Part shown: positions 1-64,000 of the stretch, in pieces | How the letters are laid out: each line of letters starts with the position of its first letter | Numbering within the stretch: position 1 is the first letter of the stretch | DNA from: Candidatus Poribacteria bacterium | Lineage (GTDB): Bacteria > Poribacteria > WGA-4E > PCPOR2b | DNA length: 64,000 bases | NCBI GenBank assembly: GCA_003635265.1 | Contig: PYIZ01000052.1 | Location: 62,001 to 126,000, forward strand | Direction of reading: 5' to 3' | Notes under the pieces: generated by a model | Told to the model about the DNA's origin: nothing | Database searches by the model: none | What the model saw: only the letters and a program-made list of their open reading frames with translations | Program-made: the position numbers and the translations under genes

Positions 1-872
1 TTCACTGTATTAATCGGAATCGCAAAGCCAACCTCGCTTTTCATCCAAGTCCGTCCGGAGAGTGTGCTAGGTTTCATCACGGCAGCTTGTTCTTGGGTCA
101 ATTGGGGCAGTGTTAAATTGAGTAGATGCGATATCGGATCTTCCAGTTTCGCTGCGATGACACCAACAATTTCCCCCGACGTATTAATAACAGCGCCTCC
201 GCTATTACCCGGATTCACAGAAGCATTGATCTTGATTGCATCGTAAAATGGTCGGTCAGGTAAAATCTCTAAGCCGCTGACCGTTCCAAAGGAGAGTGTT
301 GGAGAATGCCCATAAGAACTACCAACAGTGATGACCCATGATCCCATATCGATTTGATCGGAATCGCCAATCATTGTCTGAGGCAGGTTATCATTCTCAA
401 CGGCGAGAACAGCAATATCTGTTAGGGCATCGACACCAAGTAGTGTTCCCAATGTACGTTGTCCATTTGCAAATACGACTTCAATTTCATCCGCGCTTTC
501 AACGACTCCCGCGGTCGTTACGATGTATCCAGCGGCATCGATGATAATGCCGGACCCAATGTTTTCGTAAGAGAATCCAGCCTCCGCATCATCAGATAGC
601 AAGGTCCCCCGTCTCCCCGAAATTTTTTGTGGGGTGACTGTATATGTCGCCACAACCTCAACGACGGATGGTTGTACAGATTTTACTATCGTTTGAAATT
701 CACGCTCCATGGATTGCAGCACACTTTCTTCGGCAACCACAGAACAAAGACAGGCTGAAAACAGCGCAATAGTCGCAATAGTAAGGATGACTGATTTATG
801 ATACGGGTGAATTGAGAAAAAGTTAGTAGATGTGTTGTATCTCTCATCCCGTATCTGAATTGTTTTGTACAT
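1..872 (-). CDS. HtrA/DegP-like S1C protein with altered catalytic triad (C-terminus off the window)
   Basis: Partial trypsin-fold protein of the HtrA/DegP family; about 290 codons are present and the PDZ part would lie beyond the left edge. A hydrophobic segment at residues ~26-45 suggests export or a membrane anchor. Family landmarks are visible: GSGIIID, the TDIAVL strand with Asp152, and GNSGG with Ser224. At the motif normally reading TNxHVV the sequence reads TTAGVV, so the catalytic His is Gly122. Its ATG follows the anti-sigma stop by one base, with GAGGGAGG upstream, so it is co-transcribed with the ECF sigma/anti-sigma pair. Known family members degrade or chaperone envelope proteins. 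With His lost, this one may be a non-proteolytic binder (inference). Confidence 0.85.
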   Translation of the reverse strand, partial: MYKTIQIRDERYNTSTNFFSIHPYHKSVILTIATIALFSACLCSVVAEESVLQSMEREFQTIVKSVQPSVVEVVATYTVTPQKISGRRGTLLSDDAEAGFSYENIGSGIIIDAAGYIVTTAGVVESADEIEVVFANGQRTLGTLLGVDALTDIAVLAVENDNLPQTMIGDSDQIDMGSWVITVGSSYGHSPTLSFGTVSGLEILPDRPFYDAIKINASVNPGNSGGAVINTSGEIVGVIAAKLEDPISHLLNLTLPQLTQEQAAVMKPSTLSGRTWMKSEVGFAIPINTV

Positions 873-873
873 T

Positions 874-1575
874 CTACAAGCCTCCCTCTGTAGGGGCTTC
901 TGTGTAGTTAATGGTCCTCAAAATATAGTTCTGTTCTACGCGTTGCGGTTGTTGGTTTTCGGGCACTGGCTGCATGTCAGACTCCGGGAGTTGCGACTGT
1001 TGGGTTCCACGCAGCTGTTGTAGATCTAACGTCGCGGATTGTGGCTGTTGGCTTCCGCGTACCGGTTGTAGATCCAATACCGAAGAGTCTGGAAACTTGA
1101 CTAGAGATTGCAGTTCTTGACTAGGGACAGCTAAAGGCAATTGCTGCTTAACCTCACGCTCTTTGGCAACTGGTGCAGCCCTTGAAGTCTCTGGGGCTAC
1201 AGCAGTGTCGACCGACGGGGATTTAGTCAGCGTCTTTTGATAAAAATAAAAACCTACGAGTATTACAAGCAGCGCTGCAACGCCACTCAATGCCCAACGA
1301 GCTTGACCGTGCAAGGGCTGCAATACACGTTGCCAAAACGGAATTGATTCGACGTGGGTATCTGCGAGGCGGGCTTGCAAGGTAACATCGAATTCGGTTG
1401 ATGGCTTAATCTGCGGTAGCTGATGCAGCAAATCTAACGATTCGCGGAATAGCGCCAACTCTCGACGACACGACTCGCAGGTGTTCAGATGGGCTTCAAA
1501 TGTCCTAACCGCCTGATAGTCTAATTCATCTTCTATATACGCAGAAAACTGTTCTTCAGCTTTTAAGCAGTTCAT
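874..1575 (-). CDS. Zinc-finger (zf-HC2) anti-sigma factor
   Basis: Membrane anti-sigma factor for the adjacent ECF sigma gene. The N-terminal ~40 residues carry the ZAS-type motif HLNTCESC (H-x3-C-x2-C) that binds the sigma factor. A single transmembrane helix follows at about residues 93-112, then an extracytoplasmic tail with Gln/Pro-rich repeats built on QQPQ and LRGTQQ. The start ATG overlaps the sigma stop by four bases, which implies translational coupling. Release of sigma presumably follows an envelope signal; the tail and the HtrA-like protein encoded next are plausible sensors, but that is inference. Confidence 0.9.
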   Translation of the reverse strand: MNCLKAEEQFSAYIEDELDYQAVRTFEAHLNTCESCRRELALFRESLDLLHQLPQIKPSTEFDVTLQARLADTHVESIPFWQRVLQPLHGQARWALSGVAALLVILVGFYFYQKTLTKSPSVDTAVAPETSRAAPVAKEREVKQQLPLAVPSQELQSLVKFPDSSVLDLQPVRGSQQPQSATLDLQQLRGTQQSQLPESDMQPVPENQQPQRVEQNYILRTINYTEAPTEGGL

Positions 1576-2177
1576 GATGACTCCACAAAACTTCTCAATT
1601 TATCTTTTAACATAAGTCGCGCGCGGTTGATGCGCGATTTTGTCGTTCCGAGCGGGAGGTTTAGCGTTTCGCTGATTTCCTCATAGCTCAATTCTTGCAG
1701 ATCCCGGAGAACCAATGGTAGCCGATACCGTTCCGGGAGTTCCGATATCGCACTCTGGACAGCGTATTCACGTTCCTTCTGTTCAAGTTGGTTGCTGGGT
1801 TGTAGGGAGACATGCGCGGGGGCAGTTGCGATCAGATCTTCTTCGGTTGGCTCTGTGCCCGAGGAGGATTCGGTAGCCACACCATCAGCGAAGAACCGAC
1901 CTCGCCGCCCCCGATTTCGCAGCTCATTCTTGCAAAGATTGGAGGCAATATGATACATCCAGGTGCTAAATTTTGCCGCTCCGGATTTGTATCGTTTGAT
2001 TGCTTTGAACATACGAACAAATGTCTCCTGTGCCAAGTCCTCAGCGGAATCCTGATCACCCAAGAACCGAGCGATGAAATTGACCAGAGGGACCTGATTT
2101 CGGCGCACTATTAGATCGAACGCCTCTATATTCCCTTGTTGACACTGTTTCATTAATTCATCGTCCAGGTCTGGCAT
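1572..2177 (-). CDS. ECF-family RNA polymerase sigma factor (RpoE-like)
   Basis: 201 residues, normal for group 4 sigma factors. Region 2 is clear (QQGNIEAFDLIV, then DSAEDLAQETFVRMFKAI and FSTWMYHIASN). Region 4 has a helix-turn-helix in LSYEEISETLNLPLGTTKSRI near the C-terminus. An acidic Ser/Thr-rich linker of ~45 residues separates the two regions, longer than usual. It is first in a three-gene unit with an anti-sigma factor and an HtrA-like protein, so it probably controls an envelope-stress regulon. I could not define a convincing autoregulatory -35/-10 pair upstream. Confidence 0.92.
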   Translation of the reverse strand: MPDLDDELMKQCQQGNIEAFDLIVRRNQVPLVNFIARFLGDQDSAEDLAQETFVRMFKAIKRYKSGAAKFSTWMYHIASNLCKNELRNRGRRGRFFADGVATESSSGTEPTEEDLIATAPAHVSLQPSNQLEQKEREYAVQSAISELPERYRLPLVLRDLQELSYEEISETLNLPLGTTKSRINRARLMLKDKLRSFVESS

Positions 2178-2342
2178 AATCGGTCCTCCGCGGGTGCTTG
2201 ACTAGAAACACACCCATAGATTCAGGAAGTTGCAATATTTTTTTTAAAATTGACGGATTCTCTATATTTTTCCGCTTTACACGCCACACAGTTGAATCAG
2301 TTGCAGATTCGCAGATAGGTTAGGTCTAAAAAGAAATTTTTG

Positions 2343-2371
2343 TTGACGTCATGCCAAAAAAACTGTAAAAT
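2343..2371 (+). promoter_or_regulatory. Predicted sigma70-type promoter for the YCF48-like gene
   Basis: TTGACG, a 17-base spacer, then TAAAAT: one mismatch from consensus at each hexamer, with optimal spacing. It lies in the 308-base gap between two divergent genes, about 115 bases before the YCF48-like start. The rest of the gap is AT-rich and shows no ORF or hairpin I can name. Confidence 0.5.
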
Positions 2372-2485
2372 GAGTTTTGTTGACGGGTGTTGTAGCAAAA
2401 ACAGCAAGTCGGTGCGAATTTCCACCTACAACGAAATAAACCGCTGAATGGATTCGCATCAAACGATTATATCAAGGAGTGTACA

Positions 2486-3505
2486 ATGCGATCAACAAGA
2501 ATTTTGAACCTAATGCTGGTTTTAACCATGTTTGGGTTGTTGATACTCCCTCCCGCTTATGGGGATGGGAAATGGACAATTCTGCGAAATGACGATTTTA
2601 TACGTGACGATGGTGTGTGGGGACATCTTCAGGATGTGGAGTTTGTCAATGGGCTGAATGGTTGGGCTGTGGGGTCCGACGGATTGATTCTACAAACAAC
2701 CGATGGTGGAAAAACATGGACGCAGACAATAATCGAGATGGAACGTCAAGTATATTTCTGGAATGTTTATTTCCGCGACGAAAGCGTCGGTTTTATCACG
2801 GGGACGAGGGGAACTATCCTCAAGACAACTGATGGTGGTCAAACTTGGGAATTTAAAGAGGCAATTAATGAAAGCCGTCTGGATCGGGAGGGAAATCCCG
2901 CAGTTCTTCGTCGTCGTTTAATAGATGCGTGGATGGTGGATGAACAGACAGGATATATGGTCGGAGAAAACGACACCTTCATTAAAACCACCGATGGCGG
3001 TGAAAGCTGGACTGGAACAGGCAAGCGTGTGGCTGTTGGGAATACGCGTAATAATTTTGAACGGATCCATTTTGCTTCTCCCACAGCCGGTTGGATAGTC
3101 GGTTCTTTCGGAACGATTTTGAGGACCACCGATGGTGGAGAAACATGGGAAAATCAGGACGCCGGCGTTGACAATAATCTGAAAGGAGTTGATTTTGTCG
3201 ATGAAAACACAGGTTGGATTGCGGGACAAGAAGGCGTGATTCTCCACACCCAAGATGGAGGTGTCACATGGACAAAACAGGAGACCAATTCTTACGATAG
3301 CTTGTATGATATCGCCTTCGTTAATCCACAAACCGGCTGGGCTGTTGGTGATTTTGGAACCATCTTGCACACCACTGATGGTGGACAAACATGGACGCGC
3401 GAAAACGCAGGAAACCTCCCATCACTGTACGCCATTGACGCAATAGATACAGCACACCGATGGGGAGTTGGCGAAGGGGGAATAGTCATAGGACTTGGAC
3501 AGTAG
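2486..3505 (+). CDS. Exported YCF48/HCF136-like beta-propeller repeat protein
   Basis: 339 residues starting with a signal peptide (MRSTRILNLMLVLTMFGLLI...PAYG). The body is about six repeats of ~45 residues, each ending in a turn of the type TTDGGxTW (one variant is TQDGG) preceded by GWAVG or GWIAG, the hallmark of YCF48/BNR-type propellers. In cyanobacteria and plastids this fold assists photosystem II assembly; in non-photosynthetic bacteria such proteins are secreted or surface proteins of unknown role, and I assume the latter here. The start is supported by AAGGAGTG seven bases upstream. DUF2851 follows 46 bases later on the same strand. Confidence 0.88.
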   Translation: MRSTRILNLMLVLTMFGLLILPPAYGDGKWTILRNDDFIRDDGVWGHLQDVEFVNGLNGWAVGSDGLILQTTDGGKTWTQTIIEMERQVYFWNVYFRDESVGFITGTRGTILKTTDGGQTWEFKEAINESRLDREGNPAVLRRRLIDAWMVDEQTGYMVGENDTFIKTTDGGESWTGTGKRVAVGNTRNNFERIHFASPTAGWIVGSFGTILRTTDGGETWENQDAGVDNNLKGVDFVDENTGWIAGQEGVILHTQDGGVTWTKQETNSYDSLYDIAFVNPQTGWAVGDFGTILHTTDGGQTWTRENAGNLPSLYAIDAIDTAHRWGVGEGGIVIGLGQ

Positions 3506-3551
3506 GCTCCTTTTGGTAGCGAATAACCCCATTTTCAGGTTGAGGTGCTGA

Positions 3552-4949
3552 ATGGCAGACCTCAAGAATATTGACGAGCATTTTGTTCAAACCGTTTGGA
3601 ACGAGCAGCGATTCTTCGATTTTGACCTCAAATCCACAGATGGGCGTTCAATTCAGGTGCTCAAGCCGGGCTTTTGGAACAGCGATGAAGGTCCTGACTT
3701 TGTGCATGCGGAGCTCTTGATTGATGGCAACCTATATGCCGGAGATGTGGAGATCCACATCAATTCGTCCGGCTGGTATAATCACAAGCATCATCTCGAT
3801 CCGAGGTATAATCGTGTCATTTTGCATGTCATTTACCTGAACGATGATATCAACCTCCGGACGCGGCTTCAGAACGGAAAACGGATTCCAACGCTTGAAA
3901 TTCTGAACCGACTTGATGCACCGATTGGTGATCTGTTCGACGAAAGAAAGGCAAGTCAGGAAACATCTACCAACGAGTGCAGGGTGACAGGCAAAACGCT
4001 CAAAATCGAGCGTGTCCAATCAGTCTTTGAGGATTTAGGGCAGGAGCGGCTACATGAAAAAGCTGATGTGCTGCGAAACCAGATAGTTGGAGTGGATTTT
4101 GAGCAGCTGCTGTACCAAGGCATCATGGAGGCGTTGGGCTACACAAAGAACAGTAAGTCTTTCCGGGAGTTGGCACAGCGGGTGCCTCTTTCGGAAATCC
4201 GTGGCGAGTCCGATGAATCCATTCAGGCAATCTTGTTTGGTGTGGCGGGGTTGTTGCCTTCGCAGTCTCAGCAAGAAACCGAATGGGACGAAGAGGATAA
4301 GAGGTTTATCGAGCGGTTAGAGTCGATTTGGGAATCCACTGAACAGCACAAAAACCCTACATGTATGGCAGCAGAACAGTGGTATTTCGCCAAGATGCGC
4401 CCAGCCAATTACCCCTCCCGCCGCATTCCAGCCATTGCCCAAATTATCAGTCGCTGTCAGGATACCCTGATGATGGCCTTTCTTCCGCTAATTGAGGGTG
4501 CAGCAACGGCGAATCAGAGGGATTTGGCGAGTATTAGGCGCCGATTGCAAGAGAGGTTGACCCCCGCTCCCTCCGGTTACTGGGAAAACCGTTCCCATTT
4601 CGGAAAAGGCATTCCACAACGCGGTGCTGCACTTATTGGTGCCGCACGTGCTGCTGACATTATTGTCAACAAGTTGTTGCCGATTACGTTATTATGGGCT
4701 GAACAGTCCCAAAGTCCGAAGCTGACAGAAGCGGTGCAGCGACTGTATAATAGCTACCCAAAACTGCAAGAGAACCGTATTACTCAACAGATCGAGGCAC
4801 AAATTTTCAGCCAAGAACAACCAATTAAACTCATCTCTCCTTCCGCAAAGAAACAGCAGGGTGCGATGTATCTCAACAATAACTTCTGTAGCAGCCAACT
4901 TTGCGATCTTTGCCCTATCATTGAAGGAGGAGGAATTATTAAAGACTAA
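3552..4949 (+). CDS. DUF2851 family protein
   Basis: 465 residues matching the DUF2851 pattern: GFWNSDEGPDFVHAEL near residue 40, then GDVEIHINSSGWYNHKHHLDPRYNRVILHV around residues 62-98. The acidic and His residues in this block look like a nuclease-type active site, but no activity is established for the family as far as I know. The C-terminus carries a small cysteine motif (FCSSQLCDLCP) that could bind a metal or cluster. GAGG precedes the ATG. It appears to be in one transcription unit with the next two genes. Confidence 0.8.
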   Translation: MADLKNIDEHFVQTVWNEQRFFDFDLKSTDGRSIQVLKPGFWNSDEGPDFVHAELLIDGNLYAGDVEIHINSSGWYNHKHHLDPRYNRVILHVIYLNDDINLRTRLQNGKRIPTLEILNRLDAPIGDLFDERKASQETSTNECRVTGKTLKIERVQSVFEDLGQERLHEKADVLRNQIVGVDFEQLLYQGIMEALGYTKNSKSFRELAQRVPLSEIRGESDESIQAILFGVAGLLPSQSQQETEWDEEDKRFIERLESIWESTEQHKNPTCMAAEQWYFAKMRPANYPSRRIPAIAQIISRCQDTLMMAFLPLIEGAATANQRDLASIRRRLQERLTPAPSGYWENRSHFGKGIPQRGAALIGAARAADIIVNKLLPITLLWAEQSQSPKLTEAVQRLYNSYPKLQENRITQQIEAQIFSQEQPIKLISPSAKKQQGAMYLNNNFCSSQLCDLCPIIEGGGIIKD

Positions 4950-4968
4950 TATATCAGTGGAGGTTACT

Positions 4969-5418
4969 ATGAAATTGGGGTTTCTCTCAAAGATTTTTGA
5001 AGGTGCACTCAGTATTGAAAGGACCTACAACGATTGCGATAAGGCACTAAATAGATTGGGCACGTACAATGAGCGGATTGAGGAGATGCAAAAGAACGGC
5101 GAGGATGTCAGCAGTTTCCCTGCCGAAGAGAAAGCAGAACTCGATGAAATTGTGAATAACGCTATCCAAGGCGCGACACGCCTAGTCGATCTGGAGCCGA
5201 CACGCAACTGGCCTGGTGTTTTCAGGGAGATGCACAAAAACCTAGCAAATATCTACTACGAACTTCATGACTACGACAGGGTTCATGAAGAGTGTAACAA
5301 GCTAAAGACCGACTACGGCGAAACCGGGCGCCAAGACGCAGAGGAGATCTTGGAAAAACTTGCGGATAAAGAGAATGGTAAAACCGACTCTCCTGAGGAG
5401 GCACCTGCGACAATGTGA
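4969..5418 (+). CDS. Small helical protein with TPR-like C-terminal half (unknown function)
   Basis: 149 residues from the ATG preceded by GTGGAGG; a longer in-frame start overlaps the previous gene and lacks such a site. The protein is highly charged and predicted helical. Residues ~85-135 (FREMHKNLANIYYELHDYDRVHEECNKL) look like one or two TPR helices. There is no signal peptide. The stop overlaps the GTG start of the VWA gene, so translation is probably coupled. I do not recognise a family; the context suggests a partner of the BatA-like protein. Confidence 0.7.
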   Translation: MKLGFLSKIFEGALSIERTYNDCDKALNRLGTYNERIEEMQKNGEDVSSFPAEEKAELDEIVNNAIQGATRLVDLEPTRNWPGVFREMHKNLANIYYELHDYDRVHEECNKLKTDYGETGRQDAEEILEKLADKENGKTDSPEEAPATM

Positions 5419-7328
5419 CAATGTACTTCCTGAATCCTTCCGCTTTTTACCTTTTAGCCTTCCTTCCAATCGTGGTGCTGCTGCATTTCCTCAAACTGCG
5501 TCGCCAACGCTATGTCGTTCCCAGCGTGATGCTTTGGCTTGAAGCGATTGAGGATATGAAAGCCAACGTTCCCTTTCAACGCCTGCGAAACTCACTTTTG
5601 CTCCCGCTTCAGGTCCTGTTTTTGCTGGTCGTGGTGGGCGGAGTTGCTCGTCCAGCACTGCGGCAATTTGGCGGTTTGGCTGAACAATCAATTGTCATTA
5701 TTGATACGTCAGCAAGTATGGGGGCAACGGATCTGGGGAAAACGCGTCTTGATGTCGCCAAGGGGGAGGCACTAAAACTGATTAATCAGCTTGGGACAGA
5801 TGGGCAGATGATGATTATAGATACATCTCGCCCACTGCATAATATCCGTCAAGCGTTTACATCGGATGCAGAAAAATTGCGTCAGGCGATTGAAAATCTG
5901 TCTGTGGTGCATACTCCTCCAACCCTCAAAGCGGTATTTGATTCCGTAGCTGTTTACGCGAGTGTGCCGGGGGCGCAGGTTGTGCAGAATCCCGATGCGG
6001 TCGGAGTTGTCTTTATCAGCGATAATTTTGGAGCACTCCCCAATTCTGCAAGTCCAGTTCAAATTCGAAAAATCGGTTTGGGAAACCGAAGTGAAAACAT
6101 CGCAATTGTCCAGTTTAGCGTCACTCGTGCATTAACCCCACCGAATCGCTACCAGGTGCTCGTTGGTGTACAAAGTTTTGCAGACATACCTAAAGAATTT
6201 CAGATACAGTTAGGAATTGAAGGGAAGTCGTTTTTTGCAGACGAAAGCGTAGTCCTACCGCCGAAAGAGACAACATCAACCCTATTTTTTCTTGAGGACG
6301 ACGAAAGGTTTTATGGACAGGTCGTCACTGCCCGCCTTGATATTGATGACGATCTCCCTGTTGATAACGTCGCTTCGGCGATTTTGCACCCACCACCGAA
6401 ATGGAAGGTTTTGCTCGTTAGCGATCGAAATCAGCCACCGTTAAGTGCGATTCTCAAAACAGATCCACATGTCATCCTAAATCAGGTTCAGCCATCCGAT
6501 TATCATGGCATAGGAGGGAACGATATTCTTATCTTTGATCAGTTTGTCCCAGATCCGCTTCCCGAAGGGAATATCGTTTTCTTCAACCCGATCGGTGGGC
6601 TACCTTTTATGCCCATCCAAGAGAACAGTCAACCGACTCAGGTTATCGGTCAGCACCCTACGCACGAGGTGATGCGCGATGTCTCACTGATCGATTTGGA
6701 GGTCAAAGCATCGGTGCGCGTCCAATTGCCCCTGTGGGGCATTCCGCTTATTGAAACAAACCAGACGCCGCTGATCTGGCTCGGAGAACAGGACAACCAA
6801 AAAGTGGTTGTTTTTGGGTTTGATCCGTTCGATCTCGACGTTTCAAACTTTGCGACATCTATACCTTCCGCCCCTATTTTGATGTCTCAGTGTTTAGAAT
6901 GGTTAGGGGCAGCGACATCCCCAATCCGACCCGACCTTGTTAAAGCGGGTGAGCCTGTCAGGATCCACCTTGAGCATATCAGTGAGGTTGAGCGGATAAC
7001 CGTTCAAACACCCGACGACAGCGTGCAAGAGCTACAAGTGCGGGATTCCCGAATCGTTTTTACAGATACAACAAAGGTTGGGGTTTACACCGTATTTGTT
7101 GATGACGAACCGTTTGGCAGATTTGCAGTCAATCTGCTTAACCCACAGGAATCTGACCTTTCGCCGCCGGAATTAGGGGATGATCCCAATGCGGCTATAG
7201 ACCCTAGACCGGTGCGATCCAATTTGCCAGAAGTGAATAGAGAGATATGGGGGTACGCCGCCTTTCTCGCACTGTTGCTGCTTATTGTGGAATGGTGGGT
7301 CTACCATCAGAATCGCGGTTTTAGATAA
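5415..7328 (+). CDS. BatA-like membrane protein with VWA domain
   Basis: 637 residues. The N-terminal ~80 residues match the BatA-type double-transmembrane module: FLNPSAFYLLAFLPIVVLLHFLKLRR, then a second helix near residues 59-77. A von Willebrand A domain follows with an intact MIDAS start, DTSAS (residues 97-101). The last transmembrane helix is near residue 620, just before the short basic C-terminus. The start can be GTG overlapping the upstream stop, or ATG six bases later. Bat/aerotolerance systems usually pair such proteins with a MoxR ATPase and a DUF58 protein; neither is next to it here. A role in envelope or complex assembly is inferred. Confidence 0.82.
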   Translation: MTMYFLNPSAFYLLAFLPIVVLLHFLKLRRQRYVVPSVMLWLEAIEDMKANVPFQRLRNSLLLPLQVLFLLVVVGGVARPALRQFGGLAEQSIVIIDTSASMGATDLGKTRLDVAKGEALKLINQLGTDGQMMIIDTSRPLHNIRQAFTSDAEKLRQAIENLSVVHTPPTLKAVFDSVAVYASVPGAQVVQNPDAVGVVFISDNFGALPNSASPVQIRKIGLGNRSENIAIVQFSVTRALTPPNRYQVLVGVQSFADIPKEFQIQLGIEGKSFFADESVVLPPKETTSTLFFLEDDERFYGQVVTARLDIDDDLPVDNVASAILHPPPKWKVLLVSDRNQPPLSAILKTDPHVILNQVQPSDYHGIGGNDILIFDQFVPDPLPEGNIVFFNPIGGLPFMPIQENSQPTQVIGQHPTHEVMRDVSLIDLEVKASVRVQLPLWGIPLIETNQTPLIWLGEQDNQKVVVFGFDPFDLDVSNFATSIPSAPILMSQCLEWLGAATSPIRPDLVKAGEPVRIHLEHISEVERITVQTPDDSVQELQVRDSRIVFTDTTKVGVYTVFVDDEPFGRFAVNLLNPQESDLSPPELGDDPNAAIDPRPVRSNLPEVNREIWGYAAFLALLLLIVEWWVYHQNRGFR

Positions 7329-7355
7329 CCGTAATGAGCAGCGGGATTAGTAATA

Positions 7356-8138
7356 TCAGTTTATGAGCTCCACGTCAGCATAGATGTACGTCGGGGAAGG
7401 GTTTCTCGCATGAATAGTGTCACTGCTGTCGTCATCATCGGCGGAAACGATGTCTCTTTGGACGATGCGACCGGGCTGTGCTTCGATGGGCGATGTGAAC
7501 ATGGGACCGTCAGTAACACATGTGTGGAACTCGCCGTTTTCGCCTAGTGGGTCAACCTCCGCGGGAAGGTCAGCGAGGAATTGACGATCGAACCATCTAC
7601 CTGCGAATTCTGCTGGCAATTTGGTGGGATTGAGGGCAGTTACGATGGCACGTACTCCGGAGGCAATCATCTCTTGAGCAAGCGTGGGCGTGTCTTGTCC
7701 CCATATCGGGAAGAGCGGCGTAAAGCCGGTTCCGTTGAGTTTATCTTCACGGTAGCGGCGGATGTCCTCTAGAAATAGGTCTCCGAATGCGAAATGTGAT
7801 ACTGTCAAATGTTCGGGCAACCCCCGTACACGATCCAGAAACTGTAGCATGGCGGCTTCGTATTGTGCGTTGGAACAGGGGTACGGTATCGGTATCTCGT
7901 ATAGTGGTACACCAAGTTTCTCGGATTGCAGTTTCAGGATCCAAGAGGGTGTGGAGTGGATGGAGACTCGATCAAAGGTTTTGGTTACAGTTGTGAAGAT
8001 GCCACGCACATCGTAGCGTTCATCCTGTTGGCGCAGAGTGTGAAATGTCCAAGCGGAATCTTTGCCTGAAGACCAAGAGACTAGAACGGGAGTGCGGGAT
8101 GAAGGGTCAGCCGTAGCGTGTGTTGTTTGTTCTGTCAT
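7356..8138 (-). CDS. ATP-pyrophosphatase (adenine nucleotide alpha-hydrolase fold, Dph6/MJ0570-like)
   Basis: About 260 residues from MTEQTTHA. The PP-loop reads WSSGKDSAW near residue 22, a one-residue variant of SGGKDS that binds ATP pyrophosphate. FGDLFLEDIRRYRED and the C-terminal GENGEFHTCVTDGPMF are typical of the diphthine--ammonia ligase-like subfamily. Bacteria lack diphthamide, so the amidated substrate is unknown; these genes are usually annotated as diphthine--ammonia ligase by homology only. It is divergent from coaE with a ~100-base shared upstream region that holds a near-perfect palindrome. Confidence 0.85.
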   Translation of the reverse strand: MTEQTTHATADPSSRTPVLVSWSSGKDSAWTFHTLRQQDERYDVRGIFTTVTKTFDRVSIHSTPSWILKLQSEKLGVPLYEIPIPYPCSNAQYEAAMLQFLDRVRGLPEHLTVSHFAFGDLFLEDIRRYREDKLNGTGFTPLFPIWGQDTPTLAQEMIASGVRAIVTALNPTKLPAEFAGRWFDRQFLADLPAEVDPLGENGEFHTCVTDGPMFTSPIEAQPGRIVQRDIVSADDDDSSDTIHARNPSPTYIYADVELIN

Positions 8139-8197
8139 GATGAGAAAATTGTAACGCAGGTAATAACAGGTTCGCAAGGCAAAATTTTGAATTGTAG

Positions 8198-8217
8198 GGA
8201 ACAACGATTGTCGTTCC
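8198..8217. repeat. Near-palindrome GGAACAACGATTGTCGTTCC in the coaE leader
   Basis: A 20-base imperfect inverted repeat centred 30 bases before the coaE ATG, in the divergent promoter region. A nearly identical, perfect palindrome (GGAACAACGATCGTTGTTCC) occurs inside the repeat at 63262-63281, so it is a dispersed short repeat and not a one-off operator. Confidence 0.5.
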
Positions 8218-8237
8218 GTATCAAGGGTTCTCCTCTT

Positions 8238-8885
8238 ATGAAACCAATAACTTCTGATCGCGGTATCATCGTTGGTGTTACGGGGGGCATCGCCTGTGGC
8301 AAATCGACTGTATCCGAACTGCTCTCAAAAAAGGGCGCCAATCCAATCAACTCGGATGAGATTGGGCATCAGCTGCTCAAACGTGGAAGCCCTGTCATGG
8401 GAGCATTGCTTGAGGCGTTCGGGGCTGATATTCTTGACGAATCCGGTGATGTTAGTCGTCAAAAGCTCGCCGCAATTGTCTTCAATGACAAAGCTGCCCG
8501 CGAGCGTTTGAACGCAATTATGCACCCGCCGATTGTCGAGAAGTCCCGTTCCGAAGCAAATCGGCTTATCACTGAGGATGCAGATTGCGTTGTCCTGATT
8601 GATGCGCCGTTGCTTATTGAGGCGAACTCACAAGATACAGTGGATGTCATCGTCGTGGTCACGGCTTCGACGCAAACTCAACTTCAGCGTTTGTTGGAGC
8701 GAGCTATCGCGCAAAATCGTTCCCCTAGTCAAGCAGAAGCACAGGCGCGGATAGATTCGCAGATGCCGGTGTCTGAAAAGGTGAAATACGCAGACTTCGT
8801 GATAGAAAATGATGGGACGTTTGAGGAGTTGGAACGAAAGGTGGATGGGCTGTGGCATAAAATTCGCCGCCTGAAAGCGAACTGA
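8238..8885 (+). CDS. coaE: Dephospho-CoA kinase
   Basis: 215 residues from MKPITSDRG, the usual family length; an upstream in-frame extension overlaps the divergent gene and is not conserved in character. It phosphorylates dephospho-CoA at the 3' hydroxyl, the last step of CoA synthesis. The P-loop GGIACGKST is at residues 16-24, followed by the SDEIGHQLL and IMHPPIVEK segments. VLIDAPLLIEAN matches the substrate-lid region. Confidence 0.93.
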   Translation: MKPITSDRGIIVGVTGGIACGKSTVSELLSKKGANPINSDEIGHQLLKRGSPVMGALLEAFGADILDESGDVSRQKLAAIVFNDKAARERLNAIMHPPIVEKSRSEANRLITEDADCVVLIDAPLLIEANSQDTVDVIVVVTASTQTQLQRLLERAIAQNRSPSQAEAQARIDSQMPVSEKVKYADFVIENDGTFEELERKVDGLWHKIRRLKAN

Positions 8886-8925
8886 TTCTACTCACCCTAT
8901 ATCTGTGTGATACAAGGAGACCATA

Positions 8926-10287
8926 ATGTTCAGTGCAGTATTAGCGAAACGTGCATCAGAGAATAATCCCATCCGTGTGGGTATTATCGGCACTGGCAAA
9001 TTCGGTGCGGGGCTAGTGGCACAACTTTCCCAGATGGAGGGTGTTGAGACTAGTGCCATCGCGGATATTAACTTAGCTCATGCGAAGCACGCCTACACAG
9101 CGAGTTGCGTGTCGGCGGACGCCATAAAAGTTGTAAGCAACGTTGAGGGATTGAACGGCGCCATCCACAGTGGCAAGCGGGTGATAACCGAGGATGGGCT
9201 GCTCTTGCCCCAATCTGATCTAATAGATGTGGTGGTGGAAGCCACCGGGATTCCAGAAGTCGGGGCTCGCATGGCATATCATACGCTGACCCACAACAAA
9301 CATCTAGTAATGGTCAATGTGGAAGCCGATGTGACCATAGGACCCTATCTAAGCCGTCTAGCAGATACCGCTGGCGTCGTCTACACCCTTGTGGACGGTG
9401 ATCAACCCGGTGTGACCATGAACATCGTGGACTGGGCAAAGGCACTCGGATTTGAGATTGTCGCCGCCGGTCGCGGCACGGTCTTCTACGGTGATGATAG
9501 AGAGGGAACGCCGGATACGGTGCCGGAGCGTTTTGGCTTCAGCCAAGAGATGATTGAACGACGGACAATTAACTTGAAAATGTTCAATTCGTTCCGAGAT
9601 GGCACTAAGGCACAAGTTGAGATGACCGCATTAGCGAATATGACCGGGCTACCGCCGGACGTGCGGGGTATGCACGAACCTTCGCTCAATATCTCCGAGA
9701 TTGCTCAAGCTTTCAGTCTGCAAGGAGAGGGAGGGCTTCTGAGTCAGCATGGGGTGGTTGAATTAGCCAATAGTATAGCGGACGATGGGGTTACCCCGTT
9801 GGATTCACCGCTTCGGATGGGGGTTTTTGTGGTCATCCGAACCGACCATCCCTTCATTCAAGAGGACCTAGTTGGCTATCATCTCCATCCGGGTGGTAAC
9901 GGCAAAAACTTTCTGCTCTATCGACCCTATCATCTTGTAGCGGTGGCAGCTCCCATTTCCATTATAAAGGCAGCACTCTACGGGCAGCCCACCGGCACAC
10001 CCTTGACGACGCCGACCGCAGAGGTGATTACTGTCGCAAAACGAGATCTTAAGCAGGGGGAGATCCTAGATGGTGGCGGCGGGTATACAGTCAACGGGTT
10101 GATCGAAAAAGCGGAGATCGCTCGTTCGGAAAATCTGCTGCCGCTAGGCTTGGCGCCCGGAGCTAAATTGAAGCGGGATTTGACGAAAGGCGCAGCGATT
10201 ACCTACGACATGGTAACGCTCGACGAGGATTCTTTTATACTCAAGCTCCGCCGGTTACAAGATGCGACTCTCAATAGTGAAACGTGA
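8926..10287 (+). CDS. Homoserine-dehydrogenase-like oxidoreductase with C-terminal SAF domain (COG4091 type)
   Basis: 453 residues. The N-terminal Rossmann fold has VGIIGTGKFGAGL (residues ~18-30) and the central motifs VVEATGIPEVGA and VNVEADVTIGP. The C-terminal ~90 residues (KRDLKQGEILDGGGGYTV) form a SAF domain. This architecture is annotated as predicted homoserine dehydrogenase with SAF domain; related proteins occur in sugar-acid catabolic loci, so the substrate is probably not homoserine. AAGGAGA precedes the ATG. No obvious operon partner follows; the next 340 bases are repeat-rich. Confidence 0.82.
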   Translation: MFSAVLAKRASENNPIRVGIIGTGKFGAGLVAQLSQMEGVETSAIADINLAHAKHAYTASCVSADAIKVVSNVEGLNGAIHSGKRVITEDGLLLPQSDLIDVVVEATGIPEVGARMAYHTLTHNKHLVMVNVEADVTIGPYLSRLADTAGVVYTLVDGDQPGVTMNIVDWAKALGFEIVAAGRGTVFYGDDREGTPDTVPERFGFSQEMIERRTINLKMFNSFRDGTKAQVEMTALANMTGLPPDVRGMHEPSLNISEIAQAFSLQGEGGLLSQHGVVELANSIADDGVTPLDSPLRMGVFVVIRTDHPFIQEDLVGYHLHPGGNGKNFLLYRPYHLVAVAAPISIIKAALYGQPTGTPLTTPTAEVITVAKRDLKQGEILDGGGGYTVNGLIEKAEIARSENLLPLGLAPGAKLKRDLTKGAAITYDMVTLDEDSFILKLRRLQDATLNSET

Positions 10288-10559
10288 AATGTAAAACGTG
10301 AAGAACGTATGCCTGCATAATCGGGGCTAGTCCCGATGGAATCGGGATCCTCGCAAAGCGGGAGAAGCCCCTCCCACAGTGCACGAATAATTGTGACATT
10401 TATTATAGTTTTCGGTTTTCTTCCTGTCCTGCGAAGCGAGGATCCTCGATTTATCGGGATTTGAGCGAGGTGTCGGTTCCGATTTCATCGAGAATCCCGA
10501 GAATCGGGAGATTCGGAGATCCCTCCTACAAGAGCACTAAGTCGCTAATCAAAGTAAAT
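10288..10559. repeat. Repeat-rich intergenic patch with CCCGAT/ATCGGG palindromes
   Basis: No ORF. It contains several inverted copies of a GATTT(A)TCGGGAT / CCCGATGGAATCGGGAT core and GCGAGGATCC / GGATCCTCGC arms. It also contains GAAACGTGAAATGTAAAACGTGAA, a phrase shared with the interior of the family A element at 49360-49491. I see no coding signal; it looks like eroded dispersed repeats. Confidence 0.5.
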
Positions 10560-10588
10560 TTGACATTATAGTGCCTGTGCAATATAAT
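10560..10588 (+). promoter_or_regulatory. Consensus sigma70 promoter for the IscU-like/IscA genes
   Basis: TTGACA, a 17-base spacer, then TATAAT: a perfect match to the bacterial housekeeping consensus, about 43 bases before the IscU-like ATG. It is the strongest promoter I noticed in the window. Confidence 0.75.
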
Positions 10589-10631
10589 ATAGATTGGTAT
10601 TTTCGACTCAACATGAAGTTTGGAGCCGGAT

Positions 10632-11018
10632 ATGCACACCCCGCAAGTTATGGAGTATTACGAAAATCCACGGAACGTTGGTACAATCAGAGATGCAGAT
10701 GGAGTGGGGATTGTAGGCACACCTGCAAGTGGCGAAATGATGAAACTCACGATTAGGGTTTCTCAAGAGCGGGTTGTCGATGCAAAGTTTAAGGCGTTTG
10801 GGTGTCCAACTGCAATTGCAGCCAGTTCCCTCATCACAGAACTAATCAAGGAACGCACAATTCAAGAAGCATTGAACATAACGGAACGGCAAGTTGATGA
10901 AGCACTTGGAGGATTACCGCCGGATAAAGCGCGCTATGCTGCACTTGCCGAGAAGGTACTAAAAGCTGCTATTCATAATTATAATTCACATCTGAATGAA
11001 AAAGGGGGATCAAAATGA
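10632..11018 (+). CDS. IscU/NifU-N-like protein lacking two of three cluster cysteines
   Basis: 128 residues from MHTPQVMEYYENPRNVG, which matches IscU in length and order. IscU scaffolds assemble [2Fe-2S] clusters on three Cys plus an Asp. Here the first ligand motif PACGD reads PASGE (Ser33, Glu35). The second is kept (FGCPTAIA, Cys58). The third, normally HC, reads RY (Arg101-Tyr102). Only one ligand is therefore left, and classical cluster assembly looks unlikely. It overlaps the iscA-type gene by four bases and has a consensus promoter. No IscS, HscA or ferredoxin gene is in view. It may be an adaptor, or a scaffold using other ligands. Confidence 0.82.
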   Translation: MHTPQVMEYYENPRNVGTIRDADGVGIVGTPASGEMMKLTIRVSQERVVDAKFKAFGCPTAIAASSLITELIKERTIQEALNITERQVDEALGGLPPDKARYAALAEKVLKAAIHNYNSHLNEKGGSK

Positions 11019-11356
11019 TTACAGTGACTGAAGCTGCAGCCAAAAAAGCACAACTGTTAATGCAGGACGCTATGGGGGAAGAGAGTGTGGATGCTGATGC
11101 GGAGCACGGTCTGCGGATGCAGGTTGTCGGTGGAGGGTGCTCCGGTTTTCAGTACAATCTTGGGTTTGATGAACTGCGGAGTGGTGATAAGGTCTTTGAA
11201 CACCATGGGTTAAAGGTCTTCATCGATTCGCGCAGCACACTCTATCTCGCCGGTTCGACGTTGGATTACAAAGATGGCCTAATGGAGTCAGGCTTCAAAA
11301 TTACCAACCCCAATGCGAGGTCTGAGTGTGGTTGTGGCGAATCTTTTAGTGTGTAA
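11015..11356 (+). CDS. A-type iron-sulfur carrier (IscA/SufA/ErpA family)
   Basis: 113 residues with all three conserved cysteines: GGGCSGF (Cys42) and CGCG near the C-terminus (Cys105, Cys107). A-type carriers pass Fe-S clusters from a scaffold to target apoproteins. It is translationally coupled to the upstream IscU-like gene, whose cluster site is degenerate, so this protein may carry the functional cysteines of the pair. A terminator follows 25 bases after the stop. The data do not separate IscA, SufA and ErpA subtypes. Confidence 0.9.
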   Translation: MITVTEAAAKKAQLLMQDAMGEESVDADAEHGLRMQVVGGGCSGFQYNLGFDELRSGDKVFEHHGLKVFIDSRSTLYLAGSTLDYKDGLMESGFKITNPNARSECGCGESFSV

Positions 11357-11380
11357 GTAGGATTTGTGTTTCGTAGGAAT

Positions 11381-11416
11381 AGGCGGGAGATTCAGACTGA
11401 GTTTCCTGCCTTTTTT
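11381..11416 (+). terminator. Rho-independent terminator after the IscA-type gene
   Basis: Stem AGGCGGGAGA paired with TTTCCTGCCT (ten pairs counting G-U), loop of ten bases, then TTTTTT on the plus strand. Confidence 0.7.
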
Positions 11417-11454
11417 GTGCCCACTCAGGCAGGTTTTTCTTTCCACTATCCGGC

Positions 11455-13827
11455 TTAATTTTTCTCTTTCATAAGCGCATCAAGCTGCTGCCGAGCGTAA
11501 GCGACAATCACACTTTCAGGATAATCCTGAATGAGTGCAGTATAGGTCTCCTGCGCTTTGTCGAGTTCATTGAGCTGCCAGCGGTAGATGTCCGCGATTT
11601 TCGCTGTTGCCTCCGCTGCGATTGGACTCTCCTCCAAAGCAGAGACTTTCTGATATGCCGCGATAGCATCGGTGTATCGCGCCTCACGTTCATAAATTCC
11701 ACCAATCAGCATCCAGAGATCATCAACGATGAGCGCCGTCGGATATTCCTTCATCGTTTCTTGGCATAGTTGTAATGCCTTCTCGGTGTTTCCGCTTAAA
11801 TCGCTTTGCATTGCTTCAAGGTAACGTTTCAGAGGTTCGTTACTATAGTCTGAGTTGGATTGGATCAGGACAATTCTGTCTAGTGAATCGTTGCTCAACG
11901 GATTGGACATTGCAATATCAAGCACACGCTTATATGCCGCAACTGCTGATTCAATATCGCCTCGAAGCAGATGTGCATCACCGATTAGTTTTTGAGCCTC
12001 CGCCTTGAAATTGCTATTCCCGTCGGCAATCGGACGAAGCGCGATCTCTGCTATGTTGGACTTTCCCTGCAAGATATAACACGTTGCTATGCCAAGTTGA
12101 ATCTGTATTTTTTCGTCAGTCGACAATGGTTGATTGGCTAAGGCTTGGTAAACTTGCAGTGCAGCCCCCGGATCTCGTATTCCGTGTAACCAAACGTGTC
12201 CCAAGAGCAGTTGCGCGGATGGCTGATTGTTCCGTCGCGTCATACTTGTCAGAACTGTCAAAGCATCATCCCACCGTCCCCACTGCTCATAGAATCGCAC
12301 CAACTTCATCTGTGCAGCCCAAGCGAGATGCGTATTCGGAAAGAGTTCAGCAATTGTCCGATAAAAATCTGCTGCTTTAGGGTTTTTGTTCCGCTCCAGA
12401 ATTTGTGCATACTTTTCAAGGAGGTGTCCACGGTCAGCGGTGTAAAATTGATGCAGCTGCTCAAAAGTTCTGAGCGCCAAATCTAAATCTCCACGATAGA
12501 AATAGGCTTCTGCCAAAGATAGAACGAGACTCGGATTTCGTGACTTGGCTCTCAACATCACTTGGAGTCGGTCAATTACCCCCTTAAGCAGACGTTCTTG
12601 TTGAGCGCCTTCGTAAATCTCCGCCATGCTTTGGACAAGCGTATCGCGCCCACTGTAGCCAATCTCCACAACACTCAATGCGCGTAGATAGGTATTGACT
12701 GCCATATCAATTTCCCCTTGAATTTTGTAGACGTCCGCAAGCCGGTTGTAGAGTTGAGCATTTCTGGGACTGAGGTTAAGAGCTGTTTCATAAGCTTCGA
12801 CAGCCTTCTCATACATCTGGTGAGATGTGTAGATTGATCCCAGCTGCTGGTATCGGTAGGATTGATCCGGATCATCTTGGACAATTTTTGCCCACTGCTC
12901 TGCTGCAAGTTCTTGCTGACCTCGCTCCGCGTATAGCTCTCCAAGTTTCTTCAGAATATCTGTATTTGTCGGATTTTGCTCAAGAGCAGTACGGTATAGG
13001 GATAACGCCTCGTCGTATTTCTCCTGCGCTTTATAGAGACCCGCCAACTGATCCATCAGATTAATATCGTTCGGTTTGTGGCTAAGTTCAGTCTGAATCA
13101 ATTTCTCTGCATCAGTATACCTGTGCCTTATACGATATAGCCGAATAAGGCTGTTGAGCGCACTATTGCGGTACGGAGAGGTTGGGAAATCATTTAGGAA
13201 ACTCCGGTAATTTTCAATCGCCTCATCATATCCACCGTCTGCAAAGATATATTGGGCAACTAGATAACGCGCGATCGCTGCGGTTTGCGTTTTCGGATAT
13301 TTGTTGGCAAGTTGTCGGCATCGGGTAATCGCCTCTTTGTACTGATACCGATCGCGAAAAAGCGCTCCAATTCGATGCACGGCTTGGCTTGCATACGAGC
13401 CGTCTGGATCATCATCGATCACTGCTTGGAAACTTTGAAGTGCCATGGCATCATCGCCGAGTTTCTCGTAGGAGCGCCCTAAATTCATGCGAATTGCATC
13501 TTTTGAGTGTTGGAGCAGGGGTGTTTTTAATAGCGCTTTATACGCTTCAATCGCCTCTGAATATTTCTGGGAATAGTAGAAATCGTGGGCGTTCTGAATC
13601 GCGATTCGGTCCTCTTTAATAGGTGGGGCTTGGGCAAAAGTTACCAGAGTAATGAAGAGATAGATAGGTATTGAGAAAAGCAGGCATAGAAGCATCCTCA
13701 ACCGTATGCCAACTCTTGTGGGTTGCGGCGGATTTTGTAGAGGTGACTCTCGCTGCTGGCGTTCTAAAAATAAAGTGAGCATAATCATGTTTTGTTGCTT
13801 GCTGCGATGATGCTGCTTTCCTGTCAT
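11455..13827 (-). CDS. Exported tetratricopeptide-repeat protein
   Basis: About 790 residues. I prefer the second ATG because it has GGAGA just upstream; one five codons earlier is possible. A hydrophobic helix around residues 45-70 (MLLCLLFSIPIYLFITLVTFAQA) looks like a signal peptide or anchor behind a long basic N-terminus. From residue ~80 to the end it is nearly all TPR units, for example AIEAYKALLKT, ALQSFQAVIDDDP and ALSLYRTALEQNP. It probably serves as a periplasmic protein-interaction scaffold; no enzymatic domain is visible. It stands alone between convergent and same-strand neighbours. Confidence 0.85.
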   Translation of the reverse strand: MTGKQHHRSKQQNMIMLTLFLERQQRESPLQNPPQPTRVGIRLRMLLCLLFSIPIYLFITLVTFAQAPPIKEDRIAIQNAHDFYYSQKYSEAIEAYKALLKTPLLQHSKDAIRMNLGRSYEKLGDDAMALQSFQAVIDDDPDGSYASQAVHRIGALFRDRYQYKEAITRCRQLANKYPKTQTAAIARYLVAQYIFADGGYDEAIENYRSFLNDFPTSPYRNSALNSLIRLYRIRHRYTDAEKLIQTELSHKPNDINLMDQLAGLYKAQEKYDEALSLYRTALEQNPTNTDILKKLGELYAERGQQELAAEQWAKIVQDDPDQSYRYQQLGSIYTSHQMYEKAVEAYETALNLSPRNAQLYNRLADVYKIQGEIDMAVNTYLRALSVVEIGYSGRDTLVQSMAEIYEGAQQERLLKGVIDRLQVMLRAKSRNPSLVLSLAEAYFYRGDLDLALRTFEQLHQFYTADRGHLLEKYAQILERNKNPKAADFYRTIAELFPNTHLAWAAQMKLVRFYEQWGRWDDALTVLTSMTRRNNQPSAQLLLGHVWLHGIRDPGAALQVYQALANQPLSTDEKIQIQLGIATCYILQGKSNIAEIALRPIADGNSNFKAEAQKLIGDAHLLRGDIESAVAAYKRVLDIAMSNPLSNDSLDRIVLIQSNSDYSNEPLKRYLEAMQSDLSGNTEKALQLCQETMKEYPTALIVDDLWMLIGGIYEREARYTDAIAAYQKVSALEESPIAAEATAKIADIYRWQLNELDKAQETYTALIQDYPESVIVAYARQQLDALMKEKN

Positions 13828-13985
13828 ATTTCTCCGTCTCATTTACATTACAGACGAACAGCGTAGAACAGGGTTGACTTTTTGAGGTAGCAACCTACCA
13901 GATTCGGATAGAACCCTGCGCATACATCAGACGGAAACCGATTGTATCAGACACCTCGCCATGCGTCCTCGTAAAGTCAACCTCA

Positions 13986-14834
13986 CTACTCCAGCCCAAG
14001 CAGGGAGAGGGAGTCACGATGGATGAGATCTTCAATCTCCTGCTCTGGGACCTGTGGCATATTGGTGCCTTCAGCGAATCGGTTGGCGGTGCGGAGTGCG
14101 TCCATGGTCTCCTCAATGGTGGCGATTGGGAAATCGCTGCCGAAGAGCAGCTTGTGTATCACACGGTTCTCATGACAGAATGTCAGTGCCTGATACCCCC
14201 ACCAAGGTCGCAGAGGGACGCCGCCGGAGACATCAGCAAACACGTTTGGATGCTTTCGTATCATCACCATTGCGTCAGTATACCAAGGGAGTCCGATGTG
14301 GGCGAGGATAATTTTTAGATTCGGGAATTCACGAGCCACTGGGTCGTAGAGCAGCGGATTTGCCCACTCCATCGGTGTATTGGCAATGACATGGTACGCC
14401 GCATGGGTGAGGATGGGGAGTCCCAATTCTTCCGCACGGCGATGCACCCGTCGCGCCCTATCACCGTTTGGATCATAGTGTTGGTATACCGGACTCATCT
14501 TGATGCCCTTGAGTCCCAAATCGTTGACGCATCGATCAATCTCGTCCAATGCGTCCGGATCGTTTGGATCCACTGACATGAATCCGATGATTTTTTCCGG
14601 GTGTGCTTTAGCGTAAGCGGCAATAGCGTCATTCGGTGTGTGCATACCGAGCGCAATGGAATTAATGCCGAAGACAATTGCACGCGAAACCGCCGCCACC
14701 GCCTCCCAATGTATTTCGGGTGTCACTTCTAAGTCAATCCCGGTGTAACCGGTGTATCCTCGGTCAAACGCCTCAACAAAGACTTTACCCCACTGCTCGC
14801 GGGTAGAAAGGTGTGTATGTACGTCAATAATCAT
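13986..14834 (-). CDS. Amidohydrolase 2 family TIM-barrel hydrolase
   Basis: 282 residues from MIIDVHTHLS, chosen because GGAGG lies just upstream. The N-terminal metal motif HTH is at residues ~6-8. ILTHAAYH and LAHIGLPW supply later metal-binding His, and FGSDFP near the C-terminus is the conserved Asp motif. Relatives decarboxylate or hydrolyse carboxylated substrates (amidohydrolase 2, PF04909). The substrate is unknown. It is divergent from the membrane protein gene, which has its own consensus promoter. Confidence 0.87.
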   Translation of the reverse strand: MIIDVHTHLSTREQWGKVFVEAFDRGYTGYTGIDLEVTPEIHWEAVAAVSRAIVFGINSIALGMHTPNDAIAAYAKAHPEKIIGFMSVDPNDPDALDEIDRCVNDLGLKGIKMSPVYQHYDPNGDRARRVHRRAEELGLPILTHAAYHVIANTPMEWANPLLYDPVAREFPNLKIILAHIGLPWYTDAMVMIRKHPNVFADVSGGVPLRPWWGYQALTFCHENRVIHKLLFGSDFPIATIEETMDALRTANRFAEGTNMPQVPEQEIEDLIHRDSLSLLGLE

Positions 14835-14979
14835 GATAAACCTCCGACTCGGGCAACCCCTGTCCCAGATAGATCTGTAATACAAAAGCTGTGTTACGAG
14901 AGTTTAGCAAATTGATGCGCTACCCGTCAATATAGAAATCTCTGAATGGGTGAAGTGGTTGGTAGCAAACACTTTTCCA

Positions 14980-15007
14980 TTGACAGGCAAGGAGGAATGG
15001 ATATAAT
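14980..15007 (+). promoter_or_regulatory. Consensus sigma70 promoter for the DUF6785-type gene
   Basis: TTGACA, a 16-base spacer, then TATAAT, about 77 bases before the chosen ATG. Both hexamers are perfect. Confidence 0.65.
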
Positions 15008-15083
15008 AGCGTAGCCGGAGCAGGACGGTTCTGTAGTCTTGGCTCTCTCTGGATTTTGTACTGTTCACGGGATTGAGGAAAGC

Positions 15084-17003
15084 ATGGAGCACCCGACAAA
15101 AAATGATAGCAAAGGCGATGTTACCTTACGAGCGGTACTCGTCGGTTTAGCACTTGTACCAATCAACGTCTATATCGTCGTGCAGTGGGAAACGGTCTGG
15201 AATACACAGTACCCAACCACAATGACGATTTTTTATAACGTTGTTTTTACCTTCCTATCCTTGATTCTAGTGAATATGCTGTTAAAGCGGTGGCTGCCGC
15301 GGATAGCATTGAGTCAGCAGGAGCTGCTGACAGTTTATACGATGCTCTTCTTGGCGGTCTGTGTCAGCGGTCACGATTTTAGCCAATCTATATTTTGCAC
15401 GCTGGGGACCGCTCGCTGGTCTGCGACACCGGAGAACGATTGGGCTAACCTCTTTTGGAAGTATCTGTCACAACGCCTTACTGTAAATGATGATCAGGTA
15501 CTTTTTGGGTTTTACAAGGGGGAATCGACATTTTACACCGCGGCTCACATCAAAGGTTGGCTTGAACCGATGGTGTGGTGGACGCTTTTTCTTTCGGTTG
15601 TTGCGTTCACCATGTTTTGCCTGAACATTATCATCAGGAGACAGTGGATTGAGAAGGAAAAATTAACCTACCCACTCGTTCATCTACCGTATGAGATGAG
15701 CCGTGAGGGAAATGGACATCACCCGTTTTTCAAAAACAAACTGCTCTGGCTGGGTTTTGGGTTAGCCGCTGGCATCAATCTGATTAATGGGACAACCTTC
15801 CTGTTCCCCGTGCTTCCGCAGATTCCGCTCGGATATAATCTCAACGTCTACTTTACAGAGCGCCCGTTTAACGCAATGGGCAACTTCCCGGTTCAGTTTA
15901 ATCCTTTTGCTATTGGTCTTGCTTTTGCCATTCCGCTCGACCTCCTCTTTTCGTGTTGGTTCTTTTTTCTGCTTTGGAAAGCAGAGCGAGTTGTGGGCAG
16001 CATGGCAGGAGTGAACATGCCCGGATACCCATTTGTTGCGCAGCAGGTCTTTGGTGGATATCTGGGACTGGCTATTGTTGCCTTCTGGCTGGGGCGGAAA
16101 CCGATTTGGCAGGTTATAAAGCGGGCTATCGGGACAAAGTCAGATGTGGACGATTCCGACGAGCCGATGAAGTATAGAACGGCAGTCATCGGGATAATTG
16201 TGGGATTCAGCTTTCTGGTGTTCTTTTCATATCAAGCGGGAACGACCCTTCAGTTTGGATTGGCGTTCTTCAGCGTTTACTTCGTCATTGCGTTTGCGCA
16301 TACGCGGACGCGAGCGGAACTTGGTCCTCCGATACATGGGATTTACCACTATGGTCCGCTTCAATTTTTCATAGCGATGGTGGGCAGCCGTAAACTCGAA
16401 AGCCAGACATTGACAGCAGCAGCTCCGTTCTGGACGTTCACGAAACAGTTCAGAAACCATCCGATGCCGTATATGCTTGAAAGCTTCAAACTGGCAGACA
16501 GGTCCGGCATGAATACCCGCAAACTTGGTAAAGTCATTATGTTCTCCGTCGTTGCGGGTATCATCATAACCTTCTGGACATTTCTCCAATTCAGCTACAA
16601 ATGGGGCGGCGTCAGTGAAGGGCGGGGTATTGGTGCCTATACGGTGATTGAGCGGTGGCTCGTGCGTCCAATAGAACCGGATACACAGTCGCTGAGTGCT
16701 GTCGGCATCGGTGCCATGGTTGTGTTCGTCAACACAGTTCTGCGGTTGCGGTTCTTATGGTGGCCCCTGCATCCGCTAGCTTATCCGATAACGGGATATT
16801 TGCCGTTTGAGCACCTGTGGTTCCCGTTTCTTATAAGTTGGGTGGTAAAGGGAGCGATTCTCAGGCATGGGGGCATACAGACCTATCGTCGGACGTTCCC
16901 ATTTTTCTTAGGTTTGGTCTTGGGCGCGTTCACGATAGGCAGCATCTGGGGAATCGTTGGATTGGTGACTGGTATACCTACCTATGCGTTTAAGCGATGG
17001 TGA
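15084..17003 (+). CDS. Large polytopic membrane protein (DUF6785/DUF6784 type)
   Basis: About 639 residues from MEHPTKNDSK, supported by GAGGA upstream. There are about twelve hydrophobic helices, for example AVLVGLALVPINVYIVV, TIFYNVVFTFLSLILVNMLL and AVIGIIVGFSFLVFFS. Conserved-looking soluble pieces include QQELLTVYTMLFLAVCVSG and WIEKEKLTYPLVHLPYEMS. I recall this pattern from the DUF6785/DUF6784 proteins of Poribacteria and Planctomycetes; no transport activity is known to me. It is monocistronic by spacing and precedes the sugar catabolic cluster, so solute uptake is a reasonable guess only. Confidence 0.72.
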   Translation: MEHPTKNDSKGDVTLRAVLVGLALVPINVYIVVQWETVWNTQYPTTMTIFYNVVFTFLSLILVNMLLKRWLPRIALSQQELLTVYTMLFLAVCVSGHDFSQSIFCTLGTARWSATPENDWANLFWKYLSQRLTVNDDQVLFGFYKGESTFYTAAHIKGWLEPMVWWTLFLSVVAFTMFCLNIIIRRQWIEKEKLTYPLVHLPYEMSREGNGHHPFFKNKLLWLGFGLAAGINLINGTTFLFPVLPQIPLGYNLNVYFTERPFNAMGNFPVQFNPFAIGLAFAIPLDLLFSCWFFFLLWKAERVVGSMAGVNMPGYPFVAQQVFGGYLGLAIVAFWLGRKPIWQVIKRAIGTKSDVDDSDEPMKYRTAVIGIIVGFSFLVFFSYQAGTTLQFGLAFFSVYFVIAFAHTRTRAELGPPIHGIYHYGPLQFFIAMVGSRKLESQTLTAAAPFWTFTKQFRNHPMPYMLESFKLADRSGMNTRKLGKVIMFSVVAGIIITFWTFLQFSYKWGGVSEGRGIGAYTVIERWLVRPIEPDTQSLSAVGIGAMVVFVNTVLRLRFLWWPLHPLAYPITGYLPFEHLWFPFLISWVVKGAILRHGGIQTYRRTFPFFLGLVLGAFTIGSIWGIVGLVTGIPTYAFKRW

Positions 17004-17113
17004 AAATGCGAGATCCGCTTTGGTGAATTATAGTGGATCTTAGAATTAATGAGACACTCCAAACCGGGGCGGTTAGGAAAACGAAACTACCGTTCTATCG
17101 TTTGGTAGGCGCT

Positions 17114-17206
17114 CCCCGATAAATCGGGATCGCAAGCAGAGTTTCTAACTGCGCCTATTCGGTGCGGTTGGAAACCGCACCTACCGGCCCCGATAAATCG
17201 GGATCG
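17114..17206. repeat. Direct repeat CCCCGATAAATCGGGATCG flanking a GGTGCGGTT palindrome
   Basis: Two exact 19-base copies at 17114-17132 and 17188-17206, each containing the palindrome CCCGATAAATCGGG. Between them lies GGTGCGGTTGGAAACCGCACC at 17161-17181. The same CCCGAT..ATCGGG core recurs elsewhere in intergenic DNA of this window. The surrounding gap from 17004 shows no coding signal. Confidence 0.6.
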
Positions 17207-17259
17207 AATTTGAGAAAGGGACCCCATGCCTATCGACCAACATGGGGAGGAGGTATCAG

Positions 17260-18237
17260 ATGGCTAAGACAAATCGGCAGCAACATCATCTCAAATTTGG
17301 GATTTGGCTTGACGAAATGAAGCTACCATTTGACGAGGCACTTGCTGTTGCGAAACGGATAGGCGCAGAGTATGTCTGGTTCGCAGAATTGCCGGGTGAA
17401 ACAGCTATCGCTGAAATGAGCGACGCGGAGGTCGATAGAATGGGAGAACGCGTCGCCCGGCATGGCTTGAAACTCTTTCAGATCTGCGCGGAACATCCCT
17501 TTCATTACATTCGTCTCATGGATCTGCAGCCCGACTCGATACAGGACCACCCGGCGTTTCGTAAGGATTTCAATGCTTTGATTCGGGCGATGCAAATCGC
17601 CGCACGATTGGACGTGGGTGCGGTACTCGCCTACGGTTTATCTTGGCCCGGTGAATGGTCACAACAGGGACGAACTTGGGGAAGGGCGCCGACTTGGCCC
17701 ATGCGATGGGCGACGCGGGGCGGTATCATTGCCGATGATGATATGGATAAGCTAATCAACATTTTTTCTCTGGTCTTGGAACAGGCGGAACAGTACAATG
17801 TTGATGTTGTTCTCGGTATGCGCCCGTTCCACCACATCTCTACAACGACCCACTTTCGCCTTTTGGCTGAACGACTCGGCTCTCCAAGGCTCAAGTTTCA
17901 GTTGTCACCCGGCGATAGTCTGCTCTCCGCGGAATGTGACGTAGCGACAGCAGGCTTTACTCACGTCCGTCCCTACCTCCACGGACTGCACATCAAGGAT
18001 GTGCATGTGATTGATGGTCCCAAGGGTAGGTACGAGTGGCGTCCCTTTGGTGAGGGTGATGTTGATTATCCTACGCTGATGGGTAACCTGTTTGAACACC
18101 GTTGTGAGGTATTCCTTGCGGTCGCCACCCACTTCCGACCACCCAGCGAATCCGATGTAGAGGCGATGGAAATTAATTTTGCCAATGTTACGTCGCTTAT
18201 CAGTCTGTTAGCAGATCAGCAGCAGAGGGATTGGTAA
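17260..18237 (+). CDS. Sugar phosphate isomerase/epimerase-like TIM-barrel protein
   Basis: 325 residues from MAKTNRQQHH; GGGGAGGAGG sits directly upstream and decides against the ATG six codons earlier. The fold is that of xylose-isomerase-like/AP-endonuclease-2 proteins: FGIWLDEMKLPFDEAL, then AEYVWFAELPGE, and LHGLHIKDVHVID with the metal-ligand His-x-Lys-Asp pattern near residue 250, followed by FGEGDVDYP. Substrate unknown; enzymes of this family isomerise or epimerise ketoses, or act on inositol derivatives. It is followed after 21 bases by a Gfo/Idh/MocA oxidoreductase, a common pairing in polyol and amino-sugar catabolism. Confidence 0.85.
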   Translation: MAKTNRQQHHLKFGIWLDEMKLPFDEALAVAKRIGAEYVWFAELPGETAIAEMSDAEVDRMGERVARHGLKLFQICAEHPFHYIRLMDLQPDSIQDHPAFRKDFNALIRAMQIAARLDVGAVLAYGLSWPGEWSQQGRTWGRAPTWPMRWATRGGIIADDDMDKLINIFSLVLEQAEQYNVDVVLGMRPFHHISTTTHFRLLAERLGSPRLKFQLSPGDSLLSAECDVATAGFTHVRPYLHGLHIKDVHVIDGPKGRYEWRPFGEGDVDYPTLMGNLFEHRCEVFLAVATHFRPPSESDVEAMEINFANVTSLISLLADQQQRDW

Positions 18238-18258
18238 CTGGAATTAGGAGAAAGAAAA

Positions 18259-19530
18259 ATGTCTAAACGTCATCGACTCGCCCTAGCGGGATGCGGTGGT
18301 ATGGGACGCCGGCACCTGCGTGGGTATCGTACCCTAGAGGATTTTGAGCCCGGACGTATTGAAGTTGTCGCAGTGATTGATCCGGAGTTGGAACGCGCAG
18401 AATTTGTCGCTGGCGAAGCAGAGGAGTTTTTTGGTGACCGACCTCAGGCGTACCGCTCACTGGAGGACGCCATCGCAGGTTCAAGCGAAATAGAGGTATT
18501 GGACATCGTTGCTGCGGCATCAGCGCATCACTCAATTGCCAGCATCGCAGCGGAAAATGGTGTGCACGTCCTGTGCGAGAAACCGATGGCACCCACCGTA
18601 GCAGCCTGCCGAGCAATGCAAGCTGCTGCCCAGCAACACGGCACTGTGCTCTCCATAGCAGAGAACTACCGGCGCGATCCAATAAGCCGTTTAGCACAGG
18701 CATTGCTTGAGGCTGGTGCAATCGGCGACCTCCGCACAGTCCTAGATTTTGCTGCCGGTGGCGGACGTAGTGCATCCGCTGGTGGGTGGCAATATCTTCG
18801 GAAACAGGGTGGATCCATTCTGGAGTCTGGCGTTCACAACGCTGACATGCAGATGTATTTAGCCGGTCCCGTCAGACAGGTGACGGGCAAGGTTCGCCTT
18901 CAGGAACATGAGCGAATCTTCAAGGGGACACGCGTAAAAGGGTTTCACGATCACTACGCCCACACCTATCCCGATGTTCAGGCAGCAGATGCTCCCGACC
19001 TGATGATGGCAACCCTTGAATTTGAAAGTGATGCGTTGGGGCAGTGGCTATATGACAAGGCAGCGCACGGTCCCGGATTTCGTCGTTTCACGATTTTCGG
19101 CAGCGACGGTCAGATCGATTTGCCGTCAGTGCGTACCGGTCAGCCGTTACGTCTCTTTCGGGACGACTACGATGGTGTGCTTGATGATGATGATGTGCTG
19201 GCACTTGTTCCAGATTTTGCGCTTGATGATCGTACCGCTCGGTTTTTCGGTGGTGAACGGCTTGTGCGTTATGATCTATCCGGAGCGGGTGTGGGTGGTA
19301 GCGGCGACTTAAACATCCTCGCCATGGAGCTCGCGGAACTTTTGGACACCATCGACAATGGAACACCGGTCGAGGTTGGACCAGAGGAGGGGTTGTTAGC
19401 TGTCGCCCTGGTGATGGCTTGCCACGAATCCTCGGAGGCGGGCCGAATCGTTCGCATGGAGGAGGTCGTCGGCGGGAGCCTCAACATCTACCAGAATGTC
19501 GCAAATCGAGAGTTGGGAATTGAGATCTGA
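18259..19530 (+). CDS. Gfo/Idh/MocA family NAD(P)-dependent oxidoreductase
   Basis: 423 residues. The Rossmann motif GCGGMGRRH is at residues 11-19. The family motif EKPMAPT follows VHVLC at about residue 110, with the catalytic-region Lys inside it. The C-terminal half is the alpha/beta substrate domain; GSILESGVHNADMQMYL carries the His expected in the active site. It likely oxidises or reduces a sugar or cyclitol at a ring hydroxyl. It is second in an apparent operon after the TIM-barrel gene, and AGGAG precedes the ATG. Confidence 0.9.
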   Translation: MSKRHRLALAGCGGMGRRHLRGYRTLEDFEPGRIEVVAVIDPELERAEFVAGEAEEFFGDRPQAYRSLEDAIAGSSEIEVLDIVAAASAHHSIASIAAENGVHVLCEKPMAPTVAACRAMQAAAQQHGTVLSIAENYRRDPISRLAQALLEAGAIGDLRTVLDFAAGGGRSASAGGWQYLRKQGGSILESGVHNADMQMYLAGPVRQVTGKVRLQEHERIFKGTRVKGFHDHYAHTYPDVQAADAPDLMMATLEFESDALGQWLYDKAAHGPGFRRFTIFGSDGQIDLPSVRTGQPLRLFRDDYDGVLDDDDVLALVPDFALDDRTARFFGGERLVRYDLSGAGVGGSGDLNILAMELAELLDTIDNGTPVEVGPEEGLLAVALVMACHESSEAGRIVRMEEVVGGSLNIYQNVANRELGIEI

Positions 19531-19708
19531 AGCGTTGATTAAATCAAACAATTGCTCGGCATTCGAGTTTCACAAGTTTCGATAATCAGGAAAGCGGTGG
19601 ATAGCGTCTTAGAGATACATTTCAAACTAACCAAGCGTCTGGCTAAAACCTAACACCTCAACTCTGAGGGAAAAAGCCTAACGCCCAAACTCAAATGGAG
19701 GTACTCAC

Positions 19709-20281
19709 ATGAATTCATCTAACGAACAAATCATCTTTGAAGATAATTTCGACGGTCAACTCGATGAGGGGTGGTCGTGGCTGCGGGAGGATTCGGACGA
19801 TTGGCGTCTGCAGGACGGTGGACTGGAGATTTGTGTTCGACCCGGCGTGGCGGATACGGTCAGGAATGCGCTATTGCGATCCGCGCCAGATCGCAATGAT
19901 GGCACTTATGCAATCGAAGTAACCATCACTAACCATACCCTTCCTACCCAGCAGTACGAGCAGGCAGGAATTACGTGGTATAACGATGGTAAACCGGTAT
20001 TCAAGGAGGTCAAGGAACTCATCGACGGCGATCTCTACATCATTCCCGGTAGAGCAGCGATGGCAGCGAAGAGTGTCCGACTGCGCCTGCTGGTTACTGC
20101 GGATTCGTGGGAAGCGCAGTATTGTCCTTCAGATGGCACAGAATTTCAAACAGCGGCGACGGGTGAACTACCTCCACCGGGTGATGATCAGGTTAGCATC
20201 CAGTGCTACAACGGTCCCCCGGAGGGCGAACATTGGATTCGCTTCGAGAATTTTTGTATTAAGCTTCTGGACTCTGATTAA
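19709..20281 (+). CDS. DUF1349-like concanavalin-A-fold protein
   Basis: 190 residues without a signal peptide. FEDNFDGQLDEGWSWLRED, then WRLQDGGLEICVRPG and QAGITWYNDG, follow the pattern of DUF1349 or beta-xylosidase C-terminal jelly-roll domains that bind or hydrolyse carbohydrate. No catalytic residues can be assigned with confidence. TGGAGG precedes the ATG. Its place between two sugar-metabolism genes supports a carbohydrate role (inference). Confidence 0.7.
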   Translation: MNSSNEQIIFEDNFDGQLDEGWSWLREDSDDWRLQDGGLEICVRPGVADTVRNALLRSAPDRNDGTYAIEVTITNHTLPTQQYEQAGITWYNDGKPVFKEVKELIDGDLYIIPGRAAMAAKSVRLRLLVTADSWEAQYCPSDGTEFQTAATGELPPPGDDQVSIQCYNGPPEGEHWIRFENFCIKLLDSD

Positions 20282-20317
20282 TCAGGGGGATGCAGTGGCT
20301 GCAGGCTATACTGATTT

Positions 20318-20409
20318 GGCTCATGTTGAGAAATGGTACAACAGAAACCGAGTTTTGCCGAAAAAACTCGGTTTCTCTTAGTGTTTTGCACTTTCTTTTT
20401 ATACGAGCG
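20318..20409. repeat. Family A MITE-like element, copy 1
   Basis: Ends GGCTCATGTTGAGAAATGGT and (reverse complement of the right end) GCTCGTATAAAAAGAAAGTG form imperfect terminal inverted repeats. The 8-base direct repeat ACTGATTT flanks it at 20310-20317 and 20410-20417. The interior is a long hairpin, AGAAACCGAGTTTT...AAAACTCGGTTTCT, that would also act as a transcript-end stem. It starts 36 bases after the lectin-fold gene stop. Confidence 0.75.
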
Positions 20410-20447
20410 ACTGATTTAACCTCATTGGCGTTAAAAGGCTTTTTCGG

Positions 20448-20475
20448 TTGAAGCCGTTGATGGTTGTGATATAAT
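20448..20475 (+). promoter_or_regulatory. Predicted promoter for the mannonate dehydratase gene
   Basis: TTGAAG, a 16-base spacer, then TATAAT, about 70 bases before the ATG and just downstream of a family A element that separates it from the preceding gene. Confidence 0.5.
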
Positions 20476-20544
20476 TTGTTGGAACCCATGGAAATGTGAT
20501 GACACCCAATCCGATTTTTTACTTTAAGAAGGAGAGAATCGAAA

Positions 20545-21519
20545 ATGGTAAAAATTGCTTTAGCCCTTGGACCGGAACCGACCCCTGTTTGGACATTAGC
20601 CAGGCAAGCCGGCGTTGAGTATGTGGTTGGCGGTCTAGACTTGAATCCAATACCGAATGCAAGTGACGAACAACAGCCGTGGAGTTACGTGTCGCTCGCC
20701 CGTCTGAAAGCTACATACGAGGATGCCGGATTTAACCTACAGGTGATTGAGAGCCGTCCCCCGATGGAAAAAATAAAACTGGGTTTGCCGGGACGGGATG
20801 AAGAAATCGATGTTATCTGCGAATTTATTCGCAACATGGGCGCATTGGACATTCCGGTGTGGTGCCCTGCGTGGATGCCGATTCTTTTTGTCCTCCGAAC
20901 ATCTGTCACAATTCCTTCACGCGGTGGATCTCAGGTCAGCGGCTATGACCATGATTATATGAAGAACGCGCCTCTGACAGAGCACGGTGTCGTCACCGAA
21001 GAACAGCAATGGGCGAACTTGAAGTATTTTCTGGAGCGTGTGGTGCCGGTTGCGGAAAAAGCTGATGTCAAATTGGCGATGCATCCGGATGATCCGCCGC
21101 TGTCACCCATCCGAGGGGTCGCCCGGATCATGAGCAGTGTGGAGAATTATCAGAAACTGGTAGATCTGGTGCCAAGTCCTGTCAACGGAATTGGTCTTTG
21201 TCAGGGTAACTTTTCTCTGATGACCGACAATCTGCCTGAAGTAATTCGGCATTTCGGAGAACAGGATAAGATTTTCTTTGTTCACTTCCGAGATGTGCAA
21301 GGCACACCTGATAAGTTCGTTGAAGCGTTCCATGACGATGGACAGGCTGACATGGCGGAGTGTGTACGCGCCTATCGTGATGTTGGCTATGCGGGAGTCG
21401 CACGTCCCGACCATTTCCCGAAAATGGGTGATGCTAGCATTCCGGATGAACATAGTATGGAGCGACTCTTTGCCATCGGTTATATGAAGGGATTGATTGA
21501 AGCGGTCTATACCGAGTAG
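20545..21519 (+). CDS. uxuA: Mannonate dehydratase (UxuA family)
   Basis: 324 residues, slightly short for UxuA. The family converts D-mannonate to 2-keto-3-deoxygluconate in hexuronate breakdown. Visible motifs are AMHPDDPP (metal/substrate loop, ~residue 180), GLCQGNFS, FFVHFRDVQG and EAFHDDGQADM, all typical of UxuA. AAGGAGAG precedes the ATG. An enolase-superfamily dehydratase that could act on a similar sugar acid is encoded at 59.8 kb. Assignment to the family is firm; exact substrate specificity is inferred. Confidence 0.87.
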   Translation: MVKIALALGPEPTPVWTLARQAGVEYVVGGLDLNPIPNASDEQQPWSYVSLARLKATYEDAGFNLQVIESRPPMEKIKLGLPGRDEEIDVICEFIRNMGALDIPVWCPAWMPILFVLRTSVTIPSRGGSQVSGYDHDYMKNAPLTEHGVVTEEQQWANLKYFLERVVPVAEKADVKLAMHPDDPPLSPIRGVARIMSSVENYQKLVDLVPSPVNGIGLCQGNFSLMTDNLPEVIRHFGEQDKIFFVHFRDVQGTPDKFVEAFHDDGQADMAECVRAYRDVGYAGVARPDHFPKMGDASIPDEHSMERLFAIGYMKGLIEAVYTE

Positions 21520-21600
21520 GATTGGCAGTGCATAATCAATCATGTGTCTCATGAATGCTAACAGTATAGGGATAATAAAAAATAAATAGGGGAGGCATGT

Positions 21601-22449
21601 ATGGACACTGCATGTTTGGATTACTGTCTGACTGAAGATGAGCGCCTTGAATTTGAACGTAACGGTTTCCTAATCGTCCCTGATGCGCTGACACCACAGA
21701 TGACCTCGGACATTGAGGCGGTGGTGGACCGGATCGATGCCCACCACCGGGCGGAGGCAAAGATGAAGACTCACGAGTGGGTGCATAAGTTAGACTTCGT
21801 GGGCCAGGATGAAGTCTTTCTGGATCTACTCGATTGGCATAAGACATTCCCGAAAGTGTGGGGGATACTCGGTTGGAACATCCAGCTTTATCTCACCCAC
21901 ATGGACGTCACACCTCCACCGCCACCCGATGCAGAGCAGGAGAAGCAGCGGTTGGGCTGGCATCAGGACAGTGGACGCTTGAACGCCGAGTTGGAAACCG
22001 ATCCCCGTCCACGAGTTTCGGTTAAGATTGGCTACTTCCTTACCGATACGACTGAAACGGGTCGGGGAAATTTCTATGTCATACCGGGAAGTCACCTCCA
22101 GAACAAATTAGAGTTTCCGCCCGATGACGTTTCAGATCCGGAAGGGGCAACCCCGGTTTGTGTCCCACCCGGCACAGCAGTCATTTTCGATCGGCGTATC
22201 TGGCATTCCCGAAGTCCGAATGAATCGGATATTACGCGCAAGGTGTTATTTTATGGCTACAGCTACCGATGGCTACGCCCTAGGGATGACATGACTGTTG
22301 ACAACTTTATAGACCGCTGTGATCCGATTCGACGGCAATTATTGGGATTTAGTACCAGTTGGCATGGCTATACCTCCCCGACTGATGAGGATGTTCCGTT
22401 GAGGTCGTGGCTCGCAGAACACCTTGGAGACGAGGCAATCGCATCTTGA
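21601..22449 (+). CDS. Phytanoyl-CoA dioxygenase (PhyH) family, Fe(II)/2-oxoglutarate oxygenase 1
   Basis: 282 residues. The iron-binding triad is visible: WHQD gives His121 and Asp123, and WHSRSPN gives His202; Arg213 in ITRK is a candidate 2-oxoglutarate anchor. GRGNFYVIPGSH is a family landmark. Members hydroxylate small molecules such as phytanoyl-CoA, ectoine or natural products; substrate unknown here. GGGGAGG precedes the ATG. It follows the uxuA-type gene on the same strand. Confidence 0.9.
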   Translation: MDTACLDYCLTEDERLEFERNGFLIVPDALTPQMTSDIEAVVDRIDAHHRAEAKMKTHEWVHKLDFVGQDEVFLDLLDWHKTFPKVWGILGWNIQLYLTHMDVTPPPPPDAEQEKQRLGWHQDSGRLNAELETDPRPRVSVKIGYFLTDTTETGRGNFYVIPGSHLQNKLEFPPDDVSDPEGATPVCVPPGTAVIFDRRIWHSRSPNESDITRKVLFYGYSYRWLRPRDDMTVDNFIDRCDPIRRQLLGFSTSWHGYTSPTDEDVPLRSWLAEHLGDEAIAS

Positions 22450-22495
22450 CTCTTATCTCGGCGTCAAGAGTGTAAGTTCTTGAAGGTATGCAAAT

Positions 22496-23050
22496 ATGGG
22501 GCAAATCAGATCTCATCCACCTGTTAAACTGATTGTTGGGATTATTACGGCGATTCCAGATTCACTCTCTGTCGTACACCAACGATTGTCAGAACAGTTT
22601 GGACAAGTTGATTTTGCCAGCGATTTGTTGCCTTTTGATTATACCAATTACTATGAAGCAGAGATGGGAAAGGATCTGAAACGTCAGTTTGTGAGTTTTG
22701 AGAGTCTTATCCCCGCCGAGGAACTCGCGTCCGCCAAACACTTTTCTAATGCAGTCGAATGCGAATTTGCAAAGGGTGACACGGCTCCTCGTCCGGTCAA
22801 TCTTGATCCGGGCTATATTTCGGCGGCAAAGTTGGTCCTCGCTTCGACGAAAGACCATGCCCATCGCCTCTATCTCCAAGATGGCATTTACGCCGAAATT
22901 ACGCTCAAATTTTACCGTAAGACCTTCCAGCCTTGGGAATGGACTTACCCCGATTACCGTACATCCCCATACATTGACATCTTCAACCATATCCGCCGTA
23001 TCTACATGGAACAGCTAAAAGGAATCGGGTTAAACTCTCACCCGTTTTAA
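22496..23050 (+). CDS. DUF4416 family protein
   Basis: 184 residues matching the DUF4416 pattern: VKLIVGIITAIPDSL, FDYTNYYEAEMGKDLKRQFVSFESLI, then NLDPGYISAAKLVLASTKDHAHR and a C-terminal FQPWEWTYPDYRT. No function is known to me for the family. It ends two bases before the next ATG, so the two are probably co-translated. Confidence 0.83.
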   Translation: MGQIRSHPPVKLIVGIITAIPDSLSVVHQRLSEQFGQVDFASDLLPFDYTNYYEAEMGKDLKRQFVSFESLIPAEELASAKHFSNAVECEFAKGDTAPRPVNLDPGYISAAKLVLASTKDHAHRLYLQDGIYAEITLKFYRKTFQPWEWTYPDYRTSPYIDIFNHIRRIYMEQLKGIGLNSHPF

Positions 23051-23052
23051 TA

Positions 23053-24237
23053 ATGAAAACGAAAATCTGGTCTACCTCTATTTGGTCGTTTGTTTATGCG
23101 GTTCTGGTCGTTTGTTACGCGCCTCAAGCCTTCCCTTGGGGAAGCAACGCCCATGAGCGCATGACTGACGCCGCCTGTGATTCTCTGCCTTCAGAAATTT
23201 TCCCGTTTTTCGATAAACACCGCCAAAAGCTCGCCTATCACTCGAACGATCCAGATCGGTGGAGAAGGGAGCTGCTATTTCGGATTGGGTTGAAGTACGA
23301 AAAGGATCTGAACAGTGGGCAAGTTACCGAGGACTTGCGTCAAGTGTTTGAGACGCACGGAATCGATTTCCCACAAAATGCCGAGGTCTCGCTTCGTGGA
23401 AGAAATGGTAGATGGTACATAACGATAGGTGAACAGGAGTACCCAATCCGGAAAGAGGCAGATAAGCTATATCTATTGGGAGACAAAGCAGATATTTTTG
23501 AAAATCGAAGTGTGGACCCAGTGCTGCTCGGATCTGAAGGGGACACCCACTTTGCCCTTGATACAAAGGAGAAACTACTATCTTTGACCAGTCTCAACGT
23601 CTATAAAACAGGCGACCCCGCCGAAAGTCCTCGGCATTTTCTCGATATTGATATTTATGGTCCCTACCCGTTTGTAGAACTGCCCCACGACTATGATGAG
23701 GCTGTTGCGAAATTTGGCGTGGAAGATGTTACGACACGCGGTTTGGCGACGTGGTGCATTGCTAAGTACACACAATCGCTATCGGAGGCAATGAAATCGG
23801 GAGATGCTGAAAAAATTGTAGAGACCGCTGGTGCACTCGCCCACTACATCGAGGATCTCCATATGCCGCTGCATGTCGTCAAAAACTACAACGGGCAATT
23901 GACCAACCAACACGGTGTGCATCAACGCTTTGAGGACGATATGGTAGATGCCTATGCGGAGCAGATCCATCTCTCACCAAAGATGGCGTCGGAACTTGAA
24001 GACCCACTGGAAGCTGCTTTTGACATTGTTCTCGACAGTTATGTGTACGCCGACAACCTCCTCCACGCTGACCGCAGGGCAAAGTTAGGCGAAGATGACT
24101 ACGGTACACCTTATCTGGAAAAGTTCTTCCGATTTAGCGGCTGGATAGCGGTGCGGCGAATGAGTGCCGCAGCGACAGCAACCGCAAGCTACTGGTATAC
24201 CGCGTGGCTTCACGCCGGGAAACCTGAATTGAAGTGA
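23053..24237 (+). CDS. Exported S1/P1-nuclease or zinc phospholipase C-like protein
   Basis: 394 residues with a signal peptide ending near QAFPWG, so the mature protein would start with a Trp used as zinc ligand in this superfamily. HERMTDAA and HYIEDLHMPLHVV, then GVHQRFEDD, supply the His/Asp zinc ligands typical of the P1-nuclease/phospholipase C fold. An insert of ~120 residues between the first and second motifs (residues ~60-190) is unusual. Likely a periplasmic phosphodiesterase on nucleic acid or lipid; which one cannot be told. Confidence 0.8.
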   Translation: MKTKIWSTSIWSFVYAVLVVCYAPQAFPWGSNAHERMTDAACDSLPSEIFPFFDKHRQKLAYHSNDPDRWRRELLFRIGLKYEKDLNSGQVTEDLRQVFETHGIDFPQNAEVSLRGRNGRWYITIGEQEYPIRKEADKLYLLGDKADIFENRSVDPVLLGSEGDTHFALDTKEKLLSLTSLNVYKTGDPAESPRHFLDIDIYGPYPFVELPHDYDEAVAKFGVEDVTTRGLATWCIAKYTQSLSEAMKSGDAEKIVETAGALAHYIEDLHMPLHVVKNYNGQLTNQHGVHQRFEDDMVDAYAEQIHLSPKMASELEDPLEAAFDIVLDSYVYADNLLHADRRAKLGEDDYGTPYLEKFFRFSGWIAVRRMSAAATATASYWYTAWLHAGKPELK

Positions 24238-24271
24238 AGTATAATAGCGAGGGAACAAATTGATAAAACAA

Positions 24272-24392
24272 GGCTCATGTAAAAAGAAAGTGCAAGTCCC
24301 GATACATCGGGATTCCGCCTTGCGGAACACGAAGAGAAACCGAGTTTTGCCAAAAAAACTCGGTTTCTTTGCACTAAATCTTAACATAAGCG
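24272..24392. repeat. Family A MITE-like element, copy 2
   Basis: Inverted ends GGCTCATGTAAAAAGAAAGTGCA and, on the opposite strand, GCTTATGTTAAGATTTAGTGCA. The flanking 8-base repeats TAAAACAA/AAAAACAA differ at one base. It holds a CCCGATACATCGGG palindrome and a GAAACCGAGTTTT...AAAACTCGGTTTC hairpin at 24336-24367. It ends only 11 bases before the P1-peptidase ATG. Confidence 0.75.
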
Positions 24393-24403
24393 AAAAACAA
24401 AAC

Positions 24404-25552
24404 ATGAGATTATGGTTCTGCTTGTGCTTATGTTTGATGTCCAGCTGGATACCTGCCAATTCCGATCAAAGTGCTGGCGTTCCCGAAGGCAGGGCACGTG
24501 CACGAGATCTCGGCATCAAAATCGGTATCTACGAACCCGGCAAACACAATGCAATCACAGATGTCGCAGGGGTGAAGGTAGGTCATGTCACGTTGAAAAC
24601 CGGCGATAATGTTCGGACAGGTGTTACTGCTGTCATTCCACGTGACGACATTTGGACACATAAGCTGTTTGGTGCGGGTTATGCGATCAACGGTAACGGT
24701 GAGGCAACGGGGCTAGCATGGGCTAACGAAGCGGGGTGGATCGAGTCCCCAATTATGTTGACGAATACACTTAGCGTTGGACCTGTTCACGATGGGGTTA
24801 TACGATACATGATCAAACGCTACCCGGATAACCATATCATTCTGCCAATCGTTGCGGAATGTTATGACGGTGGACTGAATAACATCAGCGGGCTGCATGT
24901 TACCGCAGAACACGCAATTCAGGCGATAGAAAATGCCGTGGGTGGTCCTGTCGTAGAGGGCTGTGTTGGCGCAGGCACAGGAATGCGGTGCTACAGTTTT
25001 AAGGCAGGTATCGGCACATCGTCGCGGGTGTTGCCCGCAAATCGCGGGGGATATACGGTCGGCGTATTGGTCAATTCCAATGGTGGACGGCGCCATCAGC
25101 TTCAAATCGGCGGGGTTCCTGTCGGCAAAGAGATTACGGAACTCACACCGGAGCGGGGGCGAGATGGTTCGTTCATCATCGTTGTTGCAACGGATGCGCC
25201 CTTGGTACATCGTCAACTGATGCAACTTGCCAAACGGGTGACGCATGGTCTTGCTCGCACCGGTACGCCGAGTACCGTTAGCAGCGGCGAATTTGTCATT
25301 GCTTTTTCGACCGCTAACACGATTCCGCGTCGGACGGACGATGGGACATTTCCTATCACGATGCTTGCCAATCGTCGGATGGATGCGCTGTACCAAGCCG
25401 TCATTGAAGCAACAGAGGAATCAATCCTCAACTCCATGACTACAGCAGTGACAACCGTCGGCAGAAATGGGAACACAATCCACGCTATCCCGTTGGATCG
25501 GTTGCAAGCGGTGATGAAACAATACGGGCAGCTTGAATCTGAAGGCAATTGA
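24404..25552 (+). CDS. Exported P1 family peptidase (DmpA/BapA type)
   Basis: About 382 residues from MRLWFCLCLCLMSSWIP, a signal peptide; upstream in-frame codons lie within a repeat element and are rejected. These N-terminal-nucleophile enzymes cleave themselves before a Ser and act as L-aminopeptidase/D-Ala-esterase or beta-peptidase. KHNAITDVAGVKVGH, GNGEATGL and GCVGAGTGM are family landmarks, and SSGEFVIAFSTAN contains the predicted self-cleavage Ser. No Shine-Dalgarno sequence is seen because a repeat abuts the start. It ends four bases from the convergent potassium channel gene. Confidence 0.87.
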   Translation: MRLWFCLCLCLMSSWIPANSDQSAGVPEGRARARDLGIKIGIYEPGKHNAITDVAGVKVGHVTLKTGDNVRTGVTAVIPRDDIWTHKLFGAGYAINGNGEATGLAWANEAGWIESPIMLTNTLSVGPVHDGVIRYMIKRYPDNHIILPIVAECYDGGLNNISGLHVTAEHAIQAIENAVGGPVVEGCVGAGTGMRCYSFKAGIGTSSRVLPANRGGYTVGVLVNSNGGRRHQLQIGGVPVGKEITELTPERGRDGSFIIVVATDAPLVHRQLMQLAKRVTHGLARTGTPSTVSSGEFVIAFSTANTIPRRTDDGTFPITMLANRRMDALYQAVIEATEESILNSMTTAVTTVGRNGNTIHAIPLDRLQAVMKQYGQLESEGN

Positions 25553-25556
25553 AGCA

Positions 25557-26576
25557 TTAAAGTGCATCGCCCGTCAACTTGTTTAGATTTTGTTGTTGCT
25601 CGTTATCTGCGATGACGATCAGGCCGTCGCCAGCCTCCAACCTCAACCCGCCGGAAGGGTTATAGATAAAATCCCCGTCCCGCTTATGCACTGCAACAAC
25701 CATCAGGTTGGTTCGATCTGGAATGCGTGCTTCACCCAGAGTGAGTCCTACCAGTGGCGTTCCTGACTGGATGACGGATTCAGCGAAGCGCGTAGTCTCT
25801 TGACTCCTAAGCATAATGTCGAGAAAGTTGACCACGATTGGACGCGTAACTGTCGAAGCCAATCGCATACCGCCGATATGGTCTGCTAAAACAACCTCAT
25901 CTGCGCCCGCCTGTTTTAGCTTGGATAGCGAATTGGCTTCAACCGCTTTAGAGGCAATCTTCAATTCTGGATTCAGTTGCTTCGCAGATAGCACAACAAA
26001 TAGGTTATCTTGATCACGTGACAGTGAAGTAATCAATCCACGTGCTCGTTCAATACCCGCACGGATCAAGACCTCGTCTTCCGTTGCATCACCCTGAACA
26101 TACAGGAAATCTTTCGTTTCCAGTAGGTGATCGATCCGTTCCTGCTCAGCCTCAATAGCAACGAAATCCATGTCCATTTGGATCATTTCTTCGAGCGCAT
26201 GAACTCCCGTATCCCCTATACCGCAGACGATATAATGGTTTGAAAGTTTATTGATTGATTTTTCCATCTTCCTTCGTCGAAACACCTCTCGGAATTGGCC
26301 TTCAATAATAAAGGCAGTCGCAACACCGATACTATACACAAAGATGCCAAGCCCGCCAATCAATAGAAAAACGGTGAAAGCCCTTCCCACCTTGGACATA
26401 TTATCATCGGAGTATCCGACTGTCGTTAATGTAATGACAGTCATGAAAATTGCGTCAAACACTGTCCATTTATGGTGCGGATTATCCCCTTCAATCATCC
26501 AATATCCGATAACTCCGATGGCAAAAAGGATGACCAGCGAAATCATCGCGATGATGAAGCTTCGTTGATACCCCAA
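25557..26576 (-). CDS. Two-helix potassium channel with RCK (TrkA-N/TrkA-C) domains
   Basis: 339 residues. Two transmembrane helices flank a pore loop with the selectivity filter TTVGY (residues 51-55). The cytoplasmic part begins with a TrkA-N Rossmann motif GIGDTG (119-124) and ends with a TrkA-C domain (GLTLGEARIPDRTNLMVVAV). This is the MthK/GsuK-like layout; ligands gate the channel through the RCK ring. GGAGG lies upstream of the start. Confidence 0.92.
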   Translation of the reverse strand: MGYQRSFIIAMISLVILFAIGVIGYWMIEGDNPHHKWTVFDAIFMTVITLTTVGYSDDNMSKVGRAFTVFLLIGGLGIFVYSIGVATAFIIEGQFREVFRRRKMEKSINKLSNHYIVCGIGDTGVHALEEMIQMDMDFVAIEAEQERIDHLLETKDFLYVQGDATEDEVLIRAGIERARGLITSLSRDQDNLFVVLSAKQLNPELKIASKAVEANSLSKLKQAGADEVVLADHIGGMRLASTVTRPIVVNFLDIMLRSQETTRFAESVIQSGTPLVGLTLGEARIPDRTNLMVVAVHKRDGDFIYNPSGGLRLEAGDGLIVIADNEQQQNLNKLTGDAL

Positions 26577-27030
26577 GAGATATCCTCCTCAATTGTGGGC
26601 AGTCTCGTGCAGCGAGGCAGATAAATTTCATTCATGCGCCGCTTGCTCCTTTAGAACCACGTAGTTAATGCAAAATGGGTTCTAGTCCGCACCGATATCT
26701 AGCTTCAGTGATGACGGTCCAATCAGCTTGCGCTTCAACAGATTTTCGAGCATATAGCAATCAACACACATCATCTGAGTCAACGCTAAGGAGGGCAGCG
26801 GGGTTTCCGAAACCACCGAGTCGGGCGTGTTTGTATTATTTTCTATTTTTGAGTCATCCGACAAACTAAGACCTTTTGCGGATTAAACGAAATAACAAAT
26901 AGGTGAAATCTGTTGAGCCGATCATTGGCTTTGCTCGTCTTTTGGTGTAAACTTCATCATACGTCAAATCGTCAATTAGTATTGGTAGTTAATTGTGTTT
27001 TTTTGACGACTGTGTTGCGAAAGTCAATAA
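26577..27030. other. Intergenic region left of the IsrB locus
   Basis: No recognised gene or strong promoter apart from a doubtful 60-codon minus-strand ORF. The right-hand ~80 bases are AT-rich. The ~20 bases just before 27030 would be the guide portion of the omega RNA if it has the usual layout (guide 5' of scaffold). Confidence 0.4.
26682..26864 (-). CDS. Possible small protein, unknown
   Basis: 60 codons beginning MSDDSKIEN, acidic N-terminus, one CVDC motif, no membrane helix. Only a weak purine stretch precedes the ATG. It lies in an otherwise empty gap upstream of the channel gene on the same strand. It may be chance; listed because the Cys-x2-Cys could be functional. Confidence 0.25.
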   Translation of the reverse strand: MSDDSKIENNTNTPDSVVSETPLPSLALTQMMCVDCYMLENLLKRKLIGPSSLKLDIGAD

Positions 27031-27223
27031 CCCCGCCCGAAAGGGCGAGGCTTGCAATCCCGTGCCAACGGGCACTTGTAAGTTAAACCGTTGACTAGAC
27101 GATTATATCACGGGTCTAAGGCGTGGCAGCCTAACTGATGGTTCGGGTGCTCCCCAAGCCTGAATCCCCTCTGATTCCGTGATGTCGATGGGGTAATACA
27201 CACACCCGCAGGAGTGATTTACA
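27031..27223 (+). ncRNA. Predicted omega RNA (HEARO-like) scaffold of the IsrB system
   Basis: The stretch directly before the isrB start folds strongly by eye. CGCCC-GAAA-GGGCG forms a tetraloop hairpin (27034-27047). CTTGCAA..TTGTAAG encloses CCCGT-GCCA-ACGGG (27051-27082). AGGC/GCCT (27119-27132) and TTCGGG/CCTGAA (27142-27164) are further stems. ATCACGG at 27107-27113 can pair long-range with CCGTGAT at 27177-27183. IscB/IsrB nucleases are known to use an RNA encoded 5' of the ORF, formerly described as HEARO RNA. The guide would be just upstream of 27031. Exact ends are uncertain. Confidence 0.75.
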
Positions 27224-28231
27224 ATGTTTGTTCCTGTCGTTGACAAAAAGCGTAACCCCTTAATGCCGACCACACCCGCAAGGGCAAGGAAGTGGGTGAA
27301 GTCGGGGAAAGCCACACCGTTTTTTCGGAATGGCGTATTCTGCGTGCGGTTGAATGTCGAACCCTCTGGCACCCAAACACAAGCTATAGCCGTTGGGATT
27401 GATCCCGGTAGCAAGAAAGAAGGGTTCACTGTCAAGTCAGAGAAATCGACATATCTGAATGTACAAGCTGATGCTCATAATAAGGTTAGCAAAAAAGTTG
27501 AAGCACGGCGGCAATTGAGACGGGGTAGACGGTCACGGAAGTGTCCGAATCGGAAGCACCGCACCAACCGCATGGCGAATCAACAACGGCTACCCGCCGG
27601 CACACGGACACGGTGGGATTGGAAACTCCGAATCCTCAACTACCTGTCCACGATGTTTCCGATAACGCATGTCTGTGTTGAGGATATCAAGACACAGACG
27701 CGGCAGGGTGCCCGTAACTGGAACGCGTCGTTTAGCCCCCTTGAGGTGGGCAAGCAATGGTTCTACGCTGAAATCCAGAAGCGTTGGATATTGGTCACAC
27801 TCAGAGGTTTTGAAACAAAAGCAATTCGTGATTCGCTCGGACTCAAGAAGTCTGGCAACAAGATGTCAAATGACTTCAATGCCCATTGCGTAGACTCATG
27901 GTGCTTGGCATACCATGTCATCGGAAGCGATACAGACCAAGTGGACAATACCTGCGTGTTTTATGTCAGTCCGATACCCATTGCACGGCGGCAATTGCAC
28001 AGACAGAATCCACAGAAGGGTGGCAGACGCCCACGCTATGGCGGTACAATGTGCAATGGCATAGCCAAGAACACGCTGGTCAAGCACGTAAAACACGGTT
28101 TGACTCGTGTTAGCGGATATATGGAGAAAAAAGGGTATTCCCTATACTCGTTGGGGGGCAAACGTCTCACTCAGGCTGCGAAACGTGAGAGTTTCAAAGT
28201 CCTCACACGATTAAACTTTAACTATATCTAA
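27224..28231 (+). CDS. isrB: IsrB, RNA-guided RuvC nuclease (IscB relative without HNH)
   Basis: 335 residues, the size of known IsrB. The N-terminal PLMP domain contains NPLMPTTPARARKW (PLMP at 12-15). RuvC-I is AVGIDPGSKKEG with Asp60. An Arg-rich bridge helix spans ~92-118 (RRQLRRGRRSRKCPNRKHR). RuvC-II is VCVEDIK with Glu153 and RuvC-III is HCVDSW with His221/Asp224. Only ~67 residues separate RuvC-II and III and hold no HNH motif, which separates IsrB from IscB. The C-terminus has the basic RRQLHRQNPQKGG...YGGT segment of this family. The ATG has GGAG nine bases upstream. Known IsrB proteins nick target DNA using omega RNA. No TnpA gene is in the window. Confidence 0.9.
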   Translation: MFVPVVDKKRNPLMPTTPARARKWVKSGKATPFFRNGVFCVRLNVEPSGTQTQAIAVGIDPGSKKEGFTVKSEKSTYLNVQADAHNKVSKKVEARRQLRRGRRSRKCPNRKHRTNRMANQQRLPAGTRTRWDWKLRILNYLSTMFPITHVCVEDIKTQTRQGARNWNASFSPLEVGKQWFYAEIQKRWILVTLRGFETKAIRDSLGLKKSGNKMSNDFNAHCVDSWCLAYHVIGSDTDQVDNTCVFYVSPIPIARRQLHRQNPQKGGRRPRYGGTMCNGIAKNTLVKHVKHGLTRVSGYMEKKGYSLYSLGGKRLTQAAKRESFKVLTRLNFNYI

Positions 28232-28290
28232 GAAGGAAACGCTGTTTCCTCTCCGACTTAAAAGACGGGCTTTCCACAGCGAAGATTTCG
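28232..28290 (+). mobile_element. Probable right end of the IsrB-carrying element
   Basis: Just after the isrB stop come a short hairpin, AGGAAACGCTGTTTCCT, and an imperfect stem around TCTCCGACTTAAAAGACGGGC. Subterminal hairpins at this place are typical of IS200/IS605-type ends that carry IscB/IsrB/TnpB genes. The exact boundary cannot be set without an empty-site comparison. Confidence 0.4.
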
Positions 28291-28432
28291 ATGATACAAA
28301 AGTAAAGTATACAGTGCTGATTGTTGGTGCCCGCCCCATTGCGATCTCACGAGTTATTTTCGAGGGCGCACTTCTTCGCTTCCATTATGGTATAAAATTT
28401 GCTAAAATATTGCTATGGTTTTCGGGTGAGAA

Positions 28433-28468
28433 CCAAGGAATCGTGTAGGTCCATATTAGATTCCTTGG
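28433..28468. terminator. Perfect 10-bp hairpin in the gap before the exported hypothetical
   Basis: CCAAGGAATC pairs perfectly with GATTCCTTGG around a 16-base loop, followed by ATTTTCCC on the plus strand. It could terminate isrB transcription or form a leader structure for the next gene ~70 bases downstream. The rest of the 305-base gap shows nothing else I can name. Confidence 0.4.
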
Positions 28469-28536
28469 ATTTTCCCAAATATCTTGACGAAAAAATTGTC
28501 AGGGCTAGGCGATATTAATTAAAGGAGTGAACAAAC

Positions 28537-29292
28537 ATGTTACCCCGTAAGTTCCACCTCAGCCTCCTCATCCTTTCTATGTTTCTGTTTGCTGGTTTCA
28601 CCAATTCAGGTCATGCGGAAGTGGAAAGCCTTCAAATCCACCTTTTTGGGTTCGTTAATAATGATGATGCCCGACAGATTCGACGTCTATTAAAACCGTG
28701 GGCTAATCCAGAAGATGTGAGTTTCCACGCGCCTGTCGATAAAAAGGGGCTCAAACGTCATTTTACAACCATCGTTGAAGTTACCCCGCGACGGGGTAAG
28801 AATCCGTACAATGAGGGTCGTACTTTTGACATTTATGATATTATTCGTCAACTAAACGATCAACGCTTTCGAGGCAGTCAAAGCGGAGGCCAAGCTTGGG
28901 TCGCCAAATCTGAAGCGACGCTCACCGGCAATATTTACGCACATCCGGGCTTTTCACGGAGTTACATACGCAACGTTCCTTTTTGGCGACGTTGGCGTGC
29001 GGACACATCAGAGATCAATCATGCGATGGTTGTTAGCCCGGACCAGAAGGTCGTCTTTAGTGATGGTGATAAATTTGATGAGTTAATACAAGAGGCGAAC
29101 CAAGGCGTTAGTGGGGTTGAAGTTAAAGGACAGATTGCAGGCTTTGATGGGGTTTACCCTGTTATATCTGTCCGAGATTTTCGGGTCGAGTACCTAGTTG
29201 AACCAACTATGAAGGAGAACGCCGACGAAGCAGAGGAGACCCCAAAACGAGAACCCGAATATCTCAAAAAGACTGAAGATACAGACAAATAG
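28537..29292 (+). CDS. Exported hypothetical protein
   Basis: 251 residues with a clear signal peptide (LSLLILSMFLFAGFTNSGHA). The mature part is alpha/beta with LQIHLFGFVNNDDARQIRRLL, an HMA-like pattern without cysteines, and a C-terminal charged tail rich in Glu/Lys. I do not recognise a family. AAAGGAGTG precedes the ATG. A palindromic stem follows the stop, so it is probably transcribed alone. Confidence 0.7.
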   Translation: MLPRKFHLSLLILSMFLFAGFTNSGHAEVESLQIHLFGFVNNDDARQIRRLLKPWANPEDVSFHAPVDKKGLKRHFTTIVEVTPRRGKNPYNEGRTFDIYDIIRQLNDQRFRGSQSGGQAWVAKSEATLTGNIYAHPGFSRSYIRNVPFWRRWRADTSEINHAMVVSPDQKVVFSDGDKFDELIQEANQGVSGVEVKGQIAGFDGVYPVISVRDFRVEYLVEPTMKENADEAEETPKREPEYLKKTEDTDK

Positions 29293-29328
29293 ACGTGACA
29301 CCGACTACATAGCAATGTTACGATAGAT

Positions 29329-29379
29329 GAGGGGTTGGGAACAACACGATGAGTACGGATTCGCGGTTCCTAACCCCTC
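29329..29379 (+). terminator. Stem-loop after the exported hypothetical
   Basis: GAGGGGTTGGGAAC pairs with GGTTCCTAACCCCTC, with one bulge, around a ~23-base loop, then AGTTTATT. The U-run is weak, so termination efficiency is uncertain. Confidence 0.5.
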
Positions 29380-29490
29380 AGTTTATTAATTGGCTGTATG
29401 CGTGCGATTTAGTAATTAATTGACCGTAGGCGTGCAATTTAACCTTGGACAGGTTGGGTTGTTCGCTAATTGTTGGTTTAGGAGAATGAT

Positions 29491-30534
29491 ATGCACATTT
29501 CTGAATTAGATACACCTGCACTGATTGTAGACCTTGATGTTCTTGAACGCAATATCTATAATATGGCATCTCTCTGTCGAGAGATTGACATCGATTTGCG
29601 CGTCCACACAAAAACTCATAAGGTCCCGGAGATTGCCGAAATGCAGGTTGCTGCCGGTTCAAAAGGAATTACTTCCCAAAAACTTGGCGAAGCAGAAGCT
29701 ATGGTTGATGGCGGTCTTGATGACATCCTGATTCCCTACAATATTGTCGGGAAACCGAAATTGCAGCGGTTGACACAGTTAGTCAAACGAGCGCAGATTA
29801 CTGTCGCCCTCGACTCGGAGATAACCGCCGAAGGAATCTCTGGACAAGCAGTGGCAGATGATTGCGCTGTGCGTGTGGTTATTGAGCAGGACACCGGGGG
29901 AGGTCGGGTCGGTGTGCAATCCCCGCAAGCCACGCTTGAACTCGCCCAGAAGGTGACACAGCTGCCCGGACTTGATTTTCAGGGCATTATGACCTATGGG
30001 AGCAATATTCGCGCAAAACCCTACATTGAAGAAACTGTCGAGCTTCTAAATGGTGCAGGCATCCCTATCAATATCATCAGCGGCGGCGGAACAGGTGCTG
30101 AACAGGCATCAAAGGATATCGGCTGCACAGAAACGCGCAGCGGCTCGTATGTCTACGAAGGCATGACGCGCATTTCTGGTTCGGAGGCACTCAATCCGGA
30201 CCGATGTGCCTTGCGGATGATTGTGACGGTTGTGAGCACGCCAACCGCAGATCGAATCATCGTTGACGGTGGTGCCAAGACGTTCACTAGCTATCCTCCT
30301 ACGCCCTATGGCCACATCATCGGACATCCGGATGTCAAAATATACGGGATGTCTGTCGAACACGGACATCTTGATGTGAGTGAATCTCAACATAAATTCC
30401 GTGTTGGCGACCAATTGGCTGTTATTCCGCTGCATCAAGGGATGACAAGCAATCTGCACGATGAATTGGTCGCAGTGAGAAATGAGCAGGTGGAAACCGT
30501 TTGGAAGATCGCCGGACGCGGCAAAGTCAAATAG
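29491..30534 (+). CDS. D-threonine aldolase/D-serine dehydratase-like PLP enzyme
   Basis: 347 residues with the alanine-racemase-type PLP barrel: LDTPALIVDLDVLERNI, then RVHTKTHKVPEIA with the Schiff-base Lys near residue 42. IISGGGTG binds the PLP phosphate. The C-terminal domain has SVEHGHL and the HQGMTSNLHD-type metal site of the D-threonine aldolase/DSD1 family. It probably cleaves or dehydrates a D-beta-hydroxy amino acid. A good spacer and AGGAGA precede the ATG. Confidence 0.87.
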   Translation: MHISELDTPALIVDLDVLERNIYNMASLCREIDIDLRVHTKTHKVPEIAEMQVAAGSKGITSQKLGEAEAMVDGGLDDILIPYNIVGKPKLQRLTQLVKRAQITVALDSEITAEGISGQAVADDCAVRVVIEQDTGGGRVGVQSPQATLELAQKVTQLPGLDFQGIMTYGSNIRAKPYIEETVELLNGAGIPINIISGGGTGAEQASKDIGCTETRSGSYVYEGMTRISGSEALNPDRCALRMIVTVVSTPTADRIIVDGGAKTFTSYPPTPYGHIIGHPDVKIYGMSVEHGHLDVSESQHKFRVGDQLAVIPLHQGMTSNLHDELVAVRNEQVETVWKIAGRGKVK

Positions 30535-30555
30535 CGGCGCAAACCAAACTGAGTT

Positions 30556-31305
30556 TCAGAGATCGTAAATCGCTTTCAGATTTCCACCAAGGATGCTCGC
30601 AGCTTCCTCGTCGGTAAATCCGATATTTCGGATACCGTTGACACCATTTACGGCATCTCCACTGGGCGAGTTAGATCCGAAAACGATGCGATCTGCGCCA
30701 ATCCGTCCACCCCGCGCAATGCCTTTGACGGTAATCGGTTCAGCAGCGGCAATCAGAGTTGTGCCGAGATAGATATTGGAATTGTCAACTGCGGCTTGTA
30801 CAGCCAATTGCGTCCACTCACGATAGCCCATGTGGTCCATAATGATTGTTACATCTGGGTGGCGACTCGCAAGTGTTCCAATAAACTCCGGCGAGCAGCC
30901 ACTCATCGGAGAACCGGAGTGGATGGTAGCCGGAATGCCAAGTGATTTGGCGAGTTCCATGACAGGATCGACGCAGGGTGCGTCGAGGCGGTAGCGATGT
31001 GCTGCTCCCATCAGTTTGACTGTCCGGGCACCAGCATCGACGCAGCGTTTCAGATCATCGCAAGCAGCGGAACCCATTGTGGGATTAATCAGGCAGCCCG
31101 GCACGATGCGCGGTTCGCCTTTCGTTTCTTCGAGCAGATGGGCGTTGATTTCTGCTGGATTGGGTGGTAATCCACCGGGAAATACAACACAGACATCAAT
31201 GCCTGCCTTATCGGCAACGGCTATCAGACCTGCCTTGCCGTAGGGTTCGTCGTTAAACTCAGCGGGCATATAGGCTTCAAAATCCGCAACAAATTGTGCA
31301 GCCAT
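30556..31305 (-). CDS. Amidohydrolase 2 family protein lacking the N-terminal HxH metal motif
   Basis: 249 residues. The barrel core is recognisable: ARTVKLMGAAHRYRLDAP, ATIHSGSP, IIMDHMGYREW and the late FGSNSP in place of the usual FGSDxP. The start is fixed by AAGGAGA six bases upstream. The protein begins at FVADFEAYMP, without the DxHxH strand that opens this fold (present in the paralog at 14 kb). With both HxH and the late Asp (now Asn) missing, a metal-dependent hydrolase activity is doubtful. It may be a different lyase or a pseudoenzyme. Confidence 0.8.
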   Translation of the reverse strand: MAAQFVADFEAYMPAEFNDEPYGKAGLIAVADKAGIDVCVVFPGGLPPNPAEINAHLLEETKGEPRIVPGCLINPTMGSAACDDLKRCVDAGARTVKLMGAAHRYRLDAPCVDPVMELAKSLGIPATIHSGSPMSGCSPEFIGTLASRHPDVTIIMDHMGYREWTQLAVQAAVDNSNIYLGTTLIAAAEPITVKGIARGGRIGADRIVFGSNSPSGDAVNGVNGIRNIGFTDEEAASILGGNLKAIYDL

Positions 31306-31475
31306 AAAGTTCTCCTTAGTATCTATTCAGCAAGTCTCCCCCACTGCCACGGAGGAGTTATCTTTCTATCCTATTAAGCCTTGAGAGGCTGGGTGCTTGG
31401 ATAAGTACTTACCTTGGGAAGAGAATAGAAAGAAAAGATTGAAATAGCGGAAAAACGTTTCCCATATCCAAAGTA

Positions 31476-31895
31476 TTATCTCTGTACCAGCTCAATGAGG
31501 ATGCCATCAGGATCTCTTGCACAGACTACGCCTCCGGCATCTGGAGCACCGACCGGCTCGGACAAAAATTCCACACCTTTCTGTTTCAATTCTTCGACGG
31601 TCCCCCACACATCCTCGACAAAAAAGGTGAGCCAACGCACACCCGCCGAGAAATCGTAGGAGGGAGTTGGCGGCGGCGATTCGATGCCCATCAGTTTAAT
31701 GAGTGTTTGCCCTGCTTGCAGGCGAACTTGGCGAAATCCGCGCGGTGCCAATCCTGCCCCTATCGCAACGTCTTCGGGTATCTGAATATCCAGAACAATC
31801 TCCAAGCCTAAACATTCGTGGTAGAAGCGCAGCGACTCCTCGAAGTTACTGCACGTAATGGCAATGTCAACGATGGGATGGGTTAATTGTAACAT
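31476..31895 (-). CDS. VOC (glyoxalase/dioxygenase) superfamily protein
   Basis: 139 residues from MLQLTHPIVD, with AGGAGA upstream; an in-frame extension further upstream overlaps a terminator-like hairpin and is rejected. There are two beta-alpha-beta-beta-beta units: VDIAITCSNFEESLRFYHECLGLE and VRWLTFFVEDVWGTVEELKQKGVEF, ending DPDGILIELVQR with the metal-ligand Glu. Substrate unknown. Confidence 0.85.
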   Translation of the reverse strand: MLQLTHPIVDIAITCSNFEESLRFYHECLGLEIVLDIQIPEDVAIGAGLAPRGFRQVRLQAGQTLIKLMGIESPPPTPSYDFSAGVRWLTFFVEDVWGTVEELKQKGVEFLSEPVGAPDAGGVVCARDPDGILIELVQR

Positions 31896-32099
31896 AGCGA
31901 TCAATCTCTCCTTTTTGGTGGCATTTTCTCTTTCTATGAACAGCAGTGAGATTATATCACGAGGGCTTGATACCGTCGAGAGAAAAGCATGTGATTGATT
32001 TAATTCAAAATAAAAAAGCCTTCTTGCAGGACCATCTTGTGTGAGGCTACCCGATGACTTGTATTGATTGCGGCGCATATGTTTCGTCAACATTACTTC

Positions 32100-32129
32100 T
32101 TGACGATGGCCTTCACGTGGTGTTATTAT
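32100..32129 (+). promoter_or_regulatory. Predicted promoter for queF
   Basis: TTGACG, an 18-base spacer, then TATTAT, about 37 bases before the ATG. I looked for a preQ1 riboswitch in the leader and did not find its consensus. Confidence 0.4.
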
Positions 32130-32166
32130 TCTCGCAATAGAAGGCTCAAGGGAGGTTTTTTTATTT

Positions 32167-32565
32167 ATGCATCATCAATCTTATGATGGACTACAGAACG
32201 ACATCCGCGAGATGAAAACGCCGAGCATTGAAACTTGGAAAAATGAGTATAGTGACAAAGATTACACTATTGAAGTAACGACCCCAGAATTTACAGCGAT
32301 TTGTCCCAAAACCGGGTTGCCAGACTTTGGAACGATTCAGATTGCCTATATCCCCGACGAACAATGTGTCGAACTCAAATCGTTGAAAGAGTATTTTCTA
32401 TTTTACCGAGATGTAGGAATATTTCACGAACATGTTGTCAATAAAATTTTGGAAGATTTTGTTGCGGCGTGCAGTCCGCGGAGGGTCGAGATCGTTGGAG
32501 ATTTCCACGTCCGTGGGGGTATTAAAACCGTCATCCGCGCCAACTATGAACGGGAGGACGTATAA
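32167..32565 (+). CDS. queF: NADPH-dependent 7-cyano-7-deazaguanine reductase (QueF, YkvM type)
   Basis: 132 residues. It reduces preQ0 to preQ1 in queuosine synthesis. The catalytic Cys46 lies in AICPKTGLPDFG with Asp53, and ELKSLKEYFLFYRDVGIFHEH is the QueF signature with the substrate-binding Glu and His. The short single-domain form corresponds to the Bacillus YkvM subfamily. GGGAGG lies ~11 bases before the ATG. A family A element begins within seven bases of the stop. Confidence 0.93.
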   Translation: MHHQSYDGLQNDIREMKTPSIETWKNEYSDKDYTIEVTTPEFTAICPKTGLPDFGTIQIAYIPDEQCVELKSLKEYFLFYRDVGIFHEHVVNKILEDFVAACSPRRVEIVGDFHVRGGIKTVIRANYEREDV

Positions 32566-32571
32566 TAAAAA

Positions 32572-32709
32572 AGCTCATGTTAAAAGAAAGTGCAAACACA
32601 AAGCGTAAAAGCGCTTTGTTCATTGGTTCATTAGTACATTGGTTCATTAATAAACGAGTGAACTCATGAACTCAATCGGTTTCGGCTGCACTATTTCTTT
32701 ACATGAGCC
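32572..32709. repeat. Family A MITE-like element, copy 3
   Basis: The left end AGCTCATGTTAAAAGAAAGTGCA and the right end (complement GGCTCATGTAAAGAAATAGTGCA) are near-perfect inverted repeats. The 8-base direct repeat AATAAAAA flanks it at 32564-32571 and 32710-32717. The interior differs from copies 1, 2 and 4: it carries CATTGGTTCATTAGTACATTGGTTCATTAAT instead of the AAACCGAG hairpin. Confidence 0.75.
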
Positions 32710-32808
32710 AATAAAAATAGGCTAAAGCAGGCGTTTAATGAAGTTGTCCGACCAGACCTAATATGATAGGGTCATTTAATTTTCCCGTAACCTTGACTGC
32801 GAGATCGA

Positions 32809-32842
32809 GGCTACGGCGGGGCAAGATGCCCCGCCTACGGAT
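32809..32842. repeat. Core of family B repeat (remnant)
   Basis: CGGCGGGGCAAGATGCCCCGCCTACG, the central palindrome of family B, occurs here without the terminal inverted repeats. It is in the 350-base gap between queF and the Sm-like gene, which otherwise holds a family A copy and no coding signal. Confidence 0.55.
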
Positions 32843-32916
32843 TCGGGTCATTCTGAAATCGGTTAAAAAGCGAAACACTAAATAGCCCTATCGTTATGAA
32901 ACCACAATTCCCATCT

Positions 32917-33573
32917 TTACGCCCATTGTGGGCTTATTTCAAAGCGATGTAATCCGTGACGAAATACGACGACATTGCCTCCATGAGCCAAGAGCATCTT
33001 CATATCATACTGGCTGAACCACCTGATCACCCCTGTGATCATCTCCCCACCTCTGAGAGTTAAGCGCACCGGAATTTTTTTCTTGCAGCAGCGCACAAGC
33101 ACACGATCGTCAACTTGGAATCGCGCAGATTTGTGAATGATCGAGATCAAGTTTTGCGCCTTCAACCCCGCATCCACTTCAATATCCTGCACAACTTGAG
33201 GCATTTCATCCCGCTTATACATATACTTGATGTTAAGTTTTTCAAGATGATGGACTTCCCCATTGACTGATACAACAGCGAGAGCGTAAGTTAATCGACG
33301 GCTGATAATGCCCTCAATCTTTTCTCCATAAAGTTCAAAAATCATCGGTGTTTTCTTCCGAATCTGCTTCTGAACGTAAGCACGTCCGTGGCTCTCGGCA
33401 CGAATCTGAGTCAGTAACTCTGGAGGTAGATGACGCTGGGTTTGTTGTTTATAATGTGAGGACTTACGGCGTCTATCACGATTTCTATACTGCCAATTGC
33501 TCTGTGAGGAATTCTTTTGTGGTTGAGAGGTTAAGTCACTCCGCCAAACTGAAGTTTTTGACCGTGCCGCCAA
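32917..33573 (-). CDS. Tandem Sm/Hfq-like domain protein
   Basis: 218 residues from a TTG start chosen because AGAGGAGA is eight bases upstream and no ATG is available. Residues ~20-70 are basic and low-complexity (QYRNRDRRRKSSHYKQQTQR). Two Sm-like folds follow. The first (~74-121) contains TPMIFELYGEKIEGIISRRLTY. The second (~167-212) contains KIPVRLTLRGGEMITGVIRW followed by FRHGLHRFE, which matches Hfq Sm1 and the Sm2 [YF]KHA motif with Gly for Ala. Hfq is normally a ~70-100-residue single-domain hexamer. A fused pair could form a trimer of dimers. RNA binding is inferred from fold and charge; no separate hfq gene is in the window. Confidence 0.65.
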   Translation of the reverse strand: MAARSKTSVWRSDLTSQPQKNSSQSNWQYRNRDRRRKSSHYKQQTQRHLPPELLTQIRAESHGRAYVQKQIRKKTPMIFELYGEKIEGIISRRLTYALAVVSVNGEVHHLEKLNIKYMYKRDEMPQVVQDIEVDAGLKAQNLISIIHKSARFQVDDRVLVRCCKKKIPVRLTLRGGEMITGVIRWFSQYDMKMLLAHGGNVVVFRHGLHRFEISPQWA

Positions 33574-33613
33574 TGGATTATTCTCCTCTTTAAATGTGCC
33601 ATTTTAATCCAAA

Positions 33614-33765
33614 TAGGACTTACGCAGTTAAACAATGTCAATGCGGGGCAAGATGCCCCGCCTACGATAGGCGTGGAGGCTGAACATGCCCCTTGATGCC
33701 CGATAAATCCCCGATTTATCGGGATTAAGAAACGGGCAACTACAATCTGAAGTGCGTAACTCCTA
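33614..33765. repeat. Family B MITE-like element, copy 1
   Basis: Terminal inverted repeats TAGGACTTACGCAGTT and TAGGAGTTACGCACTT (opposite strand), 14 of 16 bases matching. The direct repeat CCAAA flanks both sides. The interior has GCGGGGCAAGATGCCCCGC and CCCGATTTATCGGG palindromes. It occupies much of the 447-base gap upstream of the Sm-like gene. Confidence 0.72.
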
Positions 33766-33942
33766 CCAAATTCTAACTTATTCTGAAATGATGACTCAAG
33801 ATATTATAGCATTTTCTAGAGCGCACTCCAACTGCAAAAAAATTGGGCAATCCAGCAATGCAGCTGTGCAAATGATTGAAAAACTCGCCTCCAAGGGCTG
33901 TAATCGAGGGATAAAGGGAGTGTCTTGTTAAATTGTAGAAAA

Positions 33943-33978
33943 TAAAAAAGGCGTCTGGGAAAGAGATCCCAAACGCCT
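33943..33978 (-). terminator. Rho-independent terminator of the giant TPR gene
   Basis: Read on the minus strand: AAGGCGTTTGGGATCTCTTTCCCAGACGCC then TTTTTTATTTT. The 11-bp stem is GC-rich, with an A-C mismatch at one position at most. It is 43 bases after the stop. Confidence 0.8.
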
Positions 33979-34020
33979 TCGTTAAAATGGAGTTAATGAA
34001 TCTAAAACATGAGTGGTGCC

Positions 34021-37000
34021 TTATTCACCACCACCGCCCCCGCCGGTACGACGTGGGATGTTTTGTGATTTCATATACTCCGTGATTTCGGTAATCTTAC
34101 CTTGCGCGTATCTCAACGCTCTGTTGACCTGTGTATCGCTAGGTGGAACTTCTGCATACTTACTCCACAATGCATCAAAGGAGTCAAGCGCGTCATTATA
34201 ATACTCATCATTTTCACCCGCTAACAGCATATACGCTTCACCAATTTGCACTAGAGACAGGTCGGCGTATTTAGTCGTCGGATATGTTTTGATGATGTCT
34301 TGGAACCCAGCGATTGCTTGCTCAACAGCTTCTTTCTGTTGATCTTCAGCTGCCACTCTCGCGCGATCGAAGTTCGAGGTCGCCTGAATATACACATCTG
34401 CCGAGAGGGCTCTTTTCGTATCGCGCAGGAAAACATCAGCCTGTTCTTTAGAGTCCGCATTGATATCGGGAACTGCTAATGCCTTCTCATACTGCTCGAT
34501 AGCCATTGTATAGAAGCGGATACGCTCCTCTTCCGTCACATCTGGGAGAACCCCTTGGTTATAGTAGGTATTGCCGATGTTGAGAAACGCTTCGGCTGCA
34601 AAGGGATTGGTTGGATAGTTGTTGGCGAGAATCTCGTTCACCTCAAAGACTTTGTCCAGCCATTTCTCCTGCTCCGCTTGCTCTTCCCGCTCCTCGGCAT
34701 TTTTCGCTAGTGCTGCATAGCAAGTTGAAATCGCGGCAAGGGATTCAGCGGCTTGTGCATGTTGTGGATTGATGCGACGAACCTTCTGATACTCTTCAAT
34801 AGCCTTCAGGTGGTTTTGACCTGCGAAGAACGCTTCACCTGCCTGATACTGCCAGAACGGAGCCTCTTTCGCATTAGGGAATCGTCGAGCGAGGTCTTTG
34901 AACGCCTCCGCTGACTGCTCAAAGAACTGAATAGTCTTTTCAGAAAACCCCTCATCGAAACCAAGCTGCATTCGACCCAGTTCATAGTAGGTGGGTGCGA
35001 GATAGCCCAATATGGTCTGGACGTTTTGCGCCACATCCGCTTGTGATGAAGCGGCGAAAATGCCTTTGTCCGCATATTCAACGAATTGCTTCAGCACCGG
35101 AACCGCACTATTGAGATCATCGGGAAGTTTGATCCCTGTACCAAGCGAGTAGTAAATCTGCCCGGCTGTAAAGAGCGCGTTCTGAACAAACGGACTAATG
35201 GTGTCATTGACCTTATCGGCTGGTGCTATATTAGCCGCTTCAATATAGGCGGCTGCAGCTTTCCGACTCGCATCAATATACGGCTGTAAGTCGGTACCAG
35301 GTTTATCCGAGAAGAGATCCCGCGCTTCATTGAAGTACAGCAGACCGAGATTATATTGTGCGGAAACCTGCTGTGGAACCGTTTGTGCCGCCTCGCGTGC
35401 AGCGACTGCTTGAGCAATTGCATCGTCCACACGCCCTAATTTAAGGTAGAGGTCGGATCGGCGAATGCCAGCGTCCGCCGCCATGGACTGAATGCTAGTA
35501 TTAGATTCACCACCGAATTGGCTAATCAAGGTTTCGTATGCTTGCAGGGCACTCTCAGGGTTATTCTGTTTTTCTTGGTAAATCAGACCCATTCGATAGT
35601 ACGCCTGCGCCTTGATGAGCGTATCTTTAGAAAGCTGAATCGCATTTTGATAGTTGAGGAGCGAATCATCATACTGGTTGAGATGTTCGTCTTGGGCATA
35701 CGCTATGGAGAAATAGGAGCGTCCCTTCTGATCATCATCGTCTGTATGCTGAATCACATACTGATATTCTCGCACAGCTGCCGCATGATCGCCAACAGCG
35801 GTATTCAAATCTGCAAGACGGGTATGTGCTTGACGAATTAGATCTTGCCGGGGTTTGTCCTCGGTTTGCCCTTCATACGAGGTCGTCTGACGAAACGCCG
35901 AAATTGCGCCCTTGCTATCATTCAGTGCATGCTTTGCTAGCCCTATCGTGTAATAGGCGCTGATTGCTGCATCCACATCAGGGTTTCTTTCAGTAACTTG
36001 CGTTGCAGTATTAACAGCATTCTGGAATGCAAGCTGTTGGGCACCTTCATCGGTGCTGTTTTGACCGATCTGATAGTAACAAACAGATGCCTGATATAGC
36101 GCGTTCGTCACGAGTTCGCTATTGGGGAACATCTGCACAAATGCTTGGTATTCAGCGAGTGCTTTTTCATGCTCATTGTCACCATAATACAGGTGTCCGA
36201 TTTTCAATTGTGCTCGTGAACGAGAATCTTCTGGCGCACCGGTATTCTGAGCAATTCGCTTCAGACTCGCAATGAGTTCAGCCTTTTCTTCTTCAGAATC
36301 GAGGCCCTGTTTTTCAATGGCGGTTGCTTTGACCAAGTCTATATGACCTAACGTCTTTTGGACTGTGGTGTTATCGCTACTGCCATGCTGTGCGTAAGCA
36401 GTATCGGCAACTTCTAGCACTTTTGGCCATACACTTGTATTTCCAGCCAATGCCATGTCACGATAAGCGAGTACTAGACCGTAATATGACTCAACTGCAT
36501 TCGGGCTGTCCGCATAATCCTCAATCGATTTCTGGAAGGCAGCAACAGATTTATCCAAGAGGGCTGCGTCATCGGATGCCGCTTTCGCCGCTTTATAGTA
36601 ACAAAGTCCAACAAGATACTGTGCATCGTCGGCGTATTCGCCGGTTGGGTTACCCGCAACGACGTTTTCATATTCAACCGCTGCTTCAGCATACCGTTCC
36701 TCAGAGCGGAGTAGGTCTGCCAGCTTAATTTCTGCGAGCGAGCGGTTGTCCGTATCCAAAGCATCCATTATCGACTGATAATGCGCCACGGCTTCGCTGT
36801 TCTTGCCTTCTTTGACAAGACTTTGTGCAATTAGCAGCTGTGCACGTTGATAATTGTCGCTTTCCGGGAGAATCGCGGTGTAGAGTTCGCGAGCCTTACC
36901 CCACGCATTCAGTTTTTCGTGGGACAGGGCTTGATTCATAACACATGCCTCAACCTGCATTGGACGCTGCGGGAAATCGTCGTAACGTCCCTGCTCGACA

Positions 37001-38730
37001 CCGGCGAGGAAGGTGCCATTTTCTTCTCCCCCTTTAATCTCTGGTCCTTGGAATTTTTCTATTGCTTGCTGATAGGCATTTACAGCGTTCTGGAGTAGTG
37101 CCTCGTTAAAGACTGCGTCTGCATCGCCTTCACGATATCCCTCCGGCTTAGCTGCTTCGTAGTATGACCGCGCTTCCTGAAATTTGCCGATCAATTTAAT
37201 CAGGTGAAACTTCGGAAAGTCACGATACTCCCAAAGTTTAGCGTATTCTGCAGCTGCATCCTCATACTGCTTGAAATCATTAAATTTTAGATCTGCAAAC
37301 TTCAACTGAACTTCAGCAGCAAGGAGGTCAAGCTCATTATCCATGCGGTTTTTATCAATAAATTCCCGCGCAACAGCCTCAAGCTCATCCTTTCGCCCGA
37401 GGGCGTTCAACGCCCAGATAGCACCATAGAGTGCATGAGATGCGACCGGATCCGCCGGGAAGTCATCAACAGCTTTCTGATACCACACAAGCGCTGTTTC
37501 ATAAGACGCATTTGCCGAATCTGTTTCACCAGCATCTTTCAGGTCAGTAGCCAGCTTATAGTTTGATTCTCCCATCTGGTAGGTGACATAAGGGATAAAA
37601 TCGGTCTCTTCTGGATGTTCGTCCAGAACACGCTGGTAAGCGACAGCGGCTTCAGCCCAAACTGCCGACTTGAAATAGCTATCGGCAATACCCAATTTCG
37701 CCTCGCTAATGAAATCACACTCTGGATACTCTTCGAGCAGGGTATTGTATGATTCTATTGCGTTGGGGTAATCTTGTTGCTCGTAGTAGGTACGACCAAT
37801 GGTTACCTGAATTTCTGCTTGCAGGTCCCGATCGTCCGTATTCTGCAAAGCAAGTTCATAGTTGACTCGCGCATTGTCATAGTCTTTCTGTTTTGAGTAA
37901 ATCGCCCCTATGTCAAAATAGGCAGCGGTTACATAACCACTTGTCGGGTGCTCCGTGATAAACTGGGTGTATCTACCAATTGCCTCTTCATCACGGGCGA
38001 GTTGATTCAAACAGAAAGCGGCTTTGTACATCGCCTCCGCTTGCAGATCTACGAAGGTTTTAAATTCTTCGGTGGCAAGCTTATCAAATTCTGGGTATGC
38101 CTGCTCGTAATTCTTCTCGTTGAGGAAAGATTGCGCGATTAGGTGTTGTGCATCATCTTTGAAGTCTGAGTTTGGGAATCCGTCTAGCACCTGTTTATAC
38201 GCTCGGCGCGCTGAGTCATACTTTTGCAGTTTATAATTGAGCTGCCCAATTGCGTACCAAGCATTTTCGACAAACAAGCTATTAGGGAAGTTTTCAATCA
38301 ATGTGTGAAACTTCGGTTCGGCGAGTTCAAATTTCTCTTGTTTGTAGAGGACGTGTCCCCATAGGTAGGTTAACCCTTCCTGATGTTTCGGCACAGTGGC
38401 ATTCGGTGCAACCTTTTCAATCTGCTCGATTGCATTGTCATAGTAGGTGATATCACCACTCTGCTCCGCCCATTTAGAATAGTTGACTGCAATTTTGTAA
38501 TTTGCAAGGGTGAAGAAGTCTTTATCAATAACCTCGGTCTTGACCCCCCATTTGACAGATTCCTCAAGGGCTTGATTGTATTTTCCAATTGACCCTTCGT
38601 AATCATTTTGACTGTAGAGTTGTTCTGCTTCGTTATAGAGGCGTTCGACCTTTTTAGAACTGCCTGCCGGCCAAAACAGAACGACAGCTAAGGCTACTCC
38701 GGCGAGGACGCCTAACAGTTTCGGATTCAT
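34021..38730 (-). CDS. Giant membrane-anchored tetratricopeptide-repeat protein
   Basis: 1569 residues. The N-terminal hydrophobic helix (KLLGVLAGVALAVVLFWPAG) looks like a signal anchor, after which the protein is TPR units to near the C-terminus, e.g. YEGSIGKYNQALEES, AEPKFHTLIENFPNSLFVENAWYAIG, and AIEQYEKALAVPD. It ends in RRTGGGGGGE. The bulk is probably extracytoplasmic. AAGGAGAT precedes the ATG. It follows an ECF sigma/anti-sigma pair on the same strand, separated by a 180-base gap with a dispersed repeat. Repeats of the NFPNS..A type resemble BamD/YbgF-like outer-membrane-associated TPRs, so an envelope scaffold is a fair guess. Confidence 0.88.
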   Translation of the reverse strand: MNPKLLGVLAGVALAVVLFWPAGSSKKVERLYNEAEQLYSQNDYEGSIGKYNQALEESVKWGVKTEVIDKDFFTLANYKIAVNYSKWAEQSGDITYYDNAIEQIEKVAPNATVPKHQEGLTYLWGHVLYKQEKFELAEPKFHTLIENFPNSLFVENAWYAIGQLNYKLQKYDSARRAYKQVLDGFPNSDFKDDAQHLIAQSFLNEKNYEQAYPEFDKLATEEFKTFVDLQAEAMYKAAFCLNQLARDEEAIGRYTQFITEHPTSGYVTAAYFDIGAIYSKQKDYDNARVNYELALQNTDDRDLQAEIQVTIGRTYYEQQDYPNAIESYNTLLEEYPECDFISEAKLGIADSYFKSAVWAEAAVAYQRVLDEHPEETDFIPYVTYQMGESNYKLATDLKDAGETDSANASYETALVWYQKAVDDFPADPVASHALYGAIWALNALGRKDELEAVAREFIDKNRMDNELDLLAAEVQLKFADLKFNDFKQYEDAAAEYAKLWEYRDFPKFHLIKLIGKFQEARSYYEAAKPEGYREGDADAVFNEALLQNAVNAYQQAIEKFQGPEIKGGEENGTFLAGVEQGRYDDFPQRPMQVEACVMNQALSHEKLNAWGKARELYTAILPESDNYQRAQLLIAQSLVKEGKNSEAVAHYQSIMDALDTDNRSLAEIKLADLLRSEERYAEAAVEYENVVAGNPTGEYADDAQYLVGLCYYKAAKAASDDAALLDKSVAAFQKSIEDYADSPNAVESYYGLVLAYRDMALAGNTSVWPKVLEVADTAYAQHGSSDNTTVQKTLGHIDLVKATAIEKQGLDSEEEKAELIASLKRIAQNTGAPEDSRSRAQLKIGHLYYGDNEHEKALAEYQAFVQMFPNSELVTNALYQASVCYYQIGQNSTDEGAQQLAFQNAVNTATQVTERNPDVDAAISAYYTIGLAKHALNDSKGAISAFRQTTSYEGQTEDKPRQDLIRQAHTRLADLNTAVGDHAAAVREYQYVIQHTDDDDQKGRSYFSIAYAQDEHLNQYDDSLLNYQNAIQLSKDTLIKAQAYYRMGLIYQEKQNNPESALQAYETLISQFGGESNTSIQSMAADAGIRRSDLYLKLGRVDDAIAQAVAAREAAQTVPQQVSAQYNLGLLYFNEARDLFSDKPGTDLQPYIDASRKAAAAYIEAANIAPADKVNDTISPFVQNALFTAGQIYYSLGTGIKLPDDLNSAVPVLKQFVEYADKGIFAASSQADVAQNVQTILGYLAPTYYELGRMQLGFDEGFSEKTIQFFEQSAEAFKDLARRFPNAKEAPFWQYQAGEAFFAGQNHLKAIEEYQKVRRINPQHAQAAESLAAISTCYAALAKNAEEREEQAEQEKWLDKVFEVNEILANNYPTNPFAAEAFLNIGNTYYNQGVLPDVTEEERIRFYTMAIEQYEKALAVPDINADSKEQADVFLRDTKRALSADVYIQATSNFDRARVAAEDQQKEAVEQAIAGFQDIIKTYPTTKYADLSLVQIGEAYMLLAGENDEYYNDALDSFDALWSKYAEVPPSDTQVNRALRYAQGKITEITEYMKSQNIPRRTGGGGGGE

Positions 38731-38783
38731 TAGATCTCCTTTCGGATCGTAGTTAGAGAGGGTTGTTAAATTAAAATATTCCC

Positions 38784-38910
38784 CTCACCCCAGTGGGGTT
38801 TCAAGTTAGGGAACGCAGATCTGCGTTCTGCACGAGAAATCGTAGCATATTTTAGTAAGCGACACAAGTTTTTTATTGGAATTTTAGATGGAAGTTAGCG
38901 ATCTATCTAG
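38784..38910. repeat. Family C repeat, copy 1
   Basis: Shares ~110 bases with 42076-42192: GTTAGGGAACGCAGATCTGCGTTC, then AATCGTAGCATA, then ACACAAGTTTTTT and a TAGCG(A/G)TCTA end. The palindrome GAACGCAGATCTGCGTTC is perfect. Located between the anti-sigma stop and the giant TPR start. Confidence 0.65.
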
Positions 38911-39861
38911 TTAAAGTTTGACAGAATCATAAACTTCCGTAATAGAGAAACTCGGTAATGGTACATTCATCAGCATCTCAACAACGCCATTCAGTGAGCG
39001 ATTATCACTCCAACCAATTTCCGCCGAAGTAGGAATCGCCACAACACCCAAGGGCTGCGAGAAATCTTCTTTCGCAGCAATTGGTTCAGGGCTTGATAAC
39101 TGGGCAACTGCCACTAGGTCGGGAGAAGGATCATCGATCGTCATTGCTTTGAACGTATCACTGTCGTTAATGAAGTTACTGTCACTAACGGGATCTGGTT
39201 GGTGCCCCTCCCACCTTGATAACTCTGCAAGTGATTCAATAACCTCAATCTCCTTATCTATATTTTGTCTGCCCTGAACAACATTCTCAGGAAGTGTCTG
39301 CGTTGTTGCAACAAGTCGCTCGCGGTTACTGACTAACTCTCGATTTCCACTCTCCTTTGAGGGAGCGGTTGGCTGGACTTTAACGACCTGCGACAAGTTT
39401 ACAGTATTAGAACGATCTTGTTCTTGGGATTGGAAGGATTTATATGCAGACAGACTGATAAGAACGATGAGCAGCGTCCACGCATAAGCAGGAGCCTGTT
39501 TAACCCACCCAATAGGAAAACTAATTAGCTTGCTGAAAGACCTGATAGACTGATGTAGAAACTCTTGAAATCTCCAAGCAATCGCTTGAGAAAACGCGGT
39601 AACGCCCCACCATATAGGACGAGGACGTTTTTCAATCAACCGCTGCAACTGCTCCCCAAATTGATCGTAATAACCCTCTGGGGGTTGTGGAGGGACATGA
39701 ACACGAAGCAGCGCCTCTGTCCGTCGCAAAGCTTTCAATTCGAGTTGGCAATCCTGACAAAATCGCAGATGTTGAGCTACGATGATAGTTTGCCGGGCAG
39801 AAAGTGTGTAGTCTATATAATCAGACAAGCACCGTTGAATTGAACGACATTGAGGTTTCAT
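38911..39861 (-). CDS. Zinc-finger (zf-HC2) anti-sigma factor, second locus
   Basis: 316 residues. The N-terminal HLRFCQDC (H-x3-C-x2-C) is preceded by CLSDYIDYTLSARQ, typical of anti-sigma ZAS domains. One transmembrane helix lies at about residues 122-140 (APAYAWTLLIVLISLSAY), then a ~175-residue acidic, Ser/Thr/Pro-rich extracytoplasmic part. It pairs with the ECF sigma gene 67 bases upstream. Confidence 0.87.
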   Translation of the reverse strand: MKPQCRSIQRCLSDYIDYTLSARQTIIVAQHLRFCQDCQLELKALRRTEALLRVHVPPQPPEGYYDQFGEQLQRLIEKRPRPIWWGVTAFSQAIAWRFQEFLHQSIRSFSKLISFPIGWVKQAPAYAWTLLIVLISLSAYKSFQSQEQDRSNTVNLSQVVKVQPTAPSKESGNRELVSNRERLVATTQTLPENVVQGRQNIDKEIEVIESLAELSRWEGHQPDPVSDSNFINDSDTFKAMTIDDPSPDLVAVAQLSSPEPIAAKEDFSQPLGVVAIPTSAEIGWSDNRSLNGVVEMLMNVPLPSFSITEVYDSVKL

Positions 39862-39928
39862 GTATTCCTCGTTATGTTTCTATTATTGCCGGGGTAAGTC
39901 GTGCCATAACTTGGGCACATTTGCGGGT

Positions 39929-40534
39929 TCAGTCGTTTTTCGCTATTGGAGGAAAATCTGTTGCGTCCACATAAGGCTTCAACAAATCTTTCAATTTATG
40001 TCTAGCGTAATGCAGCCGGGAACGTACTGTTCCCTCGGAGCAGTTGAGAATCGAGGCAATTTCTGGGTGTGTTAAACCTTCAAACTCGTGGAGAATGACA
40101 ACGGTTCTTTGTTTGAGTGGCAAACTATTTACTGCTTGGGTGACCCATCTTTGCCGCTCTTTTCTTTCAAGGTTCAGATGAGGATTATTTGCCAGATCTG
40201 TGGCTCGCCTCAGATCCGGATGAATTTCCATCTCACTAGTGGCTGAAAGCGGGGATTCACGACGGCGCTCCCGGCGTTTGACGAGATTCGTAGCATGGTT
40301 GACAACAATACGATAAAGCCACGTTTCAAAAGCAGCATCCTTGCGAAAGCTGTGAATAGATTCATACACTTTCAGAAACGTATCTTGCATGACATCATTT
40401 GCGTCTTCATGGTTTTTTGTAATCTGAATCGCAACCCGATAAACGAGCCGCTTATACTTCTCAACCAGAATCGCTAGTGCTGCCATATCTCCTTCACGGA
40501 GTTCATCAATAAGCAACGTTTCGATTCGTTCCAC
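39929..40534 (-). CDS. ECF-family RNA polymerase sigma factor, second locus
   Basis: 201 residues. Region 2 is seen in LVEKYKRLVYRVAIQITKN, then EDANDVMQDTFLKVYESI and FETWLYRIVVNHA. Region 4 is ERQRWVTQAVNSLPLKQRTVVILHEFEGLTHPEIASILNCSEGTVRSRLHYAR. A cognate zinc-finger anti-sigma gene follows and then the giant TPR gene, so the target regulon may include that envelope protein (inference). Confidence 0.93.
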   Translation of the reverse strand: MERIETLLIDELREGDMAALAILVEKYKRLVYRVAIQITKNHEDANDVMQDTFLKVYESIHSFRKDAAFETWLYRIVVNHATNLVKRRERRRESPLSATSEMEIHPDLRRATDLANNPHLNLERKERQRWVTQAVNSLPLKQRTVVILHEFEGLTHPEIASILNCSEGTVRSRLHYARHKLKDLLKPYVDATDFPPIAKND

Positions 40535-40568
40535 AGAACTTTCTCCCCAATTTTGCTGCTCTCAACTG

Positions 40569-40597
40569 TTTAGACAACTCAGGCTCAAGAACCGTTC
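40569..40597 (-). promoter_or_regulatory. Candidate ECF-type promoter of the second sigma operon
   Basis: On the minus strand a GAAC element is followed after 19 bases by TCTAAA, about 35 bases before the sigma ATG. ECF promoters often have an AAC-containing -35 and such spacing; if real, the sigma factor would autoregulate. The match is short. Confidence 0.3.
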
Positions 40598-40737
40598 AAA
40601 AATTTTGGCAGAATTTGATCTTTTATTAAGAAGTCATATTAAATCAGCATTATTTTATCAGATTATGTGTTGTTTGTAAAGCCCTTTGATGACAATGTTG
40701 CAAACAAACTTATATGCTCACTGGAAACTTCTAAGCG

Positions 40738-40778
40738 AAAAAAAAGGGCAACATGCCTATGACACGTTGCCCTTTTTT
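40738..40778 (-). terminator. Terminator, probably bidirectional, after the lipoprotein gene
   Basis: AAAAAAAAGGGCAAC...GTTGCCCTTTTTT: a GC stem flanked by A- and T-runs on both sides, so it could work in either direction. It lies 33 bases past the lipoprotein stop. Confidence 0.75.
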
Positions 40779-40810
40779 CAAACATTCAAACCGCAAACAA
40801 AACGGTTTAT

Positions 40811-41545
40811 TTACTCTTTTGGTTTGGTAACGAAGGTAAGCGTTGTATCCAACGGATTACCGGCAGCATCTTGAACTTTGATCTCAACCTTATAGGTTGT
40901 TTCGTTAGCGAGTTCCTGCCCCGCAACCGCAGTCAGTGTTGCTGTCGCACCCTGCACGGTTGCAATCCAGTTGAGGTTCGCACCTGCTTCGTCGGTCAGC
41001 GTAACGGTTCCTGTGACATTTTCGTCGAAGTCAAACCGGAAACCACCTGCATTGATTGGCGCGGGGTCAACATCTGCGGCAGCATCTGCGACCGTACCAG
41101 CTGTAATTGTTGGTGCTGTCGTGTCCGCGTCCTTAACGTTATAAGGACCAACTGCTGCGGAACCTTGGCTACCATCTCTGTTAGTCCAAGCAACATTTAG
41201 GCTTTGACCTGGACCTTCCTGTAGCGTAGGTGATGCTTCCCAAGTATCACCAGATCCCGTAGCTGCGGCACCGTTGACTGTCACTGCGTCGACACCGGCA
41301 TCAAGTTTCAGGGTGAATTTGGTGTTTGAAGGAATTTCCCCGCCACCCGGAGCAGGAGTTGCTTGGACACTTGTTGCGGGAGGTGGTCCCTCAGGGGCGG
41401 CATCGTCATTATTGTTATCATCATTATTGTCATCATCATCATCATCGTTGCCCCCACCACAACCGGTGACCATAAAGGCAACAAACATGATGGATATTAT
41501 AAGGGCGAGTACGCCCCAGAATTTGTGCTGCGTGAGTTGGTACAT
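40811..41545 (-). CDS. Lipoprotein with Asp/Asn-rich linker and Ig-like (Big) domain
   Basis: 244 residues from MYQLTQHKFW, chosen over a TTG ten codons upstream because AGGAGA precedes it. The lipobox is MVTGC. Right after the Cys comes an acidic tract GGGNDDDDDDNNDDNNNDD encoded by near-tandem GAT/AAT codons, then two beta-sandwich regions; the C-terminal one (TAPTITAGTVADAAADV...LDTTLTFV) matches bacterial Ig-like Big_5-type domains. Probably a surface lipoprotein; function unknown. Confidence 0.8.
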   Translation of the reverse strand: MYQLTQHKFWGVLALIISIMFVAFMVTGCGGGNDDDDDDNNDDNNNDDAAPEGPPPATSVQATPAPGGGEIPSNTKFTLKLDAGVDAVTVNGAAATGSGDTWEASPTLQEGPGQSLNVAWTNRDGSQGSAAVGPYNVKDADTTAPTITAGTVADAAADVDPAPINAGGFRFDFDENVTGTVTLTDEAGANLNWIATVQGATATLTAVAGQELANETTYKVEIKVQDAAGNPLDTTLTFVTKPKE

Positions 41546-42277
41546 TTGTTTCGTATCTCCTATTGTTTGCCGCAACTCATTTTCGTATGCTAAGGTTTAT
41601 GAATCTTGTGTCATATGAACTTTTGGTGCCTCTCGTTTATGTGAGAGCCTCTTAAGTTCAATTGACTTCATCTTGGCAAGAACGAGTTGCGACTAAAAAT
41701 GGTAACTTGCTTTCAATGAAGCCTGACATCAAAAGCATTCACAAGGTGGTCATTTTGACCTTTGCGTTTCTACTCGCGGTAACCTTCTTATATTTTTTGA
41801 AAGCTCCCCGCGTGTGGCCACAACGCAGGTTAAACGTTGTTATCCATTTAGCGTATCAAAGTTTGTGATTTTTGTAAAGAGAAATCTTCACATTTTTTTC
41901 AAAAATTTTGATTGCCAAATGTTTGATGGGCGATATTCTACCAAACTTTGCAAAAAAAGTAAAGTAAAAAACGAAAAAAGGCACGATTATCCATAACAAC
42001 ACCTAAATTAGCATATTTCACTGCCTAAATTCGGCGCCATTCGTTTGGTATAGCCCATATATTAAACCAATACTATCACCTCAGCGGGGTGGTAGGTTAG
42101 GGGACGCAAATTTGCGTTCCGTATAAAAATCGTAGCATACTTGCGTAAGAAACACAAGTTTTTTGTTGAAGAACAGCAAGGTAGCGGTCTACAATCCGAA
42201 GTCAGAGAAATGGGAGCTAACCGCAAAATTAAAGTAGTTTGTTCACTCGTTGGACGTGAAACCTCACCATTCTATTC
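41546..42277. other. Long AT-rich intergenic region
   Basis: 732 bases between the lipoprotein start and the dprA stop. A 68-codon plus-strand ORF with a hydrophobic segment exists but lacks a ribosome site. The right half holds family C copy 2. I see no RNA gene. Confidence 0.4.
42076..42192. repeat. Family C repeat, copy 2
   Basis: GGTTAGGGGACGCAAATTTGCGTTCC, AAATCGTAGCATAC, AAACACAAGTTTTTTGTTG and TAGCGGTCTACA align with copy 1 over about 110 bases. The palindrome is changed at both arms (CGCAAATTTGCG against CGCAGATCTGCG), so pairing is kept. Located 3' of dprA. Confidence 0.65.
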
Positions 42278-43216
42278 CTAAAATAGATCCATCTGTTCGC
42301 CTGTGAGGTGAGCGGCTTGAATCTTTTCTAGCTGGTCGGGATCCGATAAAACGTCAACGACCTTATCGAGCTGATCTGGCGAGATAGGATAAGCGCCCTG
42401 CTGAATGAGCTTACGTGGTCCCTCACTTAATCGAGAGCCATTCTCCCAGTTACAGGCAAACACGAGGCGATCTTGCTCTAAAGCGAAAGCTGCTGCGCGG
42501 ATTGCACCACCGTTTTCATTTTCTTCAACAACGATTGTTGCTATTGAAAGCCCGCTGATGATCCGATTCCGAAGCACAAGATTGGCGGGTGTTGGTTGTG
42601 TCGTAAAAGGGTGTTCGGAAAAAAGTACGCCGTTCTCACAGATTTGATCGGCAAGCTCCCGCTTTTCGCTTGGGTGGATCGAAAGTAAATCGCTTCCTAC
42701 GACACCGATGGTAGTGCCATTGGCGGATAATGCCCCTAAGTGCGCGGAGGTGTCAATCCCTACGGCAAGTCCACTAACGACCGTCACTCCCGCTTGAGTA
42801 AGGCGTGTTGAAAGTTCAAGCGTTGTTAAAATTCCCAAATCTGTGGGGGATGTTGTACCGACAATAGCGACAGCCTTGTCGCTCATTTGAGGTAGATTCC
42901 CTTTTTTACAAAGGATTGGTGGGGCGTTTGAAATTTCCTTGAGTTGCGTAGGATAGTCTTCATCTTCAGTGCAGAGAATATCAATATCGCGACTTTTGAA
43001 CCACTTGATGTGGCGGCGAAATTCAGCGACCCGTATCCTTGCCTTTAGGATCCGTGCTGCCAAGAGCGGATTGAAGAGTGGCACCCGCGCAATTTCGGAA
43101 AGTTCCGCATCAAAGATAGCTTCAATTGTTCCAAAGCGATTGATCAAACGCTTAATTCGCATTGGTCCCACACCGTCAACTGAAGCGAGTGCGAACCAAA
43201 ATTCTTGTCCGGCCAT
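42278..43216 (-). CDS. dprA: DNA processing protein DprA
   Basis: 312 residues. DprA protects incoming single-stranded DNA in transformation and loads RecA. A helical N-terminal domain (VDGVGPMRIKRLINRFG) is followed by the Rossmann domain with AIVGTTSPTDLG, SGLAVGIDTSAHLGAL and the signature RNRIISGLS. The C-terminal winged helix common in longer homologs is reduced or missing. No Shine-Dalgarno is obvious. No competence pilus genes are near. Confidence 0.9.
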   Translation of the reverse strand: MAGQEFWFALASVDGVGPMRIKRLINRFGTIEAIFDAELSEIARVPLFNPLLAARILKARIRVAEFRRHIKWFKSRDIDILCTEDEDYPTQLKEISNAPPILCKKGNLPQMSDKAVAIVGTTSPTDLGILTTLELSTRLTQAGVTVVSGLAVGIDTSAHLGALSANGTTIGVVGSDLLSIHPSEKRELADQICENGVLFSEHPFTTQPTPANLVLRNRIISGLSIATIVVEENENGGAIRAAAFALEQDRLVFACNWENGSRLSEGPRKLIQQGAYPISPDQLDKVVDVLSDPDQLEKIQAAHLTGEQMDLF

Positions 43217-43328
43217 AGTCTATTGCCAGTTTTAGTGTCATTACTTCAACCGCGTGACAGGAGTTGAAGGGACAGACTTTCAACATCAAAACGTAGGAAA
43301 GTTCGTGGTATTTTGGGAGGGAAAAGTT

Positions 43329-44564
43329 TCACTTATACACATAACGGCGCGCTAGAATAACTGCGTGCATTTGGTGCTGAACTACGTCGACCCGTAAAGG
43401 GGATTCGCGTCGATGGTTTTGTATCCCACCTATCGCAAGCGGATCATCTGTCGGCTGGCTACGTATAAACTTGTTCATCAGTGGACTGCCAACTTGCCAC
43501 GAAGTCAATTTCGTCAAGCCAGCCTCAATAACACCGGCGAATTTCTTTATATGCTTGGTATCATTGCGCTGCACAGCTAGCTGATACGCGTGGATAATGC
43601 CTTCATACGCATAGGCGGTGTTGCGCGTTCGTTCGAGTGTTTTGTGAACGTCGATCATCCAGTTGGCAAGATCAATGACGTAATCGCCATACTTCTCCGT
43701 ATTGGGCCAACCGGAGGTAGCAATTTCGAAGAAAGCCATGGAACTCCACTGATAGTATCCCTTTGTTATAGACGAAGCCGGATCTTCCTGCAGAGCTTGT
43801 TGAATATTGTGGCGATAGCCGGCATCAGCGGAAGCGATGATAATGGGCTGTAAATCTTCACGTCCCATATATTTTGCTGCTTTAACCAATGCCAGCAGGG
43901 ATTCACCGTCGAAGTAGGGAGAAGCTTTCCCATACGGGTATCCAATGATACTGTAGTTTTGATGCCAAAGCCCTTCCTGCGGGGGCATTTGTATACGTGC
44001 TCTGATGAGAAATCCGAGGTACTCTTCAAGCAGTTGGCGATAGTTCTGGAATTTCTCTTCGGTAATCTGGGATTTGGCAGCACGTAGGTAATCAATATGA
44101 GCGAGCGCACAAAGTGCTACAGTGCCTATACGTCCGACTTTGTTCCCCGGATAAGTTACAAAGCGGTGGCCGTCACGCGTAAGTTTTGAGTTCTGGATGA
44201 AGAACTCCATCGCTTTCTCGACTGCTGCTCCGACCTTTGGATTCGGTGAATCGTTATATATCGTCGCTAGTCCCCACATCGCTCCAGCTTGCCTCACCTG
44301 ATTATCGCCGGGGTCGTAAGTTTTTTTGACCCAATCGTAAATGTAGGTAAAATTGCCCTCCGACCTCTGGTGATTGAGCATAAACTGTGTACCGAGTTCG
44401 AGCGAACGGTTAAGAATTGCACGGTTTAGTAGTTCCGGTCGATCGGAATCGCAAGAGATCGATAGTAGGGCAAACGTTATGAAACCTACTACCCCTGCCG
44501 CCAAGGTGATGTGATGGGGCAGTTTCCCCGTTTTTGTGGTCGAATCTGTGTTGTTTTTGTTCAT
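43329..44564 (-). CDS. Predicted (alpha/alpha) toroid lipoprotein, paralog 1
   Basis: 411 residues with an N-terminal hydrophobic helix ending at LLSISC, a likely lipobox. The rest is helical with spaced aromatic/Gly motifs (NFTYIYDW, NQVRQAGAMWGLATIY, GNKVGRIGTVALCALAH, PYFDGESLLALVKA), as in six-hairpin glycosidases. It aligns in order with the upstream paralog at GxFxYxYD and RQAG and at the C-terminal RVDVVQH..A...RRYVY. I cannot name catalytic residues. AAGGATA precedes the ATG; 24 bases separate it from the upstream gene. Confidence 0.68.
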   Translation of the reverse strand: MNKNNTDSTTKTGKLPHHITLAAGVVGFITFALLSISCDSDRPELLNRAILNRSLELGTQFMLNHQRSEGNFTYIYDWVKKTYDPGDNQVRQAGAMWGLATIYNDSPNPKVGAAVEKAMEFFIQNSKLTRDGHRFVTYPGNKVGRIGTVALCALAHIDYLRAAKSQITEEKFQNYRQLLEEYLGFLIRARIQMPPQEGLWHQNYSIIGYPYGKASPYFDGESLLALVKAAKYMGREDLQPIIIASADAGYRHNIQQALQEDPASSITKGYYQWSSMAFFEIATSGWPNTEKYGDYVIDLANWMIDVHKTLERTRNTAYAYEGIIHAYQLAVQRNDTKHIKKFAGVIEAGLTKLTSWQVGSPLMNKFIRSQPTDDPLAIGGIQNHRRESPLRVDVVQHQMHAVILARRYVYK

Positions 44565-44588
44565 AATATCCTTCTTGTTCGTGACCTC

Positions 44589-45923
44589 CTACTGGAAGTG
44601 ATTGACACCTTGCACAGCGGGCGGTATATCATAAATAAAGCGTAACCCCTTTGCAAAACTACTAATTGCGTGTTGTGTGTTATCAATCCTCAATTGAGAG
44701 TTGGTGAGGGTTTTTCGAAAGCCGCCCTGCGCCATATTGGGACGCTTCAAAGCGGAGGCATCGGCTTCCCCGTACTGCAGCATTAACAGCCAGCGATATC
44801 CCATTTTTGCGCGTTCTTGATAGAGCCACAGCCGCTCTTTGTCTTTTATCAGGCGGGCAACATGAATAGCGTCTCCTAGTCCCTCCATGTAACTTCCCGT
44901 ATTCGCGGAAGGCACGTTATGAAAACTACCATAAGCCTCATCATCAGCCTCTAAATTTTGTTGCGTCAGCAGTTGATCACTCAAGAAAAAAACATAGTCA
45001 GCGTACTTTTGTTCTCCGGTCTGCTCATAGAGCGATGCGAAAGCGGAAATGGTCCACGGGAGAAACGCATGTGACTTCCATTTTTCTCCATAATAGAACT
45101 CTAACGCCCAATCCATACTCTGCTTATAACGGCTATCCCCAAAAGCTTGATACATGCCTGCCAACGCATAAAGTGCTTCACCGGGGTAAATCCTCGATTC
45201 CCAACCGGAGTTTTTCTCATGCTCGTAGTCGCCGCGATACACATAGGTGCTTTTATATTGGCCGGTGTTATATTTTTCCTGCAGAAACAGGATCATGTTT
45301 GCGAGTTTTGCCAATATCGCATCGTATTCAGTCGTTCCCGTTAACTGACGAATTTTAAGCATCGTCAACATAGGGAGGCTGATTCCACCGAGTTTTGCTT
45401 TCCGGCGGAAAAGGAAGTAGGCTTTGTCGGTGTCAAGTGATTCTGTGAAAGTCAGCAGGTATTGGAGGCTTTTTCGCGCTGCCTCGAAATAACGGAGATC
45501 CCCCGTCATTTCATAAACCAACATCAAGGAGAATGAGGTGCCTGCTTGACGCAGAAAGTTATCATCATTTTTTTTGCTGAACTCATCACTAACGGGATCA
45601 TACCAATATTGAAACCGCCCGTGATGCTCTTGCATAGCGACGATCCAATCGGCACCGATACGTATTGAATGCTCCAGCGTTTCTGCGGTCACATGGGCGT
45701 AACGTTCGGGCTGTGGAGACGGAGGAAAAATATTCTTCCAGAATCGCTCTATCTCTAAGCTAATTACCCGGCGTTTTTCAGATCCGGAAAGATTTTTCCA
45801 GTAATTCCATTCCTTAGGATATTGGCGTGTCAGGTAATAGCCCGTTCCAATGCCAGTGACTAGTAAGACCAAGAGCACTATACCTATCACTCGGAACTTA
45901 CGGAGCAATTGATTGATTTTCAT
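44589..45923 (-). CDS. Predicted (alpha/alpha) toroid membrane-anchored protein, paralog 2
   Basis: 444 residues. A single N-terminal helix (RVIGIVLLVLLVTGIGTGYYL) anchors a helical body. GRFQYWYDPVSDEF, NFLRQAGTSFSLMLVYEMTG, YPGEALYALAGMY and FLPWTISAFASLYEQTG repeat at ~50-residue intervals, the pattern of an alpha/alpha barrel. The C-terminal RIDNTQHAISSFAKGLRFIYD matches the end of paralog 1. Likely a glycan-active enzyme or a scaffold; activity unknown. GGGAGAG precedes the ATG. Confidence 0.68.
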   Translation of the reverse strand: MKINQLLRKFRVIGIVLLVLLVTGIGTGYYLTRQYPKEWNYWKNLSGSEKRRVISLEIERFWKNIFPPSPQPERYAHVTAETLEHSIRIGADWIVAMQEHHGRFQYWYDPVSDEFSKKNDDNFLRQAGTSFSLMLVYEMTGDLRYFEAARKSLQYLLTFTESLDTDKAYFLFRRKAKLGGISLPMLTMLKIRQLTGTTEYDAILAKLANMILFLQEKYNTGQYKSTYVYRGDYEHEKNSGWESRIYPGEALYALAGMYQAFGDSRYKQSMDWALEFYYGEKWKSHAFLPWTISAFASLYEQTGEQKYADYVFFLSDQLLTQQNLEADDEAYGSFHNVPSANTGSYMEGLGDAIHVARLIKDKERLWLYQERAKMGYRWLLMLQYGEADASALKRPNMAQGGFRKTLTNSQLRIDNTQHAISSFAKGLRFIYDIPPAVQGVNHFQ

Positions 45924-46082
45924 TAACTCTCCCGTTGCGTATTTTTGTTTATTTTATCACGCCCTAGACAAAATGGGAAGCAAAAAAGTCACGTATGTCC
46001 GATACCTGTATTGCTTGAGCAGCCGTGCAATATTGTATCGGGTTCAGGCAAACTTGAATGCTGCTGAGAGGTCAGCGTTTTA

Positions 46083-46739
46083 TTATGCGATAGAACGCTC
46101 AACAGACCAATGCCGGTCAGAACTTTGGACGACAATAGCATCTGTGAGGCTCGTTTGAGCAAGCATCGCTTCAATTTCGGGTATGGTGAGGGCAGCAAGG
46201 AAGGAATCGTAGAAAAGTTTTTTTTGGTAGGGGGTGTCGTCAGCAGCGTAACGGCCAACAAGGTCTTGAGCGGCTTCAGGCGTATCGGGACGCATCAGGT
46301 CGCGCAGGAGAATCAAACCGCCCGGACGAATGACACGGCTGATTTCCTGAAAAGCAGCCATCGGATCGGGGAGATGGTGGATGATACTGTTGGAAATCAC
46401 GCCATTAAACGACTGATCTGGATAGGGTAGATCTTTTGCGTCAACACATTCCAATGCGATCCGATCTGTTAATCCGGCTTCAGCGACATGCCGTTCACCG
46501 AGTGCGAGCATATTTACTGAGAGGTCGATCCCGGTGATCCGGATCTTGAGGCAACGTTGGGCTAAAAAGATGGGAATTTGGGCGGGACCTGTGCCGAGAT
46601 CGAGAAAATGCCCATCGCTCGCACCCAGTTCAATTACGCGCTCCACAAATGCCACGTTGACAGCAGAGTGATCCATGGCATCATACGCCTCCGCTTCTTC
46701 GCGGGTATCCATAACTTCGGGTTCTAAGATGCGTTTCAT
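46083..46739 (-). CDS. Class I SAM-dependent methyltransferase
   Basis: 218 residues from MKRILEPEVMD, with AAGGAGAG upstream; a longer in-frame start would run into the previous gene. Motif I is FLDLGTGPAQIP, motif II is in ITGIDLSVNML, then DLPYPDQSFNGVISNSIIHHLPDP and RVIRPGGLILLRDL, as in UbiE/arsenite-methyltransferase-like type 11 enzymes. Substrate unknown. It follows the AKR-like gene by 46 bases on the same strand. Confidence 0.88.
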   Translation of the reverse strand: MKRILEPEVMDTREEAEAYDAMDHSAVNVAFVERVIELGASDGHFLDLGTGPAQIPIFLAQRCLKIRITGIDLSVNMLALGERHVAEAGLTDRIALECVDAKDLPYPDQSFNGVISNSIIHHLPDPMAAFQEISRVIRPGGLILLRDLMRPDTPEAAQDLVGRYAADDTPYQKKLFYDSFLAALTIPEIEAMLAQTSLTDAIVVQSSDRHWSVERSIA

Positions 46740-46785
46740 CGACTCTCCTTTCGGGTTGTTCATTGCATAAAAAATATAGAATCTT

Positions 46786-47556
46786 TCATCTGTTTTCTGC
46801 AAATAGTGTGGCGTTATCACAAATCTGATTGGGCTGACCTTTTGTATACATCCCAACTGCCATAGCGTCGATCGGCTTGATATGTTCGAGCGCGAATCGA
46901 AACGCTGGCAGCGGCTTACTCCTACCTGCGGCGAGGACTTTAATCGAGATCACTGGAAGATGCACAGCTTGAATTGCCGCAATCGCTGCGTCCCGATCTG
47001 TGTCGAGATACATTTCACGGTGGCGGGTGTGATTGTATAGCGCACACACGTAGAAGTCAACATCGTATTCGTCGTGGTAGCACTGTTTCAGAATGTGTGG
47101 TTCATGTGTTCCTATACCGGCGGCAAACCCCAAATCTCGGATTAGTGTCAACGCATCGTGCAATGTATCCAGCTTACCGTCGTCGTAGAGTCGATCCGTT
47201 GTGCCTCCGTGATGATAGATGGCAATGGGTTGATAGCGGGCAATCAGTCGAATATGCGCTGCCAGATCGGTATATTCATTCCCTTTCGCTGTTTGTGCAA
47301 TCCACTGAATTTTTCCGCCGGTGTTCCGGTACTCGTTCAGTACCCGCATAATGTGGCGGTCCCCTCGCGCTAGTACGGTGTTAATCCCGCACCGTTCTGC
47401 TTCGCGCAGGTCTGCCATGATCTGATCAGCGGTGTAGTAATTCTCCATCTCCTTGGATTTTGCAGGGGAATGGTGGGAAATGCCGCTATATGGGTTGCCA
47501 CCAATAATCAAGCGACTTACCCGGTGAGATCCAATGGCAATCGTTGGCAATTTCAT
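46786..47556 (-). CDS. Aldo/keto-reductase-like TIM-barrel protein
   Basis: 256 residues. LIIGGNPYSGISHHS opens the barrel, followed by ADLREAERCGINTVLARG and AIYHHGGTTD, with GIGTHEPHIL later; these align loosely with the AKR strands. The usual Asp-Tyr-Lys-His tetrad is not clearly conserved (LARGDRH takes the place of DTAxxYG), so reductase activity is uncertain. It may be an AKR-derived protein of another function. Confidence 0.65.
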   Translation of the reverse strand: MKLPTIAIGSHRVSRLIIGGNPYSGISHHSPAKSKEMENYYTADQIMADLREAERCGINTVLARGDRHIMRVLNEYRNTGGKIQWIAQTAKGNEYTDLAAHIRLIARYQPIAIYHHGGTTDRLYDDGKLDTLHDALTLIRDLGFAAGIGTHEPHILKQCYHDEYDVDFYVCALYNHTRHREMYLDTDRDAAIAAIQAVHLPVISIKVLAAGRSKPLPAFRFALEHIKPIDAMAVGMYTKGQPNQICDNATLFAENR

Positions 47557-47764
47557 GACAAGTTCATACCTTTACTTTAGAATTATTGAGTCTTGTCATG
47601 TATTGCAGGTTATATGCCAGTCCAAAAGCCTTGTTTTCAGAGTTTAGAACGCTGCTATTGCACAGAATTGGGCAAATTTACCTCACCGGCTGGTGACGGT
47701 TTGGTGCGAGTTTATTTTCTGATTTAGTTCCGTATGAAATTTTACCCATTTTACACGCGAATAT

Positions 47765-48499
47765 TTAGTATTTTACCCGTAAGAGCGACAAACCGTGCGG
47801 CGGCGCAGAAGCTCCAGCTGCAGATCTATCCTGTGCATTGAGAATCTTGTGTAATTGATTAATGCCATCCTCTTTGTCGTTTAGCTTTAAGAAGGTGCCG
47901 ACAATCGCGCGAACCATACCCCGCAGAAAAGCATCTGCTTCAATCTCAAAATAGACCAGATCTTCTTCTCGCAAACATCGACATTCATAAATCTCACAGG
48001 TTGGGTTAATCCGCTCACTGCCGGAGCGTTGGAAAGAGGAGAAATCCCGCACCCCGACGAGCGACCGGCAGGCTGTGTCTGCACCTTGTACATCAATTGG
48101 TTCGGGAAAAAAGTAGGCATTGTTCCGTAGAAGCGCGGAGGGATATGTACGATTGAGAATCGTGTACCGATAGGTCCGACTTACTGCGCTGAACCGGGCG
48201 TGGAAATCTGGCGGAACCTCTTCTACATCAATAATGACGATGTCTCGCGGCAGAGTGGCGTTGAGTGCCTTCTGAAATGCGGTTGACGACATCTGAGAGT
48301 GGGTGTGGAAATTAGCAACCTGTCCGGCGGCATGTACCCCTGCATCCGTCCTTCCCGCACCAATGATTTGTGTCTGTGTCTTCGTAATTTTTGTGAGCGC
48401 ATCTTGGATGGCTGCTTGAATCGTTATAGCGTTGGGCTGAATTTGCCAACCGTGATAGTTTGTACCGTCGTATTCGATTGTGATCTTAATATTTCGCAT
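47765..48499 (-). CDS. truA: tRNA pseudouridine(38-40) synthase
   Basis: 244 residues, typical for TruA, which makes pseudouridine in the anticodon stem of many tRNAs. The catalytic Asp52 is in GAGRTDAGVHA. IEYDGTNYHGWQIQPN and FLRGMVRAIVGTFL are further family blocks. Confidence 0.94.
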   Translation of the reverse strand: MRNIKITIEYDGTNYHGWQIQPNAITIQAAIQDALTKITKTQTQIIGAGRTDAGVHAAGQVANFHTHSQMSSTAFQKALNATLPRDIVIIDVEEVPPDFHARFSAVSRTYRYTILNRTYPSALLRNNAYFFPEPIDVQGADTACRSLVGVRDFSSFQRSGSERINPTCEIYECRCLREEDLVYFEIEADAFLRGMVRAIVGTFLKLNDKEDGINQLHKILNAQDRSAAGASAPPHGLSLLRVKY

Positions 48500-48611
48500 C
48501 GTAATTTATAGCCGCGCAATACATTCCGCACATCATGTTTTCCGCTTGATTCTTTTTTTTCGTAATGCTAAACTATCGTGAAATTAGCATCTACATTCAC
48601 CGAGGAAAAAT

Positions 48612-49352
48612 ATGCGGATCAGCGAAGCACAGAAAGGGCAATTTGAAGAACAGGGATTTTTCGTCCTTGAAGGTATCTTCAGTGAGGCGGAAATCGACAA
48701 TCTCACCGCCGAGATCGAAAGGTATGTTGACGAAGCGAACCAACAGCTTAAGGCAGATGGCGGAAAGGGAATCAGTCGTCCGGACGAGATTGTGTTTACT
48801 TCTTTCATTGCGGAAAAAAACGAGAAGATTCTATCTTTCGTCAAACAGGATAAATTTGTCCAATTGACGACAGAGCTCATCGGTCCAAATGTCCGTCTCT
48901 ACTGGAATCAGGCGGTCTTCAAATATCCTGAAACACCGCAGGAGTTTCCGTGGCACCAAGATAACGGATATACACCAGTCGATCCGGAACAGTATTATAC
49001 CTGCTGGCTAGCACTCAGTGATTCAACAGTAGAAAACGGTTGTATCTGGGTGCTGCCCGAAACTCATAAGCTCGGCACACAACCGCATGAGCGAACAGTG
49101 TTAGGACAGGTCGGATACTCCGGCGATAATCCGGGGGTTTCCGTACCGCTGAAAAAGGGGAGTATGGCAGTTTTCTCATCGTTACTTTTTCACCGAAGTG
49201 GTCCCAACTTGACGGAGGGCGTCCGCAAATCGTATATCATTCAGTATATACCGGCTCACACGAGAAACGCAAGAAATAACGAGCCCTTTACGGATCGGCT
49301 CTGGATTGCGAAAGACGGGAAGCGGTATGATGGCGAGGACTTGGTCGAGTAA
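48612..49352 (+). CDS. Phytanoyl-CoA dioxygenase family oxygenase 2
   Basis: 246 residues. WHQDNGY gives His115 and Asp117, FHRSGPN gives His194, and Arg205 (GVRK) is the probable 2-oxoglutarate anchor; the metal triad is complete. GCIWVLPETHKLG is a family landmark. GAGGAAAA precedes the ATG. It is the first plus-strand gene of a group with GNAT, AKR and DUF3500, but a family A element separates it from them. Confidence 0.9.
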   Translation: MRISEAQKGQFEEQGFFVLEGIFSEAEIDNLTAEIERYVDEANQQLKADGGKGISRPDEIVFTSFIAEKNEKILSFVKQDKFVQLTTELIGPNVRLYWNQAVFKYPETPQEFPWHQDNGYTPVDPEQYYTCWLALSDSTVENGCIWVLPETHKLGTQPHERTVLGQVGYSGDNPGVSVPLKKGSMAVFSSLLFHRSGPNLTEGVRKSYIIQYIPAHTRNARNNEPFTDRLWIAKDGKRYDGEDLVE

Positions 49353-49359
49353 AATCGGA

Positions 49360-49491
49360 GATTCATGTCAGAAGACAGTACAAACCGCAAAGAGCGTGAA
49401 ACGTGATGCGTGAAACGTGAAAATCATTTGTTTATTGGTGCAGCCGGGCTAGGCAGTCCTGATTTTGTCGCACGGTTTCTTAACATGATCC
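49360..49491. repeat. Family A MITE-like element, copy 6 (diverged)
   Basis: Left end GATTCATGTCAGAAGACAGT and right end complement GGATCATGTTAAGAAACCGTG still pair. Flanking 8-base repeats AAATCGGA/AAACCGGA differ at one base. The interior has two GTGAAACGTGA copies. It begins eight bases after the oxygenase stop. Confidence 0.65.
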
Positions 49492-49543
49492 AAACCGGAA
49501 AATAGCTTTTGATGCCTTGGATAGGAGAAGGGGAAAAATTAAC

Positions 49544-49969
49544 ATGGATGACATCACATTCGAGTATTCAACCGATTCTGTTAATTGGACAGAATTGGCT
49601 GAAGTGTACCGCTTGGCACCGTTGGGCACATACGATTGGGAGCAGCTACAACGTGCTTACGAAGATAGCCAGGTCTGCTGCTTTGTCTATCATGGTACTC
49701 AGTTGATTGCGGCAGGGCGTGCATTGTCTGATAGGGAATATTTCGCCTTTATCTGTGATATCGTTGTGCTTCCGAAATTTCAACATCAAGGAATAGGAAC
49801 ACGCATCGTGAACGCTTTGTCCGAGAGGTCAGCCGCTGAGAAAGTGCTTCTGGCTTGTGTAATTGGGCAGGAGGGTTTCTATAGAAAACTGGGTTTCTTG
49901 AAACATAAATCCGTCATGGCTCTGTATCCGAATGCTGAACAGTACAAGGGGATCGGGCTTTTAGAGTGA
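49544..49969 (+). CDS. GNAT family N-acetyltransferase
   Basis: 141 residues from MDDITFEYST, with AGGAGAAGGGG upstream. The acetyl-CoA motif A reads VLPKFQHQGIGTRIV (Q-x-x-G-I-G). VLLACVIGQEGFYRKLGF is the C-terminal strand-helix of the fold. Substrate unknown. The next gene starts 11 bases after the stop. Confidence 0.88.
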   Translation: MDDITFEYSTDSVNWTELAEVYRLAPLGTYDWEQLQRAYEDSQVCCFVYHGTQLIAAGRALSDREYFAFICDIVVLPKFQHQGIGTRIVNALSERSAAEKVLLACVIGQEGFYRKLGFLKHKSVMALYPNAEQYKGIGLLE

Positions 49970-49980
49970 AGGAGGACAAC

Positions 49981-50751
49981 ATGGAACGTCTTGAATACGG
50001 GAACACAGGACTCGAAATCTCACGGCTCTGCTTTGGGGCGGGGCACCTCAATAACGTCTGTGCGAGTTACGCAGAGGGCGGCAATCTGTTACGTGAGGCA
50101 TTTGATCAGGGTATTACTTTCTGGGATACGGCTGAAGGGTATGGCAGCCAACCGCATTTGGGTGCAGCATTGAGGGGGCTTGCGCGCGACCGAGTGGTTA
50201 TCCAAACGAAAACTGGAGCTAAGGATTATGACGGTGCCCGCAAGAGTATCGAACGCTCCCTCCGAGAAATGGGAACCGATTACGTTGACGTGCTTTTGCT
50301 ACATGGCGTTTCCTCGCCTGAAGATTTGGAGTCACGGGAGGGAGCCATGACAGCATTTCTGGACGCCAAAAGCCAAGGGATTGTCCGTGTCATCGGTTGC
50401 TCGACGCACCTCTTCACGGGACCTGTGATGGATGCCGTCACTGATTGTCCCGAGATTCAGGTAATCTTGGCGACAGCGAACAAGGAAGGTAGAATGTTAG
50501 AAGGCGGTCCGTTTGATCGACATCTCGAGTATCTTCAACGGGCTTATGACCTCGGCAAAGGGCTCAGTATTATGAAGGTCATCGCAGCGGGAGACATCCC
50601 TGAGTCAGAGCTTGAAGATTGGATTCGCTGGGGATTTGAGTTGGAGATCGCACACGGCATCAACCTCGGCATGTCCAACCGGTCAGAGATTGATTTCGAT
50701 GTACGGATCGCGCGTGAACATGCGAGGCAACGCCTGCGCAAGGTTGCGTGA
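49981..50751 (+). CDS. Aldo/keto reductase
   Basis: 256 residues from MERLEYGNTG, preceded by AAGGAGG, which rules against the upstream GTG. The tetrad is visible: Asp in FWDTAEGYG with the Tyr, Lys in IQTKTG and His in LLLHGV. LEISRLCFGAG opens the barrel as in YajO/YhdN-type AKRs. NAD(P)H-dependent carbonyl reduction is expected; substrate unknown. Overlapping transcription with GNAT and DUF3500 genes is likely. Confidence 0.88.
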   Translation: MERLEYGNTGLEISRLCFGAGHLNNVCASYAEGGNLLREAFDQGITFWDTAEGYGSQPHLGAALRGLARDRVVIQTKTGAKDYDGARKSIERSLREMGTDYVDVLLLHGVSSPEDLESREGAMTAFLDAKSQGIVRVIGCSTHLFTGPVMDAVTDCPEIQVILATANKEGRMLEGGPFDRHLEYLQRAYDLGKGLSIMKVIAAGDIPESELEDWIRWGFELEIAHGINLGMSNRSEIDFDVRIAREHARQRLRKVA

Positions 50752-50792
50752 AAAGCCATGAGAAATTTTCACCTCTTACAGGAGATTTCAAC

Positions 50793-51827
50793 ATGACAGA
50801 ACATACACATACGCATAACGATTCACCTACATCTACAGTAATCCCTGCTTCCGAGACAGCTGAACGGATGGCAGTCGCCTGCGCGAACTTTTTAGAAACC
50901 TTGACGCCGGAATTAAGGCGGAAGACAGAATTCGCGTTTGAAGACGGTGAGCGTCAACGCTGGCACTATATTCCACGCGAGATGTTTGATCGCAAAGGGG
51001 TATATCTCCAAGAGATGAATCAGAAGCAACGGGATGCGGCTTTTAATCTGCTCGCCACCGGTTTAAGCCGGACAGGCTATCAAAAGGCAACAGCGATTAT
51101 CGATTTGGAAGCCACGCTCGGTGAGCAGGAACGGATGGAAGGGGTGGCGCAGCTCGCCCGAGATCCCGAACTCTACGCATTCAGCGTTTTCGGAGATCCG
51201 ACGAACCACGGTCCTTGGGGGTGGCGGGCGGAAGGGCACCATGTCTCACTCCATTTTACCGTTGTGAACAGGGAGTTGATTACGCCGAATCCGTTCTTCT
51301 TTGGATCCAACCCCGCGGAGGTTCGGCATGGTCCCGACAAGGGAATGCGGATATTGTCTGCGGAAGAAGATCTCGCTAGACAGCTTTTGGGATCACTCAA
51401 CTCGGATCAGAAAAGCAAAACGGTTATCAACGAAACGGCGCCCGCGGATATCCTGACGCGAGATGTTCCAAAGGTCCAGCTTGACGCCGCCGAAGGGTTG
51501 GCAGTCGAGTCGATGACGACCGGACAACGTGAGGTTCTAGTGCAGCTCCTCGACACTTACATCGATCGGCTGCCTGAACAGTTAGCAAAAATTGAGGAGA
51601 AAAAACTGCGCGACGCGGGTATAAACGACATTCACTTCGCTTGGGCAGGACCGGCGAATCGTGGACAGGGGCATTACTACCGGCTTCATGGTCCCTTCTT
51701 CTTCGTGGAATATGACAACACGCAAAATAACGCGAACCATATCCACACCGTTTGGCGACATATCGAAGATGATTTCGGTATAGATCTACTCCGTTCCCAC
51801 TATCAAAACGGACACCATCACGCTTAA
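50793..51827 (+). CDS. DUF3500 family protein
   Basis: 344 residues from MTEHTHTHND with CAGGAG upstream. Characteristic blocks are AFEDGERQRWHYIP, GDPTNHGPWGWRAEGHHVSLHFTV, HFAWAGP and HGPFFFVEYDNTQNNANHIHTVWRH. The many conserved His and the His-rich ends suggest metal binding. No activity is known to me for the family. Last gene of the group before a family B element. Confidence 0.87.
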   Translation: MTEHTHTHNDSPTSTVIPASETAERMAVACANFLETLTPELRRKTEFAFEDGERQRWHYIPREMFDRKGVYLQEMNQKQRDAAFNLLATGLSRTGYQKATAIIDLEATLGEQERMEGVAQLARDPELYAFSVFGDPTNHGPWGWRAEGHHVSLHFTVVNRELITPNPFFFGSNPAEVRHGPDKGMRILSAEEDLARQLLGSLNSDQKSKTVINETAPADILTRDVPKVQLDAAEGLAVESMTTGQREVLVQLLDTYIDRLPEQLAKIEEKKLRDAGINDIHFAWAGPANRGQGHYYRLHGPFFFVEYDNTQNNANHIHTVWRHIEDDFGIDLLRSHYQNGHHHA

Positions 51828-51833
51828 AACAAA

Positions 51834-52006
51834 TAGGACTTATGCAGTTGAACGATGAGGTATTGTAGTTTGATGCTTCATCGCCAATGCGGGGCAAGAT
51901 GCCCCGCCTACGATGGGTGTGGAGTCTGAACTGTCCCTCGAAGCCCGATGAATCCCCGACTTGTCGGGACAGGCGGGCAACTACAATCTGAAGTGCATAA
52001 TTCCTA
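51834..52006. repeat. Family B MITE-like element, copy 2
   Basis: Terminal inverted repeats TAGGACTTATGCAGTT and TAGGAATTATGCACTT (opposite strand). The direct repeat ACAAA flanks both sides. The interior shares GCGGGGCAAGATGCCCCGCCTACG, a CCCGA..TCGGG palindrome and GGGCAACTACAATCTGAAGTGC with copy 1. Extra bases near the left end make it 21 longer. Confidence 0.72.
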
Positions 52007-52024
52007 ACAAAATTCAATGACAAT

Positions 52025-52059
52025 GAACTGTGCGGAGGCGCAGATCCTTCGCACGGTTC
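52025..52059 (-). terminator. Hairpin abutting the SpoU methyltransferase stop
   Basis: GAACCGTGCGAAGG pairs with CCTCCGCACAGTTC (12 of 14) on the minus strand right at the stop codon; no strong U-run follows. Confidence 0.45.
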
Positions 52060-52940
52060 TATGATTCAAGCCGGTTCGCCCGGAACCACTCATATATCAA
52101 GACACTCCCCGCCACTGCCACGTTGAGCGATTCCACCTTGCCCGTCATTGGTAGTCGTGCCCACCCTTCGACTTGTGCACGTACCGCATCGGATATGCCT
52201 CGCACGTCATGTCCCAGAACTATGGCGACCCGACCTTTCCAGTTTTCCTGATTCCAGAATTTGCCGAGATGTGGGTCTGCCCCCATTGTTCTGAACCCTT
52301 TCTCACGCAACCATCTAAAAAGCCCCGGAATGTCGGCTGCCTCTACAAGGGGGACGCTGAATAGTGAACCGTGACTCCCTCTTACAGACTTTGGGTGGAA
52401 GATGTCCACGCAGGGCGGAATCAGAAAAACGGCCGCAGCCCCAACAGCATCGGCAGTGCGGAGAATCATCCCTAGGTTGCTTGGCGTTTGTGTTCCATCA
52501 AGAACAAGAATTAGTTCATCGTCGGTCAGAGCGATGTCCTGAAATGACACTTCAAATAGGGCGAAAGTCGCCACAATATGTGTCTGTATAACATTGGGCG
52601 GTGCCTTATGGGGAGCGGCGTACACGTTACCTGCGGCAGCTGATAGTGTATGCAGGACCTGAGTCGACACTGGGGCAAGGGTTGCGCCGGCTTTTCGCAG
52701 ACGATTGAGAAGTTGCTGTATTGCCTTTTCGCCGCATTGCTCCTCACAGTAGAAAATTTCGATCGGTTGTATCCCAGCGTCCAGTGCCAGATGCAATATT
52801 TCAAAGCCTTCGACTAGGAAGCGTCCTTGGCGCTGACGGTGTTTGCGCGTCTGGAGTTTTCGGGCAGCGACGACTCGCTGGTTGTTGGTGCTGGTAATAA
52901 CGGAATGGTGCTGGGGGAATATGGGTTTGTGTTTCTGCAT
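52059..52940 (-). CDS. TrmH/SpoU-family RNA 2'-O-methyltransferase
   Basis: 293 residues with an N-terminal substrate-binding domain (GRFLVEGFEILHLALDAG) and a SPOUT knot: motif 1 LDGTQTPSNLGMILRTADAVGA, then VRGSHGSLFSVP, motif 2 IVLGHDVRGIS and motif 3 LPMTGKVESLNVAVAGSVLIYEW. Motif 2 usually reads GNExxG; here GHDVRG, a mild departure. Target RNA (rRNA or tRNA) unknown. Downstream of prmC in the same direction. Confidence 0.9.
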   Translation of the reverse strand: MQKHKPIFPQHHSVITSTNNQRVVAARKLQTRKHRQRQGRFLVEGFEILHLALDAGIQPIEIFYCEEQCGEKAIQQLLNRLRKAGATLAPVSTQVLHTLSAAAGNVYAAPHKAPPNVIQTHIVATFALFEVSFQDIALTDDELILVLDGTQTPSNLGMILRTADAVGAAAVFLIPPCVDIFHPKSVRGSHGSLFSVPLVEAADIPGLFRWLREKGFRTMGADPHLGKFWNQENWKGRVAIVLGHDVRGISDAVRAQVEGWARLPMTGKVESLNVAVAGSVLIYEWFRANRLES

Positions 52941-53116
52941 ACAAATTGTGGTACAAAAGACGACTTTTGGAGACGCCCCGATGAAAAACTGAGTTGGGTT
53001 TCACTCTATCCATCTATAAGCAGTTGTTGTTGAATAGCCGAGTCTCTATTAGACTTGATAGGGATTGACGTTTAGCTGTTCAACCCAACCTACGGACCGT
53101 CAAATGTCAACAGGCC

Positions 53117-53974
53117 CTAGAGACTGGCGAGTACCACGCGCTCAATACCAGCATAATCTTTGATAACTTCACAGTGCTTATAGGCAGGTTGTGATTTAAT
53201 CAGGTCTTGAACAGGGTGGCTCTGATTGTAACCAATCTCCAAGATGAGTTTTCCTTCCGAATTCAAAAACTGTGGTGCGTCTGTTACGATGCGCCGAATG
53301 ATGTCAAGACCATCAGCGCCAGCGAAGAGTGCGATTTCTGGCTCGTGTTCTCGCACATCCAGCGGAAGGGTCGACACTTCGTTTGTGCCCACGTAAGGCG
53401 GGTTAGAAGCAATCCAGTCAAAACGGGAGTTGGGTAGTTCTTGCAGAGGTTCAAACAGATCGCCTTGTAGGAACGTGAGTCGATCGGCACAGTTATGGGT
53501 AAGTGCATTCTGTTGGGCAACTTCCAGGGCGTCTGTTGAAAAATCTGTGGCAATCAGTTCCCAATCGGGACGATGATGACCAAAACTAATCGCGATGGCA
53601 CCACAACCTGTCCCGATGTCAACAAACCGGCATGGTTCCCTCTGATGTTGCAGTACCGTCTCAACGAGGATTTCCGTCTCAGGTCGTGGAATGAGCACAC
53701 GGGAATCAACATAGAAGTCCAGTGACATAAATTCCTTGTGGTTGGTGAGGTAACTCACAGGGGTGTGCGCTATTCTCCTTTTGATTAGTTCCCGAAATTT
53801 CGAGAGCGCACCTTGGAAGACGGGCATCTCGAAGGAGAGATAGAGCTGTAAACGACTCTTTTGCAGAAGATGTCCAAGCAACAATTCCGCGTCTAATCGC
53901 GGGGTGGGGATTTCGTGACGTTCAAAGTACTCTGTCGTCCACTCGATAAGATCGATTACGCGCCAGGTTTTCAC
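53117..53974 (-). CDS. prmC: Release factor glutamine methyltransferase
   Basis: 285 residues. PrmC methylates the Gln of the GGQ motif in release factors. SAM motif I is FVDIGTGCGAIA and the catalytic NPPY is at residues 191-194; LIPRPETEILVE is also typical. A GTG start overlaps the prfA stop by four bases, so enzyme and substrate are translationally coupled. Confidence 0.95.
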   Translation of the reverse strand: MKTWRVIDLIEWTTEYFERHEIPTPRLDAELLLGHLLQKSRLQLYLSFEMPVFQGALSKFRELIKRRIAHTPVSYLTNHKEFMSLDFYVDSRVLIPRPETEILVETVLQHQREPCRFVDIGTGCGAIAISFGHHRPDWELIATDFSTDALEVAQQNALTHNCADRLTFLQGDLFEPLQELPNSRFDWIASNPPYVGTNEVSTLPLDVREHEPEIALFAGADGLDIIRRIVTDAPQFLNSEGKLILEIGYNQSHPVQDLIKSQPAYKHCEVIKDYAGIERVVLASL

Positions 53975-55041
53975 GACGATAGGTTCTTTAATTGCTCCGC
54001 TTGGTCAGCGTCTATCAAAGCATCAATAAAAGTGTCGATGCCTCCATCTAAGACTGCATCTAACTGATAAACGCTTAAACCGATACGATGGTCTGTCACC
54101 CGACTTTGGGGGAAGTTATACGTGCGAATTTTTTCGCTTCGATCGCCGCTGCCAATCATGGATTTTCGCGTCTGTGCGCGCTCGGCCTCCTGTTCAGCTT
54201 GCATCTGCTCAAGTAAACGCGAACGCAAAATCTTCATCGCTTTGGCTCTATTTTTATGTTGGGATTTTTCATCTTGGCAGGACACCGTGAGTCCGGTAGG
54301 AATGTATGTGATTCGGACTGCTGAATCGGTTGTGTTGACACTCTGGCCACCGGGCCCCGATGAACGGAACGTTTCAATTTGCAAATCTTCTGCGTCGATC
54401 TTGAGATCAACCTCTTCTGCCTCCGGCAATACGGCGACGGTCACTGCCGATGTATGGATGCGGCCACTGGCTTCTGTTGTGGGGACGCGCTGCACACGGT
54501 GTGTACCGCCTTCAAACTTTAGACGGCTGTACGTCCGGTTCCCGTTAATCGAAAAAATGACCTCTTTGAAGCCTTTTAAGCCGGTTGCATTGGAGTTGAG
54601 TAGTTCTATTTTCCAACCCTTCCGATCGGCATATCTTGAATACATCCGGAAAAGCTCGCCAGCAAATAAACTGGCTTCTTCGCCCCCTGTTCCCGCTCGG
54701 ATTTCCACGATCACATTTTTCTCATCGTTCGCATCCTTCGGGATTAGCAATATTTTCAGTTCCGTTTCTAAGTCGTCTTTCTGCTCAGTAAGCACATCAA
54801 GCTCTTGCTTGGCAAAGGCAACAAACTCTGCATCGGTCTCTTGTTCAAGCAGGGCGGAAGTTTCTTCAATTTCTTTCGTTGTTTTTTGATACGCCGTGTA
54901 CTTTGAAACGATCGGCGCAAGTTCCGCGTGCGATTTTGCAAGGTTTTGCAGGTTTTGCTGATCGGCGATCTGCACGGGATCGGCTAAACTTTTTTCTATT
55001 TCTAAAAATCTTGTTTCTATCTCTTTTAACTTCTCAAGCAT
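53971..55041 (-). CDS. prfA: Peptide chain release factor 1
   Basis: 356 residues. The GGQ peptidyl-tRNA hydrolysis motif is at 231-233, and VPTTEASGRIHTS contains the PxT-type stop-codon reading motif (P-T-T) of RF1. Reads UAA/UAG. The next gene is its modifying enzyme PrmC. Confidence 0.96.
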   Translation of the reverse strand: MLEKLKEIETRFLEIEKSLADPVQIADQQNLQNLAKSHAELAPIVSKYTAYQKTTKEIEETSALLEQETDAEFVAFAKQELDVLTEQKDDLETELKILLIPKDANDEKNVIVEIRAGTGGEEASLFAGELFRMYSRYADRKGWKIELLNSNATGLKGFKEVIFSINGNRTYSRLKFEGGTHRVQRVPTTEASGRIHTSAVTVAVLPEAEEVDLKIDAEDLQIETFRSSGPGGQSVNTTDSAVRITYIPTGLTVSCQDEKSQHKNRAKAMKILRSRLLEQMQAEQEAERAQTRKSMIGSGDRSEKIRTYNFPQSRVTDHRIGLSVYQLDAVLDGGIDTFIDALIDADQAEQLKNLSS

Positions 55042-55084
55042 AGTTGGGTTATCACTTTAGTATTAAACAGGTATTGACACCACT

Positions 55085-55906
55085 TTAGTTGGTAGGATTG
55101 AGATTTGGATTTTCCATACCGAATCCAGCTTCGCGCCGTTTGCTCGATTCGGTTCGTGCTTTCTCGGACCACGCCTTAAACTCAGGCGTCCAAGCGCTGT
55201 CGTGTAACGTTGCTCGTTTGCGATAAGGAACGTAGTTGCCTAGATGCCAGAGCGTATTTCGGTAGAGCGCGAAATCTCCCGCTTCTAGATGCAACTGTAC
55301 TGCCCCGGGCATACTGCGACAGTATTCGAGGCAGAGCGGTTCCCGCTCTTCAGCAGACTTGCCGTCAAGGTCCACGCCCGGTATCGGTCGATCTGGGAAG
55401 CGTTCAATCTCTGCTGGTAAGTCTTGCCTCAGATGGCTGCCGAGGACAAACCATGTTGAACTGTCTTCATACAAGGCGCAATTAATCTGATTGAAATGAT
55501 TGATGTCGGTGAGCACTTCATCCCACATTGAGAGCGGTAAGCCTGCGATGTTATCGCGCCAGTCGCGGTGCCATGGCGTGCAGTATGGCAGATCCGCAGG
55601 TTCAAACAGAATGCCGAAGTGATCTCGATCGCCATGCCGATGACGCGGTGTTAGTACCTTGGCAATGGCATCGACCAGTGGTGGTAGATCGGCGTAATCA
55701 ATGAAGGGTTGCTGATCAAGGTCGTAGCTTGCAACAGGTTGGAGACGCTGCACTTGGGGACCACTTTGCTCGCGGGCAATTGCTTTCGCCCTGTCACTGA
55801 CTTGTCGCAGATCCCGAATCAGTGAAGGTGGAAGAATCTTTCGGAAGACCGTGTAACCGAGCATATGGTATTCTTCAATATGTTTATCGGATAATTGAAA
55901 TCCCAC
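55085..55906 (-). CDS. Phytanoyl-CoA dioxygenase family oxygenase 3
   Basis: 273 residues. HRD gives His113 and Asp115, WHLGNYVPYRKR gives His221 and a candidate 2-oxoglutarate Arg, so the site is complete. WFVLGSHLRQDLP is the middle landmark. It lies inside the otherwise conserved rho-rpmE-prfA-prmC neighbourhood, 43 bases before prfA, and looks inserted there. No good Shine-Dalgarno is seen upstream. Confidence 0.87.
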   Translation of the reverse strand: MGFQLSDKHIEEYHMLGYTVFRKILPPSLIRDLRQVSDRAKAIAREQSGPQVQRLQPVASYDLDQQPFIDYADLPPLVDAIAKVLTPRHRHGDRDHFGILFEPADLPYCTPWHRDWRDNIAGLPLSMWDEVLTDINHFNQINCALYEDSSTWFVLGSHLRQDLPAEIERFPDRPIPGVDLDGKSAEEREPLCLEYCRSMPGAVQLHLEAGDFALYRNTLWHLGNYVPYRKRATLHDSAWTPEFKAWSEKARTESSKRREAGFGMENPNLNPTN

Positions 55907-56030
55907 GTGTTATTTTTTTCTCCACCTGCTATGCACTGCGATTTTTTTTAGAACCTCAAGGCTATAAACATGTCGCCCCTCTGGGGCTAAATGACCCGAG
56001 GCATCGCCTCGTGTTTCCCGTTCCGTTTTC

Positions 56031-56122
56031 TATCCCCGATAAGATCGGGATGCAAGCACCTGTAAATCCTTAAATCCTGCCTGTCCCGCCTGTCCCGATT
56101 TATCGGGGATCTATCGGGGCGA
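56031..56122. repeat. CCCGAT/ATCGGG palindrome cluster between PhyH and rpmE
   Basis: CCCCGATAAGATCGGGAT at the left and TCCCGATTTATCGGGGATCTATCGGGGC at the right share the core found at 17.1, 24.3 and 33.7 kb. CCTGTCCCGCCTGTCCCG is a small tandem repeat between them. No ORF in this 250-base gap. Confidence 0.5.
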
Positions 56123-56158
56123 ATCGTGATTCAGACAACAATTATGAACACCCGTCAT

Positions 56159-56368
56159 TTAATTTTCATCGGCAAGATTGTATCTGCGGCGGAAACTTTC
56201 TACACGTCCCGCCGTATCAACAATTGTCTGCTGTCCTGAGTAAAATGGGTGGCATTTTGAACAAATTTCTACACGGATTTGGGGTTTTGTAGAATAGGTT
56301 GTATATGTTGCGCCACACACACAATTGATGACACATTCCATTGTTTCTGGATGGATATCTGATTTCAT
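56159..56368 (-). CDS. rpmE: 50S ribosomal protein L31
   Basis: 69 residues from [11 protein letters not shown]; a GTG four codons earlier is too close to the AAGGAGG site. It is the zinc-binding (C+) form: Cys pairs in CVCGA and [24 protein letters not shown] is the family C-terminal motif. Directly downstream of rho, as in many bacteria. Confidence 0.95.
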
Positions 56369-56413
56369 GAGGATACTCACCTCCTTACGGTTTATGTAAC
56401 GGTCAACTCAGCA

Positions 56414-57727
56414 CTACCACTGATACCGTCCACCGCGGGCGGGACCGTTGGCTTTGGTGTTGTTTATCATCATATCAATAAACTGCTCATTTGTATCTGT
56501 TTTCCCTAAGTGTTCGACAAGGAGTTCCATTGATTCAGCTGTGTTCATCTGCCCCATGAATTTGCGCAAGATCCACGCTTTGCTGAGTATCTCTGGCTTG
56601 AGCAGCAGCTCCTCGCGTCTGGTCTTCGATTTGCCGATGTCGATGGATGGGAAGATACGCCGTTCCAACAGAGAACGCTCTAGGTGGATTTCCATGTTTG
56701 CCGTACCTTTTAACTCCTCATAAATATGCTCATCGCCTCGGCTTTCGGTATCGACCAATACGGTAGCAATGATTGTTAAGCTGCCGCCTTCCTCAAATTT
56801 TCGCGCCGCCCCGAAAAACTGACGCGGTTTCATAAACGCAAGCGCGTCAATACCACCCGACAATGTTTTACCACTATGGGGTGCCACAACGTTACAGGCT
56901 CGCACGAGACGTGTCATGCTATCGAGCATAATCACTACGTCTTTGCCATATTCGACCCACCGCTTCGCTTTTTCAATGACCATATCCGCAACTTGCACGT
57001 GCCGTTCCGGATGTTCATCAAAGGTCGAACTGATAACCTCTCCTTTTATGGACCGGGAAACATCCGTCACTTCTTCTGGACGCTCATCAATCAACAGGAA
57101 AATGAGCATCACTTCTGGATGATTCTTCTCAATACCGTGGGCAATATTTTTTAAGATTGTGGTTTTGCCGCTGTAGGGCGGAGCCACAATCAGTCCACGC
57201 TGCCCCTTACCGATCGGGGACATCAAATCCGTAATACGCGTAGAAAACTCCCTCGGGTTATGTTCAAGTATTAGCTGCTCATAAGGGTAGACAGGGGTTA
57301 GGTTATCGAAAAGGATTTTATCCTTTGCGGCTGCTGGGGCTTCGGCATTGACTTTTTCAATTTTCAACAATGCGAAGTAAAATTCATCTTTATCGCCACC
57401 CTTTTTAGGGGGGCGAATTTGTCCCTGAACCTCGTGACCTGTACGAAGGTCAAATTTTCGTATTTGCGAGGGAGAGACATAAATATCATCGGTACTTTGC
57501 AAATAGTTATAGCTCGATGACCGAAGAAATCCGTATTTTTCTGGTAAAATTTCAAGGATGCCCTCTCCGAACAATAGGCCGCTGCTTTCTGCTTTGGCTT
57601 CAACAATTTGGGCAATGAGCTCCTGCTTGCGGAGGCTACTGTATCCCGTCAGCCCCAGCTTCCGAGCCATACCATTCAATTCGGAGATCGTCATCTCTTG
57701 GAGTTTGACAATGTCCACATTTTCCAT
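56414..57727 (-). CDS. rho: Transcription termination factor Rho
   Basis: 437 residues from [16 protein letters not shown] ten bases upstream makes this start better than the ATG six codons earlier. The N-terminal Rho-N helix-extended-loop ([17 protein letters not shown]), an RNA-binding CSD ([15 protein letters not shown]) and the ATPase with Walker A PPYSGKTT (183-190; PPKAGKT in Escherichia coli) and [11 protein letters not shown] are all visible. Terminates untranslated transcripts. Confidence 0.96.
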
Positions 57728-58308
57728 AATTTTGTTGCTCCTCATTGCGAGATTCTGCCCGCTTGTAGATTGATTAACACTTAATATATTTTATACGAAC
57801 CCAAAATTGCACAAAGCATTTGCAGCAGACACTCCACGGCTGACGCTACACTTCGGGAAAAGATAGTATATGCCAGACGATCATGTAACAGGTAAGTGGC
57901 AACATCATAAGCAGAAGATGTGCAATAACTCACTAATTGACCTATAATTTGTGACCGTTGGCAGCATAGTGGTGGGAAATTATCGAAAAGAAAGTTGAAT
58001 CAAATTAAGATAGACAAGGATACGCAGAATAGCGGTTGGTTAAGTGGTGAATTATAAGGAATTCCCAAACGGGTAACATAGAAGAGGCATCGAATCGGTG
58101 TATGAAGGCATTCAAGATAATACGAAATATAGTAGCGGACGACTGTTGGTGGGAACTATTCCTGTTAGCGGCAGAATTATACATTAATCAATCGTTCAAC
58201 GTCAAGTATTTTATTTAAGAATTGTAAAAATATCGAAATGAATGAATGGAGGAAGGCTTCAAATTTAGCGAATTTGCTCAATTTTCCCGCTGAGAATGAA
58301 AGGAACGG
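57728..58308. other. Intergenic region between rho and the ABC ATPase gene
   Basis: 580 bases. I see no ORF above chance, no tRNA and no repeat shared with other gaps. It should contain the rho promoter and leader, which in many bacteria carries an autoregulatory site, but nothing specific is recognisable. Confidence 0.4.
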
Positions 58309-59328
58309 TTAGGAATCTTGCGCCTCTAAACCTGCTTCATCGTCCGCTGGTGCCTCACTTTCTACGCCGGTTGTCAGCTGCAAGAAAAGTTCCTCAAGCG
58401 TCATTTCGATGGAACGCATTTCAAGCAAATTCCAGCCGTGCTGAATGATGCTTGATGAAACTGCTGCACGAATATCTGTATTTAGTTCATAATTGATGTG
58501 GAATGTTGGATTGACGTTACCGTTTAGGTCTCGGCTTTCAACACGGCTGACACCGGGGAGATTTTCGAGGACGGTCTTGACCTCCGGCTCTGGACCTGAG
58601 ACTTCCAGATAAAGGGCTTTTGTATCGCCCAACTCTGTGTGTCCACCATCGCCTGCGTCAATAGAAACGGCACGTCCCTCTGAGAGTTTTACACCGCCAG
58701 CAATTTTACCGTCGTTAATCACAATCAACCGTTCACAGGTCATACTCGCTTCAGGGAGGATGTGTGTGCTGAGGATAATTGTGTGTTCCTTGCCGAGCGC
58801 CTTGATCAGTTCACGGATTTCAATAATCTGCCGTGGATCGAGTCCGGCGGTAGGTTCGTCGAGAACAATCACATCTGGGTCGTGAATCAGTGCCTGTGCC
58901 AAGCCGACCCGTTGGCGATAGCCCTTGGACAGCTGTCCGATAATTTGGCCGCGCCGCTCGGTCAAACCACAGGATTCGACCGCTACCTCTAATCGTTCGG
59001 CACGTTTGCTTCGTGGTACACCTTTAATCTTTGATACAAACTTGAGATAGCCGGTGACGGTCATCTCTGGATAGAGTGGCACACTTTCAGGGAGGTAACC
59101 GATGTGCTTACGAACATCCAAGGATTGCTTGAAAACATCGTATCCCGCGACCGTTGCATTTCCACTGCTGGCGGGCATAAAGCAGGTCAAAATTCGCATG
59201 GTGGTGGTTTTACCAGCACCATTTGGTCCCAAAAAACCGATGACTTCACCTTTGTCGATACGAAAGGAAATTCCTTTTAATGCTTGAAACGGCCCGTAAT
59301 TTTTAGTGAGATTTTCAACTTCGATCAT
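58309..59328 (-). CDS. ABC transporter ATP-binding protein (ABC-2/GldA type)
   Basis: 339 residues from MIEVENLTKNYG; GGAGATCGG lies before this ATG. Walker A GPNGAGKT is at 34-41, the signature is LSKGYRQRVG, Walker B is VIVLDEPTAGLDP, and the H-loop is STHILPEA. The C-terminal ~110 residues form an extra domain (LYLEVSGPEPEVKTVLENLPGVSRVESRD) like that of GldA/NosF-type exporters. No permease gene adjoins, so its membrane partner is elsewhere. Confidence 0.9.
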   Translation of the reverse strand: MIEVENLTKNYGPFQALKGISFRIDKGEVIGFLGPNGAGKTTTMRILTCFMPASSGNATVAGYDVFKQSLDVRKHIGYLPESVPLYPEMTVTGYLKFVSKIKGVPRSKRAERLEVAVESCGLTERRGQIIGQLSKGYRQRVGLAQALIHDPDVIVLDEPTAGLDPRQIIEIRELIKALGKEHTIILSTHILPEASMTCERLIVINDGKIAGGVKLSEGRAVSIDAGDGGHTELGDTKALYLEVSGPEPEVKTVLENLPGVSRVESRDLNGNVNPTFHINYELNTDIRAAVSSSIIQHGWNLLEMRSIEMTLEELFLQLTTGVESEAPADDEAGLEAQDS

Positions 59329-59688
59329 CCACCGATCTCCGATAATAAATCTGCTTGTCCTCAAGGAACTGTCGCTTGTCGAGCTGCGGCGTTACTACGA
59401 AGGATCGTTTGAAAATCCTGATGTCCTCCATATCGTCATTTTCCTTAACGCCGGTGCAGCCGCTTTGGTTACGAATCATGAAGAAAAGCTAAACAGGTGA
59501 CAGAGTCATAAATACATAGGGCTTTGATTCCCGCTGTATTCCTTATTACCCCCTGTGAATGCTTTGACGGAATTCCGGGTATAAGGTTGATTGGACGTGT
59601 CGCTTCGACTATACAATGCAGCAGAAATTCCTTGAGGATCGTAAAATACTGGATATTACAATCGCCTTCGACAATCCTTGAAATACCA

Positions 59689-59717
59689 TTGACGCTCTCC
59701 ACAATCTTTGATATACT
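59689..59717 (+). promoter_or_regulatory. Predicted sigma70 promoter for the enolase-superfamily gene
   Basis: TTGACG, a 17-base spacer, then TATACT, about 58 bases before the ATG. The remaining ~350 bases of this gap hold no recognised feature. Confidence 0.6.
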
Positions 59718-59775
59718 GAGCGCAGTTTGAGATACGATTTCATCTACTTAAAATCAATCTATTAAGGAGTACAGC

Positions 59776-60903
59776 ATGAAAATCGACAAGATCGAATCTT
59801 TCTTCATCGGTGGTGGCTACGTGGTTCGTATCCACACCGATAACGGTATCAGCGGTATCGGTCAAACCGCCTGCTGGGGTTATCCCGAAGCGGTCGATAG
59901 GATCGTCGCAACCTTTGAAAAATACCTAATTGGTCAAAATCCTCTGCGCATTGAACACCACTGGCAGTATCTCTATCGTATGGGCCCGTTTCGCGGCACC
60001 GCCCTCTGTGGCGCAATTAGTGCGGTGGATATTGCGTTGTGGGACATCAAGGGGAAGCATTTCAGTGCGCCGGTATGGGAGTTGTTAGGGGGCAATTGTC
60101 GTGACAAAATCCGTCTACATCTTATGGCTGGTGGGTCAACGCCGGAGACGATGTTTCAGGCTGCGAAAGATGCGGTAGAGGAAGGGTTCACCGCGCTGAA
60201 GTTTGATCCGGTGATCGGCGGCTATCAGGATATGGCGTTGGATCGCTTGGTCAAAACTGCACGCGATTTGGTTGCAGCGGCACGAGAGGGAGGTGGTCCT
60301 GATCTCGACCTTATCGTCGAAGTCCATCGCAAACTCACGCCGATGAACGGAATCGTCTTGGCAGAGGCGTTGACACCGTTTAATATCTATTTCCTTGAGG
60401 ATCCCATCCAGATTGACAGCATTGTGTCGCAGGCGGAACTTGCCAAGCGGATGACCGTCCCCTTGGGGAACGGTGAACGCTTGACTACTATCTGGGAATT
60501 CCGTGAATTGCTCGCCGCCGGTGGACCTCAGTATGTCCGACCGGATGTGGCATTGGCAGGCGGGTTGACCCAATGTAAAAAGATCGCTGCGATTGCTGAA
60601 TCGTACCATAGCGCAGTTGTCACGCACAATTTCTTGGGACCGTTGACCACAGCAGCCTCACTGCACCTCGACACGAGTATCCCGAATTTCATCACCCAAG
60701 AATACAGCAAGGGCGATGAATCACCTGACAATGCGGTTTACCAAACGTGCTATCAGCGTGAGGGCGGTTATATTCCGATTCCCGAAGCACCGGGACTCGG
60801 CGTGGAGTTGGACGATAGCCTGATAGAGCAGAGGCCCTACCAACCGATGAATACCGGTCAGACTCTGTTGCGCAAAGATGGCTCGGTCGCTTACGCTGTG
60901 TGA
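59776..60903 (+). CDS. Enolase-superfamily sugar-acid dehydratase (mandelate racemase/muconate lactonizing enzyme family)
   Basis: 375 residues. The N-terminal capping domain is followed by the barrel: ALKFDPVIGG (Lys on the second strand), LIVEVHRKLTP, YFLEDPI and LGNGERLTT supply metal and base residues in the order seen in mannonate/galactonate dehydratases. VHRKLTP resembles the VHHRLTP motif of ManD. A dehydration of an aldonate to a 2-keto-3-deoxy acid is likely; specificity is not resolved. AAGGAGT precedes the ATG. Confidence 0.87.
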   Translation: MKIDKIESFFIGGGYVVRIHTDNGISGIGQTACWGYPEAVDRIVATFEKYLIGQNPLRIEHHWQYLYRMGPFRGTALCGAISAVDIALWDIKGKHFSAPVWELLGGNCRDKIRLHLMAGGSTPETMFQAAKDAVEEGFTALKFDPVIGGYQDMALDRLVKTARDLVAAAREGGGPDLDLIVEVHRKLTPMNGIVLAEALTPFNIYFLEDPIQIDSIVSQAELAKRMTVPLGNGERLTTIWEFRELLAAGGPQYVRPDVALAGGLTQCKKIAAIAESYHSAVVTHNFLGPLTTAASLHLDTSIPNFITQEYSKGDESPDNAVYQTCYQREGGYIPIPEAPGLGVELDDSLIEQRPYQPMNTGQTLLRKDGSVAYAV

Positions 60904-60930
60904 TAAAAGATGTTCAGAGGGAAGGACAAT

Positions 60931-61644
60931 TTACATTAAATCGCGTTTTACGTTTAACAGATTTGGCAACGCATGTAAGTTCTGGATGGTCTCTCCCCAC
61001 CGTCCAGTCTGTGTTCCCTCCCGGTCTAGGAGAATTGCACGGATGCCGGCGGTGTGCGCCCCCATGATGTCTGCCTCGAAGGAATCCCCGACATGTACTG
61101 CTTCTTCCGCAGAGACGCCGACGGCATTTAAGGCGTATTCAAAAATGGCCGCGTCCGGTTTGGCACTCCGTACTCGTTGATCATGGGATGCGACGACTAC
61201 CTCGAAATAGGGGGTAAGCCCAAGCTCTTCAACCATAGCGTGTAACGGCGTATCCCAATTGGAAATGATTCCCATTTTTAGGTCCATTTGCTGCAATTGG
61301 TTTAGGGTGGGCAGAACGTCTTCATAAAGCGTGGCGTTGTTGCGCGAAAATAGAGCGTGTTCATATTGCAAGACTTCCCACGCAATCTGCTCTACATGTT
61401 CACGTACTCCTAGCTTTCTCAGAAAGGTGCAGCAGGCATCAAGTTGCCTGAATATCGTATCCCGTATATCATTTGTCGGTTTTGAGGCTTCATACGCCTC
61501 GGTTAGAATTGCTTGCGCTTCGTCGTAGACCGACCAATCCAGATGCAGCTGATATCGGTCGGCAATTTTGCGGATGGTTATATGGAGTGGCTGTGTCCAA
61601 AAGATGAGCGTGGCAAAGAAATCGAAGAAGATAGCGTTTGTCAT
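60931..61644 (-). CDS. HAD-superfamily hydrolase (haloacid dehalogenase-like)
   Basis: 237 residues. Motif I is FFDFFATL with nucleophile Asp8, motif II GIISNWD, motif III Lys in SAKPDAAIF, motif IV VHVGDSFEADIMGA. The second Asp of the DxD pair is Phe, as in several HAD subgroups close to the REG-2/HDHD3 type. A small-molecule phosphatase is likely; substrate unknown. Confidence 0.88.
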   Translation of the reverse strand: MTNAIFFDFFATLIFWTQPLHITIRKIADRYQLHLDWSVYDEAQAILTEAYEASKPTNDIRDTIFRQLDACCTFLRKLGVREHVEQIAWEVLQYEHALFSRNNATLYEDVLPTLNQLQQMDLKMGIISNWDTPLHAMVEELGLTPYFEVVVASHDQRVRSAKPDAAIFEYALNAVGVSAEEAVHVGDSFEADIMGAHTAGIRAILLDREGTQTGRWGETIQNLHALPNLLNVKRDLM

Positions 61645-61686
61645 TGAGGCTCTCTATCATACGGGCGAAATTTGGTTATACATCAT

Positions 61687-61778
61687 GGCTCATATAAAAA
61701 GAAAGTGCAAAGCATGAAGAGAAACCGAGTTTTCAAGAAAAAACTCGGTTTCTGTTGCATGATTTCTTAACATGAGCA
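61687..61778. repeat. Family A MITE-like element, copy 4
   Basis: 91-92 bases. GGCTCATATAAAAAGAAAGTG and right-end complement GCTCATGTTAAGAAATCATG are the inverted ends. The direct repeat TACATCAT (8, or ATACATCAT as 9) flanks it perfectly on both sides. Hairpin GAAACCGAGTTTT..AAAACTCGGTTTC inside. It is the cleanest copy and lies between divergent genes. Confidence 0.8.
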
Positions 61779-61879
61779 TACATCATTTGTCTTTCGACAG
61801 CTAAAGCCGGAAAAGGTTTACAGCCTTTTCCAGGTTTGACGGTCAAGTTATTTAAGATGCTCGACCGAGGAGGTTTCCT

Positions 61880-63226
61880 ATGATACCGTGGATTTTTGTC
61901 CATAGCCCGCTTGAACATTGGCTGCCCGACTACCGGCGGACGTTCGACGCTTGGGAGGACGGGGGTGTGCGTGGCATCGTGTTCGGTTATTTGCAGTTCA
62001 TGCAGGATGACGGTACAACGATTCGGACCTTTGCGCCTGACCCGGAGGTATACAAATCGTTCGGGGTGAGTCCGCCACCGGAAGCACCACGCGATTTGGA
62101 GAAAGAGAAACAGCTGCACGCTATGTTAGACGATGCCGCTTCGCGCGATTGGCATATTATGACCTTCAGCGTTCCCGGCGGCGGTGGGACGCGACCGTTG
62201 GAGGAGGATCCTTATGGCGCAGTGGGATTTGCCGCAAGCGTTCAGGATACAATGAATGCCTATCCTCAAGCGCACGGTGTTATCATTGATGGTCCGGGGG
62301 AGCAGCATTACGAATTAGCTTTCCATCACGGCGGAGAGCTGCTCGAGATCCGTGATCATGAGCGACATCGTTTCGCGGCTTTAGGAAAGGATATCCCACG
62401 CTTGGAACGAGGTATTGCACACTTGTGGGAACGGCTTCACAATCTGACGCCGTCTCTGGTACGATATCATGCACCGGGTGGGCTGCTGGCAGCGTTGACA
62501 CTGTTTGATATCAACGAAGATGCCCTCTACTGGTTGCGGAGCCGTCAGGAAACTGCATTGGGTTATATGCAGACTGTACGCGCCCAACTCGACCAACTGG
62601 ACCGCAAAGTGGAATTGGGCGGTATCCCGCGCACGGCGACCTTTTCTTCGCTTACTGGACAGAACTATCAACAGATGGGATCGCTTTTCGATTATATCTT
62701 CCCCAAGCACTACTTCTGGCACCGGGGCTTCGATGGGATGTACGGAACGATTGCACGTTGGGTCCAGATACTTTCTGAGTGGAGTCCTACATTGACCGAA
62801 GAAGATTGCTTTGCAGTAGTAAAGTCGTTGTTTGGTATTGAATTGCCGGGCGTTCACTCGCTGATGGATATGGAGATGGGGTTCCCGGAGGAGTTCTTTT
62901 CAGAGGTTGTGTGGAGCGAAACTGAACGTGCGTTGGAGGCTATCGGAGACAATGATAAAGTGGTCGCTTGGGTATCTACGGGACGCAGCCCGCATGCCGG
63001 CGACGCAATGACAGCAAGAGATCTCCACAACATCCTGACAACCTCCCAAAGGGCAGGTCTGAAACGATTTCTGTTTCACCCCGATCCAGACCTTGGCGCG
63101 GCGGAATGGCGGGTGATTTCGGGGTTGTGCGGGAATTTGTGGCGGGAGGATCCCAGCGGATATTGGCCCTCTGACACCCAGAAACCAGATACGTTCAGCG
63201 GCGGCAGAAAACCTTCTCGTTCATAG
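61880..63226 (+). CDS. Hypothetical protein, possible TIM-barrel fold
   Basis: 448 residues, no signal peptide. MIPWIFVHSPLEHW, then GGVRGIVFGYLQF, and AHGVIIDGPGEQHYEL and VVAWVSTGRSP are strand-like segments spaced as in glycosidase-type barrels; acidic residues follow strands (IDGPGEQ). I do not recognise the family. GAGGAGG precedes the ATG. The final codons (..SRS) lie in the left end of a family A element, so the native C-terminus may have been altered. Confidence 0.65.
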   Translation: MIPWIFVHSPLEHWLPDYRRTFDAWEDGGVRGIVFGYLQFMQDDGTTIRTFAPDPEVYKSFGVSPPPEAPRDLEKEKQLHAMLDDAASRDWHIMTFSVPGGGGTRPLEEDPYGAVGFAASVQDTMNAYPQAHGVIIDGPGEQHYELAFHHGGELLEIRDHERHRFAALGKDIPRLERGIAHLWERLHNLTPSLVRYHAPGGLLAALTLFDINEDALYWLRSRQETALGYMQTVRAQLDQLDRKVELGGIPRTATFSSLTGQNYQQMGSLFDYIFPKHYFWHRGFDGMYGTIARWVQILSEWSPTLTEEDCFAVVKSLFGIELPGVHSLMDMEMGFPEEFFSEVVWSETERALEAIGDNDKVVAWVSTGRSPHAGDAMTARDLHNILTTSQRAGLKRFLFHPDPDLGAAEWRVISGLCGNLWREDPSGYWPSDTQKPDTFSGGRKPSRS

Positions 63227-63326
63227 TGAACAGTGCAAAGAAACTGAGTTTGGGGTAGTAAGGAACAACGATCGTTGTTCCCTACAGTTTCTCTGAGTTG
63301 TTCTGCACTTTCTTCTGGCATGAACC
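63218..63326. repeat. Family A MITE-like element, copy 5 (with inner palindrome)
   Basis: Right end TGCACTTTCTTCTGGCATGAACC matches the family; the left end CGTTCATAGTGAACAGTGCAAA is diverged. Inside are AGAAACTGAG / CTCTGAG arms and the perfect 20-base palindrome GGAACAACGATCGTTGTTCC at 63262-63281. Flanking repeats are eroded. It overlaps the 3' end of the preceding gene. Confidence 0.6.
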
Positions 63327-63363
63327 TCCTTATTTTTGGGGACGAAGGAGTTGTATTAGGAAA

Positions 63364-64000
63364 ATGAAAAAATACAGAGTTGCGGTTGTCGGAGGGGCGG
63401 GAACTTGGGGCAGCAGGTATTTACACGCCTATGCCAACCATCCAGCCTGCGAAATCGTCGCACTAGTTGACCGCGCCAGAAACCGCCGAGATGCCTTCGC
63501 TGACCGATACGGGGTTGAAACTGTCTTTGATACATTGGAGGACCTGTTAGCGCGAGAAGTTCCCGACATCGTTTCGGCGATTCTTCCGACATCGCACAAT
63601 CCTGACACAGTAATTGCCTGCGCGGAGGTTGGTGTCAAGGTGGTCTCATGCGAAAAACCGATAGCGGTTGAATTGTCTCAGGCGGATGCGATGGTGCGTA
63701 TTTGTCGTGAGCGAGGCACCGTTTTCAGCTGTGGTAGCGTCTATTCAGGCGTTCCGTATCTGTTAGAGGCAATTGATTGGATTGCTGCTGGTAACATCGG
63801 GAAACTCACCGCTGCTGCTATTCCGAGTGGATTGCCACGTGAAGTATCGGGTGGAGGCTGCGTTCAACTGACGCTGCTTCCGTTGCTCACCGGTATGGAG
63901 GTAGAATGGGTGGAAGGATGGACGTTACCGCCGGACTTGGACTGGATGCCGCCGGTTGATGTTTCTGCGTCGGAGATTGACTGTCCCGCCTATGGTCGTC
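63364..64000 (+). CDS. Gfo/Idh/MocA family oxidoreductase (C-terminus off the window)
   Basis: 212 codons present. KKYRVAVVGGAGTWGSRYL is the NAD(P)-binding Rossmann motif, followed by VVSCEKPIAVEL with the family EKP motif. The substrate domain has begun (GSVYSGVPYLLEA) when the window ends. GGAGGGG-like purines are absent; TTAGGA lies just before the ATG. A sugar or cyclitol dehydrogenase is likely. Confidence 0.87.
   Translation, partial: MKKYRVAVVGGAGTWGSRYLHAYANHPACEIVALVDRARNRRDAFADRYGVETVFDTLEDLLAREVPDIVSAILPTSHNPDTVIACAEVGVKVVSCEKPIAVELSQADAMVRICRERGTVFSCGSVYSGVPYLLEAIDWIAAGNIGKLTAAAIPSGLPREVSGGGCVQLTLLPLLTGMEVEWVEGWTLPPDLDWMPPVDVSASEIDCPAYGR

Follow-up and report, generated by a model that had tools for sequence, protein, structure and literature searches.

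An IsrB element of Poribacteria whose insertion site, right-end hairpin and putative TAM-reading residues agree

The isrB gene, its leader and the element boundaries

The window, a stretch of 64,000 nucleotides from a Candidatus Poribacteria contig, carries a compact element in which isrB is the only sense open reading frame (ORF) of at least 80 aa; the left part of the element is also crossed by a 110-aa antisense ORF. The left end, leader and gene are laid out as follows.

27003-27022, plus strand: omega RNA guide TTGACGACTGTGTTGCGAAA, host flank; the 20 nt preceding the left end
27023-28290, plus strand: non-autonomous IsrB element of 1,268 bp; joined flanks align gap-free to five congeners
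27023-27223, plus strand: omega RNA scaffold; covariation over 54 sequences, weak RF02033 match at 27023-27222
27023-27027, plus strand: S1 5′ strand GTCAA, pairing with TTGAC at 27091-27095; helix 1, 84.1% of cells paired
27031-27050, plus strand: SL1 hairpin adjoining the left end; helices 2-3, both-side changes in 7/8 pairs
27107-27113, plus strand: long-range helix 5′ strand ATCACGG; helix 5, 96.9% paired, both-side changes in 5/9 pairs
27152-27155, plus strand: CCCC, likely pseudoknot with GGGG at 27190-27193; 98.6% paired, without compensatory change
27177-27183, plus strand: long-range helix 3′ strand CCGTGAT, partner of 27107-27113 in the same leader alignment
27210-27214, plus strand: Shine-Dalgarno AGGAG of isrB, from sequence
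27224-28231, plus strand: isrB, 335 aa; D60/E153/H221/D224 intact, R314 and Q317 the putative TAM readers

The gene at 27224-28231 is an intact isrB, and its product is predicted to be an RNA-guided DNA-nicking enzyme. An LMPT (PLMP) motif and an arginine-rich bridge helix are seen in the protein, together with a split RuvC domain whose residues D60, E153, H221 and D224 are invariant in 94/94 aligned rows (93 elements, the window copy among them, and the window protein itself). E153 and H221 lie 67 residues apart, no HNH domain was found in the window protein, and the sole Pfam family match is RRXRR; the NCBIfam IscB model covers residues 5-160 only and scores 100.4 bits against a cut-off of 175. 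Among solved structures, DtIsrB (8dmb) comes nearest both by sequence (E 1.3e-38) and by fold (E 5.9e-18); the predicted model behind the latter comparison is poor (mean pLDDT 55.2, pTM 0.40), particularly outside the PLMP and TI parts, and served as a fold lead only. A sequence-only reading of this DNA had named the protein an HNH-less IsrB with intact catalytic residues and about 67 residues between RuvC-II and RuvC-III, and had proposed structure prediction as a check: identity, active site and spacing are all borne out, and the prediction, poor as it is, returns 8dmb first. As far as the available text of PMC9581776 describes it, DtIsrB (from Desulfovirgula thermocuniculi) shares with the window protein the PLMP-RuvC-bridge helix-RuvC-TI order, the lack of an HNH domain and a 5′ omega RNA, but is roughly 350 aa long, compared with 335 aa here, and lies on a separate branch.

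A folded omega RNA 5′ of isrB is supported by covariation in an alignment of 54 of the 65 non-redundant leaders, 11 having been omitted by hand. Over these 54 leaders, 94.7% of cells pair in the whole structure (shuffled mean 81.9%), and both-side changes occur in 24 of its 38 base pairs. Sliding the partners lowers pairing to 32-44%; such a control is lenient towards whatever structure was drawn from that alignment. The long-range ATCACGG/CCGTGAT pair, already picked out in the sequence-only reading, is among the supported helices; in helix 1, two of the five pairs fail in 20-21 of the 54 leaders, and the likely CCCC/GGGG pseudoknot is conserved without covariation. The Rfam HEARO model RF02033 matches the leader along its full length at 23.4 bits, short of the gathering score of 83 bits (E 0.024 in a search of 1.5 kb), and this match was taken as a lead only. 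That reading had counted the lack of a HEARO hit as evidence against its omega RNA, and at the curated threshold there is formally no hit; the leader is nevertheless retained as an omega RNA because covariation supports it. A structured RNA 5′ of a nuclease gene is likewise found in the HEARO RNA/IscB systems treated in the available part of PMC9755519, from which the window element differs in its low-scoring leader and HNH-less protein.

The ends of the element were fixed from empty sites. The window genome (5.3 Mb) holds three copies, the other two encoding proteins 96% and 94% identical to that of the window; a leader search of the genome returned the same three places and none besides, and flank searches found the element absent from all three in each of five congeners. 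At the window copy, the joined flanks equal the empty site in 5/5 congeners, without duplication and with a one-base ambiguity (A). The join of a second copy (on contig C53) is exact in 4/5, with three extra bases in L124, and that of the third (on C27) is clear in G005 and G001, the TAM having diverged in the other three congeners. These joins therefore place the element at 27023-28290, its guide at 27003-27022 and its TAM, ATGA, at 28291-28294. The proposed comparison with empty sites thus succeeded and corrected the proposal itself: the left edge lies at 27023, not at about 27031, the right edge at 28290, and the guide, readable as claimed, lies 8 bases from where it had been put.

The guide length of 20 nt was borrowed from DtIsrB, as given in the accessible text of PMC9581776. 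Across the five empty sites, the C53 guide matches at 20, 18, 20, 19 and 18 of 20 positions and the third-copy guide at 13-14; the window guide matches 19/20 in G005, where ATGA then follows, and 12-14/20 in the other four. Unrelated loci match guides at 12-14/20, which is chance level. Guide matches beyond chance are thus confined to the C53 copy and the single G005 match of the window copy, so that the search for a target in relatives, suggested earlier, gave one good match and four at chance level.

Three-way agreement of site, protein and hairpin

The right end and its target comprise the following features.

28240-28281, plus strand: right-end hairpin; outer stem CGCTGT/ACAGCG (28240-28245/28276-28281), inner stem-loop 28252-28269, from the fold
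28271-28274, minus strand: putative DNA target guide (G_L-like) 5′-GAAA-3′; its dinucleotide agrees with the site in 124/134 elements
28291-28294, plus strand: TAM and insertion target ATGA, host flank; the first four right-flank bases, which with the guide rebuild the empty site

In 94 elements, the four right-flank bases read ATGA 66 times, ATAA 8, ATGG 8, GTGA 7, ATAG 3, AGGA 1 and TTGA 1, whereas the last base of the left flank varies (A 40, T 22, G 17, C 11; n = 90). The fixed target therefore lies on the isrB-downstream side, as bottom-strand TCAT; with the element read along the bottom strand, this is the arrangement expected at an IS200/IS605 left end. HEARO elements, reportedly in work by Weinberg in 2009, integrate before ATGA or GTGA. 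The set derives from 112 loci, reduced to 94 by removing duplicates and to 93 by leaving out L048; right ends of these first 93 were called with patterns limited to common TAMs, plus 11 set by hand, and 33 proteins were hand-picked for alignment A2.

Two protein residues follow the last two bases of the TAM, for which all four codes (GA, GG, AA and AG) occur. Residue 314 is R with G at TAM base 3 and Q (or H) with A, and residue 317 is R with G at base 4 and Q, T, L, F or M with A. Within the set of 93, ATGA elements carry R+Q (30), R+T (34) or R+R (1), with one missing; GTGA elements carry R+T in 7/7, ATGG elements R+R in 7/7 and ATAG elements Q+R in 3/3. Six of the eight ATAA elements have Q+L/F, the other two showing Q or H after a gap was shifted by hand, and the single-site classes AGGA and TTGA have R+Q and R+L, respectively. 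Applied to further elements, the rule is right at 36/41 sites (permutation mean 24.5, highest 32, P 5e-5); these 41 are related to the first set and share some of its genomes, and so do not form an independent sample. They remain from 59 fetched copies after removal of 17 genes identical to known ones and of L209, which has no recognisable end. Ends called by script are right in 31/34 cases and those assigned by eye, the prediction being known, in 5/7. Among the misses, the end of L182 was miscalled and reads ATGG by eye, as predicted (giving 37/41), and the aligner displaced the motif in L196; L210, L200 and L214 are true misses.

The available text of PMC9581776 reports that R323 of DtIsrB reads TAM base 3 and Q326 base 4, and that Q326R accepts G4. 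R314 and Q317 probably correspond to this pair, judging from spacing and covariation; the sequence alignment of the window protein to 8dmb does not extend into the part of the TI domain concerned. Both proteins thus combine an NTGA-type TAM with an R/Q pair three residues apart, the expected readers of bases 3 and 4. The window family differs from DtIsrB in that relatives also occupy ATGG, ATAA and ATAG, with matching residue changes, and ATAA and ATAG go unmentioned for DtIsrB in the portion of PMC9581776 at hand. For BbIsrB, which naturally uses NTGG, and for CwIsrB, CsIsrB, DsIsrB and K2IsrB, that portion gives TAMs of NTGG or NTG; these were measured in vitro, whereas for the present family insertion sites supply the TAMs, which are then linked to residues and DNA ends.

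The right-end hairpin, similar in architecture in relatives, holds a third correlate of the site. In the window copy, the putative guide at 28271-28274 lies one base off the inner stem, and its leading dinucleotide, GA, can pair with the C and T of the target 5′-TCAT-3′. Across 134 insertions (93 + 41, from Poribacteria records and further relatives), the best pair of adjacent columns complements the first two bottom-strand target bases in 121 (84/93 and 37/41), compared with a mean of 80.7 and a maximum of 94 in 2000 label shuffles, which were scored solely at this pair and those next to it. Correcting a one-column shift in three ATAG rows raises the agreement to 124/134. The guide rule came to light while both sets were being looked at and was tested afterwards on those same sets, and two of the four guide bases are amenable to the covariation check. 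An initial view that DNA ends are constant across TAM types was dropped: only the spacer had been compared, and the guide lies inside the hairpin.

Site, guide and protein residues all agree in 123/134 elements. Outside the common GA code, protein and guide are right at 12 and 11 of the 13 GG sites, at 12 and 12 of the 14 AA sites (13 ATAA, 1 ACAA) and at all 3 AG sites. Among the 11 elements in which three-way agreement is missing, the site deviates in L053, L200 and L210, with protein and guide mutually consistent; L092, L101 and L027 place a GG guide beside a GA protein and a GA site; and L214 is discordant on all three (R+Q residues, guide AA, site ATGG).

Host start codons and the motif before the hairpin

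The commonest TAMs (ATGA, GTGA and ATGG) contain start codons. ATGA insertions with flanks long enough for the upstream-stop test number 63 of 66, and in 20 of these an ORF of at least 100 codons starts exactly at the TAM ATG and the rejoined site has an in-frame stop no more than 15 codons upstream; the control value is 4.0% of 3485 ATGA sites. The RTGR insertions with flanks long enough for the gene-start count (73 of 80) fall at gene starts (in frame, within the first 12% of a called ORF) in 30 cases, between genes in 35 and inside genes in 8, compared with 158, 517 and 2014 control sites, respectively. Set against intergenic sites only, the enrichment at starts has an odds ratio of 2.8, with crude gene calls and control sites that are not independent; it may partly reflect TAM content and the loss of insertions inside genes. 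All ten downstream ORFs scanned with Pfam had a match; they include purD and thiI, a paralog of dnaN, a helicase gene of the UvrD type and, for the window genome, a DUF4862 gene. At the window copy, no gene start was recognised. An insertion at a dnaN start was ruled out as proof of continued translation of an essential gene, each of three genomes having 4-5 dnaN matches.

A further feature precedes the end hairpin.

28233-28237, plus strand: Shine-Dalgarno-like AAGGA, from sequence; partly paired in the fold of the window copy

Such a motif lies at -62 to -46 of the TAM in 71/80 RTGR elements, compared with 4/11 ATAR elements (Fisher P 3e-4, not corrected for relatedness). Within the RTGR class, it occurs in 42/44 elements followed by an ORF of 90 codons or more, compared with 29/36 elements lacking such an ORF. 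A hairpin of 39-44 nt followed by a spacer of 6-11 nt is found at 70/93 right ends, including 59/80 in the RTGR class. A hairpin that brings a Shine-Dalgarno sequence close to its start has a precedent in T4 gene 38. As a lead, the motif, which the end hairpin would bring near the TAM, may let a host gene that uses the TAM as its start codon be translated.

The competing view takes the AGGAG ahead of the end hairpin for an end-recognition or coding remnant that does not work as a Shine-Dalgarno sequence, and it falls just short of an even chance. In many copies the motif overlaps the isrB stop codon or lies right beside it, and it is fully unpaired in only 25/71 minimum-energy folds of the last 85 nt, being partly paired in all three copies of the window genome; the folds strengthen this view and weaken the translational reading. 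Against a remnant speak the uneven distribution between the start-codon type and ATAR elements, retention of the motif with differing stop-codon wording, and the fact that it was not seen within the 8-10 bases preceding the hairpin of the TnpA-bearing ATAA elements L138, L143 and L154. A promoter scan found 3 candidates compared with 2.3 in shuffles, no more than chance.

Probable mobilisation in trans, proposed co-evolution and meaning

The element inserts precisely and duplicates no target bases, its short target is fixed on one side, and its subterminal hairpin has a tetranucleotide, two bases of which could pair with that target; these are features of the IS200/IS605 family. It encodes no Y1 transposase (TnpA). 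It is therefore described as non-autonomous and as working like such elements. As presented in the accessible part of PMC5934647, guide bases A16 and A17 of IS608 pair with T-3 and T-4 of its target, and the window element resembles IS608 in the absence of duplication, the short fixed target and the geometry of the first two guide and target bases. It differs in that the IS608 guide sits at the hairpin foot, whereas here the guide is inside a longer hairpin, beside the inner stem; in lacking tnpA, with its fixed target on the strand opposite isrB; and in its targets (TCAT, TCAC, CCAT, TTAT and CTAT, compared with TTAC).

The earlier remark that no transposase lies near holds for the whole window contig, on which no Y1 match was found; four occur elsewhere in the genome. 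In five IsrB-rich genomes, some TnpA-bearing elements (L138, L142, L143 and L154) end in hairpins like those of ATAA-type isrB elements. For RTGR ends, 34 TnpA loci were pattern-scanned and 18 read upstream, and none was accepted as the transposase; the other pattern matches, and a TCAT-like motif near L113, were judged by eye to be chance. The element is probably moved in trans, a possibility already raised from the sequence: the IS200/IS605-type ends fit it better than domestication, and the partner transposase was not found.

The explanation put forward here with good confidence is that of a trans-mobilised IS200/IS605-type element whose landing guide and TAM-reading residues are kept in register. 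A Y1 transposase supplied in trans would move the element as single-stranded DNA, and two bases of the hairpin tetranucleotide would pair with the first two bases of bottom-strand 5′-TCAT-3′, so that the element lands directly before top-strand ATGA; covariation and geometry point to this pairing, and we infer the chemistry. After insertion, the left flank would become the omega RNA guide, and this guide together with ATGA restores the empty site. From the known OMEGA mechanism, IsrB would nick element-free alleles, thereby favouring retention or homing, and selection would keep the DNA landing guide in register with residues 314 and 317. Elements at ATGG, ATAG or ATAA differ in both the guide and these residues. 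In the start-codon class (ATGA, GTGA and ATGG), the Shine-Dalgarno-like motif may additionally allow translation of the host gene from the TAM start. The fuller combination—two readers of one 4-bp address reprogrammed together, start-codon docking, a host-leader guide and a hairpin-aided Shine-Dalgarno hand-back—is offered tentatively, at somewhat under even probability.

Shared ancestry, by which a few subfamilies would have inherited ends, TAM and TI domain with no functional link, is an improbable source of the three-way agreement. On a tree of residues 1-270, from which the TI domain is excluded and in which 23/90 inner branches are starred, TAM base 3 and R314 each change 7 times, and base 4 and R317 each change 5 times. 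Supported independent pairs are concordant in 5/5 cases for base 3/R314 and in 4-5 of 5 for base 4/R317. Sign tests over 5 supported pairs each give P 0.0625 and a median of 0.125: 5-7 changes per trait are too few for P 0.05, which leaves ancestry some room, as does the partial clustering of the rare classes. The changes nevertheless coincide, and the changed residues appear to be the base readers of DtIsrB, as far as PMC9581776 was available. Near-identical bodies with different TI domains and TAMs also argue against ancestry: L018 (ATGA) and L076 (ATAA) are 89% identical in their bodies and 47% in their TI domains, and L103 (ATGA) and L075 (ATAA) 88% and 41%. Twelve protein pairs in all are at least 88% identical over approximately residues 1-250 but no more than 65% identical in the C-terminal part, and two of these differ in TAM base 3; TI domains therefore appear, from sequence comparison, to be exchanged as modules. 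No reverse pairs (at most 72% N-terminally, at least 92% C-terminally) were found.

A shade less probable still is that IsrB itself chooses the landing site and spreads by RNA-guided nicking only, with no transposase guide. The element does lack a transposase, its TAM is its landing site and the C53 guide matches empty sites; against this, a DNA guide in IS608-like geometry tracks the site in 124/134 elements, and copies at different sites would not all be matchable by one omega guide. A domesticated IsrB with a host role at the window locus, suggested earlier from the intact catalytic residues and the lack of a nearby transposase, is very improbable given three copies at different sites, none present at these places in five congeners, and up to 21 matches in one related genome (45 of the 97 genomes searched having a match at E ≤ 0.001).

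In the literature searched, to the extent that its texts were available and with the founding HEARO, ISC and OMEGA papers outside its scope, neither three-way agreement nor start-codon docking is reported, and no paper treats IsrB and Poribacteria together; parts of these findings may be in print in that founding literature. For the family, the results point to a natural TAM code for small relatives of the ancestors of Cas9, covering the bases after the first TAM base, in which residues 314 and 317 predict TGA, TGG, TAA or TAG. They also provide evolutionary evidence that target choice by a transposase and TAM recognition by a nuclease are co-selected, and they raise an idea of how a transposon could occupy the very start codon of a host gene and leave that gene unsilenced.

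Insertion points of the isrB element

The stretch directly before the insertion (about 27008-27022 in the window), together with the ATGATAC that follows it, is well conserved across the five congeners with an empty site (loci L127-L131), which makes it a possible promoter or leader element. At a further locus, L134 (G038:C2 near 221856), an IS605-type element carries a Y1 transposase gene whose start codon is the exact insertion point of an isrB element.

Repeats and gene copies

Two copies of a 37-bp repeat, 95% identical, lie elsewhere in the window:

20340-20376, copy 1
24332-24368, copy 2

The repeat has inverted-repeat arms, AAACCGAG...CTCGGTTT; a terminator is one possible identity, a small mobile repeat another. 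A different kind of Y1 transposase (L115 and L116; genome G000, contig C6) sits amid many short GC-rich repeats, an arrangement that by eye appears RAYT/REP-like. Genomes G024, G029 and G041 each hold 4-5 matches to the N-terminal domain of dnaN (DNA polymerase III beta), some of them in tandem.

Possible exchange of the TI domain

In pairwise protein comparisons, near-identical IsrB bodies carry different TI domains (locus pairs L018/L076, L103/L075 and L088/L096), which suggests that the C-terminal module of IsrB has recombined.
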